From assembly GCA_002841405.1 (NCBI GenBank), contig PGZR01000014.1, positions 1 through 43,528 of the forward strand: 43,528 bases of DNA, read 5' to 3'. The stretch is from Firmicutes bacterium HGW-Firmicutes-4 (GTDB lineage Bacteria > Bacillota > Clostridia > Eubacteriales > Eubacteriaceae). Below are positions 1 to 43,528 of the stretch, in pieces. The notes under the pieces were generated by a model that had not been told where the DNA came from, ran no database searches, and worked only from the letters and a program-made list of their open reading frames with translations. Numbering within the stretch: the first letter of the stretch is position 1; each line of letters begins with the position of its first letter. Position numbers and translations under genes: made by a program.

Positions 1-519
1 CTGGAATATCTCATCGATCTGGATGGACTTACCCGGATTCCCAACCGTCGCAAGCTGGAAAGCTATTATCTGAATCATCCTGATACCTCATTCGCGCTGC
101 TGATGGTCGATATTGATTATTTTAAGAACTATAATGACACCTATGGCCATTTACAGGGGGATCAATGTCTGATACAGGTTGCCCAGTGTCTGTCGCACTA
201 TCCATTTGAAGGACTGACTACCCGGTACGGTGGCGAGGAATTTATCACTATTATCAAACTCAACGGTCTGACTGACATCTTAACCCTAGTTGAGGACATT
301 CGCGAATCAATCGAAGCCATGCAAATCAGGCATGAAGCCTCTGCTTTTGGGGTTGTCACTGTCAGTATCGGCTATGTTATCCGCTCAGTGAATGAAACCG
401 ATCGGAAAAGTGACGTCACCTCGCCTGACAGTCTTGAAAGTTTCATCTTAAAGGCCGACCAGGCCTTGTATCAGGCCAAGGAAAACGGCCGCAATCAAAT
501 AAAACTTTATCAAGAATAA
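1..519 (+). CDS. Diguanylate cyclase (GGDEF domain), C-terminal part
   Basis: The reading frame is open from base 1, so the gene starts upstream of the window and only the GGDEF domain is visible (about 172 residues). It begins with the typical domain opening LDGLTRIPNRRKLE, continues with the metal-binding region LMVDIDYFKNYNDTYGH, and carries the active-site motif as YGGEEF (GGEEF type). The terminal ADQALYQAKENGRNQI stretch is the usual end of the family. Such domains make cyclic di-GMP from two GTP. The intact GGEEF motif and the DIDYFK metal site suggest an active enzyme. No RxxD inhibitory site is visible just ahead of the motif. The N-terminal sensor domain is not visible. The gene is convergent with the glycosylase that follows, with under 30 bases between them and no clear terminator. 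Confidence 0.95.
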   Translation: MEYLIDLDGLTRIPNRRKLESYYLNHPDTSFALLMVDIDYFKNYNDTYGHLQGDQCLIQVAQCLSHYPFEGLTTRYGGEEFITIIKLNGLTDILTLVEDIRESIEAMQIRHEASAFGVVTVSIGYVIRSVNETDRKSDVTSPDSLESFILKADQALYQAKENGRNQIKLYQE

Positions 520-548
520 GCATCCTGCAATGAGCCCGCCAGCCAGAT

Positions 549-1025
549 TTACAAACGTATTTCTTGCCCCCAGCACGCCACCAGTTTTTCCAGCGAATAG
601 CTGGCATTGGCAGGACTGGTGGATGGCAGTTTTGTGATCTCCTTGTTGGTTTTCTGATAACAATAGCGGTTATACAGTTCAAAAGCCTTGCCGCCATTAG
701 CATAAATAGTTGCGATGTCACTCTTATTTAAAAGTGATCGAATATCGTTGGGCACCACATTTTTAATGGAGCTGTCGCTTGAGCCATTGATATCACAGGA
801 ATAGATCACATCCCAGACTGCGATATGATTTTCTAACAGCATCGTCTTTTGTTCTTCGATGGTGCCAGGCGTGGGCCAGACTGCCAGGGCACTGATAACT
901 TTCCAGAATCTGTTTTGAGGATGCTGATAGTAAAAACTGAGTTCTCTGGATTTTACCGACGGAAATGTCCCCAGGATCAGAATTTTTGAATACTCATTAT
1001 AAACTGGTTCGAATGTGTGGATCAT
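549..1025 (-). CDS. DNA-deoxyinosine/uracil glycosylase (UDG family 6, HDG-like)
   Basis: The product (158 residues) matches the uracil-DNA glycosylase superfamily, most like family 6 hypoxanthine-DNA glycosylases. Seen in the sequence: the GTFPSVKSRE motif near residue 20, QNRFWKVI shortly after it, and the late motif LPSTSPANA, which corresponds to the HPSPA-type loop. Family members remove deaminated bases (hypoxanthine, sometimes uracil) from DNA in base excision repair. The open frame extends upstream to 1064, but the start MIHTFEP at 1025 fits the conserved N-terminus and follows a GGGAG element, while the ATGATG at 1064 has no ribosome site. The gene lies downstream of the phosphoesterase gene and is separated from it by a terminator, so it is probably a separate unit. 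The exact substrate base is inferred from family resemblance only. Confidence 0.85.
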   Translation of the reverse strand: MIHTFEPVYNEYSKILILGTFPSVKSRELSFYYQHPQNRFWKVISALAVWPTPGTIEEQKTMLLENHIAVWDVIYSCDINGSSDSSIKNVVPNDIRSLLNKSDIATIYANGGKAFELYNRYCYQKTNKEITKLPSTSPANASYSLEKLVACWGQEIRL

Positions 1026-1078
1026 CGACGTCTTTTTCTCCCTTCGTATCTCTTTTAACATCATAAAGAATTAATCTT

Positions 1079-1119
1079 AAAACACCCGTGAATTTGCTGT
1101 GCAGATTCACGGGTGTTTT
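1079..1119 (-). terminator. Rho-independent terminator after the phosphoesterase gene
   Basis: A 15-bp perfect inverted repeat (AAAACACCCGTGAAT and its complement) encloses an 11-base loop and begins 10 bases after the phosphoesterase stop. The A- and T-rich stem ends mean it could work in both directions. Confidence 0.85.
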
Positions 1120-1129
1120 AATTTCTTCT

Positions 1130-2797
1130 TTAAATTCGAATTGCCTGGGCCTCTGTCCATTGGGTAATGGTCTGATCCGGTGAATATTGATACAGATTGA
1201 CCGTTTCAATAGCCGCACCAGCTTTGGGCGGTGTGATTACCACAAAGGTTCGGGTGGGATAACCCTGGGCGTTGTCAATCCAGGTTCCGCTGTTGGCGTA
1301 AATGTTTTTCTGATTGTCACGATTGGTCATGGCGATGACATCCGCCACATGGGTATGACCAAAAACAACAATCCGTTTGGAGGCATCCACATCAAAAAAC
1401 TGCGTTTGCGCCTGATAATCGGTAAATGCCGGAACTGCCGCCCGGGTGATCGCTTCACTGACGGGGATTTTAACCGTTAAGCCATTGATAGTCTGGCGTT
1501 CCTCCCAGGTATCCTGGATATTGTGGTATAGGGTCGCATCGATGATCCCGGTTTCTTTGTCTTGTTGCGGGATACAGTCATTAATGGAATAATTCTCAGT
1601 GAATCCATCAATATTGGTTTTTAAAACCTTGTCATCAAAGCTTTCTTTGACCGGCAACACTGATAAAATGGCTTTCCAGGTTTGATAATATAAATAGGCG
1701 TTAAATTGACTGGGGTCTTCTTTGTTAGGAATCATTTCCGGGAAGACATTGTCCGACTGGGGATGACCCTCAATCACGCAGGTGGTGGCGATACGGGTAA
1801 AGAAATAACCCGGTGGCAAAATATTAGTATCATCGTTTGTGATCGTCCGGTTTGAAATCGGATCGGGGGTACAGAAAAAATTATACTTGTGGCCATGCTC
1901 AATGACAATTTCCGAATGGGGACCGGTGACATAGGTCCCCAGACCCTGGAGTGCCTCTCTGGCCTGACTGATGCCCGGAAAAATCCGGGCCACATCGGCC
2001 TCAGTCAGCAATAAATCATGGTTCCCGGGTACATAGGTTACCTTAATTTCTCCAGCTTTGATGATGGCATTGAAACCGTCGATGATGGCTTGATTGTTGG
2101 CCGCCACCTGATCAAAGAAGGCTGCTTTGGAATCCGGCATCTGATAATCCATGGGTAAAAACCATTCATCCAGCAAGTCGCCGCCGATGACCAGTTCTTT
2201 GACATTGGGTGAATTTTTGACCTGAGCCAGGAAATCCACCAGCGCCTGTTTATTTTTTTCCAGCTCGGCAAAAGCCGAATCGACGCCCAGATGAAAATCG
2301 CTGGCAACAATAATTTGGGTTCGTTCTTCATTTAACATCGGGTTGCCGGATAAATCAAAATCAATATTGGTGGCAAAATAACCGACATAATCACAAGCCA
2401 GTGATGCTTTGTTTTTTGAGGATAAGGTGCTTTTGATGACAAGTTTGTATTCTTCCCCCTGATCAAATCGGGTGATATCCTGATTATTGACGCGGATCGA
2501 TTTGGGATCATTGAGATCGATTTTTACCGCACAAGCTTCTTCGACCGGATTCCCGGCGCTATCAATGCGATACAGCTTTACCGCTTCAGCGATGGTAGCT
2601 GGATCCAGCTCATCGCTGAATTTAAGTAAAATGGTTTGAATCTTATCTGTTACCGGCGGGTTATCCAACTCATCAGACATTATCACATTGGATTCAATGG
2701 TCATCTCTTTTGAGCCATCCTGGATTGCCGTATAAGCCCCCAGAATCGAACTAGCCATCTTTAAACAGGCAAGGCTGAAATATTTTGTGGTTTTCAT
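1130..2797 (-). CDS. Secreted calcineurin-like metallophosphoesterase with N-terminal Ig-like domain
   Basis: The 555-residue product has all five metallophosphoesterase motifs in order: SDFHLG (about residue 163), GGDLLDEW, PGNHD, EHGH and GHTH. These bind the two catalytic metals, so the enzyme should hydrolyse a phosphoester; the substrate cannot be told. Between the N-terminus and the catalytic part lies a region of about 110 residues resembling a bacterial Ig-like (Big_5/SbsA type) domain. The N-terminus (MKTTKYFSLACLKMASSILG) is a weak signal-peptide candidate. The chosen start at 2797 has GAGGAG eight bases upstream; the open frame runs on to 2851 without a better site. A 126-base gap separates it from the ATP-grasp gene upstream, and a possible promoter (CCGACA, 18 bases, TATGAT) lies in that gap, so it may or may not belong to the preceding operon. 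Confidence 0.88.
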   Translation of the reverse strand: MKTTKYFSLACLKMASSILGAYTAIQDGSKEMTIESNVIMSDELDNPPVTDKIQTILLKFSDELDPATIAEAVKLYRIDSAGNPVEEACAVKIDLNDPKSIRVNNQDITRFDQGEEYKLVIKSTLSSKNKASLACDYVGYFATNIDFDLSGNPMLNEERTQIIVASDFHLGVDSAFAELEKNKQALVDFLAQVKNSPNVKELVIGGDLLDEWFLPMDYQMPDSKAAFFDQVAANNQAIIDGFNAIIKAGEIKVTYVPGNHDLLLTEADVARIFPGISQAREALQGLGTYVTGPHSEIVIEHGHKYNFFCTPDPISNRTITNDDTNILPPGYFFTRIATTCVIEGHPQSDNVFPEMIPNKEDPSQFNAYLYYQTWKAILSVLPVKESFDDKVLKTNIDGFTENYSINDCIPQQDKETGIIDATLYHNIQDTWEERQTINGLTVKIPVSEAITRAAVPAFTDYQAQTQFFDVDASKRIVVFGHTHVADVIAMTNRDNQKNIYANSGTWIDNAQGYPTRTFVVITPPKAGAAIETVNLYQYSPDQTITQWTEAQAIRI

Positions 2798-2923
2798 AAT
2801 CATAACTCCTCGGTAATTCATTTTGGATTTGATTTTTGACGATCGGATCAATCATAAGATTCTTTTGAGAAATTGTCGGCACTAACCCAATTGCTCAACC
2901 GACTGTCGCTTGTTATTTCCACA

Positions 2924-3841
2924 TTATTTTTGCTTTCGTTTCTGGGCCTCCGCCATAATATTCTTTAGCGTCAGCAACAGCGGATTGCTCTGGCTGTTAC
3001 TGAGGGCATCCTTGGAATAGGTCAATCCGGTCATCGAATTGGCTTCACAGATGTAATAGGTGTCGTTTTCGCCAAACAGAAAATCGATACTGCCAAAGTA
3101 GATATCCAGCACCGCGGCAGCTTGTTCGGCAATTTCCACCACCGCAGCCGGTGGCGTAATAAACTGCAGATCGCCGCCCTGGGAAAGGTTGGATTTAAAG
3201 TTGTCGCCATTGTCCCGGATATAAGCGGTAGAAAATTTCCCGCCGCTTAACATAATCCGCATGTCCCGGCCTTTCGAGGCAGCGATACACTCCTGAATCA
3301 GAATATGGTCATCAAAATTCATGGCGGCGTAAATATCCAGAATATTTTCCAGTTCTTTCTCAGTTTTGATCTGCACCACCCCTTTGCCCTTGCTGCCGTG
3401 CATCACCTTGACCACACAGGGCAGCCCCAGTTCACTGGCAATAAAAGAGGGTTTTGTTTTTGGGGTCATCAGCACCGTTTTAGGGAATAAAAAGCCCTGC
3501 TCGGCGGCTCCCAGTTTTTGAAAAGTCAACAGTTTGTCAGCAGTGTTGTTCAGGCTTTCAGAGCTGTTGACACAAAGCACATCCAGGGATTCCAGCATTT
3601 TAACAACGGCCTTACTATGATAGTTATTGCCGCCGAAAAAGGCTGACAGTGAAAAATCCGGCACCTCTACCGCTTCACCACCGATAAAACAATGCTGGCT
3701 GTCGCCCGGTTCACACATCACCTGGACCTCACTGACGTCCACGGTTCGGATGTTGACACCCATCTTTTCAATCAGCGCAATAATCGTCTGGATCGACGGT
3801 TCTGCCAGGGTTTCATGATTAACTAATAGCCAGCCTAGCAT
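2924..3841 (-). CDS. RimK-like ATP-grasp ligase (second of a tandem pair)
   Basis: This 305-residue protein has the ATP-grasp architecture of the RimK/LysX group, which joins a carboxylate to an amine through an acyl phosphate. Visible features are the ATP-binding lysine segment VVKVMHGSKGKGVVQ (about residues 150-165), the QECIAASKGRDMRIM segment with the conserved Arg-Asp pair, and the metal-binding end FLFGENDTYYICEANSMTG, where the Glu-x-Asn triad is CEAN. It is clearly a paralogue of the gene just upstream, with similar sequence over its whole length, so the two arose by tandem duplication. Its ATG overlaps the upstream gene's end by 7 bases and has GAAGGTGG before it, suggesting translational coupling. 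The substrate is unknown. The context of GH3 synthetases and an exporter suggests adding an amino acid to a small exported molecule. Confidence 0.88.
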   Translation of the reverse strand: MLGWLLVNHETLAEPSIQTIIALIEKMGVNIRTVDVSEVQVMCEPGDSQHCFIGGEAVEVPDFSLSAFFGGNNYHSKAVVKMLESLDVLCVNSSESLNNTADKLLTFQKLGAAEQGFLFPKTVLMTPKTKPSFIASELGLPCVVKVMHGSKGKGVVQIKTEKELENILDIYAAMNFDDHILIQECIAASKGRDMRIMLSGGKFSTAYIRDNGDNFKSNLSQGGDLQFITPPAAVVEIAEQAAAVLDIYFGSIDFLFGENDTYYICEANSMTGLTYSKDALSNSQSNPLLLTLKNIMAEAQKRKQK

Positions 3842-4758
3842 GTTTGGCCACCTTCTCTCAAACGTTTTTTCCAGAGCGGTTCCGGTCGGTCCTTGACCTG
3901 TTTCATTAAATCCGCAAACATTACTTTGATGTCAAAGGCCACTCCCGGCATCGCATTGGCTTCACATAAATAGAAGGTATCATTTTCACCAAACAGAAAA
4001 TCGACGCTGCCCATATTGATTTTAAGCAGTTGGGCCACCTTTTCAGCGGCCTCAATCACTTCTGCCGGTGGGGTATATTCGACGATATGACCGCCCTTGG
4101 CCAGGTTGGATCGAAAGCTCTTTTCATTCTGACGGATAAATGATTTGACAAACTTTCCATTGGCCAGAATCATCCGCAGATCGCGACCAGAAGATGCTTT
4201 GATACACTCCTGAATAATAATTTCATCGCCGATTTCACTGGCGGTGCTCATACTGATCAGGTTGTCCAGTTCTTTTTCATTGTTGACCAGGACCACGCCC
4301 TTGCCTTTGCTGCCATGCATGACCTTCATCACAACGGGATAGTCAAACAGTTTACTGACAAAGGATGCTTCCGTGTATTCGGTGACGAGCAGGGTTTTAG
4401 GAAAGCAAACCGCTTCAATGGACTCGGCCACCAACTGGAAGGTCAACAACTTGTCGTCAACATTTTTGATGGCATCATATGAATTGATGCACAGCACGCC
4501 CAATGATTCCAGCATTCGCAGCGCCGCCGAGGTATGGTAGTTTTTTTCCGTAAAAAAGGCTGCCACCACATAATCCGGCACCTCCATGATTTCGTCACCC
4601 ACATAAAGTTTTCCGTCAAAGTCATGGTCACAGACCACATGGATCTGCAGCGGATCAACCACCATCAGATCGACATGTAACTCTTCCACCACCTTCATAA
4701 TTTTCACAATCGAAGGATCTTCCATTTTACCGGGATTTCTTAATAACCAACCTTTCAT
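3835..4758 (-). CDS. RimK-like ATP-grasp ligase (first of a tandem pair)
   Basis: The 307-residue product is an ATP-grasp ligase of the RimK/LysX type. It shows VVMKVMHGSKGKGVVLV (ATP-binding loop), QECIKASSGRDLRMI and FLFGENDTFYLCEANAMPG (metal site, CEAN). The N-terminal third (MKGWLLRNPGKMEDPSIVKI) matches its downstream paralogue and forms the pre-ATP-grasp domain. The start at 4758 is preceded by AGGAGG with five bases between, so the longer open frame to 4791 is rejected. It begins 16 bases after the stop of the exporter gene, which ties it to that operon. Known relatives add glutamate or other amino acids to peptides, proteins or coenzyme F420. Here the partner and product are unknown, and the pairing with GH3 enzymes is the only clue. 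Confidence 0.88.
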   Translation of the reverse strand: MKGWLLRNPGKMEDPSIVKIMKVVEELHVDLMVVDPLQIHVVCDHDFDGKLYVGDEIMEVPDYVVAAFFTEKNYHTSAALRMLESLGVLCINSYDAIKNVDDKLLTFQLVAESIEAVCFPKTLLVTEYTEASFVSKLFDYPVVMKVMHGSKGKGVVLVNNEKELDNLISMSTASEIGDEIIIQECIKASSGRDLRMILANGKFVKSFIRQNEKSFRSNLAKGGHIVEYTPPAEVIEAAEKVAQLLKINMGSVDFLFGENDTFYLCEANAMPGVAFDIKVMFADLMKQVKDRPEPLWKKRLREGGQTC

Positions 4759-4774
4759 TTTAACCTCCTGAATT

Positions 4775-6501
4775 TTAATTATCTGATGCACTTAAATACA
4801 AATTGGCGTATAAACCACCCAGCTTCATCAGTTCGGCATGACTGCCGACCTCTTTAATGTCGCCTTCCATCATAAAAATAATCTTATCGGCATTTTTGAT
4901 GGTAAAGAGCCGATGGGCGATAATAAAGGTGGTTCGTCCCTTCATCATCGCTTCCATGGCCTGGGTGATCAAAATTTCGGTTCGGGTATCCACCGATGAG
5001 GTTGCCTCATCCAGTATTAATACCTTGGGATCCGCAATAATCGTTCGGGCAATGGCCAGCAACTGACATTCCCCCTCGGACAGGGTGGTAAAATCGCCAC
5101 CGATCCGGGTCTCATAGCCCAGGGGCAGTTTTTTGATAAATTCGTCACACTGGGCTTTTTTTGCCGCCGCGATAACATCTTCCCGGGTTGCCCCGCTTTT
5201 GCCATAAGCAATATTTTCTTCAATGGTGCCATCAAAAAGCCAGGTATCCTGAAGGACCATGCCAAAAGCAGATCTCAAGTTGTGTCGGGTCAGCTCTTTG
5301 ACATTTAAACCTTCTAATAAAATACTGCCGTGATTGATTTCATAAAAACGCATCAGCAGATTGACCAGGGTTGTCTTGCCAGCGCCACTGGGTCCCACCA
5401 CTGCCAGGATTTCTCCCGGCTCAGCTTTTAACGACACATCATGAAATAAGGTCCGTTCCGGAATATAGCCAAACTCGACATTATTAAATTCAATGCTGCC
5501 TTTAGCATTGGTAACATCCAGAACTGCGGTACCGACATCTGCCTGTTCCTCTTCCCGATCCAGAAATTCAAAGATTCGTTCGGCTGCGGCTGCACCGGAC
5601 TGGATAAAGTTTAAGTTATTGGAAATCAGGGCGGTGGGACTGGCAATGTTATTGGCATAGATCAAAAATGCCTGAATTCCCCCAATGGTCAGGGTCCCGG
5701 TAATGACAAAAATCCCCCCCGCCACACAAATGCCAATATAGGCCAGGTTATTGATCAACTTCATCAGCGGTGCACTGAGTCCCGAATAAAACCGCGAACT
5801 TAAATATGATTTGAAGAACCGCTGATTGATACCATCAAATTTTTCGGCCGATTTTGCTTCGTGATTAAAAGACTTGATAATTAAATGACCGTCATAGACT
5901 TCTTCAATCAGTCCATTTAAGGCCCCCAGTTCCTGCTGCTGTCTTCTGAACAGCACCTGGGTTTTTTTTGTAATCAGTTTCATTACAAAATAAGACAGCG
6001 GAATAGCAACAAAGAAGATCAGGCTCAATTGAACATTTAATACCAGCATCATCACAATAATCCCGATAATACTGGTGGCCTGAACCAGGATCTGGGTCAG
6101 ATTGCTTTCCAACGCTCCAGAAAGGGTGGTGGCATCATTGGTGACCCGGGAAAGCAGATCCCCCCGTTCACTCTGATCCAACACATTCAGCGTCAGTTTA
6201 TTCAGTTTTTCCTGAATAGCATGGTCGCGTAATAAGCAAACCCGGCGCTTAAGATATAAAGTACGGCCAGAATAATTAGTTGCTGCCCGATATAGGAAAA
6301 ATCAATATCCGTATTCTTTGAAATACTGTCGGCAATGCTATCGGTCACATCTTTGGTAACCACCGGTGCAAAAATCGCAAAGATGGTACTGGCAATCAAA
6401 GCCACCGCCACAAAAAAGATAACATGTTTTTTGTCCTTTAAATAATGACTCAGCCGCTTACCGATGGCACCAAAGCTGTATTTTCTTTTTTTTGTTTTCA
6501 C
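4775..6501 (-). pseudogene. ABC exporter half-transporter, second subunit, frameshifted within the membrane domain
   Basis: Two adjacent frames together make one ABC exporter subunit. The first (GTG start at 6501, stop at 6202) has 99 residues: a cytosolic start, a membrane helix (VIFFVAVALIASTIFAIFAP) and most of the second helix, ending after ILSAGFAYY. The second frame runs to 4775 and resumes with LRDHAIQEKLNKLTLNVL, then the remaining helices and the ATPase with Walker A GPSGAGKTT, signature LSEGE and Walker B VLILDEATSSVD. Relatives normally have roughly 15 residues between these two points, so a short deletion of 3n+1 bases near 6225-6240 fits best. The signature is degenerate (LSEGE), as in heterodimeric exporters. 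The GTG overlaps the partner's TGA (GTGA). It may be a true mutation, a culture variant or an assembly error. If real, the transporter is dead unless frameshifting occurs. Confidence 0.85.
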
Positions 6502-8237
6502 AGTGACTCCTCCTTCCCATCGCTATAGGATTGGGATTTCAGAATTTCCTGATAAACCAGACAATCTCGGATCAGGTCCTCATGTTTACCCTGACCGACA
6601 ATGGCGCCATTGTCGAGCACCAGAATGCGGTCGGCATGTTTAATGGTGCTGATTCGCTGGGCAACGATTAACACCGTTTTATCCCCAAATTTTTCACGAA
6701 TGGCTTTTCGAACCAGCGAGTCGGTTTTAAAATCCAAGGCTGAAAAGCAATCGTCAAAAATCGTGATCGGGGCTTTTTTGACTGCCGCTCGGGCGATCGA
6801 AAGACGCTGTCGCTGACCGCCGGAAAGATCCTTGCCGCCTTGAGAAATGGAGCTACTGAGCTGACCTTCCCGTTCATTGACAAAGTCTAGTGCCTGGGCA
6901 ATCGACAAGGCTTCGATCACTTCTTCTTCAGTCGCCTGATCTTTCCCTACCCGGATATTTTCCAGCACCGTGCCACTAAATAGCACTGATTCCTGGGGCA
7001 CATAGGCGATGATATTTCTTAAATCATGCTGGGTACAATCCCGGATATCGATGCCATCAATTACAACGGCACCAGCACTGACCTCATAAAGCCGCAAAAT
7101 CAGATTGACCAGAGTTGTTTTCCCGGAGCCGGTGGCACCAACAATGGCGGTGATTTTCCCCGGTTCAGCAACAAAATCCAAACGGTCGAGAACATTGATT
7201 TCGGCACCAGTATAGCCAAAAGAGACATCTTTAAATTCAATTCGGCCGGTAATGTTTTCCAGCGCAGCGGGATTTTCTTTGTCCTGAATCGAGAATTCGC
7301 AATCCAGCACCTCTTTAACCCGGGTTGCCGAAACAGCCGCCTGGGGATAGGCCATTAATAAGGCCGAAACCAGACCCAGAGCAGACATAAACATTAACAC
7401 ATATTGGATAAATACCATCAGACCACCCAGGCTGACGATTTGCTGCTGAACTTCTTCGGCGCCTAACCACAGAATAATCACCATCGTCAGGTTCATCATC
7501 GACTGCATCAACGGCGCAAAAAAAGCCACTGCATAGTTTGCTTTGATGGCGGCTTGCATGCCTTCCTGGTTGGCCTGACCAAATTTCTCGGTTTCATAAT
7601 CCTGCCGGTTAAATGCCCGAATCGCCCGCACCCCGGTGAGTTTTTCTTTCATCAGCAGGTTTAGCCGATCCACTTTCTGCTGCATGATCTTAAATAAAGG
7701 CATGCTTCTGGCGGTGGTCAAGCCGATGATGATCGTCGTAATCAGAAAAGATCCCAGCAGTAGCAGCGTCAACGTGACGTTTTCGCGAAACGCCATCACC
7801 AGTGCGCCAACTCCCGTGATCGGAACCAGCAGCAGTGACCGCAAGCCATTAATGACCACAATCTGCATCTGGGTGGCATCGGTGGTGGAGCGGGTCAGTA
7901 GGGTGGCTGCCCCAAAGCGATTGAAATCGGTTTGGGAAAAACTTTTCACCTTGTCAAATACATCAGCCCGGATCCGGCTGGTAAAGGATGCGGTAACATA
8001 GGCTGAATAGTAGCTGGAAGCGACCATACAGACCGCCGCCACCAGTGAAACCGCCAGCATCATCGCACCGCTTTTCAAAATATAAGGGGTATCCCCCTGA
8101 GCCACCCCGTTTTCAATAATATCCCCCATCATTGTGGGCAGATAAAGCTGGGCCGCCGCCTGGCTGAGCACAAAGACAAAAACCAGAATCATCTGGAGCC
8201 GATAATCTTTTAGATACCGGATAAGTAAACTAACCAT
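6498..8237 (-). CDS. Heterodimeric ABC exporter, first subunit
   Basis: This 579-residue protein is a half-transporter with a six-helix membrane domain (about residues 1-310) fused to an ATPase (about 340-579). Motifs: Walker A GATGSGKTT, signature LSGGQRQR, Walker B TIFDDCFSALD and an H-loop replaced by glutamine (IVAQRIST). The catalytic glutamate after Walker B is aspartate and the H-loop histidine is Gln, both marks of the non-catalytic site in asymmetric exporters such as TM287/288 and BmrCD. The partner's LSEGE signature would face this same site, so the two changes agree. It lies 3 bases after the second GH3 gene's stop region and overlaps the partner gene by GTGA. The likely role is export of the product of the surrounding synthetase genes; multidrug export is the alternative. 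Confidence 0.93.
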   Translation of the reverse strand: MVSLLIRYLKDYRLQMILVFVFVLSQAAAQLYLPTMMGDIIENGVAQGDTPYILKSGAMMLAVSLVAAVCMVASSYYSAYVTASFTSRIRADVFDKVKSFSQTDFNRFGAATLLTRSTTDATQMQIVVINGLRSLLLVPITGVGALVMAFRENVTLTLLLLGSFLITTIIIGLTTARSMPLFKIMQQKVDRLNLLMKEKLTGVRAIRAFNRQDYETEKFGQANQEGMQAAIKANYAVAFFAPLMQSMMNLTMVIILWLGAEEVQQQIVSLGGLMVFIQYVLMFMSALGLVSALLMAYPQAAVSATRVKEVLDCEFSIQDKENPAALENITGRIEFKDVSFGYTGAEINVLDRLDFVAEPGKITAIVGATGSGKTTLVNLILRLYEVSAGAVVIDGIDIRDCTQHDLRNIIAYVPQESVLFSGTVLENIRVGKDQATEEEVIEALSIAQALDFVNEREGQLSSSISQGGKDLSGGQRQRLSIARAAVKKAPITIFDDCFSALDFKTDSLVRKAIREKFGDKTVLIVAQRISTIKHADRILVLDNGAIVGQGKHEDLIRDCLVYQEILKSQSYSDGKEESL

Positions 8238-8240
8238 CGG

Positions 8241-9917
8241 CTACTCCTTATCCACTAAGGCAAAGAAAAAGTTCTCTTTGACCAATGTGTCAATTACCCG
8301 GACCGGTTTTAGCTGATTTGCGGATATCCCCCGCATGATCATCAGATCACGATAGAGGGCATAGGTTTCTTCCTGAACAAAGGAAATCTCCGAGGGACTC
8401 AAGACGCCGCTCTTCACCTTGGATCCAATCGAAGGATTGGCGGTCCCCAACTTTTCTTCCATGATTTGGCGATACGCGTCATACCGTTCTCTGGGCAACG
8501 GTTTTTCTAATTCAATAAAAATAACATAACGGCCTGGCGATACTGCCACATCGGCATAGACCGAATAATCCACCAGTTCGCAGGCGGTGGCCCGGGCAAA
8601 TTCCTTAACCGCCCAGGAAATGCATTCTTCTGTGGTCTTTTCACCAGCAATGCTGACCATCTGATTAAGCCGGTAGACAAATTTGATCTTGGGACAGTTT
8701 TTATACCAACCGACCACCCGCACCACATCTTTGATCCGATAGCGGTAAAAGCCCGAGGTGTTGGTTAACACAATTTCATAATCCTTGCCAGTTTCCAGCT
8801 GTTCCATGGTCAGGGTTTCTTCCGAGTCTTCCTGATCAGCCGGAATAAACTCATAAAAGGCCGAGTCCGGAATCAGCACAAATTCCTGGGCTTCCATTTC
8901 GTTGCAGATCGCCATGATCGACTCAGATGCGGCGTAAACACTAAAATAAATGGGTATATCCCCTAAATAATGGCGCATTTTATCAGTATAAACAGAAAAT
9001 CCCCCACTTCCGATGGCATGAACAAAAGCTAGCTCGGGCCAGATTCGGGGAATGATCGGAGTCTCAAAACCTTTCTCAAATTCTTTTCTTAACTCTCGCG
9101 CCCGTTTGGGGTTCGGCTTAATCTGGGTCAGTAACTGGGCTTTCACATTATCGGGTATTTTTATATCCGGGTCGATGGTGCCTTTTTCGATATCATCGAC
9201 GAGCAATTCCCAGTTTGTTTCCATGTATTTCATCAAGTCAGAAATACCGGTCATAAAGGCTGACACAATATAGGACAGATTTCGATCCATCAGCGCAAAG
9301 CGAAGATGCGCATATTTGGTATCCATTATTTCGGTGGGAAAAACAATTTCCTTGGGTGAGGTGAACATCAGAAACAAAATGTCTTTGATGCTATAGACAC
9401 CCCGTCCTGAAATAGACCCGGCAAATAAACCATTGGGTAGCGTTTCAAATTTGACTTCCATCAAGTTCAGGCCACGACCGCGTCGCCACTTTTTCCCCAG
9501 AGCCCGGGCAATGATGGCAAAACTGAACTGGGTGGCATATTCCCGGTAAAGATCTACGGTTTGTTCCGAAACCGGGATCTTCTTGGGATTATCCACACTT
9601 CCGGAAGTCAGGGCATAATGAACAATGGGGTCTTTGGTAAGCAGATCCGACTCGCCAGCTACCATCCGTTCAATATAAGGAGCATAATCATCATAAATTG
9701 AAAATGGCACCATTTTTTTATAATCTTCAACGGTGTTAATCTTATCAAAATGATAGCGTTTTCCATATTCGGTATCGGCATTTTTTGCTAGCATATCCAG
9801 CAACAGCTGCTTGTTTATTTCCGGAGCATTTTCTGTTAACCGATCAAAATTCTCTATTTTTTTGTAGCCTTTTTTAATATTTAGGGTATAGATCAACTTT
9901 GGTATAATTTTTATCAT
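8241..9917 (-). CDS. GH3-family acyl-acid amide synthetase (second copy)
   Basis: The 558-residue product belongs to the GH3 family, adenylating enzymes of the ANL type best known from plants, where they join auxin or jasmonate to amino acids. The three nucleotide-binding motifs are visible: TSGSVDNPKKIP (about residue 105), YAASES (about 325) and FYRYRIKDVVRV (about 400), the last with Lys-Asp where Gly-Asp is common. The C-terminal domain contains VSIAGEKTTEE, typical of the family. The ATG at 9917 overlaps the stop of the upstream GH3 gene as ATGA and has GGAAGG ahead of it, so the open frame to 9938 is not used. Bacterial GH3 proteins are mostly unassigned. Expected chemistry is ATP-dependent coupling of a carboxylic acid to an amine, with release of AMP; the substrates are unknown. 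Confidence 0.9.
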   Translation of the reverse strand: MIKIIPKLIYTLNIKKGYKKIENFDRLTENAPEINKQLLLDMLAKNADTEYGKRYHFDKINTVEDYKKMVPFSIYDDYAPYIERMVAGESDLLTKDPIVHYALTSGSVDNPKKIPVSEQTVDLYREYATQFSFAIIARALGKKWRRGRGLNLMEVKFETLPNGLFAGSISGRGVYSIKDILFLMFTSPKEIVFPTEIMDTKYAHLRFALMDRNLSYIVSAFMTGISDLMKYMETNWELLVDDIEKGTIDPDIKIPDNVKAQLLTQIKPNPKRARELRKEFEKGFETPIIPRIWPELAFVHAIGSGGFSVYTDKMRHYLGDIPIYFSVYAASESIMAICNEMEAQEFVLIPDSAFYEFIPADQEDSEETLTMEQLETGKDYEIVLTNTSGFYRYRIKDVVRVVGWYKNCPKIKFVYRLNQMVSIAGEKTTEECISWAVKEFARATACELVDYSVYADVAVSPGRYVIFIELEKPLPRERYDAYRQIMEEKLGTANPSIGSKVKSGVLSPSEISFVQEETYALYRDLMIMRGISANQLKPVRVIDTLVKENFFFALVDKE

Positions 9918-11635
9918 TTTTCGCCTTCCTTTGCCCAATGAATAATACTGCTTTTCTCCGGGTATTCTTTGACTATAGTTTTTAATTTGGTTTGATTCAC
10001 ATTTTTCCCCGGCATGATCGATCGGGTAAACAGCGAGTCCCGGTAGCCATCCTGCATCACCAGCAGCTCAGGTGCTGCCAATATATTGTCGTTGCGTAAT
10101 TTTTGATAATCCCGGTTATCGGCCATCAGGCTTTTATCCAGCGCCGATCTGAATAATTCACCGTCAAGTGTTTCTGAGCAGGGTTCCAGCATAAATACCA
10201 ATTTTCGCTGATTGGCATCTAATAACAGCTGAAAAAAACGAATTTCCAGGTTTTGTTGGACGGACACCCTTTGAATGGATCCTTCAATCTCGTAAATCAT
10301 CAACTTCAAATTCTCGATGTCAAGGCGTTCGGATTCTTTACAGACAAAAACAACCCTGGGGATCTGCTTAATCATATCCGTGACATAGACAATATCCTTC
10401 ATATTATAGCGATACAGCCCAGAGTAGGAAGTGATAATCAGCTCGTAATAGCAGCCTTTTTTCAACTGATGTGCCAGAACGGTTTGATTATCTGCGGTTC
10501 CCACCGGCAAAAATTCAAAAAAATAACCAAAGAGAGCGAGTAATCCAGCCGGATCCTGGGCTTTATCTGGTATATTGAACTTGCCTTCGCTGGCGCCGTA
10601 GCCCCATTCCAAAAACTTCACAGTCTCTGGCAAAACCTTTTTCACATCGGCGACTATTTTTGCCGCACTGGAAGACATCCAACAGGACACAACCGAAAAC
10701 TCCGGCCAGATTTTCGCCACATCCAGGCATTTATTTTTCGCTAGAATTGTTTTCAATTCGTCAGCCCGATCCGGGTTTGGCTGTAATTTTGACTCCAGTT
10801 TTTCCCGCAGCGATGCATCCAAACATATTTTTGAAGATATCTGACCCTTGCTGATATCTTCTAGCAAATCAGTTGCAGCTTCATTCATTTTTTTCAGCAA
10901 GATATTAAAGTGCGCAATATTACTGCAAACCACCCCAACCAGATTCTTTTCTTCCAAAGCATAACGGATCGTCAGATAATCGGTGGCCTCGTTACTCACT
11001 TCTTTGGCCATCATCATTTCTGGCGGCAACACCATTTTTTTTAGCATCTCGATCGGCATATCTTTGGCCGCCTGACCGGAAGCTGAGCCAATCGGAATGC
11101 CCGCTTCAGTCTTTCCATATTCAGAGGGATTGGCAATGGCCAGCACCTTTTTCCCTGGGGCCATAACTTCTGGTGCCAGCATTAACAGCAGGATCGCCCG
11201 AATCTGAGAAACCAGTCCCTTGACCAGCTCGCCGTTTTTACTTTCCGGCAGTAGTTTGGGAATACCGGTGGAACCACTGGTAGCAATAAAACTGGCCGCC
11301 GAACCGTCAAAAAAAATGTCTGCAGCCCCGTCTTTTAATCTGTCAATTTCCGCGGCCACCTGGGAATAGTCCGAAATTGGCACTCTTTTTGTGAACGCAT
11401 CAACGGTTTTAATCTCAGCGAATCCCATTTTTCTTCCAAACTCAGTATTTTCTGCGGATTTTAAAATATCCTGAAGTACACGCAATTGTGTGACCTCAGG
11501 ACTATTTTCTATTAAATAGAAGCTTTTGACTAATTTTTCATTGGGCATTTCCTTTAATAACTCAGGAATGCTTTTGCCTTCACTCGCTTCAAAGATGTCA
11601 CTGGAAATTTCTTCCGGCATTCTATCTATTGTCAT
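9914..11635 (-). CDS. GH3-family acyl-acid amide synthetase (first copy)
   Basis: A second, diverged GH3 protein of 573 residues. Motif I is FIATSGSTGIPKLLP (about residue 115), motif II is WGYGASEGKF (about 345) and motif III is LYRYNMKDIVYV (about 415). All are intact enough for an active adenylating enzyme. Compared with its neighbour it has an extra N-terminal helix-rich stretch and a more divergent C-terminal domain, with RLDIENLKL in place of the usual GEK motif, so the acceptor site probably differs. The two genes overlap by four bases and must be translated together. The ribosome site is weak (GGTG), 9 bases after the STAS gene stop. Two GH3 enzymes in one operon suggest two successive couplings, or one enzyme that activates and one that has changed its role. 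Confidence 0.88.
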   Translation of the reverse strand: MTIDRMPEEISSDIFEASEGKSIPELLKEMPNEKLVKSFYLIENSPEVTQLRVLQDILKSAENTEFGRKMGFAEIKTVDAFTKRVPISDYSQVAAEIDRLKDGAADIFFDGSAASFIATSGSTGIPKLLPESKNGELVKGLVSQIRAILLLMLAPEVMAPGKKVLAIANPSEYGKTEAGIPIGSASGQAAKDMPIEMLKKMVLPPEMMMAKEVSNEATDYLTIRYALEEKNLVGVVCSNIAHFNILLKKMNEAATDLLEDISKGQISSKICLDASLREKLESKLQPNPDRADELKTILAKNKCLDVAKIWPEFSVVSCWMSSSAAKIVADVKKVLPETVKFLEWGYGASEGKFNIPDKAQDPAGLLALFGYFFEFLPVGTADNQTVLAHQLKKGCYYELIITSYSGLYRYNMKDIVYVTDMIKQIPRVVFVCKESERLDIENLKLMIYEIEGSIQRVSVQQNLEIRFFQLLLDANQRKLVFMLEPCSETLDGELFRSALDKSLMADNRDYQKLRNDNILAAPELLVMQDGYRDSLFTRSIMPGKNVNQTKLKTIVKEYPEKSSIIHWAKEGEK

Positions 11636-11644
11636 TTTAGCACC

Positions 11645-11947
11645 TTATTCGATGGTTAAAATATCTGAGAATCCTGTCATATCAAACACTTCCTGGATTT
11701 CTGGTTTGACATTTTTGATCACCAGACTGCCGCTGAGTGCTTTGGATTTCTTTTGAATCAAGAGTAAAACCCGCAATCCGGCACTGCTCACAAAATCCAG
11801 TTTATCAAAATCCAAAATCATATTAAATCCTTGTTTAGTGTAATATGCTTCCATTTCTTTTTGAAATTCAGGAGAAGTATTGGTATCCATCCGACCCTCC
11901 AGTTCAACCACAAATATTTCGCCATCTTGTTTTACTTCAATTTTCAT
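11645..11947 (-). CDS. STAS-domain protein, anti-sigma factor antagonist type
   Basis: The 100-residue product is a single STAS domain of the SpoIIAA/RsbV type. It shows the opening VEQ-like strand (MKIEVKQDGEIFVVELEGRM), the NTSPEFQKEM helix and the loop DFDKLDFVSSAGLRVLLLI, in which Ser-Ser-Ala-Gly contains the serine that partner kinases phosphorylate. The start at 11947 has AGAAAGGG seven bases upstream; the open frame reaching 12055 begins in untranslated leader. STAS antagonists normally free a sigma factor from an anti-sigma kinase. No kinase or sigma gene is near. As the first gene of the GH3/ATP-grasp/exporter operon it may be a regulator of that operon, or a domain recruited for protein contact. 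The regulatory role is inferred. Confidence 0.92.
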   Translation of the reverse strand: MKIEVKQDGEIFVVELEGRMDTNTSPEFQKEMEAYYTKQGFNMILDFDKLDFVSSAGLRVLLLIQKKSKALSGSLVIKNVKPEIQEVFDMTGFSDILTIE

Positions 11948-12037
11948 TTTTGTACCCTTTCTTTCTTTTGAAATTATAGACATGATAATTAATTTTTGGA
12001 TCACTAATAATCCAGGGATGTACTGATTCCAGCACTG

Positions 12038-12096
12038 ATGACAAAAAATGGGCAATTACATCATTGCCATAACCATGCATAGCTACTTTTTGTCAT
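12038..12096 (-). promoter_or_regulatory. Structured 5' leader hairpin of the STAS-GH3 operon
   Basis: A perfect 10-bp inverted repeat (ATGACAAAAA with TTTTTGTCAT) encloses a second one (TGGGCAAT at 12049 with ATTGCCA at 12063). Both lie in the predicted leader of about 185 bases between promoter and first gene. It matches no riboswitch I know. It could be a protein-binding or RNA-level control site, or chance in AT-rich DNA. Confidence 0.35.
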
Positions 12097-12138
12097 TTTT
12101 TCAATGGATAAAAGATTTCTTACTTTGAATTTTAAATG

Positions 12139-12167
12139 ATCATACCACAATAATTTGCCATGTGCAA
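12139..12167 (-). promoter_or_regulatory. Predicted promoter of the STAS-GH3-ABC-ATP-grasp operon
   Basis: On the minus strand TTGCAC (12167-12162) and TATGAT (12144-12139) are separated by exactly 17 bases. No other good sigma-A-type match was seen between 11948 and 12260. Confidence 0.6.
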
Positions 12168-12319
12168 TTGCAAAAGCATTCAAAATGTAAACTTGTATTT
12201 AGCCAACATTAATACTTCGTTAAAAATATTCCGTATGTTTTTATAATAGGAAGAATAATCATGACCCTGTCAGCCTCTTACAGTTGCATCAATATTTTTG
12301 ATGCTTATTTTTATTCTTA

Positions 12320-12367
12320 TTTACAATTAATTTTTTTCTTTTACATCTTTGTTACAATCTATTTACA
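12320..12367 (+). promoter_or_regulatory. Tandem TTTACA/GTTACA direct repeats (WalR/PhoP-like operator)
   Basis: Three hexamers, TTTACA (12340), GTTACA (12351) and TTTACA (12362), repeat every 11 bases with 5-base gaps. A fourth TTTACA lies at 12320. In reverse complement each adjacent pair fits the WalR consensus TGTWAH-N5-TGTWAH, and the array equally resembles the PhoP box. The last hexamer is also the -35 element, the arrangement expected for direct activation. The regulator itself is not in the window. Confidence 0.6.
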
Positions 12368-12390
12368 TTAAGAATAATTTATGTTAGAAT
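12362..12390 (+). promoter_or_regulatory. Predicted promoter of the surface-protein gene
   Basis: TTTACA (12362-12367) and TAGAAT (12385-12390) are 17 bases apart, each differing from consensus at one position. The leader to the ATG would be about 65 bases. Confidence 0.65.
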
Positions 12391-12463
12391 TACTACACTT
12401 AGAATAAATCTGAGCACTAATGATCACAATAAAAACTATATAAACAAAAAGGGAAGGAATGTC

Positions 12464-14800
12464 ATGAAAAAGAACTCTATTATTTCTATTATTATTATCC
12501 TACTTATCCTCCTTACCGCCATTTTGTTTGTTCGCGGCTGTAGCCAAGAAGGAAGCGAAATGAAAAATTATGCTGTGGCGGGCACCTACACCGAAACCGC
12601 AACCTATCAGAATGGGGAAATCCAGGTTTCCGGGGTCAATATTGAGAATGCTACCTTTACCGGTAACCTGACCATCGTTGACGCGGTTGTTGATGGGGAT
12701 ATTCGGCTGACCAACTCCGCCGTTCAAGGTGAATTACTGGTCAAAGGAGGAGGCACCATTTATCTTGATGGTGGCTCCTACCAGAACATTATCCTTGAGA
12801 AACAGGGTGTAAAAATTGTTTTACTGGGCGAAACAACGGTTGAAAACCTCACTGCCAGAGCTGCGGCTAATATCGTGGTTGACAATCAAAGTAAGATTAA
12901 AACTCTGAATGTTGACAAAGCTGCGAGTCGAACCACCATCACGACCCAGGAAAATGGCACCATTGAAAATATTCAGTCCCGGGGCATCAGCGACATTGTC
13001 CTGAACACCCCGACAAAATTGATTGGCTTTGGTACCAACGCTGGCGGCTCAACCCTTGTTAGCAATGCTGCGGTTGATAAAATCGTGGCTGAATCAAAGG
13101 TTGTTCTCACCCTTAACGCCAACGTCGGCACCGTCTTGTTAACTGCTGCCGGCGAAGGAACCAGCATCATCCTTGGTAACAATGCCGTGATTGCCGCCCT
13201 GGCCACCGAAACTCGGGTCGAAATTACCGGCGAAGGCAGTGTCACCAGTGCCACCACCAATGATGTCTTGAATATTACCGGTACCATAACTCCAGATGTA
13301 GTCTATATTACCACTAAACCCGTTGTCAGTGATCCAAATGGCGGGTTAATGGTCTCAACCAATACCAGCCGTCCGGCTGATACTACCTCAGGGGGCAGCA
13401 GCTCCTGGTATTCAGAATCCAGCAATTCTAGCACGATCATTAATTCAAAATACGATGTGCCACCACTTAACCCAGTGGATCCTGTCAATCCCCCATCACC
13501 GCCAACACCACCTGGCCCACCGATTAATATAGCAGTGGAAGCGATTCAGGTGACCCCAGTTGAAGCAGACGTGATTATGGGGAACACCTTAAAGCTTAAC
13601 ACGGTTGTTTTCCCGACCAATGCTACCAATCAAACGATCATCTGGGAATCTTCCAATAATAATGTTGCCACCGTCACCAATGGAGTAGTCACCCCGGTCG
13701 CCAATGGCGAAGCCATCATCACAGCCCGAACTCAGGACGGCAATAAAACTGATACCTGCAAGATTACGGTTAAAACAAATATCGCCGCCGTAACGATGAT
13801 CAATACCATCAACGCCGTCAATAATGGTATTGCCGAAACCATTGCTTACGACAGCAACTATAACCTGCCAGTTGTGGTAATTGTCCAGGGTCACGGCAGC
13901 GAAATCTTACCCTGTTCCGTTACATGGACCCCCAACACAGTAGATACGAAGAAGGTGGGCGAAACTACCTATACCGGAACCCTGGTAATGCCGACTGGTT
14001 ATGTTAACCTGAATAATGTCCAGGCTACCATTGCCCTGACCGTTCTGGCCCAGCCAGTGATTACCGCCAGTTCCGAGCTGTCATCCCAGCGACTTTATTT
14101 AAATGAAGATCCTGCCCCCGTCTTTGTTGAGGCCAGTGTGACTGAGGATAAGACCTTATCCTATCAATGGTCTTTCCGGACTGGTGATGTAGAAACCCCG
14201 ATGCCAGAGGTAACTGGCCCAATTTATGACCCACCAGTATCAACAATCCCGGGTACAGTCTATTATACCTGTGTGATTATGACCGAAAATGCAGAGCCTG
14301 TTAGCGTATTAGCTGGTATTGTTGTGACCAGCGCTGACCCGGCTGTGTTACCGGAATCAACCGATCCCGTTGATAAAGCTACGGTGACCAACCCCACCGA
14401 TCCCAGCATGTTCGCCGGATTAGCTGAAATGCCAGCCATCAATGAACAGCCGACCAGCATTTCACAACTGAGTGGTGTGGCTTTAGCAACCAGTTTAGCT
14501 CAGGCCACCCGGACTGCCCAAGCCGCCCTAGGCACACCTAAATCAGATGCTACCACCGCTTCTTTCTCAGTGGCCGCCAGTGTCAGTGACGGCGGCGAAC
14601 TTAGCTACCAGTGGTTCGAAAATACCGACGCGATCAATGCCGATGGCAAACCGATTGACGGCGCCACCGCTAAAACCTTTGAAGCCGATGCTTCCGGCCC
14701 GGCCGGTACCACCTACTACTATGTGGAAGTCACCAATACCAAAGCAGGTTGCCTGCCGGTAACCACGGTCAGTGTCCCGGTTTCGCTCACCGTCGTATAA
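12464..14800 (+). CDS. Envelope-anchored surface protein, beta-helix plus Ig-like domains
   Basis: The 778-residue product starts with a hydrophobic segment (residues 6-23) ending in VRGC at Cys26. This is either a membrane anchor or an unusual lipobox, since arginine at -2 is rare. Residues about 40-275 are short valine/isoleucine-rich repeats with many Thr, Asn and Gly, typical of a right-handed beta-helix. A Ser-rich stretch and a proline-rich linker (about 330-352) follow. Next comes a Big_2 domain (about 357-437, with SSNNNVATVTNGVVTPVANG), a second Ig-like repeat with VTWTPNTVDT, and two more Ig-like modules (SYQWSF and SYQWFE). No LPxTG, SLH or cell-wall-binding repeat is seen, so anchoring must be N-terminal. 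The start has GGGAAGGA upstream. The gene stands alone between a promoter with WalR/PhoP-like repeats and a strong terminator. The likely role is structural or adhesive. Confidence 0.9.
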   Translation: MKKNSIISIIIILLILLTAILFVRGCSQEGSEMKNYAVAGTYTETATYQNGEIQVSGVNIENATFTGNLTIVDAVVDGDIRLTNSAVQGELLVKGGGTIYLDGGSYQNIILEKQGVKIVLLGETTVENLTARAAANIVVDNQSKIKTLNVDKAASRTTITTQENGTIENIQSRGISDIVLNTPTKLIGFGTNAGGSTLVSNAAVDKIVAESKVVLTLNANVGTVLLTAAGEGTSIILGNNAVIAALATETRVEITGEGSVTSATTNDVLNITGTITPDVVYITTKPVVSDPNGGLMVSTNTSRPADTTSGGSSSWYSESSNSSTIINSKYDVPPLNPVDPVNPPSPPTPPGPPINIAVEAIQVTPVEADVIMGNTLKLNTVVFPTNATNQTIIWESSNNNVATVTNGVVTPVANGEAIITARTQDGNKTDTCKITVKTNIAAVTMINTINAVNNGIAETIAYDSNYNLPVVVIVQGHGSEILPCSVTWTPNTVDTKKVGETTYTGTLVMPTGYVNLNNVQATIALTVLAQPVITASSELSSQRLYLNEDPAPVFVEASVTEDKTLSYQWSFRTGDVETPMPEVTGPIYDPPVSTIPGTVYYTCVIMTENAEPVSVLAGIVVTSADPAVLPESTDPVDKATVTNPTDPSMFAGLAEMPAINEQPTSISQLSGVALATSLAQATRTAQAALGTPKSDATTASFSVAASVSDGGELSYQWFENTDAINADGKPIDGATAKTFEADASGPAGTTYYYVEVTNTKAGCLPVTTVSVPVSLTVV

Positions 14801-14818
14801 CAAATTAGGAACAATAAA

Positions 14819-14858
14819 AAAAGAAGTGATCATCTTTATTTGGATGATCACTTCTTTT
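14819..14858. terminator. Bidirectional rho-independent terminator
   Basis: A perfect 16-bp stem (AAAAGAAGTGATCATC and its complement) closes an 8-base loop 18 bases after the surface-protein stop. The arms end in A and T runs on both strands, so it can serve transcripts from either side. Confidence 0.92.
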
Positions 14859-14873
14859 AATTTGGAAAAAGTA

Positions 14874-15004
14874 GTACCGACAATTGTTACATCATGTTGT
14901 ACGCATCGGAGCGGACACGGCATCGACTGCCCGCGACCAATGCGAAAGGAGTACAGCGGATTTCGCATGGCGCGGCGAACAACAGATTAACAATTGGCCG
15001 GTAC
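14874..15004. mobile_element. MITE-like repeat, longest copy (131 bp)
   Basis: The ends are imperfect inverted repeats: the left begins GTACCGACAATTGTTA and the right, read backwards, GTACCGGCCAATTGTTA. Similarity continues inward (TGTTGTACGC against TGTTGTTCGC). A smaller hairpin, TGCGAAA with TTTCGCA, sits inside at 14941-14968. The centre is GC-rich compared with its flanks. Related copies occur at 21717 and 43079. It has no coding capacity, so any movement would need a transposase from elsewhere. A structured RNA or protein-binding repeat is the alternative. Confidence 0.7.
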
Positions 15005-15039
15005 GGCAGTTGAGAGCTAATCTAAAAGCTGACTAAAGC

Positions 15040-18000
15040 TTATTCCATTTCGACGATCAGCTCGCCGGATTGGACGCTTTGTCCGTCAGATACATAAATC
15101 CGCTTGACCTTGCCATCTTCACTGGCAACCATTTCAGTTTCCATTTTCATGGCTTCAACAATTACCAGGGCCTGATTTTTTTTCACTTCTTCCCCTTCAT
15201 TAACCAGTACTTTCAGAACCGTTCCGGGAATCCCTGATCCGATCTGTTTGGGATTTTTAGGGTCAGCCTTCAGCATGGTGACCTTTTGCTTGGCTGAAAG
15301 ACTGCGTTTATCTTCGACATAGATCTCCCGACGGAAACCATCCACTTCAAACATCAGTGGACACATCCCTTCATCGTTCGGTACGCCGATGCTGACCAAT
15401 TTAATGATAAAGCGTTTGCCCTTGGAGACTTCCACATCGATAACTTCTCCCACTTTTAATCCATAGAAGAATGCATGACTTTCCATCCGCATGAAATCAC
15501 CGTATTCCTGGATAAACTCCATATACTCTTTCATAACCTTGGGATACAGGGCGACACTTAATACTTCCCGATCGTCCAACTCACAACCAAATTCTTCCTG
15601 GAAGTCTTTTTTGATTTTATCAAAATCTTCATCCGGTAGCAATATCCCGGGACGCACAGTGATCGGTTCGATTCCCTTTAAGACAATTTTTTGAAGTTCC
15701 GGATCAAATCCGCCTTCCGGTTGTCCGATCATGCCCTTGTAAAAATCTACTACTGAATCCGGATATGATAATTCTTTTCCCTTGGTTTTGATGTTATCGA
15801 CGGTTAAGTCATTCTGAACCATGAAGATAGCGAGATCCCCAACTGTTTTTGAGGAGGGGGTTACCTTGACAATATCACCCAGCATCAGGTTGGCTTCCAT
15901 GTATTTTTCTTTGACTTCTCTGAACTTATGGCCTAAACCAAAACTTTCCACCTGGGCCCGGAGGTTGGAATATTGTCCTCCTGGTATTTCCAGCTTATAG
16001 ATCTCGGTAGAACCGGATTTCATTTCCGATTCAAACTTGCTGTAAACCTGACGGGTGGTGCCCCAGTAATCCGATAAAATCTGCAGTTCATCCTCATCTA
16101 AACCGGTATCGCGGGGGGTATTCTTCAGCGCTGCCACAATCGAATTAAGGGCTGGCTGAGAGGTTAAACCGCTGACACCGTTGAGTGCCGCATCAGCAAT
16201 ATCGGCCCCAGCCATTTGTCCGAAGAGCACCGTAGCCACCCCATTACCGGTGGTATCATGAGTATGGAGATGGATGGGCATACTAACTTCCTGTTTTAAA
16301 GCTTCAATCAGTTTATAGGCAGCTCCTGGTTTTAATAAACCGGACATGTCTTTGATGGCCAGAATATGGGCCCCAGTTTTTTCGATTTCCCGGGCCATTC
16401 TCAGATAGTAATCCAGATTATACTTGGTTCGGGAGGTATCTAAAATATCGCCGGTGTAACAAATGCTGACTTCAGCAATCTTATCGGTTTTTAATACCTC
16501 ATCAATAGAAATCTTCATCCCGTCCATCCAGTTGAGGGAGTCAAAAATACGGAAAATGTCAATCCCGCTTTTGGCCGCTTCCTGTACAAAGGCCCGGATC
16601 ACGTTATCTGGGTAATTTTTATAACCCACAGCATTGGCGCCCCGCAGCAGCATCTGGAATAAAATATTGGGCACTCGTTTACGCAGCTCATCCAGCCGTC
16701 GCCAGGGTGATTCTTTTAAGAAACGGTAAGCCACATCAAAGGTTGCTCCGCCCCACATTTCGAGGGCAAAGAGATCTGGTACCAGAGCAGCGGTTTCCCG
16801 GGCAATCTTGATCATATCCCGGCTACGTACCCGGGTGGCTGCGATGGATTGATGAGCATCCCGGAAAGTGGTGTCAACCAGCAACAGTTTTTCCTGATCT
16901 TTGATCCATTGAACCAGACCATCAGCCCCTCGTTCGTCCAATATCTGTTTGCTGCCCCGGAATTCGGTATCCACTGGAATCGTTGGAATATACGGCTCAT
17001 CATAATCCGGCTTGTTGCCGAAGGTTTCATTAACAATGATATTGCCAAAATACTTAAGCACTGTGGACGCTTCACTTTTCTGATCTTCGATCTCAAACAA
17101 CTCCGGATGATCGTCAATAAATTTGGTATCGCATTTTCCGCCAATAAAGGTTGGATGCTGAAGTACGTTGATAAGGAAATCCTTATTGGTCTGAACCCCT
17201 TCAATTTTCATTTCTTTCAGAGCACGCAGTGCTTTACGGCGGGCATCTTCAAAGTTTCTGGAAAAAGAGGTGCTCTTGACCAACAGGCTGTCATAATAGG
17301 GCGTAATTTCGGCACCAGTAAACCCATTGCCACCATCAAGACGAATCCCAAAGCCGCTACCGGTTCGATAAACATCTAACCGTCCGGTATCCGGCATAAA
17401 ATGGTTTTTGGGATCTTCGGTAGTGATCCGGCATTGGATTGCTGATCCCCGGGTTTCAACTGACTCTTGATTAGGAATCCCAATTTCGACCGAGTCTAAG
17501 GGTAAGCCCTGGGCAATCAAAATCTGGGACTGAACCAGATCGATGCCTGTGACCAGTTCGGTGACGGTGTGTTCAACCTGAATTCGGGGATTCATTTCAA
17601 TAAAATAATGATCGCCTTTTTTATCAACCAGAAACTCGATCGTGCCAGCATTACGATAATTTACTTCCTTGGCTAATTTAATGGCATCCTTGCAGATGGC
17701 TTGGCGTTGTTCGTCATTAATGCTTAAGGACGGTGTAAATTCAACAATTTTCTGATGACGTCGCTGAATCGAGCAGTCCCGCTCAAAGAGATGAACCACA
17801 TTACCATGGTTATCACCCAGGATCTGTACTTCAATATGCTTGGGCTCTTCCAGGTATTTTTCCACAAAAATGGTACCATCACCAAAGGCTTTGGTTGCTT
17901 CACTGGTCGCTGAATGGAATTCTTTGAGGAGATCTTTTTCTTCCCGAACAATTCGCATTCCCCGACCGCCGCCGCCAGCCGCCGCTTTTAAAATAATCGG

Positions 18001-18468
18001 ATAGCCAGCCTTTTGAGCGAACTCAATGGCTTCAGAATCGGAGGTGATCGGTTTTTCAACCCCAGGAATAGTTGGGACATTAACACTTTTGGCAACAATT
18101 TTTGACTGAATCTTGTCGCCCATTTTTTCCATCATTTCATGGGTTGGTCCAATAAAGACGATCCCTTCCTCTTCGCAACGTTTTGCAAAAAGCGGGTTTT
18201 CGGAAAGAAAACCATAACCGGGATGGATGGCATCTACCTCTTTTTTCTTTGCCAGGGTAATGATTTTGTCCATATCCAGATAGGCTTCCACCGGACCATT
18301 GGTGCCGGTAATCAGATAGGACTCATCTGCTTTGGTTCGAAAAAGAGACAGCTTATCTTCTTGGGCGTAGATTGCCACAGTATGAATGCCAAGCTCCTGA
18401 CAGGCCCGGATTATCCGGATGGCAATTTCTCCTCGATTTGCGATTAATACTTTATTAAACTTTTTCAT
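15040..18468 (-). CDS. pyc: Pyruvate carboxylase
   Basis: This 1142-residue protein is a complete single-chain pyruvate carboxylase, which carboxylates pyruvate to oxaloacetate using ATP, bicarbonate and biotin. In order: a biotin carboxylase domain (residues 1-450; GGGGRGMRIV ATP loop, EMNPRIQVEHTVTE), a carboxyltransferase barrel (about 525-800; DTTFRDAHQS metal site, and HLHTHDTTGNG), the PYC/OADA domain (GGQYSNLRAQ), and a C-terminal biotinyl domain whose VEAMKMETEM carries the biotinylated lysine near residue 1109. The length is that of the whole-chain form, not the split bacterial version. The start MKKFNKVLIANRGE at 18468 has AAGGAAAG upstream; the open frame to 18486 has no ribosome site. 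It is a single-gene unit, supplying oxaloacetate for biosynthesis. Confidence 0.97.
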   Translation of the reverse strand: MKKFNKVLIANRGEIAIRIIRACQELGIHTVAIYAQEDKLSLFRTKADESYLITGTNGPVEAYLDMDKIITLAKKKEVDAIHPGYGFLSENPLFAKRCEEEGIVFIGPTHEMMEKMGDKIQSKIVAKSVNVPTIPGVEKPITSDSEAIEFAQKAGYPIILKAAAGGGGRGMRIVREEKDLLKEFHSATSEATKAFGDGTIFVEKYLEEPKHIEVQILGDNHGNVVHLFERDCSIQRRHQKIVEFTPSLSINDEQRQAICKDAIKLAKEVNYRNAGTIEFLVDKKGDHYFIEMNPRIQVEHTVTELVTGIDLVQSQILIAQGLPLDSVEIGIPNQESVETRGSAIQCRITTEDPKNHFMPDTGRLDVYRTGSGFGIRLDGGNGFTGAEITPYYDSLLVKSTSFSRNFEDARRKALRALKEMKIEGVQTNKDFLINVLQHPTFIGGKCDTKFIDDHPELFEIEDQKSEASTVLKYFGNIIVNETFGNKPDYDEPYIPTIPVDTEFRGSKQILDERGADGLVQWIKDQEKLLLVDTTFRDAHQSIAATRVRSRDMIKIARETAALVPDLFALEMWGGATFDVAYRFLKESPWRRLDELRKRVPNILFQMLLRGANAVGYKNYPDNVIRAFVQEAAKSGIDIFRIFDSLNWMDGMKISIDEVLKTDKIAEVSICYTGDILDTSRTKYNLDYYLRMAREIEKTGAHILAIKDMSGLLKPGAAYKLIEALKQEVSMPIHLHTHDTTGNGVATVLFGQMAGADIADAALNGVSGLTSQPALNSIVAALKNTPRDTGLDEDELQILSDYWGTTRQVYSKFESEMKSGSTEIYKLEIPGGQYSNLRAQVESFGLGHKFREVKEKYMEANLMLGDIVKVTPSSKTVGDLAIFMVQNDLTVDNIKTKGKELSYPDSVVDFYKGMIGQPEGGFDPELQKIVLKGIEPITVRPGILLPDEDFDKIKKDFQEEFGCELDDREVLSVALYPKVMKEYMEFIQEYGDFMRMESHAFFYGLKVGEVIDVEVSKGKRFIIKLVSIGVPNDEGMCPLMFEVDGFRREIYVEDKRSLSAKQKVTMLKADPKNPKQIGSGIPGTVLKVLVNEGEEVKKNQALVIVEAMKMETEMVASEDGKVKRIYVSDGQSVQSGELIVEME

Positions 18469-18539
18469 CTTTCCTTCTTCCTTCATTTATGCATTTTTAT
18501 GCACAAGTAATTCTCATCTGCAAAAAATTAATTGTAGCT

Positions 18540-18568
18540 ATTATATAAAATTGTATCGGATTATTAAA
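18540..18568 (-). promoter_or_regulatory. Possible promoter of pyc
   Basis: A perfect minus-strand TATAAT (18545-18540) lies about 70 bases before the start codon. The -35 candidate TTTAAT (18568-18563) at 17-base spacing is poor. Confidence 0.4.
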
Positions 18569-18656
18569 GCTATTTTTTCAGGAATTGCAAATTATTTTTT
18601 TCTGCTGCTAATTTGACATCAATTCAGCTTAAATTCGCACTAAAACGGATTTTTCG

Positions 18657-18986
18657 TCACTTCAGCTTAATGTTTTCTTTATTTAACTTTTCAGTCTTAA
18701 CCCGGTTGCGATATTTATTTACAATTGTATTGTCGGTCTTTTTTGCGGATCTGGTTGTTTTCATTTTTGCTCGTTTATGAAAACCTGACTTGCGCGTTGT
18801 TTCATCTATTTCTTTTTCTTTGGCTTTTTCGATCCGTTCATTTTCCAGACGTTGAAATCCGTAGCGTTTTTCAGTTTCTTCTTCCATTTTCTGATTGTCA
18901 GCATAGAGGGTCCCCGAGAGCCGTCTGACCAGAAAATACCCGGGAACCACGATAACCAGAACTATAATGAGCATTCCGATATCCAT
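18657..18986 (-). CDS. Small single-pass membrane protein of unknown function
   Basis: The 109-residue product has one N-terminal membrane helix (MLIIVLVIVVPGYFLV) followed by a very charged cytosolic tail rich in Lys, Arg and Glu (MEEETEKRYGFQRLENERIEKAKEKE), probably helical or coiled-coil. I do not recognise a family. It starts 3 bases upstream of where the chorismate mutase gene ends and has AGAGG before its ATG, so it is the last gene of the aro operon. An unrelated but co-transcribed function is likely. Nothing suggests an enzyme. Confidence 0.75.
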   Translation of the reverse strand: MDIGMLIIVLVIVVPGYFLVRRLSGTLYADNQKMEEETEKRYGFQRLENERIEKAKEKEIDETTRKSGFHKRAKMKTTRSAKKTDNTIVNKYRNRVKTEKLNKENIKLK

Positions 18987-18988
18987 AT

Positions 18989-19285
18989 CTATTTGCCTCT
19001 TTCGACCATTTCTTTTTCATCAATCCAGTCTTTTTGATAATCCTTACTGGAGACCAGAATCTCTTGCAAAAACCGTTCATACTCTTTAGCATAGTTCTTG
19101 TTTTTCAGTTGGATCAGGTTCTTTTCCAACATTTTTTCTTCTCGGCTTTGATCGAATATATTTCCGTGATTACTGAATTTATATTCAGCAACTGCCTGGA
19201 TACAGTCCATTCGCTGCTCAAAAAGAACCCGCATCTGAGCATCAATCTCATCTATTTTATTCCTAATTTCATCTAATGATTTCAA
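18989..19285 (-). CDS. Chorismate mutase, AroQ type
   Basis: The 98-residue product is a helical AroQ-type chorismate mutase, which converts chorismate to prephenate on the way to phenylalanine and tyrosine. The first helix, LDEIRNKIDEIDAQMRVLFEQ, has the conserved Arg and the IDxID-like spacing, followed by RMDCIQAVAEYK with the active-site lysine. The C-terminal tail (about residues 80-98) is acidic and variable. The frame opens at 19291, but the TTG at 19285 lies six bases after AGGAGG and is the better start; a TTG at 19291 would touch that site. It is 11 bases after aroC in the shikimate operon, which supports the assignment. Confidence 0.9.
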   Translation of the reverse strand: MKSLDEIRNKIDEIDAQMRVLFEQRMDCIQAVAEYKFSNHGNIFDQSREEKMLEKNLIQLKNKNYAKEYERFLQEILVSSKDYQKDWIDEKEMVERGK

Positions 19286-19296
19286 TCGCAACCTCC

Positions 19297-20376
19297 TTAA
19301 AGTAAGAAATCCGCCATACCAATGGCAGTGACAGCTTCGACCACGGGAAAGGCTCTGACGACGATACAGGGATCATGACGGCCCTGTATTTTCAGGACCG
19401 CGTCTTTTTTTTCAGCCAGATTAATGGTCAGCTGTTCTTTGCCAATGGAGGGTGTCGGTTTAAAGGCCACCTGAAAAACGATGGGCATCCCGTTGGAAAT
19501 ACCACCGTTGATACCGCCATTAAAATTTGTCACTGTTTCGATCTGCCCGTCATGTATTCGCAAGCTATCATTGGTTTGGGAGCCTCGTAGGCTGACCACT
19601 TCAAATCCCGCCCCAAAGGTCACGCCTTTTACCGCGGGTATCGAAAACAATAAGGCCGATAAACGGCTTTCAATGGATTCGAAAAAGGGATTTCCGATGC
19701 CCGGTTCCAGACCGGTGATAAATCCTTCAACCAAACCGCCGACGGAATCTTCTTCTTCGACTGCGGCAATAATCTGCTGTTTCATAGCCGCTTCCAAATT
19801 GGCATGATAAAGCGGAAAGTCGGGATTTTCAAAGCCATTTATCAATGTTTCGTAAACCTTCCAGTCGCTAATCGGCTTATCCTTTACATCGCCAATCGAC
19901 ACAATCCGACTGCCAATTCCCAGCTCTGGTCTGATCGCTGTCAGGATCTCTTTAGCAACGGCTCCGGCAAAAACCAGGGGTGCTGTCAGCCGACCGGAAA
20001 AGTGGCCGCCGCCCCGATAATCCTGAAAACCACCATATCGGGCGTTAGCCGCATAGTCAGCATGGCCCGGTCGCATCAGATCTTTGGTTTTGGCATAATC
20101 GCCGGAACGGGTATTTTCGTTGCGAATCAACCCCGCCAATGGTGCGCCGGTGGTTTTACCATTAAAAATGCCGCTGAGGATTTCGATTTGATCCCCTTCT
20201 TTTCGCGGGGTTGCCAGGGGATTTCCCCGGGCGGCCCGGCGGTTCAGCTCACTCTGAACCCGCTCCAGATCGATGTCAATTCCTGACGGGAGTCCATCTA
20301 TGACTGCGCCAATGCCATTGCCATGGGATTCACCAAAAATCGAAACTTTAAATTTATTTCCCCATGTCGAGCCCAA
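19297..20376 (-). CDS. aroC: Chorismate synthase
   Basis: The 359-residue product is chorismate synthase, the last step of the shikimate pathway, which removes phosphate from EPSP with reduced FMN. Signature segments are FKVSIFGESHGNGIG at the N-terminus, NRRAARGNPLATPRKE, MRPGHADYAA, and GRHDPCIVVRAFPVVEA near the end. The open frame extends to 20445, but the family begins with the GSTWGNKFKV segment. The TTG at 20376 initiates just there and follows GGGAGGTGAG. That start overlaps the end of aroA by 23 bases, which suggests coupled translation. A TTG start here and in the mutase gene may keep expression low. Confidence 0.96.
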   Translation of the reverse strand: MGSTWGNKFKVSIFGESHGNGIGAVIDGLPSGIDIDLERVQSELNRRAARGNPLATPRKEGDQIEILSGIFNGKTTGAPLAGLIRNENTRSGDYAKTKDLMRPGHADYAANARYGGFQDYRGGGHFSGRLTAPLVFAGAVAKEILTAIRPELGIGSRIVSIGDVKDKPISDWKVYETLINGFENPDFPLYHANLEAAMKQQIIAAVEEEDSVGGLVEGFITGLEPGIGNPFFESIESRLSALLFSIPAVKGVTFGAGFEVVSLRGSQTNDSLRIHDGQIETVTNFNGGINGGISNGMPIVFQVAFKPTPSIGKEQLTINLAEKKDAVLKIQGRHDPCIVVRAFPVVEAVTAIGMADFLL

Positions 20377-21655
20377 TCCACTCACCTCCCATTGCTGTGA
20401 AGTCTTCCCAAAAATGCGGGTAGGATTTATTGACGGCTTCGGCACCGTCCAGAATAATCTTTCCTGAGGAACGAATAGTCGCGATCGCTAAAGCCATCGC
20501 AATCCGATGATCATTATGGCTTTGGACATGACCTCCGGTGAAGCCTTCCACCCCATGAATCACCAGTCCATCTGCAGTTTCAGCAATATTTCCGCCCAGT
20601 TTATTGAGCTCTAAAGCAGTCGCCATCAACCGATCCGATTCTTTAAAACGCAGTCGTTCCCCATTGATAATAGTGGTGGTGCCCTTGCTCAGACTGCCTA
20701 ACACCGCCAGAATCGGAACCAGATCCGGACACTGAGAAACGTCGATGACAATTCCCCGAGTGTCTGATTTTTTTACCACCAGGCTATCTGCTTCGACACT
20801 GATCGCTCCACCCATTTGTTTGATCAGATCAACCATCACCTTATCCCCCTGAAAAGAGGAAAGATCAAGATCCTTGCAGTCCACCCTTTCACCAATGGCA
20901 CCGGCCGCCAGCCAGAACGCCCCCTGGGAAAAATCACCTTCGACCCGGTAATTACAAGGGCGATAGGCCTGATTTCCCTTTATCAGAAAACGCTGATCAT
21001 TGTCATTGACAATCTCAATCCCAAAGTCTTTTAGCATGTCCAGGGTAATGTCAAGATAGGGTTTGGATTCCAGCTTTGATGTCAGTTCAATCACCGAATC
21101 ACCAGAAAGCAGGGGCAGGGCAAAAAGTAACCCGGTAATAAATTGGGAACTAACACCGCCGTCAATCTGATAGACGCCGGGAGTCAGAGTCCCTTCCACT
21201 GCCAGGGGTAAATCCTGTTCTTTATTTAAATGTTCATAGCGAATTGCTTTTTCGGCAAATATTTCATAATAGGGCTTCATCGGACGGGTAACCAGACGAC
21301 CTTTTCCGGTAATTACCGCCCGTTTCGGCTGGAGCAACACGATCGGGATTATAAAACGGAGCGTCGATCCCGACTCATTGCACTCGATCGTTTCCGTCGC
21401 AAGCGCCAGCGGGTCGCAACCCTTAATTGTTAGGATAAAACGCCCGTTTTGCTGTTCCTGCTTTTCAATGCTGGCGCCCAATGCTACCATGGCGTCACAG
21501 GTGGCAATCATATCATGGGACATCAGCACATTTGAAATCACGCTCTCGCCCTTGGCCAGTGCCGCCGAAATAATTGCCCGATGGCTGACACTTTTCGAAG
21601 GCGGTATTTCCAAACTGCCCGTTAATAACTTAGGTGTAATCTCTATCGTTTTCAT
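20354..21655 (-). CDS. aroA: EPSP synthase (3-phosphoshikimate 1-carboxyvinyltransferase)
   Basis: The 433-residue product joins shikimate-3-phosphate and phosphoenolpyruvate. It has the N-terminal substrate loop PPSKSVSHRA, the NVLMSHDMIAT segment, GNSGSTLRF-like sequence present as CNESGSTLRFI, and RLRFKESDR in the C-terminal half. NVL and CNESGSTLRFI are typical of the class II, often glyphosate-tolerant, enzymes rather than the Ala-Gly-Thr-Ala-type loop, though this is only a rough reading. The start has AGAGGAAG upstream. It is the second gene of the operon, 97 bases after aroB; that gap holds a half copy of the interspersed repeat. Confidence 0.96.
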   Translation of the reverse strand: MKTIEITPKLLTGSLEIPPSKSVSHRAIISAALAKGESVISNVLMSHDMIATCDAMVALGASIEKQEQQNGRFILTIKGCDPLALATETIECNESGSTLRFIIPIVLLQPKRAVITGKGRLVTRPMKPYYEIFAEKAIRYEHLNKEQDLPLAVEGTLTPGVYQIDGGVSSQFITGLLFALPLLSGDSVIELTSKLESKPYLDITLDMLKDFGIEIVNDNDQRFLIKGNQAYRPCNYRVEGDFSQGAFWLAAGAIGERVDCKDLDLSSFQGDKVMVDLIKQMGGAISVEADSLVVKKSDTRGIVIDVSQCPDLVPILAVLGSLSKGTTTIINGERLRFKESDRLMATALELNKLGGNIAETADGLVIHGVEGFTGGHVQSHNDHRIAMALAIATIRSSGKIILDGAEAVNKSYPHFWEDFTAMGGEWIGLDMGK

Positions 21656-21716
21656 TTTCTTCCTCTTAATTTTCTTTTTTCAATCTTTCGACTTCGCAAA
21701 TGGATAAGATAGCCCA

Positions 21717-21748
21717 GTACCAACAATTGTTACATCATGTTGTACGCA
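21717..21748. repeat. Half copy of the MITE-like repeat
   Basis: Thirty-two bases match the left end of the element at 14874 (GTACCAACAATTGTTA, then CATCATGTTGTACGCA). The right half is missing. It sits between aroB and aroA and ends 4 bases before the aroB stop codon. Confidence 0.7.
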
Positions 21749-21752
21749 CCTA

Positions 21753-22820
21753 TTATCTAAACAGTTCGATGGCCTGGGGTTTCTGGATTTTGACAATCTG
21801 CGCCTTGCCGATTTTTTCTAGGGCACAGATGTAGAGGGAATCATTCTCAAACTTCTTGTCAGTAAACAATATTTCCTGAACCTTGTCTAACGGCATTTTC
21901 GGCAACTCCGTGGGTAATCCGTAATTCTCCAGTATTTCGATAATATTGGTGTAGGTGTCCTGCTGGCTGATTCCCTCTGCAACAGTTTTCTTGGTGATCT
22001 GGGCCATGCCAATGGCCACCGCTTCGCCGTGAGAGTATTTTTTAAATTTAAAATAGGTTTCCACCACATGACCGATGGTGTGCCCAAAATTTAAGATCCG
22101 GCGCAAACCCTGTTCATGTTCATCGGTTTGAACCACATCGCGTTTGATCTGACAGCATTTAGAAATGATATCTTCCATATCTTCAACCAAATCCTCATAA
22201 TAGGCATAACCCATCAGTTTTACAAACAGTGGTGCACTGCTGATACAACCGTATTTGATGACCTCAGCCATACCATCAATCATGTAATGATCTTCAAGGG
22301 TTTCCAGGAACAAGGGGTCAATGATGACGGCCTTGGGCTGATGAAAAGCGCCCACCAGATTTTTGCCGTAATCCAGATCAATCCCGACTTTTCCGCCGAC
22401 ACTGCTGTCAACCTGCGCCAGTAATGATGTTGGCACCTGGATCAGATCAATGCCGCGGAGATAGGTTGCGGCACAAAATCCTCCCAAATCACCAACCACA
22501 CCACCACCCAGGGTCAAAATGGCATCACTACGGGTGATGTTGCACTTAATCAGTTCGTTATAAATCTCGGCAGTTTGGGACAGGCACTTGCTTGCCTCCC
22601 CCGGAGGAATGACAATGCTATAAACCTTGGGGCCAGCCTGACGAACCTGTCGCTCCACATCGCTTAAATATTCTTTGGCGACGTTTTTATCGGTGATGAT
22701 GACCACCTTATGATACTGGGAAAAGAGCGCTTTCATTTGGGACAACCGCCCTTTAATACCTTTTTCAATAATAATGGGGTACTGGTGTGTATTCTCTGTT
22801 TTGCAAATTAATTCCTTCAT
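21753..22820 (-). CDS. aroB: 3-dehydroquinate synthase
   Basis: The 355-residue product cyclises DAHP to 3-dehydroquinate using NAD and a divalent metal. It carries the NAD-binding glycine run LGGGVVGDLGGF (about residue 105), QVPTSLLAQVDSSVGGK, the metal-binding RILNFGHTIGHVVE and SHGEAVAIGM. It is the first gene of the shikimate operon, with AAAGGAG 8 bases before the ATG and a leader of about 24 bases. No DAHP synthase or shikimate kinase gene is in the window, so the remaining pathway genes lie elsewhere. Confidence 0.97.
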   Translation of the reverse strand: MKELICKTENTHQYPIIIEKGIKGRLSQMKALFSQYHKVVIITDKNVAKEYLSDVERQVRQAGPKVYSIVIPPGEASKCLSQTAEIYNELIKCNITRSDAILTLGGGVVGDLGGFCAATYLRGIDLIQVPTSLLAQVDSSVGGKVGIDLDYGKNLVGAFHQPKAVIIDPLFLETLEDHYMIDGMAEVIKYGCISSAPLFVKLMGYAYYEDLVEDMEDIISKCCQIKRDVVQTDEHEQGLRRILNFGHTIGHVVETYFKFKKYSHGEAVAIGMAQITKKTVAEGISQQDTYTNIIEILENYGLPTELPKMPLDKVQEILFTDKKFENDSLYICALEKIGKAQIVKIQKPQAIELFR

Positions 22821-22850
22821 TTTTTCGGCTCCTTTAAAATCTTAACGTCT

Positions 22851-22859
22851 ATTATATCA
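22851..22859 (-). promoter_or_regulatory. Extended -10 promoter of the aro operon
   Basis: The minus strand reads TGATATAAT, a TGn extension plus a perfect -10, about 30 bases upstream of the aroB ATG. No good -35 is present, as is common for extended -10 promoters. Confidence 0.6.
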
Positions 22860-22924
22860 TAGTTTTTTCAATTTAAAACCATAAAGCACTTTCCCGACTT
22901 TTTAAATGCTTTTATGATAGTAAC

Positions 22925-22949
22925 ATCTGTCTTTCATACAAAGACAGAT
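22925..22949. terminator. Hairpin between the importer operon and aroB
   Basis: A perfect 10-bp inverted repeat (ATCTGTCTTT with AAAGACAGAT) around a 5-base loop. It may back up the terminator next to it; it lies upstream of the aroB promoter. Confidence 0.5.
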
Positions 22950-22964
22950 TTGTTTATAAAAGAA

Positions 22965-22982
22965 CCGCCTTAAATAAGACGG
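22965..22982 (-). terminator. Terminator of the nucleoside importer operon
   Basis: The minus strand forms CCGTCTT / AAGGCGG with an ATTT loop, then the T-rich run TTCTTTTAT. It begins 10 bases after the last permease stop. Confidence 0.75.
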
Positions 22983-22992
22983 CCTTTACTGC

Positions 22993-23925
22993 TTATCGGT
23001 CTTCTTTGAAATAGTTTTTGCCCAGCCAGGCCGGTTCTTTTTTGTTGCTGCTCTTGCGCATCGATGTAAAGATCAATACGAAAACAGTCGCCAGATAAGG
23101 CAGGGCGGTAAACAGGTAAATGGAAACCGGCAGGGTATATTGTTGAAGCCAGAAGCTGGCAATATCCAGGGCGCCAAAGAAGTAAGCTCCCAGTAAGGCT
23201 TTGCCCGGATTCCACATCGCAAAGATTACCAATGCCACCGCAATCCAGCCCCGACCGCTGACCACATTAACCGGATAGATACTAATGTATACCAGCGATA
23301 AAAAGGCCCCACCCAGCCCACAAAGGGCACCGCACAGCGCGATGTTGAAATATTTATACTTATCTACCGGAATTCCGCTGGCATCGGCGGCCACCGGATT
23401 TTCTCCAACCATCCGGGTGTTTAAGCCCCACTTGGTTTTGTAGAGGTAGATATAAATGGCAATCACCAGAAAATAGGAAAAATAAACGTAGATGCTCTGG
23501 GTAAAAAAGATCTGACCAACGTATGGGATGTCTCCCAAAACCGGTAACTTGATCGGGGCAAAAAAAGTTGTAATCGCTTCTGGTACTTTTTTCCCGACAA
23601 AGTTCTTACCAAAGAAAGCCGCAAAACCTACCCCAAAAATACTGAGAGTCAATCCGGTGACAACCTGATTGGCTTTTAAACTGATGGTCAGGAAGCCGTA
23701 AATCAGGGCCCCGGCAGCCCCGGCAATAGCCGCGCAGAGAACCGCCGCATAGGGATTGCCAAAAGTAAATCCGGCGATAAAACCGACAACAGCTCCCATC
23801 TGCATCATCCCTTCCACACCAAGATTCAGGTGACCGACTTTTTCAGAAATAATTTCACCCAGAGTCGCATAAAGCAAGCAGGTTCCGGCTTTAACTGCCG
23901 CTGCCAAGAAAAAGACAAATTCCAT
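22993..23925 (-). CDS. ABC transporter permease, nucleoside/simple-sugar type (NupQ-like)
   Basis: The 310-residue product is a multi-pass membrane protein of the BPD_transp_2 family, the smaller of the two permeases in BMP-type importers (YufQ/NupQ in Bacillus). Its N-terminus has the typical TLGEIISEKVGHLNLGVEGMM segment, followed by about eight hydrophobic helices and the cytoplasmic EAA-like region with GENPVAADASGI. The start codon directly follows the stop of the other permease with no gap, so translation is coupled. It would form the transmembrane channel with its neighbour and take up a nucleoside or related purine compound. Confidence 0.92.
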   Translation of the reverse strand: MEFVFFLAAAVKAGTCLLYATLGEIISEKVGHLNLGVEGMMQMGAVVGFIAGFTFGNPYAAVLCAAIAGAAGALIYGFLTISLKANQVVTGLTLSIFGVGFAAFFGKNFVGKKVPEAITTFFAPIKLPVLGDIPYVGQIFFTQSIYVYFSYFLVIAIYIYLYKTKWGLNTRMVGENPVAADASGIPVDKYKYFNIALCGALCGLGGAFLSLVYISIYPVNVVSGRGWIAVALVIFAMWNPGKALLGAYFFGALDIASFWLQQYTLPVSIYLFTALPYLATVFVLIFTSMRKSSNKKEPAWLGKNYFKEDR

Positions 23926-24990
23926 TTATGCAACCTCACTTTTCGTTTTATCGGAAACAAATCGGTACTGCAAGACAAACTCACTACCGAGGATAAAGAA
24001 CAGAATAATCGCCTGGATCATTTCCGCCACCGAGCCAGGAATCTGGAAAGCAGTCTGAATATAAGAGGCGCCCTGCAACAGCACCGCAAAGGCAAAGGAG
24101 TTGACTACCACAAAGGGTACCTTTAGTCCCGAAAGCCAGGCTACAATAATGGCAGTGAAGCCCAATCCGCCAGTAATCTCAGTCGACAGTGCCCCGCTAA
24201 CACCAGTGGTCTGCATCATCCCCACGATTCCGCACAATCCGCCACTGACAAGAGCAGCGATCATAATCGTTTTGGTAACATTAATTCCAATGTATCGGGC
24301 CGTATTTTCACTTTCACCCAACACTGCGATCTCAAAGCCGATCTTTGATCGATTCATAAAATAATACATAACCAGGACAATAATAACCGCCATCAGTATG
24401 CTTAAATTGAAACCGCTGGCACTGGGGAGTAAGGCATTTTCGGGAAGATTGGCAATTTTGGGCATGCCGTTAGCGGCCGGATCTTTCCAGAAATCATATT
24501 GCAAAGCCGTTACCAGCGTCAATGCAATGTAGTTGAGCATCAGCGTAAATAGGGTCTCATTAGTCCCAAAGCGAGCCTTAAAAAAAGCCGGAATGATCAA
24601 CCAGACCGCGCCAAATAAAAACGAAACCGCAATCATCAGCAATAACATGATCGGCAGCGGCAAATTTGGCAACAGCCGTACCACCAGGGTGGTTCCCACT
24701 GCCCCCATTAAAAACTGCCCCTCGGCACCGATATTCCAGAAACGCATTTTAAAGGCAACCATAACCCCCAACGATAATACCAGTAACGGTACCATTTTTT
24801 CGACAGTGGCCGCAAAGCGATATACCGAACCAAAACATCCCTGGACAATCCCGATATACAGTTCAATCGGATTAGCCCCGGCAAAAACGACAATGATCGA
24901 AGCCACTGCCAACGCCGCCAATACGGCTGACAGTCGAACAACTATTTTCTCCCGCGTGTTGGGAACATCTTTTTTTACGATATGGAGCAT
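23926..24990 (-). CDS. ABC transporter permease, nucleoside/simple-sugar type (NupP-like)
   Basis: The 354-residue product is the larger permease of the importer (YufP/NupP type). It has eight or more predicted helices, the MRFWNIGAEGQFLMGAV segment, and GESENTARYIGINV, the loop expected to contact the ATPase. The ATG at 24990 lies inside the ATPase gene (16-base overlap) behind GAAGGAGA, which favours coupled translation. The order ATPase, permease, permease is that of the nup/yuf operon. Confidence 0.92.
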   Translation of the reverse strand: MLHIVKKDVPNTREKIVVRLSAVLAALAVASIIVVFAGANPIELYIGIVQGCFGSVYRFAATVEKMVPLLVLSLGVMVAFKMRFWNIGAEGQFLMGAVGTTLVVRLLPNLPLPIMLLLMIAVSFLFGAVWLIIPAFFKARFGTNETLFTLMLNYIALTLVTALQYDFWKDPAANGMPKIANLPENALLPSASGFNLSILMAVIIVLVMYYFMNRSKIGFEIAVLGESENTARYIGINVTKTIMIAALVSGGLCGIVGMMQTTGVSGALSTEITGGLGFTAIIVAWLSGLKVPFVVVNSFAFAVLLQGASYIQTAFQIPGSVAEMIQAIILFFILGSEFVLQYRFVSDKTKSEVA

Positions 24991-26513
24991 GTGTCTTCTC
25001 CTTCATTGATTACCCCGGACATCATCAATCCAATGGCTTCTTTGGTGGTTTTTCTGGGATCCACAATCCCCGTTACCCGGCCTTCGCACAAAACCATAAC
25101 GCGGTCGCAAAGGCTCATCAGCACGTCCAGGTCTTCCCCCACATACATGATCGGTTTCATTTTTACTTTTTGTTCATTCAGCAATTCATAGATAATCTGC
25201 GAAGATCCCACATCCAGGCCTCTGGTGGCGTAAGCGGTCACCAGTAATTTTGGTTCCAATTCAATTTCCCGGCCCAGCAATACCTTTTGAATATTACCTC
25301 CGGAAAGCAAACTGACGGCATGATTTTCAATCGCCGGTGTGGAGACATTAAGCCGTTCAACCAGGGCTTCCGCCTTATCGCGGGAAACTTCTCGAGAAAT
25401 GCCCATGCCTTTTTTGTTACGGTAATCTTTTAATAAGACATTGTCAATAATATCCATGGATGAAACCAACCCCATTCCCAAGCGGTCCTCAGGCACAAAG
25501 CTCAGACTAATTCCCATCTGACTGATTTTTTCAGGATTCTTACCAACAATGTTTTCGCCCTCAAAAATAATTTCTCCCGATTTCAGGTGATAAAGCCCGG
25601 CAATCCCTTCACATAGTTCTTTCTGGCCGCTGCCGGCAATACCAGCCACACCAAGAATTTCCCCGGCATAAAGATCAAAGCTGACCTGATCCAGAATATG
25701 AACCTTGTTCCGATCGATGGCGGTGATGTTTTTTACTTCCAGACATTTCTCTCCCCGTGCCACCGGAACATAAGGAACATTGAGTTCCATCACGTCGCCA
25801 ACCATCATCCCGGCCAATTCCTGGGGTGTCGTTTCTTCTTTATTCACTGTCTGAATCGTGGTTCCTTTTCGCATGATGGTAATCCGATCACTAATTTCCA
25901 TGACTTCTTCCAGCTTATGGGTAATAATAATCACTGAACAACCCGTGCCCACCATTTTTTTGACGATTTCAAAGAGATTCTTAATTTCCTGAGGGGTCAG
26001 TACCGCTGTGGGTTCGTCCAATATTAAAATATCAGCGCCACGATAGAGAACCTTGAAAATTTCCAGACTCTGCTTCTCGGCAACTGACATTTCGTAGACC
26101 TTTTTATTGGGATTAATATCCATTCCCAGTTGAGCGATCAATTTCCCCATCTCATCTAAAATCTTTTTCTTGTTTAAAAAAGGGGTTGTTTTACGACTTC
26201 CAGCGGCAACATTTTCCATGGCAGAAAAAACATCTACCAGTTTGTAGTGCTGTGGCAACATTCCAATACCCAAATCCAGAGCAATCTTGGGTGAACTGAT
26301 ATTGACAAGTTGACCCTTTACTTCGATATGTCCTTCATCCGGCATGTAAATGCCATTTAAAACATTCATCAGTGAACTTTTGCCAGCTCCGTTCTCTCCC
26401 AGGATGGCATGTACTTCTCCCTTTTTTAATGAAAATTCCACATGATCCAGGGCTTTGACTTTACCAAAAACCTTTGTGATGTTTTCCATTTTAACGACAT
26501 AATCATTGTTCAT
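24975..26513 (-). CDS. ABC importer ATPase with two nucleotide-binding domains (NupO-like)
   Basis: The 512-residue product has tandem ATPase domains like RbsA and YufO. The first (residues 1-240) has Walker A GENGAGKSS, a divergent signature MSVAEKQSLE and Walker B ILILDEPTAVLT. The second (about 260-505) has a degenerate Walker A (GIAGSGQKE), the signature LSGGNIQKV and a weak Walker B (LLVTAYATRGLD). This asymmetry is normal for the family. It powers uptake through the two downstream permeases. A ribosome site (AGGTG) precedes the start. A hairpin lies between this gene and the binding-protein gene upstream. Confidence 0.95.
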   Translation of the reverse strand: MNNDYVVKMENITKVFGKVKALDHVEFSLKKGEVHAILGENGAGKSSLMNVLNGIYMPDEGHIEVKGQLVNISSPKIALDLGIGMLPQHYKLVDVFSAMENVAAGSRKTTPFLNKKKILDEMGKLIAQLGMDINPNKKVYEMSVAEKQSLEIFKVLYRGADILILDEPTAVLTPQEIKNLFEIVKKMVGTGCSVIIITHKLEEVMEISDRITIMRKGTTIQTVNKEETTPQELAGMMVGDVMELNVPYVPVARGEKCLEVKNITAIDRNKVHILDQVSFDLYAGEILGVAGIAGSGQKELCEGIAGLYHLKSGEIIFEGENIVGKNPEKISQMGISLSFVPEDRLGMGLVSSMDIIDNVLLKDYRNKKGMGISREVSRDKAEALVERLNVSTPAIENHAVSLLSGGNIQKVLLGREIELEPKLLVTAYATRGLDVGSSQIIYELLNEQKVKMKPIMYVGEDLDVLMSLCDRVMVLCEGRVTGIVDPRKTTKEAIGLMMSGVINEGEDTCSIS

Positions 26514-26536
26514 GTTTTCACCTTTACTAAAAATAG

Positions 26537-26562
26537 CGGACAGCGCCCGAAGGCACTGTCCG
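26537..26562 (-). terminator. Intercistronic UUCG hairpin (attenuator) after the binding-protein gene
   Basis: On the minus strand CGGACAG and CTGTCCG flank GCC-TTCG-GGC, an 11-position stem with one mismatch and a stable UUCG tetraloop, then a U-rich CTATTTTTAG. It probably stops part of the transcription or protects the bmp mRNA, so the lipoprotein is made in excess over the transporter. Confidence 0.7.
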
Positions 26563-26576
26563 TTAAACTATTGGTA

Positions 26577-27671
26577 CTATTTTAAACTACCGACGACATT
26601 ATCAACAAACCAGTCCATGCTTAACAATGCTTCATCTGTCATTTTAGATCCGGCCGTTACTTTAACTGCACCAGTCTGATCTTTTAATTCTCCTGTGAAA
26701 ATATTCAGCTGTCCAGATTTGATTGCTTCTGTGGCAGTATCAACTTGACCTTGAGCAGTACCCGGTGCAAGAGCTGTCAGTTCATCGAGCAGAACGATCC
26801 CGTCATTCATGCCACCCCAGTATTGCTGAGATTTCCAGGTTCCGTCAATCACAGACTGAACGGCATCGGTGTAGTAACCGCTGAAATCCCAAAGAGGTGC
26901 AGTCATGTATACTTCTGGCATGGTTGTCGCCGCACTTAGGTCATATCCAATTGATAATTTACCAGCTTCTTTAGCGGCTTCCATGGTTGCCGTTGAATCC
27001 TGATGCTGAGCCGTTACGTCACAACCTTGTTGGATCAGCGCTTCGGCTGCTGCTTTTTCAACGGTTGGATCGTACCAGGTGTTGGTCCAGGAAACATTAA
27101 CAGTTGCTGCCGGATTTACCGATTTCACACCCAGAGCAAATGCGTTGATTCCGCGGATAACTTCTGGAATCGGCATCGCCGCAACATACGCAATTTTATT
27201 TGTTTTGGTTGTTAAACCAGCTACGATACCAGAAAGGTAGCGTGGTTCTTCAATTTTTCCAAAGTAAGTTCCTAAATTATCGGCAGTCATATAACCTGAA
27301 CAATGTTCAAATTTTACATCTGGGAATTCTTCAGCAGCTTCGACCATTCCATCCATGAAACCATAGCTGGTTCCGAAAATAATGGTACATCCCTGGTCAA
27401 CCATGTCTCTGATCGTAGAAATAACGGCACTTTTTTCTTCAGGCACATTTTCTTTGACGATAGTTTCGACTTTTCCACCCATGTTTTCAACCATTTTTGC
27501 GCGACCATTGTCATGCGCCTGCGACCAGCCACCATCATCTGCCGGTCCGACATAGATAAAGCCAACCTTTGTAACCTCATCTTCTTTAGATGTCGATCCC
27601 GTACTACATCCTGCAACGCTTACAACCACCAAAACCAGTGCAAGCATCAATACTCCCAATCTTTTTTTCAT
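26577..27671 (-). CDS. BMP-family substrate-binding lipoprotein (nucleoside importer)
   Basis: The 364-residue product begins with a classical lipoprotein signal, MKKRLGVLMLALVLVVVSVAGC, with cleavage before Cys22 followed by a Ser/Thr-rich linker. The mature part is a BMP/PnrA-type binding protein: VGFIYVGPADDGGWSQAHDNG at the start and GTSYGFMDGMVEAAEEFPDVKF further in. Relatives bind purine nucleosides, including NupN of Bacillus and PnrA of Treponema. The open frame reaches 27728, but the ATG at 27671 has AGGAGG six bases away and starts the signal peptide. It is the first gene of the importer operon, and its promoter carries an inverted repeat facing a divergent MarR-type gene. Confidence 0.95.
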   Translation of the reverse strand: MKKRLGVLMLALVLVVVSVAGCSTGSTSKEDEVTKVGFIYVGPADDGGWSQAHDNGRAKMVENMGGKVETIVKENVPEEKSAVISTIRDMVDQGCTIIFGTSYGFMDGMVEAAEEFPDVKFEHCSGYMTADNLGTYFGKIEEPRYLSGIVAGLTTKTNKIAYVAAMPIPEVIRGINAFALGVKSVNPAATVNVSWTNTWYDPTVEKAAAEALIQQGCDVTAQHQDSTATMEAAKEAGKLSIGYDLSAATTMPEVYMTAPLWDFSGYYTDAVQSVIDGTWKSQQYWGGMNDGIVLLDELTALAPGTAQGQVDTATEAIKSGQLNIFTGELKDQTGAVKVTAGSKMTDEALLSMDWFVDNVVGSLK

Positions 27672-27734
27672 TCTCTTCCTCCTATTTCTAATCTGGTTTA
27701 GCACCGTTATGATAACAGTCCTACCCACATTAAT

Positions 27735-27763
27735 ATTTTAACTAAAAAACAGTTAAAATGCAA
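27735..27763 (-). promoter_or_regulatory. bmp promoter overlapped by a perfect 9-bp inverted repeat (operator)
   Basis: Minus-strand TTGCAT (27763-27758) and TAAAAT (27740-27735) are 17 bases apart. A 25-base palindrome, ATTTTAACT-N7-AGTTAAAAT (27735-27759), fills the spacer and the -10. A repressor bound there would block polymerase. The divergent MarR protein is the obvious candidate. Confidence 0.7.
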
Positions 27764-27807
27764 TCTAAAAAAAGTTGAATAAATCAGCTGCCCGAACGAT
27801 GTTTTTA

Positions 27808-27836
27808 TTGCAATAAACCGGTAAATTCGGTATTAT
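27808..27836 (+). promoter_or_regulatory. Promoter of the MarR-family gene
   Basis: TTGCAA (27808-27813) and TATTAT (27831-27836) lie 17 bases apart, about 70 bases before the start codon. Confidence 0.65.
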
Positions 27837-27907
27837 TATTATGTAACCGAGGTGAACCAGATTCTTCACCCTGTTAAAAGGTAGTTTGTATTGAAAGGAG
27901 TGTCATT

Positions 27908-28528
27908 TTGAAAAAAGAAAAGAAAAACAAGAAACCGGATCTCAAAGAAGTTAAAGATTCGAAAAAAGAGACCAAAAAGAAAAGTGCTGCTGATGAAAAA
28001 AAAGTAGGTACGGTTCTAAAAAAAGAAAAATCAATCTTACCCAATCTTGTTCCACCTGATTCAGCGGTTGATCATACCGCTCTCAAGAAACTGATGATTG
28101 ATTCCGCTGTACTTTATCAGAATATTCTTGTTTTGCCCCAGTCCTTTACAGTCAATGAAGGTTCCTATTCCCTATATCCTTCTGAACTGAAAGCCCTGGA
28201 TATGATTGGACAATTTTCAGGCATCAATCTGACCCAACTAGCTAATAAATTAGGGATTTCGAAAAGCGCCATTTCAAAGTGCACCTCTAAACTGCTGGAA
28301 AAGGAACTGATCGGAAAAGAAAAATCCCCGACCAACGTCCGGGAAGTGGTCTTCACCCTGACCCCAGATGGTCAGGCCATTTTTGATCAGCTGGAAAAGG
28401 TTCATAACAATCTGTTCGAACCTTTTAACAAGTCATTGGACGAACTCTCAAACCAGGAAATCAATGACCTCCACCGCATCTTTTTAACCATTCAATCCAG
28501 CCTTACCGAAATTATTGATAAGGTCTGA
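27908..28528 (+). CDS. MarR-family regulator with a lysine-rich N-terminal extension
   Basis: The 206-residue product has a winged-helix MarR domain at about residues 60-200: LKALDMIGQFSGINLTQLANKLGISKSAISKCTSKLLEKELI is the helix-turn-helix and recognition helix, and SPTNVREVVFTLTPDG is the wing. The first 45 residues are almost all Lys, Glu, Asp and Ser, low-complexity and unlike ordinary MarR proteins of about 150 residues. The start is TTG at 27908, seven bases after AGGAG; no ATG fits. It is divergent from the bmp operon and shares its intergenic region, so it most likely controls nucleoside uptake. The ligand is unknown. The basic tail might add nonspecific DNA contact. Confidence 0.9.
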   Translation: MKKEKKNKKPDLKEVKDSKKETKKKSAADEKKVGTVLKKEKSILPNLVPPDSAVDHTALKKLMIDSAVLYQNILVLPQSFTVNEGSYSLYPSELKALDMIGQFSGINLTQLANKLGISKSAISKCTSKLLEKELIGKEKSPTNVREVVFTLTPDGQAIFDQLEKVHNNLFEPFNKSLDELSNQEINDLHRIFLTIQSSLTEIIDKV

Positions 28529-28536
28529 ATTAACAC

Positions 28537-28566
28537 GAGCCCCTTGTTTCAACAAACAAGGGGCTC
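28537..28566. terminator. Terminator shared by the convergent marR-like and DUF308-like genes
   Basis: A perfect 13-bp stem (GAGCCCCTTGTTT with its complement) closes a 4-base loop directly after the regulator gene. Only modest T-runs follow on either side. Confidence 0.85.
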
Positions 28567-28591
28567 TATTATTTGATCAATTTGATCTTTT

Positions 28592-29950
28592 TTATAATGC
28601 TTCCTGGGTTGTGATTTCTTCCTGATTCCCAAAGATTTCCCGGGAGTATATTTTTTTCTCATAGATTTTTGTCCCCGGACGTTCCAGGGCACCCATCAAA
28701 AATTGGTAATAGGCTCCCGGGGTGACGATGTTACCAGTGGCCGGCTTTTCAAAACCGGTGTTTTCAAAAAGTGAATCCGCCACCTTGACACAATTGGTAT
28801 TAAGCGCAAAATAGGTCTTTAACGGGCCCTTTTTAAATTTATAAAATCGTGCGCCAGTGCCCTTGTAGATAATATCTTCGACACCGGCGTAATCACCTGG
28901 TTTCAGCAGTCCCTGCTCAGCCAACTGAGTATCACAGAACCATTCAACCATGTTTTCCTGAAAGCGGCTGTAATTATCCTTGATAATCGCCAGTTCGTCA
29001 CCGGTAAAGGCAACCTTAAAAGAGATCAGCACCTTCCCATCATTAAGAACCGATTTTCTCAAATAGCGGTCCTTGTCACAGATAAAAAGCACCCCATCGC
29101 TCATGGCTCCACCTAAACGGTAGGAGTGGCCGTCAAAATTCCCATAGGAAATGGCTTCATTTCCAAAGATCAGATCCACATGACCAAAAGCTTCCATGAA
29201 CTTTTTGGACAGATGTACCAGAATTTCCACATTCATCGGATTAATTCCAGCCTTCTCCGGTATCAGAACTTCCTGGGATAAAACATAGGCGTTGGCATCT
29301 TCGGAAGCAATTTTATTATCATATTTTTTTAATAAGGTCATCGGAACAAAGGCTCCCAGCAAAGAAGGTAAGGCAATTCGCATTTTTCGCTGAAAGTGTT
29401 TCGCTGTCTTACTCATTTTTTCCTGCGTTTCCTGATCGTTAAAAGCATCAAATAATAATGTCACCCCATACCAGACCAGATAGATCCCTGCTACAATAGC
29501 GAAACTGGCAGTTTTGAAATAACTGTTGATAAACAGATAGATACCGAAAAGAAAACTCAGCAAGCCACTAATAAAATAGACGCCGTAATTGGGAACGCCA
29601 TCACGCCAATAAGTCACTGCCGAAATTAATCTGGCAAAGCTGTTAATCAATACATAGGCGGCAAAAATATAGGGAATCAGCTCGGCGACGGTAAATCTGA
29701 AATAAAACAGCAACAGCGCAAAAATCAAATTGACCGCTGCCCCAAATATTCTCATTTTTTTGCTGTCACCGTGAGCTTTGAAGAACACTGAAATAAGGTT
29801 AATTCCGGCAAAAACGACCAGGGCCGCCATTAACAAAACCACAATTTGTTCCACCGAGGTTCTGGGATGGGAGATCATATAAATACCAATACCTCCGACG
29901 CCAACTCCTGAAAGTGTCCCCAGGATTTTTTTTATATTTTTCTCGTTCAT
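28592..29950 (-). CDS. Membrane protein with DUF308-like N-terminus and uncharacterised C-terminal domain
   Basis: The 452-residue product has about six membrane helices in its first 190 residues, arranged as paired hydrophobic segments with the look of DUF308/HdeD proteins (for example IYMISHPRTSVEQIVVLLMAAL). Residues about 200-452 are a soluble domain I do not recognise. It contains VEILVHLSKKFMEAFGHVDL, NEAISYGNFD and WFCDTQLAEQ, which vaguely recalls hydrolase-like Lnb/DUF4105 or permuted papain folds. Those have a His and a Cys in such positions, but this is only a hint. AAGGGTG precedes the ATG. It follows the pilus operon by about 105 bases with no clear terminator, so read-through is possible. 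Confidence 0.75.
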   Translation of the reverse strand: MNEKNIKKILGTLSGVGVGGIGIYMISHPRTSVEQIVVLLMAALVVFAGINLISVFFKAHGDSKKMRIFGAAVNLIFALLLFYFRFTVAELIPYIFAAYVLINSFARLISAVTYWRDGVPNYGVYFISGLLSFLFGIYLFINSYFKTASFAIVAGIYLVWYGVTLLFDAFNDQETQEKMSKTAKHFQRKMRIALPSLLGAFVPMTLLKKYDNKIASEDANAYVLSQEVLIPEKAGINPMNVEILVHLSKKFMEAFGHVDLIFGNEAISYGNFDGHSYRLGGAMSDGVLFICDKDRYLRKSVLNDGKVLISFKVAFTGDELAIIKDNYSRFQENMVEWFCDTQLAEQGLLKPGDYAGVEDIIYKGTGARFYKFKKGPLKTYFALNTNCVKVADSLFENTGFEKPATGNIVTPGAYYQFLMGALERPGTKIYEKKIYSREIFGNQEEITTQEAL

Positions 29951-30055
29951 TTTATCACCCTTCCCAGTGACTGTATTTAGTCTTCTATCCTTGACCAGAC
30001 GCAGATGACAAGACGTTTCTTTGCTGATCCGATATTATCTGGTACTCACAGTTTT

Positions 30056-30748
30056 TTACTGTTGGTAAACCGCTTCATTCTCCTCATTAGCCGGGGTATC
30101 TTCCTGTATCCCGTAACTTTCCAGTTTCAGGCGCATTTGTTTTTCGTCTGTCAGACCTTTTTCGATTTCATAGCTGATGACCCGGATAATCGGTGAACTT
30201 TGATTTAATTCATTAAGAAAAGCCATAAATGATTCGTCATTTCCTGAACAAACCACTGCAAATTCACAGGTCGCTAAAAACTTGCCATCTGGCCCCTGGA
30301 TTGATTTTTCTTCATTCTTCTGAAAACGCTCAGCGATCCTCACCCCCAGCTGTTCATTGATCTGGATATCGATTGGTCCAAATTCCAGTGAAGTCAGGCC
30401 GACCTCTGCCGATTCTGCCATTTTTGCCACAGCCTGATATAACCTGACCGTATCCAGACTATCGGGCAGATTATTTCGGGTTTCATCAAGTTCCCCGCCA
30501 ATTTTCTTAAGCTCCTTTAAATAAGTTTCTTCAGCCATTTGATCCGGTAATTCCAGATTATAGCGAACTTTATCTGCTAATATTGATTTATTGTTACGGT
30601 AAGCTTCATATTTGGGGATAATCAACAATGCAATCAGTATGACGATCAATGCCCCTGATACAATTCCTTTTTCAATCCTGTTTTTTTTCTTATTCTTTAG
30701 GGACTGGGAGAGTTTTTCATCAAATCGCTCCATATTGTTTCTGTTCAC
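30056..30748 (-). CDS. PilO-like type IV pilus inner-membrane protein
   Basis: The 230-residue product has a short cytosolic start, one membrane helix (GIVSGALIVILIALLIIP, about 28-45), a coiled-coil (about 55-110) and a small alpha/beta domain, the layout of PilO. In the known system PilM, PilN and PilO form an alignment complex that links the pilus machinery to the cytoplasm. Its start overlaps the PilN-like gene by ATGA-type coupling. It is the last gene of the pilus operon. Sequence conservation in PilO is low, so the call relies on topology and on following PilM and PilN. Confidence 0.8.
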   Translation of the reverse strand: MNRNNMERFDEKLSQSLKNKKKNRIEKGIVSGALIVILIALLIIPKYEAYRNNKSILADKVRYNLELPDQMAEETYLKELKKIGGELDETRNNLPDSLDTVRLYQAVAKMAESAEVGLTSLEFGPIDIQINEQLGVRIAERFQKNEEKSIQGPDGKFLATCEFAVVCSGNDESFMAFLNELNQSSPIIRVISYEIEKGLTDEKQMRLKLESYGIQEDTPANEENEAVYQQ

Positions 30749-31311
30749 TGCTGCACCTCAGTTACTTGAATATCAAAAGTAAATTCCCAAACTGCTTCCT
30801 TATTGCCCTCATTCGCCGGTGCACTCTCTTTAATATTGGTGTTAACCATGTTAATCACCCGGAAAACCTCTCGAACAGAAAGTTTTTCTTTGAACTCCAT
30901 AATCTCTTCTTTATTTTGTGTTTCTCCCGAAATAATTAGCCGACCATCCTGAAAATCATAATATGAAAGACGGATCCCAGCAGGCAAAACCTCGCGGATT
31001 TCCACCATCGTTTGGAGGGGAAGCGCTTTTCCTTTGCTGATGGAATCTATCAGAAGCTGTCGATGTTCCAACATCTCTTTTTGAAGGGAAAGATTGGCGT
31101 AAATAATCTGGTATTCCGACTTGCTTTCGATCATTGCTTCCTGCTGCCTGATCTCATTCTGACAACAGAGATCTAAAAAAGCCAACACCCCATAAATGGT
31201 CAGCACTCCCATAAATAATCCGATAAAAATTATCCAACTCTTATTTTTAGAACCACCTTCCCGTTTCTTTTTCCCCGAAACCACCGGCAGTAAATTCATT
31301 TCATGCTTCAT
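30745..31311 (-). CDS. PilN-like type IV pilus assembly protein
   Basis: The 188-residue product begins MKHEMNLLP, matching the conserved N-terminal INLLP motif by which PilN docks on PilM. A membrane helix (about 28-50) follows, then a coiled-coil and a PilN domain with LPAGIRLSYYDFQDGRLIISG. The start at 31311 lies inside the end of the PilM-like gene (11-base overlap); the open frame to 31326 would add five residues ahead of the conserved motif. It should bridge PilM in the cytoplasm and PilO in the membrane. Confidence 0.85.
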   Translation of the reverse strand: MKHEMNLLPVVSGKKKREGGSKNKSWIIFIGLFMGVLTIYGVLAFLDLCCQNEIRQQEAMIESKSEYQIIYANLSLQKEMLEHRQLLIDSISKGKALPLQTMVEIREVLPAGIRLSYYDFQDGRLIISGETQNKEEIMEFKEKLSVREVFRVINMVNTNIKESAPANEGNKEAVWEFTFDIQVTEVQQ

Positions 31312-32275
31312 ATAAACCCACCGCACTCTTAATCTGAGCGCTTTTAATCAATCCGCATACGCAGGGTGTAATTAAACATAGTTCAGCTTTTGACATTTGT
31401 CTGGGAAAAATCAATTCCTCTTTCTCATCTAGAAGATCATAGGTTGGCCGGATTTCTCTATTCATCCGTTTCGTCAAATACTCCAACACCCCGGGACACA
31501 GGCTTTCTCCACCCATCAGGTAGATATTTCCGTTATCGCCAGCTTTTTCACACCCCAACGGGGATATGAAAATCTGCTCCGCGGCTTTAATAATCTGCTG
31601 TAAATAAGTTTCACCATCCCAGTGGACTTCCAGATCGATCCGATGATTTTCACTGAGAGCATCCCCTTGAAAATATAATAATCGGGTACACTTTTTCCCC
31701 ATATCAATAATCAGCGTTGGCTGACCACCATTCTGAGTCATCAAGGTGTCAAATGCATAAGACTGAGGAACAATCGCTGATAATTCACAACCGATTTTTC
31801 GGAAAATTTTTGTGTACCATGTTAGAAGGGTTCTTTCAGCGGCAACGCCCAGCACATCAAGATTTTTGTCGTCCATGCCCAGGTGTTCAAACCACTGAGT
31901 CCGCTCCCGGGCAACAAAATCAATCCGCCATTGTTCCAGGTTTTCTGAAATAAGCAATTCCATCTGCAGGTAAATCGCATCTTCCACCTCATTAATCGGC
32001 ATCATTGGAAAGGTAAATGTAGCGACCATCATATCTTTATGATTGATTAACAGGGTCACCTCATCTTTGCGATGATGACCTTTTAAAAGCGGCCGCAAAT
32101 ACCCCCTGATCTTCGGTTTCTTTTCAGGTTTGGCTTCTGGTCTGAATTGTTCAGGTGTTTTTTCAATACGTATATCGCTAATATCGATGATTCCAGACTC
32201 ATTTATTACCCCAACGACTATTTTAGTTAACGCTTCTCCAAGATCAACTATCCAGAATTTTTTGCGTTTTTTCAA
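31301..32275 (-). CDS. PilM-like actin-fold ATPase of the type IV pilus
   Basis: The 324-residue product has the actin/FtsA-like fold of PilM: FWIVDLGEALTKIVVG at the N-terminus (phosphate-1 motif), the inserted segment with LLINHKDMMVATFTFPMM, LIIDMGKKCTRLLYF (phosphate-2) and GNIYLMGGESLCPGVLEYL (adenosine motif). PilM binds the PilN N-terminus in the cytoplasm. It lies 4 bases after the PilX-like gene. The protein is somewhat shorter than the roughly 350-residue Gram-negative PilM. Confidence 0.88.
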   Translation of the reverse strand: MKKRKKFWIVDLGEALTKIVVGVINESGIIDISDIRIEKTPEQFRPEAKPEKKPKIRGYLRPLLKGHHRKDEVTLLINHKDMMVATFTFPMMPINEVEDAIYLQMELLISENLEQWRIDFVARERTQWFEHLGMDDKNLDVLGVAAERTLLTWYTKIFRKIGCELSAIVPQSYAFDTLMTQNGGQPTLIIDMGKKCTRLLYFQGDALSENHRIDLEVHWDGETYLQQIIKAAEQIFISPLGCEKAGDNGNIYLMGGESLCPGVLEYLTKRMNREIRPTYDLLDEKEELIFPRQMSKAELCLITPCVCGLIKSAQIKSAVGLYEA

Positions 32276-32279
32276 AAGA

Positions 32280-32708
32280 TTAAACGCCTCCTAACATCTT
32301 CCAGTTAAACTTTACGATCTGACCCGAGGGCGCTTCTCCCGTTTCAAGGTTCAGTTCAATTTCACTGCTGAATTTTTTCTGATAATTATGGTATTCACTT
32401 TCTACTTCCACATACCGCTGCTTTTCAGATGTTTTAAAAACAAGAATTTCATAAAATCCGCCATTTTCATCAGGCACCTTACCGCAGGTACCCGAATAAT
32501 TAACATCTTTTTCGAGTTCAGCCTGAAGAATGGCCATGGCATTTTTCCCAGTCAAAATACATAACTCATAATCCTGATTTAAGGTGTTTGCCTGCAACTC
32601 CGCAATTCCCCGGGTTAACATATAACCCGCACCCGCTGCCAGAAGCGCAATCACAACCAGAACCAGGGGCAGAATAAAACCATGCTCATTTTGACTCATT
32701 TTTCTCAT
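32280..32708 (-). CDS. PilX-like minor pilin-type protein
   Basis: The 142-residue product has a hydrophobic N-terminal helix directly after a His-Gly (HGFILPLVLVVIALLAAG) and a soluble C-terminal part with two cysteines. Glycine before the hydrophobic run is pilin-like, but the usual glutamate at +5 is missing, as in PilX/GspK-type subunits that cap the fibre. The ATG overlaps the PilW-like stop as ATGA. Function is inferred from position among four other prepilins. Confidence 0.7.
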   Translation of the reverse strand: MRKMSQNEHGFILPLVLVVIALLAAGAGYMLTRGIAELQANTLNQDYELCILTGKNAMAILQAELEKDVNYSGTCGKVPDENGGFYEILVFKTSEKQRYVEVESEYHNYQKKFSSEIELNLETGEAPSGQIVKFNWKMLGGV

Positions 32709-33208
32709 ACAAACTCCACCTCTCTTCCGTGGGAAATGGTTGTTTCCCGGTAATAGATCTTTCCTTCCACGGCCAGACTGTATTTAATGTGGATTTCATG
32801 ATTGGGTCCCAGGGTCATGGTAAAAGACTGAATACCATCCGCGAATTGACTGTTTCCTCCTGAAATGATCGAACTTAATTTGTTTTCTCTAACCTTATAG
32901 CGCCTTAAGAAGCCGTTGCTGTATTGATAAAAGTTATAATATAGTTCCGGGTTCTCCATATCCTGAAGATAAATGCGATTATTCTTATGATATATTTTTT
33001 CTGATCTTAAGATCTGTTTTTGAAAATATAAATTGAGATAACGTTCTGTATAAAATAATTTCTGATTGGTCTCGGCCTTTTTGCTGATTGTATTCAGATA
33101 GATCATTCCCGAGAGCAGCAAGACCAGTACCAACGAAATAACCATCAGTGAAGTCAGTACTTCAATTAGGGAAAACCCGGTGTTCTTCCTTAACTCCGAT
33201 TGACTCAT
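32705..33208 (-). CDS. PilW/GspJ-like prepilin
   Basis: The 167-residue product carries the type III signal RKNTG|FSLIEVLTSL: cleavage after Gly11 and Glu at +5, then a hydrophobic helix. The start MSQSEL at 33208 has GGAGG upstream, inside the end of the PilV-like gene (47-base overlap); the open frame to 33277 would put 34 residues before the cleavage site, too long for this class. The C-terminal part is mostly beta (FTMTLGPNHEIHIKYSL). It is a minor pilin or pseudopilin. Confidence 0.85.
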   Translation of the reverse strand: MSQSELRKNTGFSLIEVLTSLMVISLVLVLLLSGMIYLNTISKKAETNQKLFYTERYLNLYFQKQILRSEKIYHKNNRIYLQDMENPELYYNFYQYSNGFLRRYKVRENKLSSIISGGNSQFADGIQSFTMTLGPNHEIHIKYSLAVEGKIYYRETTISHGREVEFV

Positions 33209-33611
33209 CCTGCCTCCAAAACACCTTAATATGAAACAGTTCATCGATACTCTTCCCGCCTTTATGCAAAATTTCAAGCTCGTATAAACTGGTTTGATTG
33301 TCCTGACGTACTTCCATCAGCATATAGTCCGGATATTTGCTTGCTAAAATCCGATCCACGCTATCGGGGAGATTCGTAGCAGATTCTTCCTTTAAACAGA
33401 GATTTATATCATCGGCAATGCTGTTGATCGCTAGCGACTGTTCAAAGATAGTTTTCGATACTATTTCTGTTTTAACAGCCATTCCGTAGAGTCCAAGTAT
33501 CATTGCCAAACCAGATCCACAAACAGCAATGGCAATAATGGCTTCCATAATAGTATATCCGCCTCGTGAATTTCCAATCTGCCTGAATCCAGACCCGTCG
33601 TTATGGTTCAT
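33162..33611 (-). CDS. PilV/GspI-like prepilin
   Basis: The 149-residue product has a prepilin signal NSRGG|YTIMEAIIAI, with Glu at +5 after Gly18 and a hydrophobic helix to about residue 45. Tyr in place of Phe at +1 is less common. It overlaps the gene before it by 11 bases and the one after it by 47, so all are translated together. It is a minor subunit by length and position. Confidence 0.82.
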   Translation of the reverse strand: MNHNDGSGFRQIGNSRGGYTIMEAIIAIAVCGSGLAMILGLYGMAVKTEIVSKTIFEQSLAINSIADDINLCLKEESATNLPDSVDRILASKYPDYMLMEVRQDNQTSLYELEILHKGGKSIDELFHIKVFWRQDESIGVKEEHRVFPN

Positions 33612-34113
33612 CTAAATAAATCCTTCCATTACCTACCTGAACAACAATTTTTCTGACTACACCATTGTAGCCGTTAAGATAGACCGTCCCTCCCTGGGAT
33701 ACGGTACCATGCTGATGAAGCGTTAATGCGGCGGCACCCGTATAATCCCCGGTAAAGGTCAGGGTTTCCACGGGAATATAATCGCGATGATTTACCCCGG
33801 CTTTTGTCCAGATAACCTGCATCGCCGTTTTTCCAAAGCGCACCTGTCGCTGGTAGCCATCCATGATGGCTTCATTCTGATGCTGAAGCAAAGTGTACAA
33901 GATTTTTTCACACTCAGCTTCACAAGCCGCATCGCTAAAGGGATCTTTGCTGGTGAAACCATTGCTGAGTAAGGTAACAGTGAGTAACGATAATATCGAA
34001 AGCGATACCAACAGTTCCAGTATCGTGAAACCTGTTTCACTATTGAAACACTTATTATCCTTAATCCGCCTGAGCTTTTTTGCCATGTATTCGTTTTCAT
34101 CTTGGTTTGTCAT
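33601..34113 (-). CDS. GspH/FimT-like prepilin
   Basis: The 170-residue product has the signal NSETG|FTILELLVSL (cleavage after Gly28, Glu at +5). The C-terminal half contains GTVSQGGTVYLNGYNGVVRKIVVQVGNGRIYL, a beta-rich stretch with the Gly-rich pattern typical of GspH and FimT. Its ATG overlaps the major pilin stop as ATGA. Such proteins prime fibre assembly. Confidence 0.85.
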   Translation of the reverse strand: MTNQDENEYMAKKLRRIKDNKCFNSETGFTILELLVSLSILSLLTVTLLSNGFTSKDPFSDAACEAECEKILYTLLQHQNEAIMDGYQRQVRFGKTAMQVIWTKAGVNHRDYIPVETLTFTGDYTGAAALTLHQHGTVSQGGTVYLNGYNGVVRKIVVQVGNGRIYLDEP

Positions 34114-34490
34114 TTGGTTGTTAAACTGATCTGTTTTGTTGCGGAATTATAGGTAAATATTTTCCCCTTGCTAACGGCCTTCAATTCCGCGTTTTTTAAA
34201 TAACCGACCTCATATAATTTAGTAACCAGTTCATCAAAGGTGTCCACAGCTGGATCTATTTCTCCTTTTTCTGCTTTATACAGTTCCACAGCACTTTCAA
34301 CAATACGGATATTGGCCAGATCAGTTTTTTCCTGAGAGTTTGCAAGAACACCGGTAAACCGTGGAATAGCCAAAGCCGCCAGTGCGCCTAAAATAGCAAT
34401 CACCACAATTATTTCCATCATTGTAAAGCCACGAACATTATTCAGCCTGGTAATTTTTTGTTCTTCAGTCAATTTGCTTTTACTTCCCAT
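34110..34490 (-). CDS. Major type IV pilin or GspG-like pseudopilin
   Basis: The 126-residue product has a strong prepilin signal NVRG|FTMMEIIVVIAILGAL with cleavage after Gly21 and Glu at +5, followed by the hydrophobic helix and a GspG-like body (ANIRIVESAVELYKAEKGE). It ends without a disulphide pair. As the first gene of the operon it is probably the main fibre subunit. Upstream, TGGTAATAT at about 34520 may be an extended -10, but no -35 supports it. No PilB, PilC, PilT or PilD homologue is in the window. Confidence 0.88.
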   Translation of the reverse strand: MGSKSKLTEEQKITRLNNVRGFTMMEIIVVIAILGALAALAIPRFTGVLANSQEKTDLANIRIVESAVELYKAEKGEIDPAVDTFDELVTKLYEVGYLKNAELKAVSKGKIFTYNSATKQISLTTK

Positions 34491-34540
34491 TATTTATCCC
34501 CTATCTCTTTTTTACTTGATATTACCACTCCTGTAAAATA

Positions 34541-34572
34541 AAAAAAAGAGTAAATATTTTGCATATTTACTC
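34541..34572 (-). terminator. Terminator of the PdxR-like gene
   Basis: A perfect 10-bp stem (GAGTAAATAT with its complement, 5-base loop) is followed on the minus strand by eight T residues. Confidence 0.92.
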
Positions 34573-34603
34573 ACCGCTATTACACAAACACTCTGTCAAA
34601 CCA

Positions 34604-35998
34604 TTATAAATCCCAGGCATCTTTTAAAATCCCGATACCACTGTAAATCTGTGCATCGGTCAACGACCCATACCCCAGCAAAACCATGCTTTTATAATTC
34701 TCTGGCACGCCATGAATAAAGTAGGGCGAAACCGGATAAACCCGGACTCCCAGTGCCAGGGCCCGGCGATACATATCTTCCTCGGTCAGTCCCTTGTCAA
34801 GCTGTACCAGCAAATGATGGCCGGCATTTTCACCGGTGATTTTGACCCGGTTCCCCCATTGTTTTAATGCATTCATTAAAACAATTCGTTTTCCTTTATA
34901 AATCTTACGCATTTTATTGACATGTTTCTCAAAATCACCACTGGAAATGAAGGCGCCGATCATTTTTTGTTCCAGACTGGAAACCGGTGAACTGATGGCA
35001 TCTGCCATATCCAGATATATCTTCAGCAGTTCCTCAGGCAGAACCATATAACTGATCCGAAAAGATGGCGCAATCGATTTAGAAAAGGTACCGATATAAA
35101 TCACCTTGCCATTGTTGTCAATGCTCTGAAGTGAAGGCAGAGGCTTTTCATTGTAGCGGAATTCGCTGTCATAGTCATCCTCGATTATATAGTTTCCCGC
35201 TTCCTGATTAGCAAAATTCAGCAGCCGGATTCGTCGATCGATGGGCATGCTCATGCCCAACGGAAACTGATGGGATGGGGTTACGTAAACCGCCACATCC
35301 GAATAAGCTTGCATCGGTTCAATTCGAATCCCTTTTTCATCAATATCAACGGAAATAACCGGGTTCCCCATTTTTTCAAAAATATTGTATGCTTTAAGAT
35401 AAACCGGATTCTCCAACACGACTGATTTATTCCGTCCCCAGAGCAACCCCAGGATTTGCAACAGATGATCTGTTCCCGACCCGATAATAATTTGCTCTTC
35501 GCTGCAACGTACCCCCCGGGATCGATAGAGTAAGTCCACCAGAGCCTTTCTCAGCTCCAGTTCCCCCTGGATATCAGGTTTATTTAATAAGTTGCTATCA
35601 TATTCATTAAAGGTTGACTTGAATATTTTTCGAAAAGCTTCATAGGGGAAAATTCGCCGGTCAACGGCGTTAGGTGAAAAATCAATTTTAATGGCATCTA
35701 TTTTTGCCGTCTTAATGCTTTTTTCCGGCGTCCGGTTTTTTTGTTTCATTAAATACGTTTCAATCTGGCAAACAAAATAGCCTCTTTTAGGAATCGCCTC
35801 AAGGTAGCCTTCCGCCACCAACTGGCCATAGGCCGCATCTACTGTATTCACACTTACCGCCAGATGGCTGGCCAGGCTCCGCTTGGAAGGAAGTTTCTCC
35901 CCATACTTCAGGTTACCATCGGTTATTTCCTTCTTGATAAATTCATAGATTTCTACATAAAGGAAAGCGCCCTTGTTTTTAAATGGTATCGTAATCAT
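34604..35998 (-). CDS. pdxR: MocR/PdxR-type GntR regulator with aminotransferase domain
   Basis: The 464-residue product joins an N-terminal GntR winged helix (residues 10-75; KLPSKRSLASHLAVSVNTVDAAYGQL) to a PLP-dependent aminotransferase-like domain. The PLP lysine is in GTFSKSIAPSFRISY (about residue 305), with IIEDDYDSEFRY containing the PLP-contacting Asp and Tyr. PdxR proteins sense PLP and control vitamin B6 synthesis or salvage. Here the divergent gene is a pyridoxal kinase, which fits salvage control. GGAGGAG lies three bases before the ATG. Immediately upstream is a short ORF whose sequence is a degenerate copy of this gene's own start. The symbol follows the family and context and is not proven for this organism. 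Confidence 0.88.
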   Translation of the reverse strand: MITIPFKNKGAFLYVEIYEFIKKEITDGNLKYGEKLPSKRSLASHLAVSVNTVDAAYGQLVAEGYLEAIPKRGYFVCQIETYLMKQKNRTPEKSIKTAKIDAIKIDFSPNAVDRRIFPYEAFRKIFKSTFNEYDSNLLNKPDIQGELELRKALVDLLYRSRGVRCSEEQIIIGSGTDHLLQILGLLWGRNKSVVLENPVYLKAYNIFEKMGNPVISVDIDEKGIRIEPMQAYSDVAVYVTPSHQFPLGMSMPIDRRIRLLNFANQEAGNYIIEDDYDSEFRYNEKPLPSLQSIDNNGKVIYIGTFSKSIAPSFRISYMVLPEELLKIYLDMADAISSPVSSLEQKMIGAFISSGDFEKHVNKMRKIYKGKRIVLMNALKQWGNRVKITGENAGHHLLVQLDKGLTEEDMYRRALALGVRVYPVSPYFIHGVPENYKSMVLLGYGSLTDAQIYSGIGILKDAWDL

Positions 35999-36104
35999 TG
36001 CTCCTCCTTATTTGAATCCGTGGTTCCCCGTAAAGAAAGACTCCCTTGTTTTAAATGCCATGGTGATCATTATCTCTCCTTGTCTGAACCCATAGTTTTC
36101 TGAT
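35961..36104. repeat. Imperfect 72-bp tandem duplication covering the pdxR start
   Basis: Two units (35961-36032 and 36033-36104) align with the start codons 72 bases apart. Each contains, on the minus strand, GGNTTCA, a purine-rich ribosome site, ATGATYAC and an AAGGG-like run. The first unit is the true gene start; the upstream unit has decayed. Confidence 0.75.
36008..36070 (-). CDS. Leader peptide upstream of pdxR, derived from a duplicated start
   Basis: A 20-codon ORF (MITMAFKTRESFFTGNHGFK, then TAA) has its own ribosome site AAGGAGAG five bases upstream and stops 9 bases before the pdxR ATG; those nine bases are GGAGGAGCA, the pdxR ribosome site. Its first residues copy the regulator's MITIPFKNKGAFL, so it arose by duplication and drift. 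Translation of it would end next to the next start and could couple or limit pdxR translation. It may also be unused. Confidence 0.5.
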   Translation of the reverse strand: MITMAFKTRESFFTGNHGFK

Positions 36105-36137
36105 TAACTGGTGCTTTTTACAGGTTCAATTTTAACA

Positions 36138-36143
36138 TATAAT
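36138..36143 (+). promoter_or_regulatory. -10 element of the pyridoxal kinase gene
   Basis: A perfect TATAAT lies 27 bases before the ATG. The TTTTTA 17 bases upstream is a weak -35, as expected for an activated promoter. Confidence 0.5.
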
Positions 36144-36170
36144 AAGATAATTTAAAACAAGGAGATCCAA

Positions 36171-37022
36171 ATGCGAATAAAACAAAAGCGAGTTGCCGCT
36201 ATTCATGATATATCCTGTGTGGGACGATGTTCCCTGACCGTAGCCCTGCCGATAATCTCAGCCGCCGGGTTTGATACCAGCGTCTTGCCAACCGCGGTTC
36301 TGTCAACCCATACCGGCGGTTTTGAAAATTTCACCTATCGGGATCTCACCGCTGATATCGGCCCGATTTCTGATCACTGGCAATCCCTTAATCTGGAATT
36401 TGACGCTCTTTATAGTGGTTTTTTAGGTTCATTTGAACAGATTGATCTGGTTGCCAATCTATTTGATACCTTCCAGTCAGAAAAAACTCTGATTCTGGTT
36501 GATCCAGTGATGGCCGACCACGGTGAGCTCTATTCCATTTATACCCCGGAAATGGCCAAAGGCATGACCAAGCTCTGTGCCAAAGCCGATATTATTGTCC
36601 CCAACCTCACCGAGGCCGCTCTCCTGCTGGATGAACCCTATGTCGGTGAGGATTATGATCAAAACTATGTCGAAGAATTATTAGTCAGACTATCCCAGTT
36701 GGGCTCTAAAAAAGTAGTGGTAACTGGCATTTCATTTGACCCCTTAAAACTCGGTGCGGCCACCTACGACACCGTGACCAATACCTTTGACTATGCCTTC
36801 AATGAACGGGTATCTGATTATTTCCATGGCACCGGTGATATTTTTGGAAGCACCCTTCTTTCCGGGCTGCTAAATGACTTTAATTTAAAAGAATCCACGC
36901 AGATCGCTGTGGATTACACCAGAGAGTGTATTCTAAAAACAGTGGAACTGGGTCAGGAAAAACGCTATGGAGTCTGTTTTGAACGAGCCATTCCTTATCT
37001 GATTAAACGGTTGGGATTGTAA
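36171..37022 (+). CDS. pdxY: Pyridoxal/pyridoxine kinase
   Basis: The 283-residue product is a ribokinase-fold B6 vitamer kinase that makes pyridoxal phosphate in the salvage route. It has AAIHDISCVGRCSLTVALPI (substrate end), ILVDPVMADHGELY (metal and phosphate region), VPNLTEAALLL, and the catalytic HGTGDIFGSTLLSG with its aspartate. AAGGAG lies 6 bases before the ATG. It is divergent from the PdxR-type regulator gene, which probably senses its product. PdxK is an equally suitable name; the symbol is by family. Confidence 0.93.
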   Translation: MRIKQKRVAAIHDISCVGRCSLTVALPIISAAGFDTSVLPTAVLSTHTGGFENFTYRDLTADIGPISDHWQSLNLEFDALYSGFLGSFEQIDLVANLFDTFQSEKTLILVDPVMADHGELYSIYTPEMAKGMTKLCAKADIIVPNLTEAALLLDEPYVGEDYDQNYVEELLVRLSQLGSKKVVVTGISFDPLKLGAATYDTVTNTFDYAFNERVSDYFHGTGDIFGSTLLSGLLNDFNLKESTQIAVDYTRECILKTVELGQEKRYGVCFERAIPYLIKRLGL

Positions 37023-37078
37023 TAATATCAGCAATTGACAAATTCGCCAGATCTGAATTTTGTCATTATGGTTAGTTT

Positions 37079-37097
37079 GGGCGGGTGCTACCCGCCC
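37079..37097 (+). terminator. Hairpin after the pyridoxal kinase gene
   Basis: GGGCGGG and CCCGCCC enclose a 5-base loop and end at the recX stop codon. The T-run is short. A second inverted repeat (TGACAAATTC with GAATTTTGTCA, 37037-37066) lies just before it. Confidence 0.6.
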
Positions 37098-37778
37098 TTA
37101 TTCTTCGCGCTGCGCTTCGATCTTTTCATTTATCAATTCATAGGGATAGCCCCGGCCTATCAGGCTCTTCTTGATCTTAAACACTAACTCTTTTCCGACT
37201 GCGCCTTTCTTGCTGTGGGAACGCCGATATTTTTCATAATCCCGGTCCAGTTTTTCACTGAGTTTCTTTTCTTCAAAAGCCAACTCATCTTCTGTTAATT
37301 CCAGCAGCTCTTCTTCCAGAACCAGGCTTTTGATCACTTCCAGAACCATTTCGGTAGGGTAACCCATTCGCCCCAGTTTATCATACAGCTTTTTTTTCTT
37401 CTGCGCCGCGGTTTGTCCCGATAACACCCGCAAATTTTTTTTTGCCACGGTCTGACAGCATTGATATTCGTCTTCCTTTGGGAAAAGATCTTCCAGCGAA
37501 AGCAGTAGGTCATCACTGATCCCCCGTTTTTTTAAATCCTGACTCATTCGTCGGGAGCCATAGTAATTCAGATGGCGATTATTTTCCACATAGTTTTTTA
37601 AATAAACCACATCATCAATATACCGGTATTCACCAAGTTTTTGCATCACATTAACGATTATACTATCATCGATATTCTTTTTCTTCAGGTATTCAACCAT
37701 TTCACTGCTGGTGCGTGACTTAAATGACAGATACTTTACCGCCATATCCATCGCTTTTTCCCGGGTAATCTCCGCCAT
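37098..37778 (-). CDS. recX: Regulatory protein RecX
   Basis: The 226-residue product is made of repeated three-helix units, as in RecX, which binds RecA filaments and limits recombination. It shows AMDMAVKYLSFKSRTSSEMVEYLKKK and EYRYIDDVVYLKNYVENNRHLNYYGSRRMSQDLKKRGI, the most conserved RecX segment, and a third unit ending VFKIKKSLIGRGYPYELI. It is longer than the roughly 165-residue Gram-negative form, as usual in Firmicutes. No recA is near. It has GGAGG upstream and stands between terminators. Confidence 0.92.
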   Translation of the reverse strand: MAEITREKAMDMAVKYLSFKSRTSSEMVEYLKKKNIDDSIIVNVMQKLGEYRYIDDVVYLKNYVENNRHLNYYGSRRMSQDLKKRGISDDLLLSLEDLFPKEDEYQCCQTVAKKNLRVLSGQTAAQKKKKLYDKLGRMGYPTEMVLEVIKSLVLEEELLELTEDELAFEEKKLSEKLDRDYEKYRRSHSKKGAVGKELVFKIKKSLIGRGYPYELINEKIEAQREE

Positions 37779-37796
37779 CTCTCTTTCCTCCTAAAA

Positions 37797-37822
37797 AAAT
37801 CACCAGCCTAAGCCGGTGATTT
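37797..37822 (-). terminator. Terminator of the short secreted paralogue
   Basis: The minus strand forms AAATCACCGGC / GCTGGTGATTT around TTAG, then a T-run of seven or eight. Confidence 0.9.
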
Positions 37823-37829
37823 CGTTTTT

Positions 37830-38393
37830 TTATTTTGTACGTGCTTTTAAGGCCGACAGCATCGCCGCAAAGTCCTTCGTTTCAGACAGTGGCACCATCA
37901 CTTCGACACATTTTAACTCGCTGTTGTTTTTATTGCTATTGATATTCCGGTAAGCCTCAATGACACCCCGAGCTTGATCTAACGATGTTGCGGTTCCGAT
38001 TTTTTCGCCATCCATCAAAACAGCTGCGCCATTTACATAAAGCTCAATACCTTTGCTATTTAATACTTTAACACAGTTATCTAAATCCATAGGATTCTCA
38101 ACCCGCGCCGGAATCAGTTCAAACCCATCACCCAAATTGATATTATCGTAATTGTAACATTCCATCAGATCATTTTCAATCCGCTCAACCGCAGCTTTAA
38201 AGACCCCGGAAGTCTGCACGTAGCCAAGACTTTCGCCATGATAAAAAACTTCGTATCCCTGAGTTTGAGCACCGACGACCCCGGTTGAAGTTACGATAAA
38301 TAAAATCATGAACGCGACAATGCTACTGCGCTGTCTTTTTCGCTTTCGTTGGATTCGTCTTTTTTCTCTTTCAATCTTTACAGCCTCGTTCAT
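37830..38393 (-). CDS. Membrane-anchored envelope protein, short paralogue of the M23 peptidase N-terminus
   Basis: The 187-residue product has a very basic cytosolic start (KIEREKRRIQRKRKRQR), a membrane or signal helix (VAFMILFIVTSTGVVGAQT) and an exported part. Right after the helix, AQTQGYEVFYHGESLGYVQTSGVFKAAVE copies the pattern of the peptidase upstream (AQTRAYEVIYKGTSIGCVDSLGVLEAAV). This module recurs at the N-termini of wall hydrolases of the M23 and G5 kind. No catalytic domain follows; the C-terminus has a second similar unit (GIELYVNGAAVLMDGEKIGTATSLDQARGVIEAY). It may therefore bind the same partner as the peptidase. Its promoter carries the same WalR-like box. Confidence 0.75.
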   Translation of the reverse strand: MNEAVKIEREKRRIQRKRKRQRSSIVAFMILFIVTSTGVVGAQTQGYEVFYHGESLGYVQTSGVFKAAVERIENDLMECYNYDNINLGDGFELIPARVENPMDLDNCVKVLNSKGIELYVNGAAVLMDGEKIGTATSLDQARGVIEAYRNINSNKNNSELKCVEVMVPLSETKDFAAMLSALKARTK

Positions 38394-38414
38394 AGTTACC
38401 TCTTGTTATTATTC

Positions 38415-38462
38415 GTTACGTTTTCGTTACATAATGATACCACATCTACATAAGTTGCGCAA
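38415..38462 (-). promoter_or_regulatory. Promoter with WalR-like box (short paralogue)
   Basis: Minus-strand TTGCGC (38462-38457), 17 bases, TATCAT (38439-38434). Two bases further on is TGTAAC-GAAAA-CGTAAC (38431-38415), which differs from TGTWAH-N5-TGTWAH at one base. Confidence 0.6.
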
Positions 38463-38472
38463 GATTTTTTGT

Positions 38473-38502
38473 AAAAAAAAGACACCGTTTTTACGGTGTC
38501 TC
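38473..38502 (-). terminator. Terminator of the M23 peptidase gene
   Basis: ACGGTGTC/GACACCGT forms an 8-bp stem with a 4-base loop, followed on the minus strand by eight T residues. It begins a few bases after the peptidase stop. Confidence 0.93.
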
Positions 38503-38506
38503 AGGT

Positions 38507-39874
38507 TTAGATATAGTCGCCGGAACTAATACTGAAGTAGTTACTGATCGGCTGGGCCTCATTATTGACTCGCACTTCAAAATGAACATGATTGGCGGTA
38601 GAAGATCCTGTGGATCCCATGCCGCCGATCCGCTGACCCTGGGTTACCGTTTGACCTTCCGATACATCCACCGAACTAAAGTGGCCGTAGAGAGTCGAAT
38701 AACCATTGCCGTGATCAATGATCACGCATTTGCCATAACCACCATACCAGCTGGACAGTGTAACGGTTCCTGATGCTGCCGCATTAATGGAGGTCCCTTC
38801 ACTGTTTAAAATATCAATCGCTGCCGCCCGATAATGGTTACTGTAGTATCCGCCATCATAGTCTCTGAGGATTTCTCCCACCCGGCCACTGGCTGGCAGA
38901 ATAAACTGAGCCTGAGGGGTTTCTACTGCTGGTTCTTCCGCTGGAGTTTCGACCGCTGGGATTTCAACTACCGGCGCCTCCGCTATCGGTTCGGCTGGTG
39001 TTTCCACCACTGGGGGTTCTGCTGGTGGTGTCTCCGTCACTGGCGCTTCCACTGCAGGTGTTTCCGCTACCGGGGTTTCGGTCACAGGTGCTTCTACCAT
39101 TGGCGCTTCTGCAGTAATTTCCTCCGCCTGAATTTCCTCGACGACGGTTTCGGTTATCGGTGGTTCCGGTGACAGTACCTCTGCCGCCGGTGCTTCTGCT
39201 AGGCTAGCCGGGGTTTCTATCTCCTCATTGTCCGGGGCTTCCGCAGTTTGAGTGCCAACAACACTGGCGGTGCTCATGACTGGTTCGACGATTGGTTCTT
39301 CTTCAACCACACCTATCGTCGAATCGGTTTGAATCGCATCGTCTGCTACCAACATTGTCTCTTGCTGCGCTGACGCAACCGTTAGCTGGACACTGTCAAC
39401 TCTGGCAACCTGAACATCCGGACTCTCATTCTTTTTCTGAGTTCTGATTGCAGTAATGACCTGAGCAACTTCTTCTGTAGTTAAAAAATCCGCTGATCGG
39501 GCCGCACGTATTTCATAATCGCTGCCTTCCCTATTTCTTCTGCCGCTTTTACCGTCATCCGCTTCGCTTACAGCCGCTTCCAGCACGCCCAGGCTGTCAA
39601 CACAACCAATGCTAGTACCTTTGTAAATAACCTCATAAGCCCGGGTTTGAGCGTCAACCACACCGGCCCCTGCCAATACTAAAAAAGTACAAACCACCAC
39701 TGCGGATCCCCGCATTTTAAATAGCCGTCTTTTGTCTTTGTTTAAAGTTTCTTCGTGATTGACATGTTCAATCTCTACGAATTCATCATGTTCAACTTGT
39801 TGGGTCAACCAATTAAATCGGTATTTTTTTAATCTTGCTCGGATTTTTTCAAAAAAATTCTGAGTTCTTTCCAT
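38507..39874 (-). CDS. M23-family peptidase with Pro/Glu/Thr-rich repeat linker
   Basis: The 455-residue product has a cytosolic start, a membrane helix (about 56-75, VVVCTFLVLAGAGVVDAQT), a small exported module shared with its neighbour, a long low-complexity region (about 190-318) of repeats such as ETPVAETPAVEAPVTETPP, and a C-terminal M23 domain (about 322-445). The domain shows LYGHFSS, HVHFEV (second and third histidines) and GMGSTGSS. The first zinc motif reads NHYRAAAID, where His and Asp are seven residues apart instead of the usual four, so activity is uncertain. M23 enzymes cut peptidoglycan cross-bridges. The linker probably spans the wall. GGAGGAG precedes the ATG. A WalR-like box in the promoter fits a wall hydrolase. 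Confidence 0.9.
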   Translation of the reverse strand: MERTQNFFEKIRARLKKYRFNWLTQQVEHDEFVEIEHVNHEETLNKDKRRLFKMRGSAVVVCTFLVLAGAGVVDAQTRAYEVIYKGTSIGCVDSLGVLEAAVSEADDGKSGRRNREGSDYEIRAARSADFLTTEEVAQVITAIRTQKKNESPDVQVARVDSVQLTVASAQQETMLVADDAIQTDSTIGVVEEEPIVEPVMSTASVVGTQTAEAPDNEEIETPASLAEAPAAEVLSPEPPITETVVEEIQAEEITAEAPMVEAPVTETPVAETPAVEAPVTETPPAEPPVVETPAEPIAEAPVVEIPAVETPAEEPAVETPQAQFILPASGRVGEILRDYDGGYYSNHYRAAAIDILNSEGTSINAAASGTVTLSSWYGGYGKCVIIDHGNGYSTLYGHFSSVDVSEGQTVTQGQRIGGMGSTGSSTANHVHFEVRVNNEAQPISNYFSISSGDYI

Positions 39875-39887
39875 GCCTCTCCTCCTT

Positions 39888-39936
39888 GTTACAATTTATT
39901 TACAATTATGATACCATATGGTTTCTTACTTTACAA
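39888..39936 (-). promoter_or_regulatory. Promoter with WalR-like box (M23 peptidase)
   Basis: Minus-strand TTGTAA (39936-39931), 17 bases, TATCAT (39913-39908). TGTAAA-TAAAT-TGTAAC (39904-39888) fits TGTWAH-N5-TGTWAH exactly and lies just past the -10. A 10-bp palindrome ACCATATGGT (39913-39922) is in the spacer. Confidence 0.65.
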
Positions 39937-40077
39937 GTATTTTGTATGTTTAATCTTTTTTTGTCTACATATAGTATTCATTTCATAAATCAGGAAGATA
40001 AATATAGATATTAAAAATTGTTTCAACTATTCGCTGTCATTCAACCCAAAACTTAATTGATTGAGTTTTCAACAAAA

Positions 40078-40102
40078 AATAAAAAAAACAGCTCTCGCTG
40101 TC
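40078..40102 (-). terminator. Terminator of the tRNA operon
   Basis: ACAGC-GAGA-GCTGT forms a short stem with a GNRA-type loop, then eight T residues on the minus strand, shortly after tRNA-Phe. Confidence 0.8.
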
Positions 40103-40115
40103 ATCTTTTAAGTGG

Positions 40116-40191
40116 TGGTGCCCAGAGGCGGAATCGAACCACCGACACGGGGATTTTCAGTCCCCTGCTCTACCGACTGAGCTATCTGGGC
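40116..40191 (-). tRNA. tRNA-Phe (GAA)
   Basis: A complete 76-base cloverleaf. The acceptor GCCCAGA pairs with TCTGGGC, the anticodon loop is CTGAAAA (anticodon GAA), and the T-loop is GGTTCGATTCC. CCA is encoded, followed by a second CCA in the precursor. Third gene of the operon. Confidence 0.97.
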
Positions 40192-40215
40192 AAAATAAAT
40201 TTTGGCAAAAAAATA

Positions 40216-40292
40216 TGGTGGGCCTTCAGGGGCTCGAACCCCGGACCTACCGGTTATGAGCCGGTTGCTCTAACCAACTGAGCTAAAGGCCC
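40216..40292 (-). tRNA. tRNA with CAT anticodon, probably tRNA-Ile2 (lysidine-modified)
   Basis: A complete 77-base tRNA with acceptor GGGCCTT, anticodon loop CTCATAA and encoded CCA. C at positions 4 and 5 of the acceptor, paired with G, are positive signals for TilS, which turns CAT into an isoleucine anticodon. The body also recalls Bacillus tRNA-Ile2. Elongator tRNA-Met remains possible. Confidence 0.9.
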
Positions 40293-40312
40293 CCAAGTAA
40301 TTTTAAAAAAAA

Positions 40313-40389
40313 TGGTCGAGGTGAGAGGATTCGAACCTCCGGCCCCATGGTCCCAAACCATGTGCGCTACCAAACTGCGCTACACCTCG
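40313..40389 (-). tRNA. tRNA-Pro (TGG)
   Basis: A complete 77-base tRNA. The acceptor CGAGGTG pairs with CACCTCG, the anticodon loop is TTTGGGA (anticodon TGG), and CCA is encoded. First gene of the operon. Confidence 0.97.
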
Positions 40390-40404
40390 ATACAATACTT
40401 GACT

Positions 40405-40433
40405 ATTATAAATGTTTTTCTACTCGCTGTCAA
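40405..40433 (-). promoter_or_regulatory. Perfect-consensus promoter of the tRNA operon (P2)
   Basis: Minus-strand TTGACA (40433-40428), 17 bases, TATAAT (40410-40405): a full sigma-A consensus 16 bases upstream of tRNA-Pro. Confidence 0.9.
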
Positions 40434-40486
40434 GGACATATTGTCTTTTTTTCTTTCAGATAATGCTTATCTTTGACGACTTGCTT

Positions 40487-40516
40487 ATTATAGCACGATC
40501 AAACACTCTAATGCAA
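40487..40516 (-). promoter_or_regulatory. Upstream promoter of the tRNA operon (P1)
   Basis: Minus-strand TTGCAT (40516-40511), 18 bases, TGCTATAAT with a perfect -10 (40492-40487) and a TGn extension. With P2 it makes a tandem pair, common for stable RNA operons. Confidence 0.7.
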
Positions 40517-40522
40517 GTCTTT

Positions 40523-40563
40523 TTTTTCACAAAAGAATCATTTTTTGATTCTTTTGTGAAAAA
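40523..40563 (-). terminator. Terminator of the P-type ATPase gene
   Basis: An 18-bp perfect stem (TTTTTCACAAAAGAATCA with its complement) with a 5-base loop, 14 bases after the stop. T-runs at both ends make it bidirectional. Confidence 0.92.
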
Positions 40564-40576
40564 GGGATATATTTCG

Positions 40577-42967
40577 CTATTTTTCCAGAACAGTGGCTTT
40601 AGCGGTGTTTTTTTCTTTTCCCCGGCGGTTCAGAAGCCCCTCGGCCTGATTAACTGTCCAGCTGAAAATTTTGAGCAAGGGATAAATACCCAGAACGGCA
40701 ATTCCCAGCACAATCAACATTGCTGGCAGGAAATCCTGGATCGGCGTCAGGAAAAACAAATCTTCCAGAAACAGCACACAGCATAAAAATGAAACGGTCA
40801 TCGCAAAGAACAACGCCCAGCGTTTATTATCCAGCGGCTGGCACACCCGAAAAAGAATAACTAAGCCAATTAAACCGGTAGAAATAACCGCTAACGTGGA
40901 AATCTGCTGATGATCCAGGGGCAGATAAGCACCGACAATCATAATCATAACCACATTAAATACCACTGTCAAAGCGCCCGGCAGGGATTTCTTCAGAACC
41001 TTTTCCAGAAAATTTCCGGTAATCCGGTTCTTGTTGGGTTCCAGAGCCAGAAAAACAGAAGGTGCGCCAATGGTCAGCGCACTGATCAAGGTCAATTGAA
41101 TCGGCACAAAGGGATAGGCCTCATTGGCAATGATCACAATAATGGCCAGCATCAGCGAAAACATGGTTTTTACTAAAAACAGCGATGCTGCCCGGGTAAT
41201 ATTATTAATGACCCGGCGCCCTTCCATCAGAACCCGGGTAAAACTGGCAAAGTTGGAATCCAGCAAAACCAGCTGGGAAACCTGACGCACCGCGTCGCTG
41301 CCTTCGGCCATGGCGATACTGCAGTCAGCCTCTCGTAAGGCCAGGACATCATTGACCCCATCCCCGGTCATAGCCACGGTATGGCCCTGACTTTTAAGGG
41401 CTTCAATTAAGAGACGTTTCTGTCCCGGGGTTACCCGGCCAAAAACCGAATAAGCCTGGGCGGCATTGCGAACATCTTCATCTTCAGTGAGGGTGGATGC
41501 ATCTACAAAATTGTCCCAGTCCAACAAACCCGCCCGGTGAGCCACCTGAGACACCGTAACCGGATTGTCTCCGGAAATAACTTTGATCTCGACCCCCTGG
41601 TTTCTAAAAAACTCCAGGGTTTTTTTAGCTTCCTGGCGAATTTTATCCCCCATCGGTAATAGTGCCATGGTGCTGATATTATCCGGCAGACTGCCATCTT
41701 CTTTAAATGGTTCCGGGGCATAACCTAACATTAAAACCCGGTTGCCTTCGCTGGCATACCGTTCCACTTTTTCTTGAATTTCGTCATAGCGATCTTTTAA
41801 AATAAATTCCGGTGCCCCAATAATGTAGGTCCCCTGCTCCCCAAAATAAGCGCCGCTCCACTTCCGCTCTGACGAAAAAGGAATTACCCGATCACATTGC
41901 CATTTGGGCGCCTCACCCTTACAGCTTTCACTGAGAGCCCGAAAGGTGGCATTGTCATCTCTTAGATTGGCAATCAAAGCCCGGATCGCCTGAACGGGAT
42001 TTTTGTCATGGCAAATGGTTTCCATTGACAAAACTTCCATATTGCCTTCGGTGATGGTTCCGGTTTTATCCAGACAGAGCATATCCACCCGCGCCAGGGT
42101 TTCGATGCAATAAAGCTCCTGAACCAGAGTCTGATGCTTTCCCAGTCGGATCACGCCAATGGCCAGGGCTACGCTGGTTAAGAGCACCAGCCCCTCCGGG
42201 ATCATCCCGATCAGGGCCGCCACGGTTTGGGTAACACCCGCCTGAAGCGGTAAGTCCTGAACAATCAGCTGTTTGTAAAGCAGCAACAGACCGAGGGGAA
42301 CAATCACAATGCTGATGCTTTTCATGATAAAGCCCAGGGCATTCATTATTTCGGAGTTTGGTTTTTTAGCAACCTTAACGGCTTCAACCAGCTTCGAGGC
42401 ATAATTATCCAGGCCCACCTGAGTTACCTGAACGGTGGCCTGCCCGGATACCACAAAACTGCCAGAAAGGAGGGTATCCCCTGTATATTTCATAATCGAA
42501 TCCGACTCACCCGTCAGCAGGGACTCATTGACTTCCAGCTCCCCCTTGACCACCTGGGAATCCGAAGGAATCTGTTTGCCCGCTTTCAAGATCAGAATAT
42601 CATCCAAAACTATTTTTTCAAATACAATTTCCTGAGGGTTACCGTCCCGTAAAACAGTGACATGGGGTTGCGAAATCAGTGACAGCTTATCAATGGTTTT
42701 TTTTGCCTTGATTTCCTGAACGATGCCAATAAATGTATTAATGATAACAATATTAATAAACAGCAGATTTTGAAATGACTCCACAAAAATAACCATCAAC
42801 GCCAGGATGATGTTGAGCATATTAAATAAGGTTAAGCTATTGTCTTTAATAATTCTGCCGATGGTTTTCGTTTTGGATTGGGGTTGGATATTAACCTTTC
42901 CGGCCGCTATCCTTTCTTCAACCTGGGCTTGCGTCAGTCCAATTTCAAGGTTGATGTTATTTTCCAT
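40577..42967 (-). CDS. Cation-transporting P-type ATPase (CtpE-like)
   Basis: The 796-residue product has all P-type landmarks: LLTGESDS (actuator), the phosphorylation site CLDKTGTITEGN with its aspartate, and MTGDGVNDVLALREAD. Helix M4 carries IGMIPEGLVLLTSVAL. PEGL with Ile-Pro before it points to a type II, calcium- or magnesium-like pump, and the MIPEGLVLL form resembles CtpE of mycobacteria, linked to calcium uptake. About ten membrane helices are seen. There is no N-terminal metal-binding CxxC domain, so heavy-metal transport is unlikely. GGGAGG precedes the ATG. It is a single-gene unit. Confidence 0.92.
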   Translation of the reverse strand: MENNINLEIGLTQAQVEERIAAGKVNIQPQSKTKTIGRIIKDNSLTLFNMLNIILALMVIFVESFQNLLFINIVIINTFIGIVQEIKAKKTIDKLSLISQPHVTVLRDGNPQEIVFEKIVLDDILILKAGKQIPSDSQVVKGELEVNESLLTGESDSIMKYTGDTLLSGSFVVSGQATVQVTQVGLDNYASKLVEAVKVAKKPNSEIMNALGFIMKSISIVIVPLGLLLLYKQLIVQDLPLQAGVTQTVAALIGMIPEGLVLLTSVALAIGVIRLGKHQTLVQELYCIETLARVDMLCLDKTGTITEGNMEVLSMETICHDKNPVQAIRALIANLRDDNATFRALSESCKGEAPKWQCDRVIPFSSERKWSGAYFGEQGTYIIGAPEFILKDRYDEIQEKVERYASEGNRVLMLGYAPEPFKEDGSLPDNISTMALLPMGDKIRQEAKKTLEFFRNQGVEIKVISGDNPVTVSQVAHRAGLLDWDNFVDASTLTEDEDVRNAAQAYSVFGRVTPGQKRLLIEALKSQGHTVAMTGDGVNDVLALREADCSIAMAEGSDAVRQVSQLVLLDSNFASFTRVLMEGRRVINNITRAASLFLVKTMFSLMLAIIVIIANEAYPFVPIQLTLISALTIGAPSVFLALEPNKNRITGNFLEKVLKKSLPGALTVVFNVVMIMIVGAYLPLDHQQISTLAVISTGLIGLVILFRVCQPLDNKRWALFFAMTVSFLCCVLFLEDLFFLTPIQDFLPAMLIVLGIAVLGIYPLLKIFSWTVNQAEGLLNRRGKEKNTAKATVLEK

Positions 42968-43000
42968 TGAATCCTCCCGGTAATTTATTCACTGTTGGGA

Positions 43001-43009
43001 TTATATCAC
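43001..43009 (-). promoter_or_regulatory. Extended -10 promoter of the P-type ATPase gene
   Basis: The minus strand reads TGATATAAT about 35 bases before the ATG, the same form as at aroB. Confidence 0.55.
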
Positions 43010-43078
43010 CACAATCTTAAAATACCTTGTAGCGACCAATTTCCTGGCATACCGTTCGCAAAATATACAGCAAACGTA

Positions 43079-43145
43079 GTGCTGACAATTGTTACATCAT
43101 GTTGTACGCATCGGAGCGAACAACAGATTAACAATTGGTCGGTAC
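43079..43145. mobile_element. MITE-like repeat, internally deleted copy (67 bp)
   Basis: Both ends match the copy at 14874 (left GTGCTGACAATTGTTA, right TAACAATTGGTCGGTAC), but about 64 bases of the middle are gone. The remainder is nearly one hairpin, TGTTGTACGC-ATCGGA-GCGAACAACA. GGCAGT follows both this copy and the long one. Confidence 0.72.
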
Positions 43146-43177
43146 GGCAGTGCGGAATCAAACCTCGATTTTTCAAC

Positions 43178-43211
43178 AAAAAAAGAAGTCTGCCCCATGG
43201 ACAAACCTCTT
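43178..43211 (-). terminator. Terminator of the yqeY-like gene
   Basis: The minus strand pairs AAGAGGTTTGTCC with GGCAGACTTCTT (one bulge, two G-U pairs), followed by seven T residues. Confidence 0.75.
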
Positions 43212-43236
43212 TATATGTGTAGTATTAATTTTTTTG

Positions 43237-43528
43237 CTATGCCAGACTTTCTCTGACCACTTGATTAACAAGCTTTCCGTCAGCCCGACCTTTAATCTTC
43301 GGCATCAGGGCACTCATAATTTTTCCCATGTCTTTTGCGTCAACTGCGCCGGTTTCTTGAATTGTTTCAGCCACAATTACTTTGATTTCATCAACCGTTA
43401 ATTGTGTAGGAAGGTAGCTCTCGATGATGGTTATTTCTTCGCGAGCCTGCTGGATTAAATCGTCTCTTTGAGCTTTCTCAAACTCGGCCAGGCCATCCCG
43501 ACGTTGTTTGAGCTGTTTTGCAATAATT
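43237..43528 (-). CDS. GatB/YqeY-family protein, C-terminal part
   Basis: The frame is open to the window edge, giving the last 96 residues. They match YqeY-type proteins, helical relatives of the GatB tail: QQAREEITIIESYLPTQLT, then IKVIVAETIQETGAVDAKDMG and IMSALMPKIKGRADGKLVNQVV to the end. Some relatives are thought to act with the tRNA-dependent amidotransferase or other aminoacyl-tRNA processes. The gene often lies next to rpsU, which would be upstream, outside the window. Confidence 0.9.
   Translation of the reverse strand, partial: IIAKQLKQRRDGLAEFEKAQRDDLIQQAREEITIIESYLPTQLTVDEIKVIVAETIQETGAVDAKDMGKIMSALMPKIKGRADGKLVNQVVRESLA

Follow-up and report, generated by a model that had tools for sequence, protein, structure and literature searches.

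The logic that we propose below for an operon of Acetobacterium, in which an adenylating amide ligase would be followed by an ATP-grasp ligase, would not be new, since it is already known from the biosynthesis of cystargolide and belactosin. In these pathways (CysC with CysD, BelV with BelU), the amide ligase N-acylates an amino acid and the ATP-grasp enzyme adds a second one without any NRPS (PMC11427300). The pathway to E-64, which is fungal, also employs one stand-alone amide-forming enzyme from each of these mechanistic classes, an ATP-grasp enzyme and an amide bond synthetase, used in the reverse order (PMC12568646). As in the cystargolide pathway, genes for an adenylating amide ligase and for an ATP-grasp ligase share an operon in Acetobacterium, whereas this operon encodes two of each enzyme, as well as an ABC pair of its own and a STAS protein. 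CysC has been called similar to the CfaL-type adenylating amide synthetases (PMC11427300).

GH3 enzymes are common in bacteria, with over 7,500 BLAST hits (PMC12493201), and OlsH (NF052613; PMC12493201) has recognisable versions of the three nucleotide motifs, which the GH3 proteins studied here also carry. In contrast to OlsH, the latter are encoded in a different operon, and no OlsI partner was found for them. Since OlsH is the only function-tested bacterial GH3 that we found, the operon would, if the proposal below holds, offer a second case that is concrete and open to genetic tests. The plant enzymes JAR1, GH3.12 and GH3.15 belong to the same family and share the same fold, but conjugation in plants is a single-step process, and we know of no plant operon that combines GH3 with ATP-grasp and exporter genes. 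A literature search for the set of GH3, ATP-grasp, exporter and STAS genes, with subscription journals mostly outside its coverage, gave no paper describing it among the matches listed. Where the listing covered just 20 of 1,664 matches, almost every paper dealt with plants, which says little; PMC8305402, which mentions both, was set aside as unrelated because the GH3 genes in its accessible part are bean genes.

Two signalling systems are relevant to the STAS gene. The RsbU/RsbV/RsbW switch combines a STAS antagonist, an RsbW-like HATPase and a SpoIIE phosphatase (PMC8256260), and in SiaABCD the enzyme SiaD is activated by its binding partner SiaC (PMC8457831). In Acetobacterium, by contrast, the STAS gene is split from the candidate phosphatase and kinase, and the output that we propose is the synthesis or export of an amide, a combination for which nothing was found among the literature matches listed.

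The GH3/ATP-grasp/exporter operon of Acetobacterium

The window, by which we mean the whole 43,528-nucleotide stretch of an Acetobacterium contig that was analysed, carries the seven tightly packed, presumably co-transcribed minus-strand genes that the first-pass annotation had described, in the order it gave (Table 1). The junctions it had named were recovered as well, namely the GTGA overlap of ABC1 and ABC2, the 7-base overlap of the two ATP-grasp genes and the ATGA overlap of GH3a and GH3b, the last of which arises only with an inner GH3b ATG near 9917.

Table 1. Features of the operon and of its upstream region in the window.
Feature	Position	Strand	Basis
STAS-only protein, anti-sigma-factor-antagonist type	11645-11947	-	100 aa; PF01740, TIGR00377
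GH3a, GH3-family acyl acid amido synthetase	9914-11635	-	573 aa; PF03321 + GH3_M + GH3_C
GH3b, GH3-family acyl acid amido synthetase	8241-9938	-	565 aa; PF03321 + GH3_M + GH3_C
ABC1, one half of heterodimeric ABC exporter	6498-8237	-	579 aa; ABC_membrane + ABC_tran
ABC2, second exporter half	4775-6501	-	frame broken in window
ATP-grasp 1, RimK-like ligase	3835-4791	-	307 or 318 aa by choice of start; PF08443
ATP-grasp 2, RimK-like ligase	2924-3841	-	305 aa; PF08443
Promoter-like element TTGCAC-N17-TATGAT, TG ahead of -10	12139-12167	-	pattern scan + alignment of relatives

The gene order is identical in all 15 congeneric loci that were obtained whole, and 14 of them have all seven genes, which argues that the operon is more than a chance grouping; the remaining locus, L045, lacks STAS. 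Within these loci, the identity to the window GH3a falls as low as 46%, and a frame change splits GH3b in L039, one of the 14. The operon is present in 17 of 19 genomes. G006 has a clean empty site, and the contig of G018 stops exactly where the operon should start, so that this second absence is uninformative. The surface-protein and pyruvate carboxylase genes that border the operon are both retained in G006 and are thus not considered members, and the metallophosphatase and DNA glycosylase genes located downstream were left outside because they were seen in only 6 and 7 of the 15 stretches, some of which possibly end earlier.

Both GH3 genes are confirmed as members of the family, with PF03321 scores of 207.8 bits (GH3a) and 297.3 bits (GH3b), N, M and C domains that exceed the curated cut-off in each protein and three intact nucleotide-binding motifs (TSGS..PK, YGASE/YAASE and SG.YRY..KD, taken as given for JAR1 in PMC12493201). 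The profile of GH3b matched JAR1 (4epl) with an E value of 3.9e-83, and another plant enzyme that it matched is the benzoate-glutamate ligase GH3.12. The predicted structure of GH3a (pLDDT 70.5, serving for the fold only) resembles those of plant GH3 enzymes (4epl, E 1.7e-25, TM 0.57; 6avh_C, TM 0.71), and that of GH3b (pLDDT 49.6) was too poor for use. A reading of the acyl pocket via the JAR1 alignment yielded no substrate guess and was abandoned. Membership of the OlsH family was rejected for both proteins, which score 103.4 and 84.6 bits against an NF052613 cut-off of 620, and domain-profile searches found no acyltransferase or alpha/beta-hydrolase (OlsI) domain among the operon genes.

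The RimK domain (PF08443) was found in both ATP-grasp proteins (95.1 bits in ATP-grasp 1 and 81.3 bits in ATP-grasp 2), in agreement with their earlier designation as RimK-like; against TIGR00768, with its cut-off of 143.4, the former scores just under (142.9 bits) and the latter over (146.3 bits). The heterodimeric exporter likewise stands, given the ABC_membrane and ABC_tran domains and the placement of ABC1 and ABC2 in the ABC tree, but the first-pass annotation overlooked that ABC2 is not a single open frame in the window. Positions 6202-6501 and 4775-6184 sit in different frames, with a switch at about 6220-6265, and the gene is uninterrupted in 15 of 15 relatives (589-593 aa); the break may be either an assembly error or a real mutation.

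Rearranged relatives and a proposed acyl-peptide pathway

The linkage of GH3, ATP-grasp and ABC genes recurs beyond Acetobacterium, with the genes rearranged. In another genus of Clostridia, the order is ABC1-ABC2-ATP-grasp-RimK-GH3-GH3 in two loci (L102 and L103), and the cluster is cut by contig ends in two more (L107 and L150). A second cluster of the same genus (L101) reads GH3b-GH3a-NRPS(A-PCP-C)-ABC1-ABC2, with an NRPS module in place of the ATP-grasps; a Pfam domain search found no A, PCP or C domain in the window operon. The ABC1 and ABC2 proteins of L101 are sisters of their Acetobacterium counterparts (96/96 and 100/98), and its GH3a clusters with that of Acetobacterium (93/74), in ABC and GH3 trees that were both flagged for long branches, the flagged rows including the L101 ABCs. 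A third lineage (L163) combines MATE, a tandem ATP-grasp, GH3 and SpoIIE. Other GH3 genes also adjoin exporters, of the MATE type in L119 and of the MFS type in L137, L138, L139 and L151. Weighing against the proposal made below, an ATP-grasp gene was detected near GH3 in 7 of 44 non-Acetobacterium GH3 loci, six by BLAST and L163 by Pfam, a count that other ATP-grasp types may escape given that the BLAST queries were RimK-type and ATP-grasp_3.

Based on gene content and linkage, we propose, with a probability of roughly 55%, that the product of the operon is a small N-acyl-peptide or amide, assembled without an NRPS and then exported. In this scheme, a free carboxylic acid, be it a fatty, aromatic or other acyl group, would be adenylated by the GH3 enzymes and coupled to an amine or an amino acid, the RimK-like ATP-grasps would form an acyl phosphate from the carboxylate and append one or two more amino acids, and the ABC1/ABC2 heterodimer would carry the product out, with the reaction order, the substrates and the direction of transport all being predicted. 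A peptide-like product is favoured since an NRPS module replaces the ATP-grasps in the related cluster L101, and the recurrence of the rearranged parts outside the genus lends support to the exported acyl-amino-acid or short peptide suggested in the first-pass annotation, a proposal that we regard as partly supported by the enzyme families, by this wider linkage and by the NRPS stand-in.

Other products must be weighed against this proposal. It is unlikely, in our view, that the operon makes a membrane amino-lipid, an OlsH-like N-acyl amino acid that the MsbA-like ABC pair would flip and whose head group the ATP-grasps would lengthen. The product of OlsH is N-acyl-ornithine, for which it uses free fatty acids (PMC12493201), and the two ABC halves have their top scores against MsbA-type export models, though below the cut-offs; yet the low OlsH scores of the window GH3s and the lack of an OlsI domain in the operon argue against such a lipid, and the accessible part of the OlsH paper makes no mention of ATP-grasp ligases (PMC12493201). 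We consider distinctly unlikely a role in detoxification and efflux, whereby aromatic acids encountered in growth by O-demethylation would be conjugated with amino acids and then pumped out. Acetobacterium does handle methoxylated aromatic acids, GH3.12 conjugates benzoates in plants, and an MFS exporter gene immediately adjoins GH3 at four loci from the same phylum (L137, L138, L139 and L151), accompanied by a MarR regulator in L139 and by a PadR regulator in L137. However, simple conjugation hardly explains two ATP-grasps or the NRPS module of the sister cluster, and the seven operon genes include no regulator of the MarR or PadR type. Finally, the ATP-grasps weakly resemble the MvdC model (24.9 and 29.8 bits) and might be graspetide-type macrocyclases acting on a precursor peptide in the maturation of a RiPP, but the cut-off of this model is 425 bits and no precursor gene is apparent among the operon ORFs of at least 80 aa, so that we rejected this very improbable reading. 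To our knowledge, GH3 is not a RiPP partner.

If the N-acyl-peptide proposal is correct, Acetobacterium, which comprises model acetogens and finds use in gas fermentation, secretes an acyl-peptide built by stand-alone ligases, and parts of the operon could supply new amide-forming biocatalysts.

The STAS protein and a candidate partner switch

The STAS protein matched PF01740 with an E value of 3.6e-18 and TIGR00377 with 81 bits (cut-off 53.45) in searches run on a 136-aa ORF. Translation probably does not begin at the TTG of the longer ORF (12055), since among 15 relatives the mechanically called ORF has 100 aa in ten and either 104 or 114 aa in the other five. An SSAGLR motif is invariant across 10 aligned STAS proteins, and we take its serine to be the site of phosphorylation. 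In partner switches, a serine of the STAS protein is the phosphorylated residue (PMC8256260).

The operon STAS looks like a phospho-switch antagonist, with its phosphatase and kinase encoded at another place in the Acetobacterium genome. No kinase or phosphatase gene adjoins it in the window operon, and the candidate pair is found at a separate MATE-SpoIIE-HATPase locus; no STAS gene was found in any of the six such Acetobacterium loci inspected. We tentatively propose, from the arrangement of these genes, that the operon STAS is the partner of the distant SpoIIE locus and that its target is the GH3 pathway. Synthesis or export would then be gated by the phosphorylation of STAS, which would depend on a HAMP-SpoIIE sensor phosphatase and an RsbW-like kinase whose genes neighbour that of a MATE transporter carrying a HATPase-like tail. 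The best NCBIfam match of the SpoIIE protein is SiaA, at 75.5 bits against a cut-off of 700. Orthologs of this SpoIIE protein are present in exactly those 17 of 19 genomes that have the operon, a co-occurrence with a single informative absence (G006) because of the contig end in G018. The complete genome G011 has just two PF01740 genes, the operon STAS and one that adjoins an HATPase gene and what was judged by eye to be a sigma-factor-like gene. By-eye reading of the fetched loci revealed no sigma factor or other switch output beside either the operon or the SpoIIE locus.

Outside Acetobacterium, the corresponding genes are found together, as STAS-GH3-SpoIIE-HATPase in an Anaeroplasmataceae locus (L097) and as STAS-GH3-MATE-SpoIIE-HATPase in G215, and GH3 adjoins a SpoIIE-HATPase protein in L120. 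The first-pass annotation had presented STAS as a leader: the gene is indeed the first of the operon, but a passive role is probably wrong given that STAS, SpoIIE and HATPase genes occur near GH3 elsewhere. Against the proposed switch, the SpoIIE-linked GH3s form a clade of their own in the GH3 tree, separate from GH3a and GH3b. It is equally conceivable that STAS is cotranscribed yet irrelevant to the pathway and that the switch links elsewhere are unrelated, which would be compatible with the chemistry proposed above. Consistent with this, STAS is missing from one of the 15 congeneric loci, and none was found near the GH3 clusters in the Clostridia genus with L101-L103, where two genomes (G076 and G110) also showed no SpoIIE or HATPase_c_2 on the cluster contigs among the matches listed. 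Furthermore, no promoter motif common to the operon and the SpoIIE locus was found in six loci, and the idea of a shared promoter was rejected. On the other hand, the gene immediately preceding GH3 is STAS in each of three distinct groups (Acetobacterium, G215 and Anaeroplasmataceae), and SpoIIE is adjacent to GH3 or one gene away from it in four loci.

The proposed link between a partner switch and the GH3 pathway is a new point beyond the first-pass annotation and, if real, would extend the outputs of partner switches, which have mostly been studied as controls of sigma factors, by a new type. Slightly more doubtful is its extension to a STAS/SpoIIE/RsbW switch, widespread in Firmicutes, that would act directly on amide synthesis and export by GH3, ATP-grasp and MATE or ABC proteins instead of on a sigma factor, with the HATPase-like tail of MATE as a docking site and with a split over two loci in Acetobacterium, joined only by the operon STAS. 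Other STAS genes also count against the switch: G014 has further ones elsewhere in the genome and an operon without STAS, and G009 and G005 have additional ones as well.

Upstream of the operon, an Rfam search of 11900-12500 with E values up to 1 gave no match, and a known RNA leader was rejected on this basis; a terminator-like hairpin at 12068-12051 was dropped, as it was judged by eye not to be conserved among the aligned relatives. The pattern scan had reported the promoter-like element of Table 1 as TGCACA-N16-TATGAT at 12166-12139. In the form TTGCRC-N17-TATGAT, it is absent from the upstream regions of L037, L039, L044, L047 and L048 and present in 11 of the 16 aligned, the window counted among them. 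An imperfect inverted repeat, TTGCACATGGCAA (12155-12167), overlaps this element.

A conserved operon of Acetobacterium

Inspection of the open reading frames, domains and junctions bore out the minus-strand, seven-gene set proposed in the first-pass annotation, which runs STAS, GH3a, GH3b, ABC1, ABC2, ATP-grasp 1 and ATP-grasp 2, with neighboring genes overlapping or standing a few bases apart. Frames were called mechanically, as the longest non-overlapping ones, a procedure that small or overlapped genes may escape. In the window, the reading frame of ABC2 shifts at about 6220-6265 and the gene is broken, whereas it is intact in all 15 fetched relatives. Near-identical operons are found in A. 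dehalogenans, A. wieringae, A. fimetarium, A. tundrae, A. bakii and A. paludosum, as well as in a MAG labelled A. woodii, and the window therefore comes from Acetobacterium. A search of 61 genomes matched GH3a in 17 of the 19 Acetobacterium genomes and in none of the 42 others from the family and order.

The gene order is identical across the 15 operon loci fetched whole, one of which is without STAS (L045) and another of which has a frame-broken GH3b (L039); in genome G003, the operon is fragmented over two contigs and its GH3b contains stop codons. GH3a is the least conserved protein (mean identity to the window 69%, minimum 46%), the other six averaging 84-91% (for STAS, over 14 loci). Genome G006 is devoid of the operon but retains the pyruvate carboxylase and surface-protein genes that flank it elsewhere. 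The absence in G018 is uninformative, since its contig ends at the surface-protein gene, where the operon would follow. This Ig-like surface-protein gene is present in all 15 fetched relatives. The promoter-like element upstream of the operon recurs as TTGCRC-N17-TATGAT in 11 of the 16 upstream regions compared, and the imperfect inverted repeat TTGCACATGGCAA that overlaps its -35 region, kept in the closer relatives, is possibly an operator.

Coordinates of features in the window and in related loci
Feature	Location	Remark
Promoter-like TTGCAC-N17-TATGAT	window 12167-12139	upstream of operon; pattern scan
Imperfect inverted repeat	window 12155-12167	
Divergent surface protein, Ig-like domains	window 12464-14800	upstream of operon
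MATE, C-terminal RsbW-like HATPase_c_2 match	L155:5080-6822	near SpoIIE phosphatase
MATE, C-terminal RsbW-like HATPase_c_2 match	L162:3462-5198	near SpoIIE phosphatase
MATE, C-terminal RsbW-like HATPase_c_2 match	L176:3084-4859	near SpoIIE phosphatase
MATE, C-terminal RsbW-like HATPase_c_2 match below cut-off	L180:11324-13330	near SpoIIE phosphatase
Two DUF2589 proteins	L097:7244-9367	upstream of STAS-GH3-SpoIIE-HATPase
NRPS-like protein (partial C, A, PCP, reductase-like domain)	L162:3-3449	precedes MATE-STAS-SpoIIE/HATPase
Second GH3b-like gene, 39% identical	L095:9920-11608	A. bakii
Third, distant GH3-like gene, 548 aa, motifs altered	C131:10010-10321 (L052:7924-9570)	G000, the window's genome

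Proposed pathway and known systems

Enzymes of the GH3 family activate an acid by adenylation and then form an amide, as established for plant GH3 and OlsH, and RimK-like ATP-grasp enzymes add an amino acid via an acyl phosphate, as established for the family. The likeliest reading of the operon is that GH3 would join an acid and an amino acid, that the ATP-grasps would extend this product, that ABC1/ABC2 would export it and that STAS would act as a phospho-switch on the pathway, the reaction order and all substrates being those that we infer.

The two-ligase logic is already known, being that of cystargolide and belactosin (PMC11427300) and of E-64 (PMC12568646). OlsH is the sole bacterial GH3 with a tested function that we found (PMC12493201), and GH3a and GH3b both score far under the OlsH model. 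SiaABCD, as described in abstracts, is a precedent for a partner-switch-type network acting on an enzyme. The first-pass annotation knew of no named pathway with the GH3/ATP-grasp/ABC/STAS set, and we found no publication describing it in a search made mostly outside subscription journals.

GH3 clusters outside the genus

The GH3b profile matched at least 21 of 391 class genomes, four of them Acetobacterium, and at least 13 of 398 phylum genomes, some overlapping the class set (E up to 1e-20 in both); GH3 copies per genome are lower bounds, and the GH3 of locus L163 is absent among the class-search matches listed. The linkage check suggested by the first-pass annotation was run across genera, and the GH3, ATP-grasp and ABC genes recur, rearranged, in genus g40, where GH3 is present in 8 of 12 genomes. 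The order there is ABC1-ABC2-ATP-grasp-RimK-GH3-GH3 (L102 and L103), truncated in L107 and L150, where the contig stops, and partial in L146 and L147. L109 (genome G250) holds an eroded GH3/ABC cluster with ABC2 and GH3 in fragments, in which no ATP-grasp gene was seen.

A second g40 cluster reads GH3b-GH3a-NRPS(A-PCP-C)-ABC1-ABC2 (L101, and in part L148). In trees that both carry a long-branch warning, ABC1 and ABC2 of this cluster are sister to their Acetobacterium counterparts (96/96 and 100/98), and the cluster's GH3a falls together with that of Acetobacterium (93/74). An NRPS module thus occupies the place of the two ATP-grasps of Acetobacterium.

An ATP-grasp was detected near GH3 in 7 of the 44 fetched non-Acetobacterium loci, a count that types unlike the queries could escape. 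An MFS pump directly adjoins GH3 in four loci (L137, L138, L139 and L151). Two radical SAM proteins adjoin GH3 in L144, L152, L153 and L154, assigned by Pfam in L144 and by similar start sequences in the other three; one of the two in L144 has a B12-binding domain above cut-off. The protein encoded just after the second GH3b-like gene of A. bakii has ChW repeats and matches peptidase M30, and the third GH3-like gene of G000 clusters, on a long branch, with two Chloroflexota sequences.

STAS and partner-switch loci

The operon STAS is of the anti-sigma-factor-antagonist type, and its SSAGLR motif is invariant among the aligned STAS proteins. Elsewhere, GH3 lies in the orders STAS-GH3-SpoIIE-HATPase (L097) and STAS-GH3-MATE-SpoIIE-HATPase (L119 of genome G215, its HATPase hidden in ORF picking and placed by domain search), and it adjoins a SpoIIE-HATPase protein in L120. 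L163 (G170, a third lineage) has genes for a MATE, a 751-aa protein that contains two ATP-grasp stretches, a GH3 and a SpoIIE, with neither STAS nor a free HATPase seen beside them. The GH3s of these four loci form one clade (100/99; 100/97 including L118), separate from GH3a and GH3b, three of the four members being flagged as long branches. Profiles A4 and A5 were built partly from L097, L119, L120 and L162 sequences, which inflates scores there. The GH3-cluster contigs of G076 and G110 gave no SpoIIE or HATPase_c_2 match. L162 presents a partner switch beside an NRPS.

A separate Acetobacterium locus, inspected in six cases with no STAS found in any of them, brings together MATE, HAMP-SpoIIE and RsbW-like HATPase genes as well as one or two that are GNAT-like. 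Pfam analysis, mainly of L155, matched its MATE tail to HATPase_c_2 at 28.5 bits (cut-off 27.4), and the nucleotide-binding boxes of the aligned tail look degenerate by eye. Its SpoIIE gene has orthologs of at least 69% identity in exactly those 17 of the 19 genomes that have the operon, a co-occurrence that covers this gene, the remainder of the locus being represented by the six inspected loci. No promoter motif common to the operon and this locus was found in six loci. The complete genome G011 yielded just two PF01740 genes, the operon STAS and one adjoining a HATPase and a sigma-factor-like gene. G000, G009 and G010 each have a pair of STAS genes that we label RsbR/RsbS-like, and there are additional STAS genes in G009 (one more), G014 and G005 (two each).
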